NCBI GenBank assembly: GCA_026001225.1
Contig: BNZQ01000033.1
Coordinates: forward strand, 1 to 20,971
Source: Clostridia bacterium
GTDB taxonomy: Bacteria > Bacillota > Clostridia > Christensenellales > DUVY01
Direction: 5' to 3'
DNA: 20,971 nt
Part shown: positions 1 through 20,971 of the stretch, one piece after another
Position numbering within the stretch: position 1 is the first letter of the stretch
Layout: every line of letters starts with the position of its first letter
Notes under the pieces: model-generated
The model's database searches: none
The model's input: the letters and a program-made list of their open reading frames with translations, nothing else
What the model was told of the DNA's origin: nothing
Made by a program: the position numbers and the translations under genes

Positions 1-111
1 ATTGACCGCCGCGGCGTTTTGCCCCTCGGCCAGCGCGAAAGCGACCGCGTTGGCCAGCGCGACGATTTCGGCGGGGGAATACGTCAGAATGACGTTTTGC
101 GGTTCGGCTTT
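1..111 (-). CDS. Fragment of a small Ala-rich protein (DUF6774-like?), cut at both sides
   Basis: Read on the minus strand, this stretch gives a clean protein-like sequence (…AEPQNVILTYSPAEIV, then ALANAVAFALAEG) running off the left edge. It resembles the N-terminal part of short Clostridia proteins of the form 'LTYSPAEIVALANAIAxxLAEG…', which I associate with DUF6774-like families; that assignment is from memory. The plus strand here reads as low-complexity sequence with no match to LeuRS. No ATG lies upstream in frame before a stop at about base 202, and beyond about base 111 the minus frame stops looking like protein while LeuRS homology starts on the plus strand. The fragment therefore appears to have lost its start at a junction near 103-112. 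It may come from a contig-end chimera or from a real rearrangement. Confidence 0.45.
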
Positions 112-801
112 TCCTATATCGAGGGCGGGCCGTGGAACGACGACGGCATTAAGGCGGTCGCGAAGTTCACGGAGAGAGTGGAAAGGCTGATCAATGCACA
201 ATTAAAGGGAACAGGGAACAGTGGTCAGCGGTCAGCGGTCAGCGGTCAGTTAAAGGCTCAATCCGATCATTGTGAATGGAAGCTGTTCCCGACTCCCGCC
301 GTTGAAACGGCGGAAAGCGCGGAAGTATTGTACGTGTATCACAACACCGTGAAAAGCATGACGGCGGATTTTGAGATATTCTCGTTCAACACGGCCGTGG
401 CGCGGTATATGGAGCTCGTCAACGCGCTGTACAAGTATGACGCGTCGGCGGGAAAGGACGCCGCTTTTCTGAAAGAGCTTTGCCGAAACGCCGTGAAGCT
501 GATCGCGCCCCTCGCCCCCGTTTTGGCGCAAAAATGGTACGGATTGCTGGGGAAGAAGAAGGACGTTTTCAAGGAGGCTTATCCCGAATTCGACGAGAGC
601 CGGTTAAAGCGCGCCGAGACCGAGTACGCGGTGCAGATCAATTCCAAGGTGCGCGCGCGGATTCCGCTGCCGTCGGACGCGGACAGCAAGGCGCTGGAGC
701 GGGCGGCTTTGGACAGCGAAGCGGTTCGGGAATTATTGGGCGAAGCCGCGCCGAAAAAGGTGATCGTAATCCCGGGGCGGCTGATCAATATTATTCTGTA
801 A
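106..801 (+). CDS. leuS: Leucyl-tRNA synthetase, C-terminal part (anticodon-binding and C-terminal domains)
   Basis: Class I aminoacyl-tRNA synthetase that charges tRNA-Leu in the cytoplasm; only the C-terminal third is here. Recognisable pieces are the FGFSYIEGGPWNDDGIKAV segment that follows the KMSKS region in LeuRS, the helical anticodon-binding domain (TADFEIFSFNTAVARYMELV), and the C-terminal domain ending with VQINSKVRARIPLP … KKVIVIPGRLINIIL, a LeuRS hallmark (VQVNGKxRxxI … PGKLVNIV). The frame is open to base 1, but homology starts only near 106; the KMSKS loop expected just upstream is absent and the other strand codes for something else. About 25-30 residues around codons 191-264 come from an inserted heptamer repeat and have no LeuRS counterpart. 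serS follows 36 bases later, probably co-transcribed. ValRS was considered and dismissed because the C-terminal motif is LeuRS-specific. Confidence 0.85.
   Translation, partial: GFSYIEGGPWNDDGIKAVAKFTERVERLINAQLKGTGNSGQRSAVSGQLKAQSDHCEWKLFPTPAVETAESAEVLYVYHNTVKSMTADFEIFSFNTAVARYMELVNALYKYDASAGKDAAFLKELCRNAVKLIAPLAPVLAQKWYGLLGKKKDVFKEAYPEFDESRLKRAETEYAVQINSKVRARIPLPSDADSKALERAALDSEAVRELLGEAAPKKVIVIPGRLINIIL
191..262 (+). repeat. In-frame repeat insertion inside leuS (partial composite element, GGTCAGC x4)
   Basis: Contains TCAATGC-ACAATTA heptamers (191-204) and then four tandem heptamers: GGTCAGC at 223-229, 230-236 and 237-243, and GGTCAGT at 244-250. The same motifs occur in the same order in the copies inside ispDF and between dnaD and dnaC. 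The insertion is read through in frame as …NAQLKGTGNSGQRSAVSGQ…, inside the anticodon-binding domain of LeuRS between the first helix (RVERL) and the next conserved helix (ESAEVLYVYHNTVKS). The ATTCTTC hairpin of the other copies is missing here. Confidence 0.8.
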
Positions 802-837
802 GAAAGCTTAAAATTTTAACAGTGTAAAGGAGCGACT

Positions 838-2103
838 ATGTTAGATCTGCGTTATGTCTGCGACAATTTGAAAGCCGTGCAAAAGGGGTTAAACCGGCGC
901 GGCGGGAGCTTTGACTTATCCGAAATCGCGGCTTTGGCCGGGCGGCGGCGCGAGCTGCTCACGTTATCCGAAAAGCTGAAGGCCGAGCGCAACGCCGCGA
1001 GCGAGAAAATCGCCGCCTTGAAAAAAGAACGCAAGGACGCCGACGCCCTGATCGGCGAGATGAAAGACAAGGGCGCGAAAATCAAGGAATACGACGAGGA
1101 GCTGACCGGCGTGGAAGCCTCGCTCAAGGATCAGCTGCTGCGTATTCCCAATATTCCCCATAAATCCGTGCCGAACGGAGCCGATTCCTCCGGGAACAAA
1201 GAGGTCAGGCGGATCGGCGAGCCTCCGCAATTCGATTTTGCGCCGAAAGCGCATTGGGACTTGGGCGAGAGTTTGAATATCCTCGATTGGCCCCGCGCCG
1301 CCAAAATCAGCGGGGCGCGGTTCACCGTGTACCGCGGATTAGGCGCGCGACTGGAACGCGCTATCATGAACTTTATGCTGGACACGCACAGCAAGAGCGG
1401 CTATACCGAAATCTTTCCGCCGTTCATGGTCAACCGCGAGAGCATGACCGGCACGGGACAGCTGCCAAAATTCGAAGAGGACGCGTTTCGGGTCGAAAAC
1501 AACGGCTATTTCCTCGTGCCCACCGCCGAGGTGCCCGTGACCAACCTGCACCGCGACGAGATTTTGAACGCCGCCGATCTGCCGATCAAATACTGCGCCT
1601 ATACCGCTTGTTTCCGCGCCGAGGCGGGCAGCGCGGGGCGCGATACGCGCGGCCTGATCCGCCAGCATCAGTTCAATAAAGTGGAACTCGTGAAGTTCGC
1701 GCACCCCGATACGTCGTACAAGGAATTGGAAAGTTTAACCAAAAACGCCGAAAGTATTTTGAAAAAATTAGGCCTCCCCTGCCGCACGGTCGCGCTGTGT
1801 ACGGGCGACATGGGCTTTTCCTCGGCCAAGACCTATGACATTGAGGTTTGGATGCCCAGCTATAACCGCTATGTGGAGATCAGCAGCTGCTCCAATTTCG
1901 AGGACTTTCAAGCCCGCCGTATGAATATCAAATTTAAGGACGCCGACGGCAAGAACCGTTTGGTGCATACCTTGAACGGCAGCGGCCTCGCGGTCGGGCG
2001 CACGACCGCCGCGATCTTAGAAAATTTCCAAAACGCCGACGGAAGCGTGACCGTGCCGGCGGCGTTAAGGCGGTACATGGGAACGGACAAAATTGAAAAC
2101 TGA
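838..2103 (+). CDS. serS: Seryl-tRNA synthetase
   Basis: Class II synthetase that charges tRNA-Ser (and tRNA-Sec where present) with serine; cytoplasmic homodimer. It is full length at 421 residues. The N-terminal coiled-coil tRNA-binding arm spans about residues 30-105 (charged, Lys/Glu/Ala-rich). The catalytic core has the TAE serine-binding motif (229-231), motif 2 [21 protein letters not shown] (259-279, with both ATP-contacting Arg) and motif 3 [19 protein letters not shown] (380-398). The start ATG has a good ribosome binding site, AAAGGAG five bases upstream. The last residues KIEN and the stop codon are formed by the first GAAAACT heptamers of the downstream repeat element (2095-2115), so the native C-terminus seems to have been replaced or trimmed there. 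It follows leuS closely on the same strand. Confidence 0.98.
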
Positions 2104-2230
2104 AAACTGAAAATTATGGATCTGCCGAAGAAAAAACTTTTATTATGCTTTACGCTCCTTACCCGCCGACAAATCTTCTTCTACGGTTATTCGACCGTAA
2201 TTTTCAGTTTTCATCTTTCAGTTTTCAATT
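2095..2230 (-). repeat. Dispersed ~135-bp element with GAAAACT heptamer borders and two hairpins (copy 1)
   Basis: Bounded on the left by GAAAACT-GAAAACT-GAAAATT (2095-2115) and on the right by the same motif inverted (TTTTCAGTTTTC…, 2200-2230), so the whole unit is a long imperfect inverted repeat. Inside are two hairpins: AAAAC-n9-GCTTT (2133-2151) and TACGGT-TATTCG-ACCGTA (2182-2199). A homologous unit lies at 8165-8308. Read from the minus strand, substitutions between copies keep both stems paired through G·U pairs, whereas the plus strand would have A·C mismatches, so I assign the minus strand. It has no coding potential of its own and is MITE- or REP-like. It sits at the convergent ends of serS and the acetyltransferase gene. 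Confidence 0.8.
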
Positions 2231-2347
2231 CTTTTAACGACCCTTATTATGCTTTACGCTCCTTACCCGCCGACAAATCTTCTTCTACGGTTATTCGACC
2301 GTAATTTTCAGTTTTCATCTTTCAGTTTTCAATTCTTTTAACGACCC
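2140..2347. repeat. Perfect 104-bp tandem duplication
   Basis: Bases 2140-2243 are repeated without a difference at 2244-2347; the match breaks at 2139/2243 and at 2245/2349. The unit covers the right half of the dispersed element (TTATTATGC hairpin side, GGTTATTCGACC hairpin, TTTTCAGTTTTC border) and the last codons of the minus-strand acetyltransferase gene. Copy 1 therefore carries a spare copy of that gene's final codons (…RVVKRIEN-stop). Complete identity points to a recent duplication. Confidence 0.95.
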
Positions 2348-2879
2348 TGCACGGATTGCCTACGGCGACGACGCCGGATGGAATGTCCCGCGTCACCACG
2401 CTGCCCGCGCCGATCACGGCGTTCGAGCCGATCGTCACGCCGCCCAACACGACCGCGTTGCCGCCGATCCATACATTGTCGTCGACCGTGATCGGATAAG
2501 CGTATTCCACCCCCGCGTTGCGCGTCGGTGCGTCCAACGGGTGTTCAGGCGTATAAAAAGCGCAATTCGGCCCGATGAAAACGTTGTCGCCGAACGTCAC
2601 CTTGCCGCAGTCCAATATCACCGCGTTGTGATTGATGTAAAAATTTTCGCCGACCTCGATGTTGTAACCGTAATCACACAAAAAAGGCTGCTCGACGTAA
2701 AACCTCTCCTTCGTTTTACCCAATAGTTTGCGGATCAATTCCCAACGCCTTTCCAGATCGGACGGGCGCAAGCGGTTGAACTCGCAACACAACTCTTTCG
2801 CGGCCGCGCGCTCCGCCGTCAGTTCCGCCCCCAAGGGATTGTAGAGCAACCTTTGATGAGATTTCTCTTTTTCCGTCAT
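2322..2879 (-). CDS. Sugar O-acetyltransferase, maltose/galactoside acetyltransferase type
   Basis: Left-handed beta-helix (hexapeptide repeat) acetyltransferase of the Maa/LacA/NodL group, which moves acetyl from acetyl-CoA to a sugar hydroxyl in the cytoplasm. The N-terminal Mac domain is seen (LLYNPLGAELTAERAAAKEL, matching the usual Y-P-x-x-x-L-x-x-x-R pattern). It is followed by hexapeptide turns (VTFGDNVFIGPN, ITVDDNVWIGGNAVV, VTIGSNAVIGAGSVV) and the active-site segment FYTPEHPLD, whose His is the family's catalytic residue, then the closing VAVGNPCRVVKRI. The start is set at 2879 rather than the longer open frame at 2912 because AAAGGAGG lies nine bases upstream of it. Length 185 residues is normal. 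The C-terminal IEN and stop come from the repeat element. The acetylated sugar cannot be told. Confidence 0.87.
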   Translation of the reverse strand: MTEKEKSHQRLLYNPLGAELTAERAAAKELCCEFNRLRPSDLERRWELIRKLLGKTKERFYVEQPFLCDYGYNIEVGENFYINHNAVILDCGKVTFGDNVFIGPNCAFYTPEHPLDAPTRNAGVEYAYPITVDDNVWIGGNAVVLGGVTIGSNAVIGAGSVVTRDIPSGVVAVGNPCRVVKRIEN

Positions 2880-2958
2880 CTTCGCAAGCCTCCTTTTGGG
2901 GCCTGTCGACAAAGTATCCCTGACGGTAACGACGGTGCTTTTTCACGTATATATCGAC

Positions 2959-2987
2959 AAAAAGCCTCGTCGTAACGCTGCTACGAC
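2959..2987 (-). terminator. Possible terminator after the MFS gene
   Basis: A six-base stem GTCGTA/TACGAC with a seven-base loop lies at 2969-2987. On the minus strand it is followed, after five bases, by five T (2963-2959). It falls in the 180-base gap between the MFS gene and the acetyltransferase gene, where the long minus-strand transport operon could end. The stem is short and the T-run is offset, so this is weak. A T-run also follows on the plus side (TGTGTTTTTT), which would allow activity in both directions. Confidence 0.3.
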
Positions 2988-3059
2988 TGTGTTTTTTGCC
3001 TTCATCTGCGCGAAAAATTCCTCGTCACCCCGCTCATGTCTACTTCGTCAGCACGCCCT

Positions 3060-4592
3060 TTAAACGGTTTTCTCCGCTTGCCCGCTCTTCGTTTTGGGCT
3101 TCTCGCTCAAATAACCGCCTTTCTTTTCATTCCCGTGCTTGACGAACATCATCGACACCAACGCGAGAACGATAAAGACCAGGCTGTAAGGCATCAGCAG
3201 ACTGTAATTGATATCCATGAACACGCCCGCCAAAATAGGCGTCAGAATGTTCGCGGCGTTGCAGGCCACGTAATACAGGCCGGTGAAAAAGCCGTTGTTT
3301 TCTTTGCCGGCGAACTCTACGCTCATTACGAAGGAATGCACGTTGATCATCGCCCAGCCCGCGCCGATCAGGAAAAACACCAAGTACATACAGACTTTCA
3401 GCGCGGTCGCGCCGACAAAGGGCAGCATCAGAACGGAACCGACTCCGCTGCCCGCGATAAACATGAGGACGCCGATCTGAATGGTTTTCTTGCGGCCTAA
3501 TTTCTGTCCGAGCAAGGCGGCGGGATAAAAGGACAAGAATGCCGCGCCTTGCGCGATGATCATCGGCAACGCGAAATTGTCTTCCTGCAAGCGCACCCAG
3601 CAAAAATCCGAGAAATGCGTCGTCAGCGCGGTATAGGCAAAGTACCACATCGCCACCGATATCAACAGGAACGTCAGGGACTTGCGTTCGGGCCTCGTCA
3701 GGTTGCGGAACGGGCTGCCCGTCACGCCGGCGTCGGCTTTTTTGCCCTCGGCGTTGCGGTCCTCATCGATGCCCAGCTCCTTTAACTGCCTTTGCTTCTG
3801 CTCCACCAGCTTGTTTTCGTTCACCAACACGACCAGCATGACCGCCGCCAAAATCATCAAGGCCGACACGACGACAAACAGCGGCCAATTCCCCCCGCCG
3901 ATGAATTTTTGCGGAAACACGTTTTTACCGGCTTTCAGAGCCTCCACCCATTCGTTCGATTTGAGCAGAACCCATTTTCCGGCGTCGATTTCCGCCTGCG
4001 GCGGCAAGCCCGCGCCCGTATACGGCCGGTATTCGGATTTGACCAAAAACATCATCAAGCCCATACCGATTACGCCGCCTATGCCGCCGATCAGGTTGAT
4101 AATCGCGTTGCCCTTGCTGCGGTGCTGTTTCAGCGTTACGTCGGGCATCAGACTGACCGCGGGCGTGCGGTACAACGCCATCGACGTGACCGTCAGCAGG
4201 ACGAACAGCAGCATGACCCACAGGGAACCGTCCGCGCCATTGCCCGCGACCGCGTTATGGGCGTAGTTGATTAAAAGGAACGCAATCGCCGCCAATACGC
4301 TGCCGATCACAATAAAGGGCACGCGCTTGCCCAAAAACCGCCACTGCTTCGGCAGCCTGTCCGACAAGCCGCCGATCAGCGGCAACATGAACAGGCCCAC
4401 GAAATTGCCGAGAGCCATCACAAGGCCGGTCTGCATCTTGTTTAAATAATAGTCCTTCAAAAACAGCGGCATGACCGAGTTGTAGACCTGCCAAAAGATG
4501 CAGATCGTAAAGAACGCCAGACCGACGTTGACGGTCCTCCACAGGCTGAATTTGGGAACCGGCTTGGTTTCCGATTTTATTTCGTTTTCCAT
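3060..4592 (-). CDS. MFS transporter, SLC45 / sugar-cation symporter-like
   Basis: Polytopic inner-membrane transporter of the major facilitator superfamily, 510 residues with about 12 hydrophobic helices. The loop between helices 2 and 3 carries the MFS motif (GGLSDRLPKQW … GKRVPFIVIG), and helix 4-5 has RTPAVSLMPDVTLKQHRSKGNAIINLIGG. This last stretch resembles SLC45 and plant-type sucrose/H+ symporters, hence the sugar guess. A long hydrophilic stretch follows helix 5 (about 170-215, predicted extracytoplasmic), and a charged central loop (VEQKQRQLKELGIDEDRN…) joins the halves. Ribosome binding site AAAGGAA is eight bases from the ATG. The gene starts 22 bases after the P-type ATPase gene, so it is likely the last gene of the transport operon. 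Substrate is not determined by sequence; the nearby sugar acetyltransferase fits carbohydrate use. Confidence 0.85.
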   Translation of the reverse strand: MENEIKSETKPVPKFSLWRTVNVGLAFFTICIFWQVYNSVMPLFLKDYYLNKMQTGLVMALGNFVGLFMLPLIGGLSDRLPKQWRFLGKRVPFIVIGSVLAAIAFLLINYAHNAVAGNGADGSLWVMLLFVLLTVTSMALYRTPAVSLMPDVTLKQHRSKGNAIINLIGGIGGVIGMGLMMFLVKSEYRPYTGAGLPPQAEIDAGKWVLLKSNEWVEALKAGKNVFPQKFIGGGNWPLFVVVSALMILAAVMLVVLVNENKLVEQKQRQLKELGIDEDRNAEGKKADAGVTGSPFRNLTRPERKSLTFLLISVAMWYFAYTALTTHFSDFCWVRLQEDNFALPMIIAQGAAFLSFYPAALLGQKLGRKKTIQIGVLMFIAGSGVGSVLMLPFVGATALKVCMYLVFFLIGAGWAMINVHSFVMSVEFAGKENNGFFTGLYYVACNAANILTPILAGVFMDINYSLLMPYSLVFIVLALVSMMFVKHGNEKKGGYLSEKPKTKSGQAEKTV

Positions 4593-4614
4593 TTGATTGT
4601 TCCTTTCGGTCTTT

Positions 4615-7398
4615 CTATTCGTTTTTGCCGGGCGGCGCGTCGCCGGTGATTCTGATCCGCGAAAGCAGGGTCTGCATGACCGCCACCAACGCGTATGAGG
4701 ATTCAGCGATCAGCACAACCAGCAGAACCTGTGTAAAGTCCAAGGGCGCGATCTGCAAAAAGTCCTTAAAGAAGATGCAGAACAGCACCGCGACGACCGT
4801 CGCGAGCAGCCAAACGATGATACGGTAGTAATCGGCGGGCAGGCACACGCGGAACAATAAAACCGCGCCCGAAAACGTCACCGACAACATGACCGCCGTC
4901 GAAAACTGCGCGGGATCGGTAAAGAGCGGATGAACCTTGTCGATCACGTAGAGCGATAAGAAACAAAGAATCAAGGCAAGACCGCTCGGCAGGGCGTTTT
5001 TGAGAATATTGCTCAGGAATTTCCCCGAAAAGCGGTTGCCATTGCTTTGGAACGCCAACGCGAGACTCGGCGCGCCGATGATGCACATTTCCAAGGGCAT
5101 CATGTTCTTCGGACTCAACGGATAGAACATGCCGGGCAGGAACAGCACGATCAGGGTCAACAGGATCGAGAATATCGTTTTCATCAGGAACAACGAGGAA
5201 GATTTTTGGATATTGTTGATCACGCGCCGCCCCTCAAACACCACCGCCGGCATATTGGCGAAATTGGAGTCCATCAAGACCATGTGCGCGACGTGCCGCG
5301 CCGCCTCGCTGCCCGAAGCCACCGCTACCGCGCAATCCGCCTCCTTCATCGCCAAAATGTCGTTGACGCCGTCGCCCGTCATCGCCACGTTGCTGCCCTG
5401 CGCCTTGATCGATTTGATCAGTAAACGTTTTTGCTCCGGAGTGACGCGGCCGAACACCGTGTATTGATTGGCCAGCTCCACGACCTCCGGATCGGTCAAG
5501 CCCGACAAACTGACGTATTTTTCCGCCCCTTCGACGCCGACGCGGCGCGCCACCTCGGACACCGTGACCGGATTGTCGCCCGAAATAATCTTGATCGCCA
5601 CGCCGTTCTCGCGGAACCAGTTCAGCGTGGGGATCGCGTCCTCACGAATATGATCCTCGATCGCGATCAGCGCGAGCGGCTTCCGCTGCATCGGGACTTT
5701 TTCATTTTTGATTTCGCCCTGCGCCAAAGCGACCATGACCACGCGCAGGCCTTCCTTGGCCTTTTCGTTGACCAGCGTTTCCAATCGGACGCCCATGTCG
5801 CGGATAATGTATTCCGGCGCGCCCAAAATCACCGTGCCGAAGCCCTCGAACGTCGCCGCCGAGAATTTTCTCTGCGAGGAAAACGACAAAACCTCTACGG
5901 GCTTTAAGACCTTTGAATAGCCGAATTTGTTGATCAAAGCGACGGCGGTTTGGTTGTTATCGCCCGTCGCCGTCAGCAACGAGCCGACGATATTGCCCAA
6001 CGTATAGTCACTGTCGTTGTTGTTTTTGAATTCGATGACCTCGTTGACCGTCATCGTGCCGTCAGTGATCGTGCCCGTCTTATCCAAACACAGCACGTTG
6101 ACGCGCGCCAACATCTCAATGCAGTATAAATCCTGCACCAAGACATTGCGCTTTTTTAATTTCAACACGCTCATGGACAGCGCGATACTCGTTAAAAGAA
6201 ACATGCCCGAAGGGATCATGCCGATGATCGCGCCCGCGGTACGGGGCACGATTTTAAGATTCTGATCCGCCAAGTCCGCGAGCAGATTGCCCGTGCCCAA
6301 CGCGCGCCAATTCGTGAAAAACAGCGCGATGCCGAGCGGAATGATCGCGATACCGATCACCATGATGAATAATTTCAGGGAGTTTAAAATTTCACTGTTG
6401 GGCTTGCGGTAGCGTTTTGCGAAGGCCGACAGGCTTTCGATATAATTCATGCTGCCGATCTTGTCTACGCGGGCGCAGCAGCTGCCGCTTGTAACGAAGC
6501 TTCCGCCGTACAGCAATCCCCCCTCCCGTTTGGGCACGGGCGCGGATTCGCCGGTCAAAAGGGATTCGTTGACCTCGATCTCGCCCGTCATCACCACGCA
6601 GTCCGCGCCGATCTGCTTGCCATTTTCCAAACAGATCACGTCGTCTAAAACGACCTCGTTCAAGGGGATATTGATCTTTTCGCCGCCCCGGATGACGACC
6701 GCCGCGGGCGCGCTGATCAGGGACAGCTTGTCTATCGTCTTTTTTGCCTGAATTTCCAACACGATACTGATAACCGTGTTGACGGCCATAATCACCAAGA
6801 AAAATAAATCGCTCCACGAGCCGACAATGATCAGCGCGACGGCGACGACAAGACAAAGCAGGTTGAAAAATGTGACTAAATTTTGAAAAAAAATCGCGCC
6901 GTAGGTTTTCGCGTTGCCGCTCGTGCTTTTGTTGAAAAGTCCCGCCGCCGTCCGTTCCCCGACCTGCTCGTGCGTCAGGCCCTTGTCCGCGTCGGGATTG
7001 TACCGTTCGGCAAGGCGTACCTTCTGCGTGAATTCCTCTTCCTGCTTGTTCTTTTTGCGCGCAACCGACAAGCGTTCCGCCGCCTTACCCTCGTCGGCCA
7101 TGACCTTATCCACCAATTCCTGCATTTCGGGATCGTGGGCCAATTTGCTTTCGGCTTCGATCTGCGCCTCGGTTTTCGCGATATTCAGGGGCGCGATATG
7201 CTCGTGCTTTTCCAGCACGACCTCGGTGACCTCCGCCGCCGCCTTCTTCGGTTTGGAGGTTTGCGTCGCGGCTTCCTCCCGTTCGGCGATCTTTTCCAAA
7301 CGGTCGGCTACCTCGTCGGCCGCCTTTTCGAGCGCGGCGCGATCCGCCGTTTCCTCCGGCTTCCCTAATTTTTCGGGCTTTCTTTTCCTTTCCGCCAT
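4615..7398 (-). CDS. P-type cation-transporting ATPase (CtpE/Exp7-like) with long charged N-terminal extension
   Basis: Membrane pump of the HAD/E1-E2 ATPase superfamily, 927 residues. Seen in order: a hydrophilic Lys/Glu/Ala-rich N-terminus (1-135), the cation-ATPase N-terminal motif GLTHEQVGERTAAGL (about 140-154), M1-M2 hairpin (165-215), actuator loop TGES (282-285), M3-M4, DKTGT with the phosphorylated Asp439, nucleotide-binding region with LGAPE (about 525-530, where many pumps have KGAPE), TGDGVND (674-680), and six C-terminal helices. The M4 ion-site motif is IPSG (395-398) instead of the PEGL of Ca2+/H+ pumps, as I recall for the Exp7/YfgQ-like group; the ion is therefore uncertain (Ca2+, K+ or Mg2+ are candidates). 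It begins one base after the stop of the PII-like gene (TAG 7400-7402, ATG 7396-7398) with GGGGGA as ribosome binding site, so translation is probably coupled. Confidence 0.93.
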   Translation of the reverse strand: MAERKRKPEKLGKPEETADRAALEKAADEVADRLEKIAEREEAATQTSKPKKAAAEVTEVVLEKHEHIAPLNIAKTEAQIEAESKLAHDPEMQELVDKVMADEGKAAERLSVARKKNKQEEEFTQKVRLAERYNPDADKGLTHEQVGERTAAGLFNKSTSGNAKTYGAIFFQNLVTFFNLLCLVVAVALIIVGSWSDLFFLVIMAVNTVISIVLEIQAKKTIDKLSLISAPAAVVIRGGEKINIPLNEVVLDDVICLENGKQIGADCVVMTGEIEVNESLLTGESAPVPKREGGLLYGGSFVTSGSCCARVDKIGSMNYIESLSAFAKRYRKPNSEILNSLKLFIMVIGIAIIPLGIALFFTNWRALGTGNLLADLADQNLKIVPRTAGAIIGMIPSGMFLLTSIALSMSVLKLKKRNVLVQDLYCIEMLARVNVLCLDKTGTITDGTMTVNEVIEFKNNNDSDYTLGNIVGSLLTATGDNNQTAVALINKFGYSKVLKPVEVLSFSSQRKFSAATFEGFGTVILGAPEYIIRDMGVRLETLVNEKAKEGLRVVMVALAQGEIKNEKVPMQRKPLALIAIEDHIREDAIPTLNWFRENGVAIKIISGDNPVTVSEVARRVGVEGAEKYVSLSGLTDPEVVELANQYTVFGRVTPEQKRLLIKSIKAQGSNVAMTGDGVNDILAMKEADCAVAVASGSEAARHVAHMVLMDSNFANMPAVVFEGRRVINNIQKSSSLFLMKTIFSILLTLIVLFLPGMFYPLSPKNMMPLEMCIIGAPSLALAFQSNGNRFSGKFLSNILKNALPSGLALILCFLSLYVIDKVHPLFTDPAQFSTAVMLSVTFSGAVLLFRVCLPADYYRIIVWLLATVVAVLFCIFFKDFLQIAPLDFTQVLLVVLIAESSYALVAVMQTLLSRIRITGDAPPGKNE

Positions 7399-7399
7399 G

Positions 7400-7768
7400 C
7401 TATTCCCCCGCGCCTTCCGTCGGTTTTTTCGTGTCTGCCGACGCTACGCCCGCCGGCGCGGGCGCTTTCAGCCCGATAATATCCTCGATCGGCAACGCGA
7501 GACAGATGCCGCTGCCCGGCGTGCCCAAGCCCGCCCGCTCGTTGATCGCTTCCATGACTGCGCGACAGCCGTCCCGCTCGACGGCAATCAACAGCAATTC
7601 CTTTTCGGGCTCGATCCGCACGCCCAAAACGGTATGCGAATGCAACGACGTACCCCGCCCGTGCAGGACGGTGCCGCCCCGCGCTCCCGCCGCGCGCGCG
7701 GCATCCATGACCTCCTCGGAAAAGCCGCGGTTCACGACGCAAATAATCAATTTATATTCTTTATCCAT
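7400..7768 (-). CDS. PII-family (GlnB-like) regulator
   Basis: Small trimeric-type signalling protein, 122 residues. It shows the PII fold pattern: first strand YKLIICVVNRGFSEEVMDAARAAGARGGTVLHGRG, a T-loop region (GRGTSLHSHTVLG) followed by PEKELLLIAVER, then helix 2 and the C-terminal GSGICLALPIEDIIGL. The Tyr-containing T-loop sequence of classical GlnB/GlnK (the uridylylated Tyr) is missing, so it is a PII-like protein rather than a nitrogen PII proper. A Pro/Ala/Glu-rich tail (about 100-122) follows. PII proteins bind adenine nucleotides and gate transporters or enzymes. Its position between a diverged paralogue and a P-type ATPase, with DUF1538 upstream, suggests it controls one of those membrane proteins. 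The start shares the context GAAAGTATGGA with the neighbouring paralogue. Confidence 0.85.
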   Translation of the reverse strand: MDKEYKLIICVVNRGFSEEVMDAARAAGARGGTVLHGRGTSLHSHTVLGVRIEPEKELLLIAVERDGCRAVMEAINERAGLGTPGSGICLALPIEDIIGLKAPAPAGVASADTKKPTEGAGE

Positions 7769-7792
7769 ACTTTCGCTCTCTGTCTTCTTTCC

Positions 7793-8155
7793 TTAATGAT
7801 TATCCGCGGGCGCAAATTCTTCCCTTGCCAACCGGTACAGCGTCCGCGCCCCGATAAAGCCGTCCACGTTCACGACGAAAGCGACGCCATCGCCGGGCTT
7901 CGCATAGATTTCCCGTTCCAATACGGCGCGGATATTCGCCATATCCTCGGCGCGCGCAAGGCAAACAAACATGATCCGTTTATTATCGGCCAGGCCCAGC
8001 AAGCTCAAAATCTCCGAGCTGACCATGCCCTCGGCACGAAACTCATAAAAGCCGAACGCGCCGTAATCGGTCAAAACAGCAACCAAATCCCGCTCTTTGC
8101 CGGGATTGACCACGCAGACCAAGGTTTTCAGTTTTGTGATTTTCGTATCGTCCAT
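7793..8155 (-). CDS. Diverged PII-like (GlnB-fold) protein
   Basis: 120-residue protein that aligns in pattern with the PII-like gene just downstream: LKTLVCVVNPGKERDLVAVLTDYGAFGFYEFRAEG matches the first beta-alpha-beta unit, KRIMFVCLARAEDMANIRAVLE the second, and GDGVAFVVNVDGFIGARTL the final strand corresponding to GxGIxxxxPIxxxxG of its neighbour. The nucleotide-binding Gly-rich loop (GARGGTVLHGRG) is not conserved, so ligand binding has probably changed. It may form a heteromeric or antagonist pair with the downstream PII protein; that is inference. A GAAAACT-bordered repeat element ends only about ten bases before the ATG, so the ribosome binding site is poor (AAGAAAG directly before the start). 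The gap to the next gene is 24 bases. Confidence 0.65.
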   Translation of the reverse strand: MDDTKITKLKTLVCVVNPGKERDLVAVLTDYGAFGFYEFRAEGMVSSEILSLLGLADNKRIMFVCLARAEDMANIRAVLEREIYAKPGDGVAFVVNVDGFIGARTLYRLAREEFAPADNH

Positions 8156-8164
8156 ACTTTCTTA

Positions 8165-8308
8165 ACTGAAAACTGAAAGATGAAAACTGAAAATGCTTGA
8201 CCTGTCGAAGAAGCGGCTTTTATTATGCCGCAAATTCCTTACCCACCAACAAAGCCGTTCTTACGGTTATTCGACCATGATTTTCAGTTTTCAATTTTCA
8301 GTTTTCAC
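8165..8308 (-). repeat. Dispersed element with GAAAACT borders and two hairpins (copy 2)
   Basis: Homologous to 2095-2230. Left border CTGAAAACTGAAAGATGAAAACTG and its inverse on the right frame a core with GCGGC-TTTTATTAT-GCCGC (8213-8231, perfect five-base stem and nine-base loop) and ACGGT-TATTCG-ACCAT (8263-8278). The loops TTTTATTAT and TATTCG are identical to copy 1, while stem bases change in step. It separates the DUF1538 gene from the PII-like gene, within a run of same-strand genes, and would be transcribed on the minus strand. Confidence 0.82.
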
Positions 8309-8334
8309 TTCATTATTTTTCCTCTTTCACTCGT

Positions 8335-9885
8335 TCAAATCCCCGAAAAGTCGCTGTCGTCGGCCACCTTATATTTTTTAAGCCATTCCCGTTCGCGCGC
8401 GACGGCCGCAGCCTCCGCCTCGGCCAGCTTCCTCTTAACCGCGGCGGACTTGTATTTATAAATCACGCCCAAAACCTGCACGACGATCAGGGGCATCATC
8501 GCGACGAACGCGACGACGCCGAACGCGTGCGTCAGCTGATCGTACCCTTTGGCGGCGCAGATGCCCATGATGAGCGGCAGAGAAAAAGTCGCGGTCATCG
8601 GGCCGCTCGCCACGCCGCCCGAATCGAACGCGATCGCGATAAAGATATCGGGTGCGAAAAAAACCAAAACGAAAGCGATCAAATAGCCCGCGCCGATAAA
8701 CCACCAAATATCCAATTTAAACAGGGCGCGCAGCACCGCAAACAAGATCGCCGCGCCGATCGCCGCCGCGAGGGAATTGATCAACGCCTTTTTGGTGACC
8801 TGCCCGCCCGTCACCTCGTCCACCTGCGCGCCGAGGACGATGACGGCCGGCTCGGTATAGACCGTCGCCACGCCGATACCGATACCGGCCGGAATCAGGA
8901 TCCACCACCAATCGCCGCCCGCGATCGTTCTGCCGGCCTCGAAAGCCGCCTGCGAAAAGCCGTATTCGACGCCCGCCAAAAACAGCACAAGACCGGCGAA
9001 ATTGATCAACACGGCCGCCAATATCTTTGCTAATTTTTTACCCGGCAGTCTAATAGCGATAAACTGAAACACCAAAAAGACCGCCGTGATCGGCCCTAAT
9101 CCGATAGCGACGTCCAGCATTGTCGAAAGCAATGTCGAAAGCAGATCGGCAGCACCAAAAGCCTCGTTCGCCGCTCCCGACACGGGTGAAAACAGCCCCA
9201 AGATGTACATAGCGATGATCGGACCGACCGACGCCAGAGCGATCATGCCGAAGCTATCGTCGGATTTGGAGCCGCTCTTGCCGGCCGCCACGCCGATCCC
9301 CAACGCCAAAATGAAAGGCACGGTGATCGGGCCGGTCGTTACGCCGCCCGAATCGAAGGAAATCGCCATGAAGCCGGGATTGACGAACGTGACGGCAATC
9401 GCCAACGCGAAAACAAGCGTGTAGGATATCAGCAGGATATGTTTCAGCTTCATGCCCGTGAACGTTTTAATGAGAGACAGCGCGATGCAAATGCCCACGC
9501 CCAAAGAAATGACGGAAATCAACAGCCACAGATTGATGCCCGCGATCTTCTCGACGCTGTGGCCGAGAACCTGCAAATCGGGCTCGGCCATCGTACACAA
9601 AAAGCCGAACAGGAAGCCGAACGCCAGCACGATCCAAAGCTTCTTCATTTTGGGAATCGCCGCGCCGACCGCGTTGCCCATCGTCAGGATACTGTTTTCG
9701 ACGCCGATCAAAAAAAGCACCTCGCCGGCGACGACCATCACGAGGCCGATCATGAAACGCAAAAAGATATTGTCCCCGTCCGCGCTCTTCATCGGTGCGA
9801 GACCGGTGAAGAAGAACAGCAGCATCAACGCCAAAATGGGCACGATCGCGAGTCCGACTTCCTTAAACTTCTTCCATAAGATCAT
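8335..9885 (-). CDS. DUF1538 family integral membrane protein (two tandem domains)
   Basis: 516-residue polytopic protein made of two homologous halves. Each half holds the DUF1538 signature: in the first half AEPDLQVLG followed by FVNPGFMAISFDSGGVTTGPITVPFILALGIGVA, in the second half YTEPAVIVLGAQV followed by FFAPDIFIAIAFDSGGVASGPMTATFSLPLIMGIC. The paired 'FDSGGVxxGP' segments resemble re-entrant loops of a channel or secondary transporter with inverted or tandem halves; transport is inferred, and the substrate is unknown. Start chosen at the ATG 9885 (a GTG codon precedes it directly). The C-terminus is cytoplasmic and charged (KRKLAEAEAAAVAREREWLKK). It is followed by two PII-like genes, the arrangement that gives the best functional hint: a PII-controlled transport protein. 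I recall DUF1538 genes commonly beside PII-like genes. Confidence 0.9.
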   Translation of the reverse strand: MILWKKFKEVGLAIVPILALMLLFFFTGLAPMKSADGDNIFLRFMIGLVMVVAGEVLFLIGVENSILTMGNAVGAAIPKMKKLWIVLAFGFLFGFLCTMAEPDLQVLGHSVEKIAGINLWLLISVISLGVGICIALSLIKTFTGMKLKHILLISYTLVFALAIAVTFVNPGFMAISFDSGGVTTGPITVPFILALGIGVAAGKSGSKSDDSFGMIALASVGPIIAMYILGLFSPVSGAANEAFGAADLLSTLLSTMLDVAIGLGPITAVFLVFQFIAIRLPGKKLAKILAAVLINFAGLVLFLAGVEYGFSQAAFEAGRTIAGGDWWWILIPAGIGIGVATVYTEPAVIVLGAQVDEVTGGQVTKKALINSLAAAIGAAILFAVLRALFKLDIWWFIGAGYLIAFVLVFFAPDIFIAIAFDSGGVASGPMTATFSLPLIMGICAAKGYDQLTHAFGVVAFVAMMPLIVVQVLGVIYKYKSAAVKRKLAEAEAAAVAREREWLKKYKVADDSDFSGI

Positions 9886-9936
9886 CACGGCGTTTTATTT
9901 CCCAAACACGGAGGTAAAAATCTCCTTTTGCTGTCT

Positions 9937-10281
9937 CTATTTCTTTTCGGCATCCGGCTCGGCTTCCGCTTCCGTTTTAGATGTCTTGTTGGGCTCTTGG
10001 AAGTCCGTGACGACGAATTTAGCGGCCGCATGCAAGACGCGGAACACCGAAGCCTTGTCGAGGGACGCGCCGTCTACGGGCACAATGAACCAATTGCGGG
10101 CTTTTGGGAACTGCGCGCGCCGCACTTCGGGGTGCTTATGCGCCAATTCCTCGGCATACGCGTCCGCGATACGGACGGTCATACTGACCGCGCTCTCCTT
10201 GTTTTCATAAATCATCGCATACATCCGATCGCCGTGATTGAGCGAGGCGGGCAAATGCGGATGCTCGGGACGAGTCACCAC
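9937..10281 (-). CDS. YjbR/MmcQ-like small protein, possibly shortened at the N-terminus
   Basis: 114 residues. The middle part (GDRMYAMIYENKESAVSMTVRIADAYAEELAHKHPEVRRA, then NWFIVPVDGASLDKASVFRVLHAAAKFVV) follows the YjbR/MmcQ pattern, in which a 'K-M-F-A-L-I' strand is followed by 'L-K-x-D-x-x-x-A-E-x-L-R-x-x-x-P-x-V' and 'W-x-x-V-x-L-D-G'. The N-terminal helix normal for that family is absent. The start used is GTG at 10281 with AAGGG six bases upstream; the frame closes with a stop only some 40 bases further up. The tail (EPNKTSKTEAEAEPDAEKK) is highly charged and unlike the family. It is the first gene after the strong minus-strand promoter, 51 bases before the DUF1538 gene, so it is likely the operon leader. 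Function is unknown; YjbR proteins have a CyaY-like fold. Confidence 0.5.
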   Translation of the reverse strand: MVTRPEHPHLPASLNHGDRMYAMIYENKESAVSMTVRIADAYAEELAHKHPEVRRAQFPKARNWFIVPVDGASLDKASVFRVLHAAAKFVVTDFQEPNKTSKTEAEAEPDAEKK

Positions 10282-10344
10282 ACCGATCCCTTGACCCTCG
10301 TGCGCCGTGCGTCACCCCTCACAATAAATTATATTGTTTTATTT

Positions 10345-10374
10345 ATTATACCATAATATGCCGCCGGTTGTCAA
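10345..10374 (-). promoter_or_regulatory. Near-consensus sigma-A promoter of the transport operon
   Basis: On the minus strand, TTGACA (10374-10369) is followed by an 18-base spacer and TATAAT (10350-10345), with an extended -10 (TGGTATAAT). The start of transcription would be near 10338, giving a leader of about 57 bases before the GTG at 10281. Both hexamers match consensus fully. The same ATGGTATAAT sequence precedes the rRNA methyltransferase gene near 19.43 kb. Confidence 0.85.
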
Positions 10375-10625
10375 ACGCCGGAATAAAAAAATCGCGTCTT
10401 GATTTGCATAATAATTTACGAATGTCAGTGTTGCTATCAGGGGGGACTGACAAGTAAGGTTCAAGAAATTTGGAAGAATTTTTTGGGATAAAATTGCGGA
10501 AAAACGCAGATCGCAGAGAGCGCGGCAGGGAACGCAGGGCGGAACAGCCGGCGGCCCCGCCGAAAAGACGGGGCCGCGCGGCCGGAGAGAAAATGAAGAA
10601 GAAAAGAGAGAGAAACTGTAACCGT
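10375..10625. other. Intergenic stretch without a convincing gene
   Basis: Lies between the divergently placed promoter of the transport operon and the 3' end of the metallophosphoesterase gene. Its left part is AT-rich; the right part is purine-rich and holds a GC-rich hairpin (10551-10577). Open frames crossing it on the plus strand are extensions of frames antisense to the phosphoesterase and have no start or ribosome binding site of merit. Confidence 0.6.
10551..10577 (-). terminator. GC-rich hairpin after the metallophosphoesterase gene
   Basis: GCGGCCCCG and CGGGGCCGC form a perfect nine-base stem with a nine-base loop, about 50 bases past the stop codon of the minus-strand phosphoesterase gene. 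There is no T-run on either side, so it is not a standard intrinsic terminator; it may protect the mRNA 3' end or act with Rho. Confidence 0.45.
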
Positions 10626-12797
10626 TTAGGCGTTCGCGCCGTTACTCGTCTCTTTATTTTTACGGACGCGGCGCGCAACCGTGAACAAGAGGCCGATAAG
10701 AGGCAGCGCCGCGATCATCGCGGCCGTGCCGCCGACGCCGCCGCCAAAGCCCGAACCCGCGCCGCCGATACTGCCGCAGCCCGCCGCGCCGGCGGCGCCC
10801 GTGTCGCCTTTATCGCCTTTATCGCCTTTCGCGCCGGTAGCGCCCTTTTCGCCGTCGGATCCGTCCGTGCCGTTTGTGCCGTCCGTGCCTTTGGCGCCGG
10901 TGTCGCCTTTGTCGCCTTTCGCGCCGTCCGCACCGGTGTCGCCTTTGTCGCCCTTATCGCCGGTCTCGCCTTTATCGCCTTTCGCGCCGGTGTCGCCCTT
11001 ATCGCCGGTCTCGCCTTTATCGCCTTTCGCGCCGGTGTCGCCCTTATCGCCCTTATCGCCGTCCTGACCGTCTTGACCGTCCGCGCCTTGTCTGATCAGG
11101 ATGATGGAAAGCGACTTCACCGCGACGCCGTTCTCGTTCGCCGCATACAGGACAACGTTGAAAATACCGCTCACAGCCGGCGTGCCGCTGATGACGCCGG
11201 TTTCCGCGTTCAGGCTCAAACCCGTCGGCAGGCTGCCGGTCTGTACGCTCCAGCCGACGGCGGCGCCGGCCGCTTCCAGCTGATAGCTGAACGCTTTATT
11301 GATTTCGCCCGTCGCGACGGACTCGGGCGCGGTCGCCGGCGCCGCATCTCCGCGATACAGCGTGAACGTATCGATGACCTCGGACGCCTTGTTGTTCGCG
11401 CCCGTGCGGTAGGTCGTGAACGTCATGGCGTTCGCCGTCACGTCCACCTTTGTGATATTCGGGACGCTCTCCTGATTCTGCTTGGCAACAAACGCGTAAT
11501 CGGTATTTTTGAGCGCGTAGTGCTTGCTGCCCGACGCGGAGTTGCATTCCAAATAGAACGTTTCCCCCGCGCTCTGTTTCGTATAGGAAGACAGCGCCGC
11601 GCCGCCGCCATAGCCCGTCGTAACGGGCGTCATGCCCCGGCCGGTGCCGCTGCCCATCAGCGCGCCGCTCATCATATAGGCGCGCGTGTATACGTGGTCG
11701 TGGCCCGCAAGCACCGCGTCGATGCCCAATCTCGAAAATTCGGGGGAAAGCTCGACCCTGCGGGTGCGGATATCGGTATCGGTGGTGTGCGACGCGCTCG
11801 AATACAAGCCGTGGTGAAAGGTAACGACCTTCCAAAGCGGGCCCGCGCCGCCGTGGGCGGCTTTATACGCCTCAATAGTCTCCTCGATAAACGTCACGTG
11901 CTGCGAGTTGGTCTGGACGTTGCTGTTCAAGCTCATGAACAGCACGCCGTTATAGCTGTACCAGTTGTCGCCGCCGACGTTCGAGCTCACGCCCCGCGTC
12001 GTACTCACGTTGGGCATATTATAATGCTCGTTGTACGTGTTCTGCGTCACGTCGTGATTGCCGATATTGGCGGCCAAGGCGACCTCGCGCAGATAATCGG
12101 GGCTTAAAAACGCCGTGTATTCCGACTCGGACCGCGCGACGTTGTTGTTGCTTTCCACCTGATCGCCCAGCGTGATCATGAAGTCGATCTTATCGCCGAA
12201 CCAATTTTTGGCGTGCGTCAGCGTCTGCTGCCATTTCACCGTGTCGGCATCGATTTTCGTCTGCGAGCCGCCGCCGTCCGCGCCGATCTGCGGATCGCCC
12301 GCCGCCAAGAAGCTGAAACCCTTGCCGTAATCGCCGGTTCTGAACGTATAAATCGCCGACCAGCCCTTGTCCTCGTTGCCCACGCGGTAGATATACGCGG
12401 TGTCGGCGGCCAGTCCGTCTGCGGTCGCGCGGTAGACGCCGAACCCGCTTTGCGCGCTCGACGCCGAAGCGGTGCGCGAGGCGGCAAAGGTTTGATACGT
12501 AACGGGGAAATTCTGCCCGTTGAAGCCGGACGCCAAGGCGACTTGCGCCTCTCCCGCCAAGGCCGATTTACCGTACCAGACCAGGTTGCGCCGGCTCTCG
12601 TCCTCACCGATATTGAGGACGACCTGTTTAACGTCCGGCGAGTCCGTGCCTACGGCGGCGCCCGTCCGCCGGGCCAGCCCGGCGGACGCCGTTATAACGG
12701 CGGTCGCCGTGAGCAGCAAAACGGCGGCGGCGGCAATGAAGCCGATCAGCCTTGTTTTGCCCGTTGCGCGATACCGCGCGAGCGTGTTTTGTTTCAT
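10626..12797 (-). CDS. Secreted purple acid phosphatase-like metallophosphoesterase with Ig-like and collagen-like regions
   Basis: Cell-surface phosphoesterase, 723 residues. Order: signal peptide or anchor (KTRLIGFIAAAAVLLLTATAVITASAG, 14-40); purple acid phosphatase N-terminal beta domain (about 56-155); calcineurin-like core with metal ligands in GDPQ (D168), GDQVE (D212), GNHD (246-249), HH (328-329) and GHDHVYTR (365-372); putative Ig domain (about 484-568, GSLPTGLSLNAETGVISGTP); 34 Gly-X-Y collagen-like triplets rich in GDKGDTGAKG (571-673); Gly-rich linker with CGS; C-terminal membrane helix (TAAMIAALPLIGLLFTVA) and basic tail. There is no LPxTG. The start at 12797 is chosen over 12854 because AAGGAG lies eight bases upstream and it places the signal peptide properly. 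It probably releases phosphate from esters at the cell surface. It follows the yibE/F gene by 115 bases. Confidence 0.93.
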   Translation of the reverse strand: MKQNTLARYRATGKTRLIGFIAAAAVLLLTATAVITASAGLARRTGAAVGTDSPDVKQVVLNIGEDESRRNLVWYGKSALAGEAQVALASGFNGQNFPVTYQTFAASRTASASSAQSGFGVYRATADGLAADTAYIYRVGNEDKGWSAIYTFRTGDYGKGFSFLAAGDPQIGADGGGSQTKIDADTVKWQQTLTHAKNWFGDKIDFMITLGDQVESNNNVARSESEYTAFLSPDYLREVALAANIGNHDVTQNTYNEHYNMPNVSTTRGVSSNVGGDNWYSYNGVLFMSLNSNVQTNSQHVTFIEETIEAYKAAHGGAGPLWKVVTFHHGLYSSASHTTDTDIRTRRVELSPEFSRLGIDAVLAGHDHVYTRAYMMSGALMGSGTGRGMTPVTTGYGGGAALSSYTKQSAGETFYLECNSASGSKHYALKNTDYAFVAKQNQESVPNITKVDVTANAMTFTTYRTGANNKASEVIDTFTLYRGDAAPATAPESVATGEINKAFSYQLEAAGAAVGWSVQTGSLPTGLSLNAETGVISGTPAVSGIFNVVLYAANENGVAVKSLSIILIRQGADGQDGQDGDKGDKGDTGAKGDKGETGDKGDTGAKGDKGETGDKGDKGDTGADGAKGDKGDTGAKGTDGTNGTDGSDGEKGATGAKGDKGDKGDTGAAGAAGCGSIGGAGSGFGGGVGGTAAMIAALPLIGLLFTVARRVRKNKETSNGANA
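10951..11040. repeat. Perfect 45-bp tandem repeat within the collagen-like coding region
   Basis: Bases 10951-10995 recur exactly at 10996-11040, and a third copy begins at 11041. The unit encodes five Gly-X-Y triplets (15 residues), so changes in copy number keep the frame and alter stalk length. The surrounding region repeats GCCTTTATC/GCCTTTCGC-type units less exactly. Confidence 0.93.
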
Positions 12798-12912
12798 GTT
12801 TGTGATCTCCTTTTTTTTGTTTTTTTGAACTTGTTTTACATGGATTGTACTCACGTCTTTTCGGGTCTATTTTGCAGCACCCGAACTCTGTATGTAAACG
12901 AAACTCGAAGCT

Positions 12913-14169
12913 CTATGTGTTTTTCGAGGTTTCGGAGATTTTTTCCGTTTGCTTCGCCGTTTGCGTTCTATCCTTATTTTCCTTTTCAGCCGGACGTTTT
13001 GCCCGTTGTATAAACGCGCATAAGGCCGCCGTCAGCGGCGCGGCGGCGACGACGGCGAGAGCGGCGGACGCGCCTTGCAGAATTTCGAGGGCGACGTAAT
13101 TCGAGCTGAATATCCTGTCAAAGCTCGCGCCGTAGGCCATGATCGTCAGAACGGAGGCGAACGCGCTGCCGATGAACGCGAGGATCAAGGTTTGGCACGT
13201 CGCGCCGACCATATCCCGCCCGACGCTCATGCCGGAACGGAACAGCGCGGGCGGCGTCAGTTCGGGCTGCCGCCCGGTCAGCTCGAACATAGCGGCGGAA
13301 ACCGATACCGTCATATCCATGACCGCCCCCAGCGAAGCGATCAGGACGCCGGCGAACAAAACCTGCCCGATCTGCAGGCCGGTCGCGCGCGACACCATAA
13401 TCAGCTCCTCCGCCTCGTCTATGCCGTACCCCGTAAGCTTCAAAATCCGGGAAATAACGGCGTAAAACACCCCCGCGATCAGCACGGAGCAAGCGGTCGC
13501 GCCAAGAGCCGCCGCGGTCTTGCGGCTGAACCCGTTGAGCAGAAGCAGCGAAAAGGAAGCCGTCAGAAGCGCGGTGAGAACCGCCATTAAAACCGGCGGC
13601 TGCCCGCGAAAAACGGCGGGCAGCAGCAATACGAACACAAAAAAGACGGAAACGGCCAGTCCGAGCACGCTTCGCAGCCCTTTCCGGCCGCCCACGAGCA
13701 GCATGACGGCGATAAAAATGCAAGCCACGACGATAATGCCCGGCGTCCGGTCATAGCTGTACAGAGCGTAATGCGGCGTCACGCCGCCGGGACGTTCGGC
13801 CCTGACGATAACGCCCGTACCCTTTTTAACGTCGACGTTCTGAATCAGGGACAAATCGTTTTCGATCGTGAGCTCCTCGCCCTTTTGCGGGCCGTTCTTC
13901 ATGCGCACCGTGACGATCTGCACGCCTACGGACAGACCCGGAAAATCGGGCGCGGGTTCCTTATGCTCCTCCTCGACGGCGGTCACGACGCCCTTTTCAT
14001 AGGAAATATTGCTGACGTCGTTCAGCGTATACCGGATAGGGTTCAAGGCGTTCGCCGCGATCACGCCGGCCGCGACGGCCGCGAAAACGGCGGCGGCTAT
14101 GAGGGCCGGAAGCCATTTCCTTTTGCCGTCCGTTTTTCCCGTAATTTTATTCCAAAACTTTGAGAGCAT
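12913..14169 (-). CDS. YibE/F family membrane protein
   Basis: 418 residues. One N-terminal helix (KWLPALIAAAVFAAVAAGVIAANAL), then a soluble extracytoplasmic domain (about 45-135, RYTLNDVSNISYEKGVVTAVEEE … GTGVIVRAERPGG), then about seven C-terminal helices. The family's conserved region is visible (VLFAGVLIASLGAVMDMTVSVSAAMFEL … RSGMSVGRDMVGATCQTLILAFIGS), marking it as YibE/F-like (PF07907 as I recall). The molecular role of this family is not established; membrane transport has been proposed for relatives. The C-terminus is a Lys/Glu/Thr-rich tail. The ribosome binding site AGAAGG is five bases before the ATG. It may share a transcript with the downstream phosphoesterase gene. Confidence 0.9.
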   Translation of the reverse strand: MLSKFWNKITGKTDGKRKWLPALIAAAVFAAVAAGVIAANALNPIRYTLNDVSNISYEKGVVTAVEEEHKEPAPDFPGLSVGVQIVTVRMKNGPQKGEELTIENDLSLIQNVDVKKGTGVIVRAERPGGVTPHYALYSYDRTPGIIVVACIFIAVMLLVGGRKGLRSVLGLAVSVFFVFVLLLPAVFRGQPPVLMAVLTALLTASFSLLLLNGFSRKTAAALGATACSVLIAGVFYAVISRILKLTGYGIDEAEELIMVSRATGLQIGQVLFAGVLIASLGAVMDMTVSVSAAMFELTGRQPELTPPALFRSGMSVGRDMVGATCQTLILAFIGSAFASVLTIMAYGASFDRIFSSNYVALEILQGASAALAVVAAAPLTAALCAFIQRAKRPAEKENKDRTQTAKQTEKISETSKNT

Positions 14170-14231
14170 CTGTACCTTCTGCGTCTTTAAAAATCTACGG
14201 TTCTATTGTATCAAACGGCCCGCAAAAAGGC

Positions 14232-14259
14232 GGTATACGGAGCGTGAATTTTTTGTAAA
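14232..14259 (-). promoter_or_regulatory. Possible promoter of yibE/F
   Basis: On the minus strand, TTTACA (14259-14254) and TATACC (14237-14232) are separated by 16 bases, about 60 bases before the start codon. An alternative -10, TACAAT, lies closer to the gene but has no good -35. Confidence 0.35.
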
Positions 14260-14416
14260 TTGTTCGCACGGTTTTTGTACGGTTTGTAAAATTTCAGAAA
14301 GGCTGTGATTTTTCAAACGAAATGACGCCGTTTTCTTCTTTCGGCCTCTTGGCGGAAAAAGAGTCGCGCTTATTCTTTGCTATTCTTTGCCGGTCTTCTT
14401 TTCATATATAAGGAAA

Positions 14417-14453
14417 TGGACAAATGAGCGGGTGAAGATTTCAAGTTTGTCCA
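14417..14453. promoter_or_regulatory. Interrupted palindrome upstream of the dnaD promoter
   Basis: TGGACAAA (14417-14424) and its exact complement TTTGTCCA (14446-14453), spaced by 21 bases, lie just upstream of the -35 of dnaD. Centre-to-centre distance is 29 bases, close to three helical turns, which fits a dimer-of-dimers or looped repressor site. Which protein binds is unknown. Confidence 0.45.
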
Positions 14454-14474
14454 CTCCGCAACATAAAAGAAACT

Positions 14475-14503
14475 TTTACTTTTTTCCTAAAATATGTTAT
14501 TAT
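14475..14503 (+). promoter_or_regulatory. dnaD promoter implying a leaderless mRNA
   Basis: TTTACT (14475-14480), a 17-base spacer, and TATTAT (14498-14503). Only nine bases separate the -10 from the ATG at 14513, so the transcript would begin within a few bases of the start codon. No Shine-Dalgarno sequence is found upstream of this ATG. Confidence 0.6.
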
Positions 14504-14512
14504 AGTATCCTC

Positions 14513-15730
14513 ATGGGATTCGCGCGCTTTACAAACGACGCCGAGGCGTCCGCATACACGACCGTCAGCAACGTGTTTATCGCCGAATACTTGCCGTACG
14601 CGCCCGATATGTGCGTCAAGGTCTATCTGTACGGCCTGCACCTGTGCGTCCGCCCCGACGTCGCGGAAAACGACCTTGATCGGATCGCCGCCGCCCTCGC
14701 CGTAGAGCCCGCCGATCTCATCAATATCTACGGCTATTGGCAGGAATTGGGGTTGGTTCATATTTTAAAACAGGATCCGCCCACCGTGTGCTATCTGCCC
14801 GTGCGCGGCGGCATGACCGCCCTGCGGCGCGTCAAGCCCGAAAAATACGCCGACTTCAATTTACAGTTGCAGGACATGACCGCGGGACGCATGATCACGC
14901 AGCACGAATACAACGAATACTACAACACGATGGAAACGCTGAATATCGAGCCGGAAGCGATGTTGCTTACGGCGCGCTATTGCCTGACGCTGAAAGGCGG
15001 CGCGTTGAATTACGCCTATATTTTGACCGTGGCACGGAATTGGGCAGCCGAGGGGATTCGCACCGCCGCCGACGTCGAGCGCAGATTGGGCGATTATTCC
15101 TTGGCGGGCGCGAGCCTCGCCGAGGTTTTAAAAGCCTTAAAGAGCAAGAAAAAGCCCGATTTCGAGGACTATCGACTGTATTTAAAATGGACGCAAAAAT
15201 TGGATTTTAAACAGGAGGACATTTTATACTGCGCAAAGACCTTGAAGGGCAAGGGCAGCTTGGAACGATTGAGCGAACGACTCGACGATTTCTATTCCAA
15301 ACGCCTGACAACCGCCGCCGACATGGAAAAATACATATCGGAGCGGGACAATTTGTTCGATTTAGCCAAAAAGATCACCAAAATTTTGGGCGTCTATTAC
15401 GAGGATTTGGATTATGTGATCGACACCTATGTTTTGGATTGGACAAAAAAAGGCTTTTCGGAAAGCGCGCTGACCTCTCTTGCCGATTTTCTGTTCCGGC
15501 GTGATTTCCGCCGCCTTTCCAAAATGCACAAGACCGTCGACGAATTGTACGGAAAGGGCCTAACGGAAGAACAGGCGATCGCCGCCTATTTGGAGCGCGC
15601 CTATCCCCCGTCCGCCGCGGGCGGCACGGGCGCGGCGGGCAAGGCCAAAAACAAGCCGTTTATCGACCAAGCGCACGCCGAAGCCGCGGCGACGCATGTC
15701 TTTAACGACCCCGACAAGGACGAGATGTGA
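14513..15730 (+). CDS. DnaD-domain replication initiation / primosome protein
   Basis: 405 residues, cytoplasmic. The N-terminal part (about 1-110, FIAEYLPYAPDMCVKVYLYGL … LINIYGYWQELGLV) looks like the winged-helix domain of DnaD/DnaB primosome proteins, with its typical 'Y…yLP.a…v.vYlyGL' sequence. Two helical DnaD-like domains follow, with repeated patterns ending in the YxxxxxxWxxKGF signature (YVIDTYVLDWTKKGFS, about 330-345). The C-terminus is Ala/Gly-rich and unstructured. The start at 14513 is chosen because homology begins there and a promoter sits right before it; a longer frame from 14387 reads non-conserved sequence. dnaC lies downstream, as is usual for the DnaD-DnaC/DnaI loading pair of Bacillota, which helps load the replicative helicase. 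Confidence 0.82.
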   Translation: MGFARFTNDAEASAYTTVSNVFIAEYLPYAPDMCVKVYLYGLHLCVRPDVAENDLDRIAAALAVEPADLINIYGYWQELGLVHILKQDPPTVCYLPVRGGMTALRRVKPEKYADFNLQLQDMTAGRMITQHEYNEYYNTMETLNIEPEAMLLTARYCLTLKGGALNYAYILTVARNWAAEGIRTAADVERRLGDYSLAGASLAEVLKALKSKKKPDFEDYRLYLKWTQKLDFKQEDILYCAKTLKGKGSLERLSERLDDFYSKRLTTAADMEKYISERDNLFDLAKKITKILGVYYEDLDYVIDTYVLDWTKKGFSESALTSLADFLFRRDFRRLSKMHKTVDELYGKGLTEEQAIAAYLERAYPPSAAGGTGAAGKAKNKPFIDQAHAEAAATHVFNDPDKDEM

Positions 15731-15854
15731 GTTGCGAGTCGAGAATTGTGCATTGCCCTGCGCCGATGGGGATTCTTCACTCACGGAAGAATGACACGCT
15801 TTATCCTTTACCTGACTACTGACCACTACCTTTTCATTGTGAATTGTAACGCCC
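15731..15854 (-). repeat. Composite REP-like element between dnaD and dnaC
   Basis: Fills the whole gap between the two genes. Read on the minus strand it has ACAATTC-ACAATGA heptamers, GTGGTCAGTAGTCAG, GTAAAGGATAAAGCG, the hairpin ATTCTTC-CGTGAGT-GAAGAAT (plus-strand 15772-15792), and a terminal GCACAATTC. The same order of parts is found at 17334-17450 inside ispDF on the plus strand, so the element occurs in both orientations. Translated on its own minus strand it reads SSQVKDKACHSSVSEESP, nearly identical to the stretch inside IspD. It leaves dnaC with no recognisable ribosome binding site. Confidence 0.88.
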
Positions 15855-16799
15855 ATGAATAAAACGGATTTAATCAACAAAATCATCGCCGGCTACGCGG
15901 CCGATCTGAACGCCCGACGGGCGGCAATCGCCGCGCGCCTGCAGCTTGAACGCGCAAATCCCGATTTCGCCGCAATAGAGCGTACATTGAACGATTTATA
16001 TATTGAACACGCGCGATGCCGTCATTCCGATCTCCTTCCCAAAATCGCTTCCTTGGAAAAGCAATACGCCGACTACTTGAAAACGCACAATATCGACACG
16101 GAAATCAAATACGCCTGTCCGAAATGCAAGGATACCGGTTGGACGGGCGGCGTTCTGTGCGCGTGCGTGCGGCAACGGCTGCACGACGAATTGACGGCGG
16201 CTTCGGGTCTGACCTTCGCGCCGGACGATTTTAAAGACGCGGATATGAACGTTTTTCCCGTCACAATCCGTGAAGAACGCGAAAGACTGTACACTCTCAT
16301 GAAAACCTATTGCCAAAAATTTCCCGACGCGAAATACCGCAATCTGTTTTTCAGCGGCGGCGTCGGATCGGGCAAGACCTTTTTAGCGTCCTGCATGGCA
16401 AACGAAATCCTGCAACGCGGCGAAACCGTTCAGTTTCTGACGGCTTTTACATTCGGCTCGCAGTGCCTGAAAATCCACACCGCCGATCTCGGCGAACGCG
16501 AAGACCTGCTCGCGCCCCTGCTTGATCCCGCGCTGTTGATTTTGGACGACCTCGGAACCGAACCGATTTTAAACAATGTTACCGTCGAATATTTGTACCT
16601 CGTTTTGAACGAACGGTTAACGGCGGGCAAGCACACGATCCTGACGACCAACCTGTCCCCCGCCGACTTCCTCGCCCGTTACGGCAGCCGCGTCTTTTCC
16701 CGCGCTTTGGATCGAAGGAGTACGTATGCCGTGCAGTTTGACGGGCCGGATTTGCGGCTGACGAACGGAAAACGGAAAACGGAAAACGGAAAAATATGA
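15855..16799 (+). CDS. DnaC/DnaI-type helicase loader ATPase
   Basis: 314 residues, cytoplasmic AAA+ protein that loads the replicative helicase. The N-terminal helical region is followed by a zinc-binding cluster C88-x2-C91-x10-C102-x-C104 (YACPKCKDTGWTGGVLCAC), as in DnaI. The ATPase core has Walker A GGVGSGKT (168-175), Walker B LLILDDLGTE (227-236), sensor 1 TTN (264-266) and a SRVFSRAL arginine-finger region (278-285). The last ten residues (TNGKRKTENGKI) are encoded by four CGGAAAA heptamers and so are repeat-derived. The stop overlaps the ispDF start by four bases (ATGA), indicating translational coupling. No Shine-Dalgarno sequence precedes its ATG, which abuts the repeat element. IstB, the transposon relative, is unlikely given the zinc cluster and the dnaD neighbour. 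Confidence 0.88.
   Translation: MNKTDLINKIIAGYAADLNARRAAIAARLQLERANPDFAAIERTLNDLYIEHARCRHSDLLPKIASLEKQYADYLKTHNIDTEIKYACPKCKDTGWTGGVLCACVRQRLHDELTAASGLTFAPDDFKDADMNVFPVTIREERERLYTLMKTYCQKFPDAKYRNLFFSGGVGSGKTFLASCMANEILQRGETVQFLTAFTFGSQCLKIHTADLGEREDLLAPLLDPALLILDDLGTEPILNNVTVEYLYLVLNERLTAGKHTILTTNLSPADFLARYGSRVFSRALDRRSTYAVQFDGPDLRLTNGKRKTENGKI
16766..16793 (+). repeat. Heptamer tandem repeat CGGAAAA x4
   Basis: Four perfect copies at 16766-16772, 16773-16779, 16780-16786 and 16787-16793, encoding the C-terminus of the helicase loader and lying three bases before the ispDF start codon. A gain or loss of one unit (7 bases) would shift the end of dnaC and the spacing to the ispDF start. Confidence 0.95.
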
Positions 16800-18190
16800 A
16801 ACGATACGTTTTATTGATGTGTGCGGGCGCCGGCTCGCGAACGGGCCTGTCCGTCAACAAATTGTTGTATAAGATTCACGATAAAGCCGTCGTCGAATAC
16901 ACGTTGGATAACTTTGCGGCGGCGCGGGCGGATCGCGCGATCGACGAAATCTTTTTGGTTTGCAGCGAGGCCGACCGCAAGGACTTTGAGCGGATCGCGG
17001 AAAAATACCGCGCCCGCCTCTGCTCCGGCGGGAAAACGCGGTCGGAATCCGTGCGGCGCGGCTTATCGTTTTTACGGGGAAAAGGCGCGGCCGACGCCGA
17101 TATCGTTTTGATTTGCGACGGCGCGCGGCCCAACACAAGCCCCGCTTTGATCGCGGCGTGTGCGGCGGCGGCTGAAAAAAGCGGCGGCGCGGTCGCGGCG
17201 TATCCCGTCGCGGACACCCTGCGGGCCGCCGAAAACGGTGTCTTTACCCGCGATATCCCGCGCGAAAACGTCTGCGCCGTGCAAACGCCCCAAGCGTTCC
17301 GATTCGGGGAAATCTGCGCCGCATACAGTAAAATCAATGCACAATGTACAATGCACAATGCACAATGCACAATTAGCGGTCAGTGGTCAGTGGTCAGTGA
17401 CCAGGTAAAGGGTAAAGCGTGTCATTCTTCCGTGAGTGAAGAATCCCCGCCGAATAAAGACAACGTGAATAAAACCGAGAATTGTGCGTTGAACTACACC
17501 GACGACGGCGGCGTCTACGCGGCGACGGGCTATACGGCGGAGTTTGTACCGGGCTCGCCGGACAACTATAAAATCACCCTGCCGGAGGATTTGCAACGGT
17601 TCGAGAGGGAGGTTTTAAACAAGGGACAAGTAAAAGGCAAGGCACAATGCACAATACACAATGCACAATTAAAGGAGTGTCCTTCTTCCGTGAGTGAAGA
17701 ATCCCAACCGAATTTCTCCCGCGTCGGGATCGGTTCCGACACGCACCGCCTCGTTTCCGGCCACCCCTTGATCCTCGGCGGCGTACACGTTCCGCACGAT
17801 AAGGGCTTACTCGGCCACAGCGACGCGGACGTGTTGACGCACGCGATCATGGACGCCCTGTTGTCGGCGGTGGGCCTGCGCGACATCGGTTTTTATTTCC
17901 CCGACGGCGATCCGAAATACAAGGACGCGGACAGCTTGCGGCTTTTGGCGGAGGTTCGAGAAACGCTCGAACGGGCAAATTATAAAATCGGCCATATCTC
18001 GGCTGTGATCTCCGCCGAAAGTCCCCGCCTTTCCCCCTATATCGACGACATGCGCGCCCGATTGGCGGCCGTTTTGGAGATTCAAACTTCGGACATCGGC
18101 ATCGGCGCGAAATCCGGCGAGGGCTTGGGCTTCGTGGGCCGAAAAGAGGGAATCGCCGTTACCGCCTGCGCGACGATCTACGGCAGATGA
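16796..18190 (+). CDS. ispDF: Bifunctional IspD/IspF (MEP-pathway isoprenoid synthesis) with two repeat-derived insertions
   Basis: 464 residues. The IspD half makes CDP-methylerythritol from CTP and MEP; the IspF half cyclises the phosphorylated product to MEcPP; both are cytoplasmic. IspD motifs: CAGAGSRTG (9-17), GGKTRSESVRRGL (78-90), CDGARP (107-112), PVADTLR (137-143), AVQTPQAF (161-168) and, beyond an insertion, YTDDGGVYAATG (234-245) and GSPDNYKITLPEDL (253-266). IspF motifs: GSDTHRL with metal ligands D315 and H317, GHSDADVLTH with H349, DIGFYFPDGDP (363-373), SAESPRLSPYI (407-416), GAKSGEGLGFVGRKEGI (437-453). Residues about 181-233 interrupt IspD, and about 275-306 form the linker; both are read from the composite repeat in the same frame. 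The catalytic motifs are intact, so activity is expected. It overlaps dnaC by four bases. Confidence 0.95.
   Translation: MKRYVLLMCAGAGSRTGLSVNKLLYKIHDKAVVEYTLDNFAAARADRAIDEIFLVCSEADRKDFERIAEKYRARLCSGGKTRSESVRRGLSFLRGKGAADADIVLICDGARPNTSPALIAACAAAAEKSGGAVAAYPVADTLRAAENGVFTRDIPRENVCAVQTPQAFRFGEICAAYSKINAQCTMHNAQCTISGQWSVVSDQVKGKACHSSVSEESPPNKDNVNKTENCALNYTDDGGVYAATGYTAEFVPGSPDNYKITLPEDLQRFEREVLNKGQVKGKAQCTIHNAQLKECPSSVSEESQPNFSRVGIGSDTHRLVSGHPLILGGVHVPHDKGLLGHSDADVLTHAIMDALLSAVGLRDIGFYFPDGDPKYKDADSLRLLAEVRETLERANYKIGHISAVISAESPRLSPYIDDMRARLAAVLEIQTSDIGIGAKSGEGLGFVGRKEGIAVTACATIYGR
17334..17450 (+). repeat. Composite REP-like element inserted in frame within the IspD domain
   Basis: Order of parts: ACAATGC-type heptamers (17334-17375, five or six units), GGTCAGT x3 (17378-17384, 17385-17391, 17392-17398), GTAAAGGGTAAAGCG, hairpin ATTCTTC-CGTGAGT-GAAGAAT (17424-17444), CCCCG. 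Translated as NAQCTMHNAQCTISGQ … KGKACHSSVSEESPP. The gene frame is the only forward frame without a stop: the second frame hits TAA at GTAAAG, the third hits TAG at ATTAGC. It lies between the AVQTPQAF helix and the YTDDGGV segment of IspD. Confidence 0.92.
17643..17706 (+). repeat. Shortened composite element in the IspD-IspF linker
   Basis: ACAATGC-ACAATAC-ACAATGC-ACAATTA heptamers (17644-17671), then GGAGTGTC and the hairpin region CTTCTTC-CGTGAGT-GAAGAAT (17682-17702). The GGTCAGT block is missing. Translated as KGKAQCTIHNAQLKECPSSVSEESQP, in the same frame as the other copy, so it forms the linker joining the two enzymes. Confidence 0.9.
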
Positions 18191-18226
18191 TTAAAGATCG
18201 AACGCCGTGAACAATTTCATTCATCG

Positions 18227-19393
18227 TCAAACGGAAAGCACGGCGACCTTCAAATATAAAGCCTCGTCGGCGTTCAGCAAGGGGGCATGGTCGCGGCTTT
18301 GGGTGCGGAATTCGATCAAACGGGCCGAAACGCCCGCGCGGGCCGCGCTTTCCCGCAACATATCGAGAAACATGTGGACGGGCAAATGCTGGGAACAACT
18401 GCACGTCACCAAAATCCCCCGCGGATTCAGCAGCTTAAAAGCAAGGATATTCACATCGCGGTAACCGTTGCAGCCCTCTTTCACGGTGTCCTTGCTTTTG
18501 GTAAACGCGGGCGGATCGAGAACGATGAGGTCATATTTTTCACCCGCTTTTTTACACTCGCGCAAGAGCTCGAAAACGTCGGCCCTCACGGTATGAATCC
18601 GATCCTGAAAACCGTTGCGGGCGGCGTTCCCGCGGACGGCGGCAAGGGCGGTTTCGCTGATGTCGACGGCCGTAACGGCCTGCGCGCCGTACTTGGCCGC
18701 GCACAGCGAGAAACCGCCTTGATTGCAAAACAAATCCAAAACCTTACGCCCCGCCGCATAGTGTTTCAAATTGTCGCGGTTGTGCTTCTGATCGAGAAAG
18801 TACCCTGTTTTCTGCCCGTTCTCCACGTCGATTTTGAGCCGGAGGCCGTTTTCGGAAATGAGAACCTCGGCGGGCAGTTCCCCGTACAGCGCGCCCTTTT
18901 TTTCGGGCAGGCCCTCTTTTGCGCGGACGGCTACGTCGCTGCGCTCGTAAATGCAGACGGGGCGATAAATTTCCACGAGTATTTCCGCGATCATGTCCTT
19001 GCGGATCTCCATGCCGAGCGAAAGGAATTGGACGCTCAAAACGTCCCCGTATTTATCGACAATCAGGCCGGGCAGCCGATCGCTTTCACCGAAAACCGCG
19101 CGGTAATTGTCGGCGTAGCCCAAAGCGCGGCGGTACTCGTCGGCCGCCCGAATCCGCCTATAAAAGAAATCGCGGTCGACCGGCGTTTCGTCGCGGGACA
19201 GGATACGCACCAAAATTTTGGAATGGTGATTGATAAAGCCCTGCCCGATAAACCGCCCGTCCGCGCCGAAAACGCGCGCGACGCCGCCCTGAACGTCCTT
19301 GCCTTCGATTTTCGCGGCTTCGTTGGCGTACACCCACGGATGCCCTTCGAGGATTCTTTGCTCCTCGCCTTTTTTTAAATAGACCGCGTACAT
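18227..19393 (-). CDS. Class I SAM-dependent rRNA methyltransferase, RlmI/YwbD type
   Basis: 388 residues. N-terminal PUA domain (1-75, with the EGHPWVYANEA signature), central EEHEH-like domain, and C-terminal Rossmann methyltransferase: motif I VLDLFCNQGGFSLCAAKYGA (218-237), AVDIS (242-246), motif IV DLIVLDPPAF (288-297), and TCSCSQH (330-336), which carries the Cys expected of m5C enzymes. RlmI methylates C1962 of 23S rRNA in E. coli; the exact base here is inferred. The gene runs convergent to ispDF with 36 bases between the stops, and has its own -10 upstream. Length and domain order are normal. Confidence 0.93.
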   Translation of the reverse strand: MYAVYLKKGEEQRILEGHPWVYANEAAKIEGKDVQGGVARVFGADGRFIGQGFINHHSKILVRILSRDETPVDRDFFYRRIRAADEYRRALGYADNYRAVFGESDRLPGLIVDKYGDVLSVQFLSLGMEIRKDMIAEILVEIYRPVCIYERSDVAVRAKEGLPEKKGALYGELPAEVLISENGLRLKIDVENGQKTGYFLDQKHNRDNLKHYAAGRKVLDLFCNQGGFSLCAAKYGAQAVTAVDISETALAAVRGNAARNGFQDRIHTVRADVFELLRECKKAGEKYDLIVLDPPAFTKSKDTVKEGCNGYRDVNILAFKLLNPRGILVTCSCSQHLPVHMFLDMLRESAARAGVSARLIEFRTQSRDHAPLLNADEALYLKVAVLSV

Positions 19394-19423
19394 ATTGTTT
19401 CTACCCTAACATCGCTTTCGTTC

Positions 19424-19432
19424 ATTATACCA
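19424..19432 (-). promoter_or_regulatory. Extended -10 promoter of the rRNA methyltransferase gene
   Basis: TGGTATAAT on the minus strand (19432-19424) is a perfect -10 with the TGn extension. The -35 region is T-rich and poor. The predicted leader is about 24 bases. It is the same ATGGTATAAT as in the promoter near 10.35 kb. Confidence 0.6.
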
Positions 19433-19515
19433 TATTTTGAGAAAAAGCGTATACGGAAACGGGGAGAGAGAGCAAGGCCGATTACCGCTTGCGTCTTTTG
19501 AACGCGTGCCCGAGA

Positions 19516-20556
19516 TCACTTCGTGATCGTAACCTTTTTTAATCCTCGCGGCGCGTCGGGCCCGATTCCTTTCGCGCACGAAAGAACGCAAGCCGACAGC
19601 TGCAACACGGGCGCGGCTGCAAAAAGGAACGCATAACGACCGGAGTCCGGCAAACGCAGGGTGCAATCGCCGGTGATTTTTTGCGAATCGGTAATGGCCG
19701 TAATATCGGCTTCCACCGATTTCAGCTTCTCCGACATTTCCAAGGAGCCCGCGAGGCTCTCGTCGGACGGCGCGAGCAGGATCGCTTTCGTGCCCTTGTC
19801 CATGACCGCGAACGGGCCGTGTACAAAATCGCTCGACGCATAGGATTTGGCGCGCAAATAACAGGTTTCCTGCAATTTAAGCGAGGCTTCGAGTACCGCA
19901 CCGTAGACGATTCCGCGCCCTAAAACATAGCAATCCTTGTCATTTACGAACCGCAGGGCCGCGCGTTCAACGTCGGGCTCGGCTTTCAATGCCTCCGCCG
20001 CTAAATCGGGCGCGGCTTTTAATTCCTTTTCCAAGGTTTTGTCGCCCGTCACCGCCGCGACAAGCAACGCGAGCAACAACGCTTCCGTCGTAAAGGTTTT
20101 GGTCGCCGCGACGCTCTTTTCCTCCCCCGCCGCGCAAAACAGGTGATAATCCGCCGCCTTTGCGAGGGGCGAACCTTCGTCGTTGGTCACGGACACCGTG
20201 AGCGCGCCGTTTTGCTTGCCGCGTTTGATGATTTCTAACACGTCCGCCGCCTTACCGCTTTGGCTGACGCCGATCACGAGCTGATATTTCAAATCGAGCT
20301 TACCGCCGTACAGGCTGACCACGCTCGGCGCGGCGAACGCGACGGGTATACCCCAAACGGTTTCGGCCAGGTATTTAAAGTAGACGCCCGCGTGGTCGCT
20401 CGTACCCCGCGCCGCAAGGTATACCCCCGTCGGGTCGAACTTACCGATCGCCGCCGCAAGCTTTTTGAGCGTTCCGGCGTTGACCCTTGCCGCGTTCCTC
20501 AACGCTTCCGGCTGTTCGCCGATCTCCTTGTACATAACCGTGTCCTTGTAATTCAT
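19516..20556 (-). CDS. SIS-domain sugar-phosphate isomerase/deaminase (GlmS C-terminal-like, AgaS/FrlB type)
   Basis: 346 residues, cytoplasmic, two SIS domains without the glutaminase domain of GlmS. Starts with KDTVMYKEIGEQPEAL, the usual 'M-x-x-E-I-x-E-Q-P' of this family. SIS 1 holds ARGTSDHAG (49-57) and GVSQSGKAADV (96-106), the sugar-phosphate-binding Ser/Thr loops, and EKSVAATKTFTTE (146-158), matching GlmS 'E-x-x-V-A-x-T-K-x-F-T'. SIS 2 has LGRGIVYGAVLEASLKLQETCYLRAKSYASSDFVHGP, with the Glu and His of the isomerase site. Possible reactions: ketose/aldose isomerisation of an amino-sugar or fructosamine phosphate. AAAGGAG lies six bases before the ATG. The last codons and stop form a perfect hairpin GATCAC-TTC-GTGATC. 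It follows an unrecognised gene on the same strand by 109 bases. Confidence 0.93.
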   Translation of the reverse strand: MNYKDTVMYKEIGEQPEALRNAARVNAGTLKKLAAAIGKFDPTGVYLAARGTSDHAGVYFKYLAETVWGIPVAFAAPSVVSLYGGKLDLKYQLVIGVSQSGKAADVLEIIKRGKQNGALTVSVTNDEGSPLAKAADYHLFCAAGEEKSVAATKTFTTEALLLALLVAAVTGDKTLEKELKAAPDLAAEALKAEPDVERAALRFVNDKDCYVLGRGIVYGAVLEASLKLQETCYLRAKSYASSDFVHGPFAVMDKGTKAILLAPSDESLAGSLEMSEKLKSVEADITAITDSQKITGDCTLRLPDSGRYAFLFAAAPVLQLSACVLSCAKGIGPDAPRGLKKVTITK

Positions 20557-20607
20557 ATTTTGCTCCTTTTTTGGGGTGTCTTTTTTGTTTCTTTTCAGAA
20601 AGTCTTT

Positions 20608-20639
20608 CGGAAAAACCTTTTTGAAGAAAGGCTTTTCCG
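20608..20639 (-). promoter_or_regulatory. Intercistronic hairpin before the SIS gene
   Basis: On the minus strand, two 13-base arms (20639-20627 and 20620-20608) pair fully with one G·U and a six-base loop; on the plus strand the same position would be an A·C mismatch, so it is a minus-strand RNA structure. No proper T-run follows. It may act as a partial terminator or as an mRNA-stabilising element between the two genes. Confidence 0.5.
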
Positions 20640-20665
20640 AACCTTTTCCAAAACCTTTTATCTAA

Positions 20666-20971
20666 TCAGCTTTTGCCGATACGACTCAACACATCCGCTT
20701 TGAACGCATCTATCTTGGAAACGGCGTAGGCGGCGGGATCGAGCTTGCCATCCGCAATCAGCGGCGTCAAATCCATCGCGTAGGTCACTTGCGTGTATAC
20801 GTCCACGCCGTGGTCGGCGGCGAACGTCGCGTTGGCCGCGCGTCGGCCGAATACCGCCGTATCGTAGCGCTTGCCCCCGCTGATCTGGCTATCGAATACG
20901 CCCATGAGTGACGCCGCCAAATTCTGCCTGTCCGCGCAGTCGAGCATGATCTTTTCCTTATCGTCCAGCCA
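20666..20971 (-). CDS. Unrecognised protein, C-terminal part, running off the right edge
   Basis: The frame is open to the window end (…WLDDKEKIMLDCADRQNLAASL…), so the Met at 20947 is internal and the gene starts beyond base 20971. The visible 101 residues are soluble, without signal or membrane segments, and contain GVFDSQISGGKRYDTAVFGRRAANATFAADHGVDVYTQVTYAMDLTPLI followed by GKLDPAAYAVSKIDAFKADVL, which looks like the helical end of a conserved enzyme. I do not recognise the family. Being upstream of, and apparently co-transcribed with, a SIS-domain sugar isomerase, it may take part in the same sugar-phosphate pathway, for instance as a kinase or aldolase; this is only context. Confidence 0.7.
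   Translation of the reverse strand, partial: WLDDKEKIMLDCADRQNLAASLMGVFDSQISGGKRYDTAVFGRRAANATFAADHGVDVYTQVTYAMDLTPLIADGKLDPAAYAVSKIDAFKADVLSRIGKS

Follow-up and report, generated by a model that had tools for sequence, protein, structure and literature searches.

In-frame heptamer mosaics inside core genes of a Clostridia bacterium: candidate translated repeat islands and their contents in a sister species

Introduction

What are the two composite repeats that lie within the coding sequence of the essential ispDF gene of this Clostridia bacterium, and in what way does a gene accommodate them? The preliminary description of the locus took them for a REP-like element inserted twice and in frame, saw a parallel in the Rickettsia palindromic elements (RPEs), and suggested that a repeat translatable wherever it lands would be a mobile element tolerated by proteins. 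The present study follows that proposal from the window, by which we mean the whole stretch of 20,971 nucleotides analyzed, into further stretches of the source genome and into a sister species. Patterns detected point, with a probability of roughly 70%, to translated mosaic repeat islands of an RPE-like kind, which are filtered for reading frame and whose contents turn over through concerted evolution inside each genome.

Materials and Methods

The window comprises positions 1 to 20971 of contig C33 (C33:1-20971) in a draft genome of 2.19 Mb, 230 contigs, and 78% completeness, here G000. Two other genomes are referred to by handle: G001, a sister species (searches for relatives yielded no further genome of the genus), and G002, from the same family. 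The G000 sample consisted of 41 stretches, 28 selected because they contained hits and 13 blind; window included, they amount to 691 kb. Modules are denoted A for (ACAATGC)n arrays, Q for (GGTCAGT)n arrays, and H for the hairpin, with two further kinds T and D, and a composite contains at least two module kinds. Host genes with Pfam or PDB support are IspDF, Obg, Dxs, MnmE, Era, a MurG-type glycosyltransferase, MnmA, FeoB, GltB, and a HisH-like amidotransferase; AddA, CoaBC, LeuRS, and other hosts were named by reading translations. Left out of the comparison of sites between G000 and G001 were FeoB, whose match in G001 has 39% identity and resembles a paralogue, and MnmE, MurG, and MnmA, for which no orthologue was seen in G001. 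The k-mer comparison covered 11 sites and did not include AddA-2, where the G001 site is empty.

Results

Both composites lie inside ispDF, each with a hairpin core and heptamer arrays, in one open ORF (Table 1) with Pfam matches to IspD (PF01128, residues 5-183) and YgbB (PF02542, residues 309-461). The second composite forms the linker between the two domains, as had been proposed; the first does precede YTDDGGV inside IspD, but it begins past the helix that follows QTPQAF rather than directly after that motif. Most of 15 aligned homologues lacked both inserts, the linker being absent or much shorter in most, while other extra residues occurred at the insert sites in P0002 and P0003 and, in the linker, also in P0006 and P0030. 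P0003, which comes from another source and is 56% identical to the IspDF of the window, has NAQCTMHNAQLSEKCHSQRSEES in the same linker. The ACAATGC pattern was matched nine times in the window against 0.11 expected. The 21-nt hairpin core ATTCTTCCGTGAGTGAAGAAT occurred exactly in insert 1, with one mismatch in insert 2, and as a reverse copy at 15772-15792, with no match in 100 shuffles; throughout G000 it was found in 26 places at up to three mismatches, compared with none for a reversed-pattern control. Just before ispDF, (AACGGAA)n heptamers at 16764-16793 make up the C-terminal tail of a DnaC-like ORF.

Table 1. Features of the window, in window coordinates.
Feature	Coordinates	Strand	Basis
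In-frame composite inside LeuRS-like gene at 1-801 (NAQLKGTGNSGQRSAVSGQLK)	185..277 (limits approximate)	+	TRF, composite survey; gene name by reading of translation
Non-coding composite, hairpin and Q module, between two genes	15734..15846 (limits approximate)	-	Pattern matches
ispDF, fused IspD-IspF gene, carrying both inserts	16796..18190	+	One open ORF, 464 aa
Insert 1, 54 codons, INAQCTM...ENCALN, between EICAAYSK and YTDDGGV of IspD	17333..17494	+	Family alignment
Module A, (ACAATGC)n array, insert 1	17335..17373	+	TRF, pattern search
Module Q, (GGTCAGT)n array, insert 1	17378..17399	+	TRF, pattern search
Module H, hairpin ATTCTTC-N7-GAAGAAT, read HSSVSEES, insert 1	17424..17444	+	Exact core match
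Right arm AATTGTGCGTTG, inverse of left ACAATGC arm, insert 1	17480..17491	+	Letters; pairs with left arm in RNA fold, z -2.62
Insert 2, 31 codons, KGQVKGK...SQPN, IspD-IspF linker	17621..17713	+	Family alignment
Module A, insert 2	17638..17669	+	TRF
Module H, insert 2	17682..17702	+	Core match, one mismatch

The AF2 model of IspDF had a mean pLDDT of 88, with 367 of 464 residues at 90 or above, and values below 50 at residues 202-217 and 223-229 (insert 1) and 282-304 (insert 2), all inside the inserts. Model domains compared with solved IspF and IspD chains gave TM-scores by target of 0.98 and 0.90; full-length IspDF chains gave lower values (0.39-0.50 by query) and pTM was 0.63, so that the placing of the two domains relative to each other is unsure. 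The preliminary description had asked whether the extra residues form an exposed loop, and the model shows a loop and a linker of low confidence within an otherwise confident protein. Insert positions were identified as low-confidence regions of this model and, from PDB homologues of other hosts, as gaps between domain segments.

Similar islands occur in many other genes. In the 41 G000 stretches there were 92 period-7 arrays, compared with a single array at each of periods 5, 6, and 8 and six at period 9, i.e. the dispersed arrays of 7-bp units that characterize heptamer tandem repeats. Composites in the 691 kb were sense-internal in 34 cases and 25 genes (two of these, L087 10686-10741 in minus-strand coordinates and L122 498-513, resemble chance on reading and are still counted), sense-terminal in one, antisense in three (which on reading resemble right arms or weak matches), at a gene edge in two, and intergenic in 15. 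Stretches bearing hits hold 32 of the 34 coding composites, so this figure is not a genome-wide density. Hosts include IspDF, Obg, Era, MnmE, Dxs, MurG, MnmA, GltB, and AddA, many of them housekeeping genes. What had been described as one element inserted twice is instead a mosaic of modules in which one heptamer array can stand in for another. Coding composites L090, L099, L102, L103, and L113 contained an additional module, also in frame, that has a hairpin of the TTCCCCTCCGNCGGAGGGG type and is read approximately AEKFPSxGGVxAERTGWPxNENKTD.

Insert-free homologues were found for every gene so compared. Residues 288 and 345 of Obg flank the adjacent residues 285/286 of 1udx; the two Dxs inserts extend from 297 to 379, positions 20 residues apart in 2o1s, and from 515-520 to approximately 590; MnmE 310 to 349 aligns with 334 to 349 of 1xzp, and Era 96 to 211 with 96 to 115 of 9jkp. 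The G002 homologues of Era, Obg, MurG, MnmA, and MnmE also had no inserts, the longest gap runs being 94, 55, 46, 54, and, where the aligner scattered the gap in MnmE, 17 columns, and 154 kb of G002 stretches contained no period-7 array at a run of at least 11. Among 200 genomes searched with the insert peptide, as the preliminary description had advised, nine including the source genome had matches, 24 in G000, 23 in G001, and one or two in each of the other seven; within what was searched the module set is confined to one genus. In a set of 5.8 billion proteins the insert peptide of the window matched the window's own protein alone, and that of Dxs matched itself, P0122, and P0123. An exact 25-mer around the hairpin had no match in a collection of genome contigs from which the source and near genomes are possibly absent, and a scan of viral contigs gave one distant match to IspD.

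Draft metagenome-assembled genomes invite the suspicion of an assembly or binning artefact, and the Obg contig of G001 (L281) does end inside an ACAATTC-type heptamer at the exact site of the G000 Obg insert, a break suggesting that short-read assembly may lose such islands. An artefact would not account for intact ORFs on many G000 contigs, nor for the same kind of insert in the separately assembled G001 and in P0003 from another source; as a complete explanation it is rejected and barely merits weight.

The term REP-like held for the hairpin module but not for the remainder. There was no match to PF01797 (RAYT/Y1 transposase) in G000, 78% complete, and one in G001, at a contig edge and IS200-like by eye; 12 of the 25 hairpins in the 41 G000 stretches are inside genes. 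As a complete account, a RAYT-driven REP was provisionally rejected, no PF01797 match having been found in the 78%-complete G000. When RNA folds of six coding composites were compared with shuffles, two were more stable (AddA-2, z -5.41; IspD, z -2.62) and the rest ranged from -0.26 to +2.06, so that a palindromic whole is not general, and inverted heptamer arms were present in some coding composites and absent in others. The window had no Rfam match at gathering score, and a known structured RNA was rejected on that basis.

In two intergenic elements of the window, at 2089-2348 and 8164-8314, inverted (AAAACTG)n arms enclose approximately 100 bases of core sequence. Their folds are strong, with z of -7.25 and -8.86, so that coding composites and intergenic elements may have an architecture of inverted heptamer arms in common. 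The first of the two elements is tandemly duplicated with a 104-bp unit, and comparable paired arrays recur in other G000 stretches. Elsewhere in the window, a minus-strand phosphoesterase-like ORF of 742 aa has collagen-like Gly-X-Y repeats of 9 bp (GDKGDTGAKG) at 10767-11117.

Across the module span of either ispDF insert the only stop-free sense frame is that read NAQ...SSVSEES, just as the preliminary description stated, and open antisense frames number none for insert 1 and two for insert 2. Modules in genes had preferred phases, although the counts include chance matches of short motifs: phase 2 for A (42/43), phase 1 for Q (20/20), H (12/12), and D (41/46), and phase 0 for T (11/12). 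Within coding composites phases were uniform (A 33/33, Q 17/17, T 13/13, H 12/12, D 13/13). The number of frames free of stops is two for A, Q, and D, three for T, and one for H, so that for all but H the avoidance of stops is not enough to determine the phase; more than one sense frame was open in nine of the 34 composites. Neighboring module pairs were in register in 57/57 cases in genes versus 4/8 in non-coding DNA (Fisher p 1e-4), and because copies are related by descent, p-values that assume independence are too small and the numbers are to be read as a pattern and not as independent trials. The claim that the repeat stays translatable wherever it lands was too strong, as the phase is privileged and register is lost in half of the non-coding pairs, which suggests that selection or in-frame descent acts as a filter.

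Spacings between modules in genes differ by 21 bases (three heptamers) or by other multiples of three, e.g. T-H spacings of 13 in five cases and 34 in two, and non-coding A-T spacings were 37 and 44, a step of 7. In a motif-free test, non-periodic 16-mers common to at least four genes had a single phase in 41/44 cases in G000 and 9/9 in G001, where those shown belong to a module of that species' own islands, read GHFSLS...PSKENSP and found in one phase in all six places, in five genes and with one place on a blind contig. The G000 16-mer ACGGGCTTTTTTCTTT occurred in four genes (L118, L090, L097, L106) in two phases, 3/4 and 1/4, and three phases were used by a GGTCAGC variant that is nearly periodic. 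A PSKEN peptide resembling that of the G001 islands lies near ACGGGCTTTTTTCTTT in L106 and L097. The stop-bearing heptamer AAAACTG was intergenic in 33 cases, at an edge in three, and in genes in two, there in its open orientation, while AATGCAC occurred 13 times in genes and never outside them.

Register bears on two alternative explanations. If inserts were removed before or during translation, by intron-like splicing or ribosome bypassing, the hairpins inside genes would fit, but stops and frameshifts would then build up freely, and the retention of register in every module pair in genes led us to reject this reading, whose probability is close to nil. Heptamer arrays are also prone to frameshift in principle and could act as phase-variation switches, with slippage turning genes on and off. 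In the related IspD P0030 the linker ends LLNSQFSI and is followed by what resembles, by eye, a shifted frame of the IspF start, from which a frameshift at a heptamer array is possible, as is a sequencing error. Phase variation is nevertheless very improbable, given that spacings in genes change by multiples of three bases alone and that the hosts are housekeeping genes.

Comparison with G001 showed extra residues at 11 of 12 G000 sites in six genes with G001 orthologues: 10 sites had residues of repeat type, one a tandem FTDDGG expansion without heptamers (the counterpart of insert 1 in the IspD loop), and one, AddA-2, was empty. This fraction is biased upward, because the G001 contigs for five of the six genes were picked by insert-peptide match, that for IspDF being picked for IspDF. 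Outside contigs picked in that manner there are two more sites, Era, where G001 has a different insert in the same place, and Obg, where the G001 contig breaks off in a heptamer. CoaBC has an insert in G001 where G000 keeps a short remnant-like stretch. Arrays in G001 were mostly intergenic, with counts for intergenic, edge, and coding positions of 36, 2, and 0 in blind stretches and 126, 9, and 19 in hit-bearing ones.

Contents at shared sites mostly followed the genome and not the gene. Across the 11 filled sites, 8-mer sharing of a G000 insert was 0.139 per pair when the partner was an insert in another G000 gene, 0.058 when it was an insert in a different gene of G001, and 0.043 when it was the orthologous insert, and sharing was higher within the genome than with the orthologue at 10 sites, the remaining one being closer to its orthologue. 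Flanks of 75+75 bp had the opposite pattern (0.009 same genome, 0.008 other genome, 0.184 orthologue, with the orthologue higher at 11/11). From the G001 side, inserts gave 0.097, 0.036, and 0.028 for same genome, other genome, and orthologue, higher within the genome at 11/11. The contrast persists at k = 10 and 12, and a pooled test at k = 12 gave 0.27 within the genome versus 0.08 in the other for G000 and 0.28 versus 0.05 for G001. This would be the expected trace of concerted evolution, or of independent refilling of the same loops. Extra residues with different contents at most of the same sites in the sister genome point to turnover at old sites and not to two fresh insertions.

Discussion

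Patterns in these two genomes are consistent with a set of small modules, comprising hairpins and heptamer arrays that lack stops and terminate in junctions of the TTAAAGG type, having settled in many housekeeping proteins at loop and linker positions, where they would be translated as flexible extra sequence; that they are translated is suggested by their open frames. Purifying selection would then keep solely stop-free changes of 3n bases, so that heptamer copy number in genes would move in threes. The islands may in addition be targets of recombination, so that gene conversion, or template switching at heptamers, would carry modules from one coding copy to another elsewhere in the genome while slippage alters copy number. 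They are probably tolerated rather than useful. A bolder possibility, which we put forward tentatively and at somewhat less than even odds, is that loops of core proteins are lasting landing pads, and that a frame-locked vocabulary of repeats is rewritten genome-wide in each species by a concerted evolution that spans unrelated genes, stamping its own peptides on shared enzymes.

An alternative explanation could be independent transposition, in which a MITE- or REP-like element with a putative transposase repeatedly enters the same permissive loops and in-frame copies survive. This would fit the repeat copies on many contigs, the inverted heptamer arms of some composites and of the intergenic family, and the AddA-2 site filled in G000 and empty in G001, but no target-site duplication or fixed ends were recognized when junctions were read by eye, the composites are variable mosaics, the PF01797 search of G000 found no Y1 transposase, and preferred phases despite two or three open frames would require an added reason. 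We consider it unlikely, though deserving of serious attention. Alternatively, the peptides may regulate, localize, or link their host proteins. The preferred phase of the peptide modules and the retention of most compared sites between two diverged species are what such a function might produce, but the host proteins are functionally unrelated, insert contents differ between the species, and the IspDF inserts are predicted as low-confidence loops, all of which makes selected function improbable.

If translated islands filtered for frame and exchanged within genomes are indeed the explanation, there are several implications. First is that the RPE phenomenon, known from Rickettsia, would also occur in Bacillota, there with repeats of another construction, and would show how selfish or slipping DNA can live within essential genes. 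Secondly, shared sites with exchanged contents make an old question testable, namely whether such inserts spread by transposition or whether coding copies recombine with one another. Such islands may also explain odd repetitive loops of metagenomic proteins, and Obg, Era, Dxs, and IspDF would be natural experiments on loop tolerance.

REP and BIME elements with RAYTs are short hairpins in mosaic arrays, and the present islands share that arrangement. REPs are extragenic, in contrast to the hairpins counted inside genes here, and no RAYT was found in the 78%-complete G000.

The closest parallel, and the one already named in the preliminary description, is with the RPEs, which are repeats within ORFs of unrelated proteins that leave the frame unbroken, occupy solvent-exposed sites, and have orthologues with insertions at the same sites (PMC3767692, PMC10969869). 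The parallel is supported: in-frame translatable repeats are spread over many unrelated genes of essential type, as the 34 composites in 25 genes (approximately two of them doubtful) indicate, and insert-free homologues exist. An RPE is one palindrome of 100-150 bp, whereas the islands here are mosaics of tandem heptamer arrays and hairpins in another phylum. An RPE has a long stem-loop; of six coding composites folded here, two are more stable than shuffles. A further difference from RPEs is that an insert here is closer in content to those elsewhere in its own genome than to its orthologous counterpart.

Translated MITEs of enterobacteria and Neisseria, ERIC/RU-1, YPAL/RU-2, and NEMIS (107 bp), are small repeats whose ORF joins that of the host in frame, and in Neisseria related versions sort between positions inside and outside genes according to whether they carry an ORF (PMC2229807, PMC2759123). 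MITEs have terminal inverted repeats; in the present material inverted heptamer arms occur in some copies. The islands differ in being built of heptamer-array modules and in that a single genome has many of them inserted internally in core enzymes. The heptamer repeats TAACTGA of Beggiatoaceae, GGGAATC of Xanthomonas, and GGGGA(C/T)T of Nostoc are dispersed 7-bp arrays described as mostly intergenic or at protein ends (PMC4679880, PMC4692102), in contrast to arrays that are inside genes, between domain segments, with junctions in a preferred phase. A literature search, with subscription papers mostly outside it, found no report of translated heptamer mosaics within Bacillota core genes and, as the preliminary description had supposed, no earlier description from Clostridia. 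The behavior is of a known kind; what appears to be new is the construction from heptamers, the host, and the replacement of contents at sites that stay fixed.
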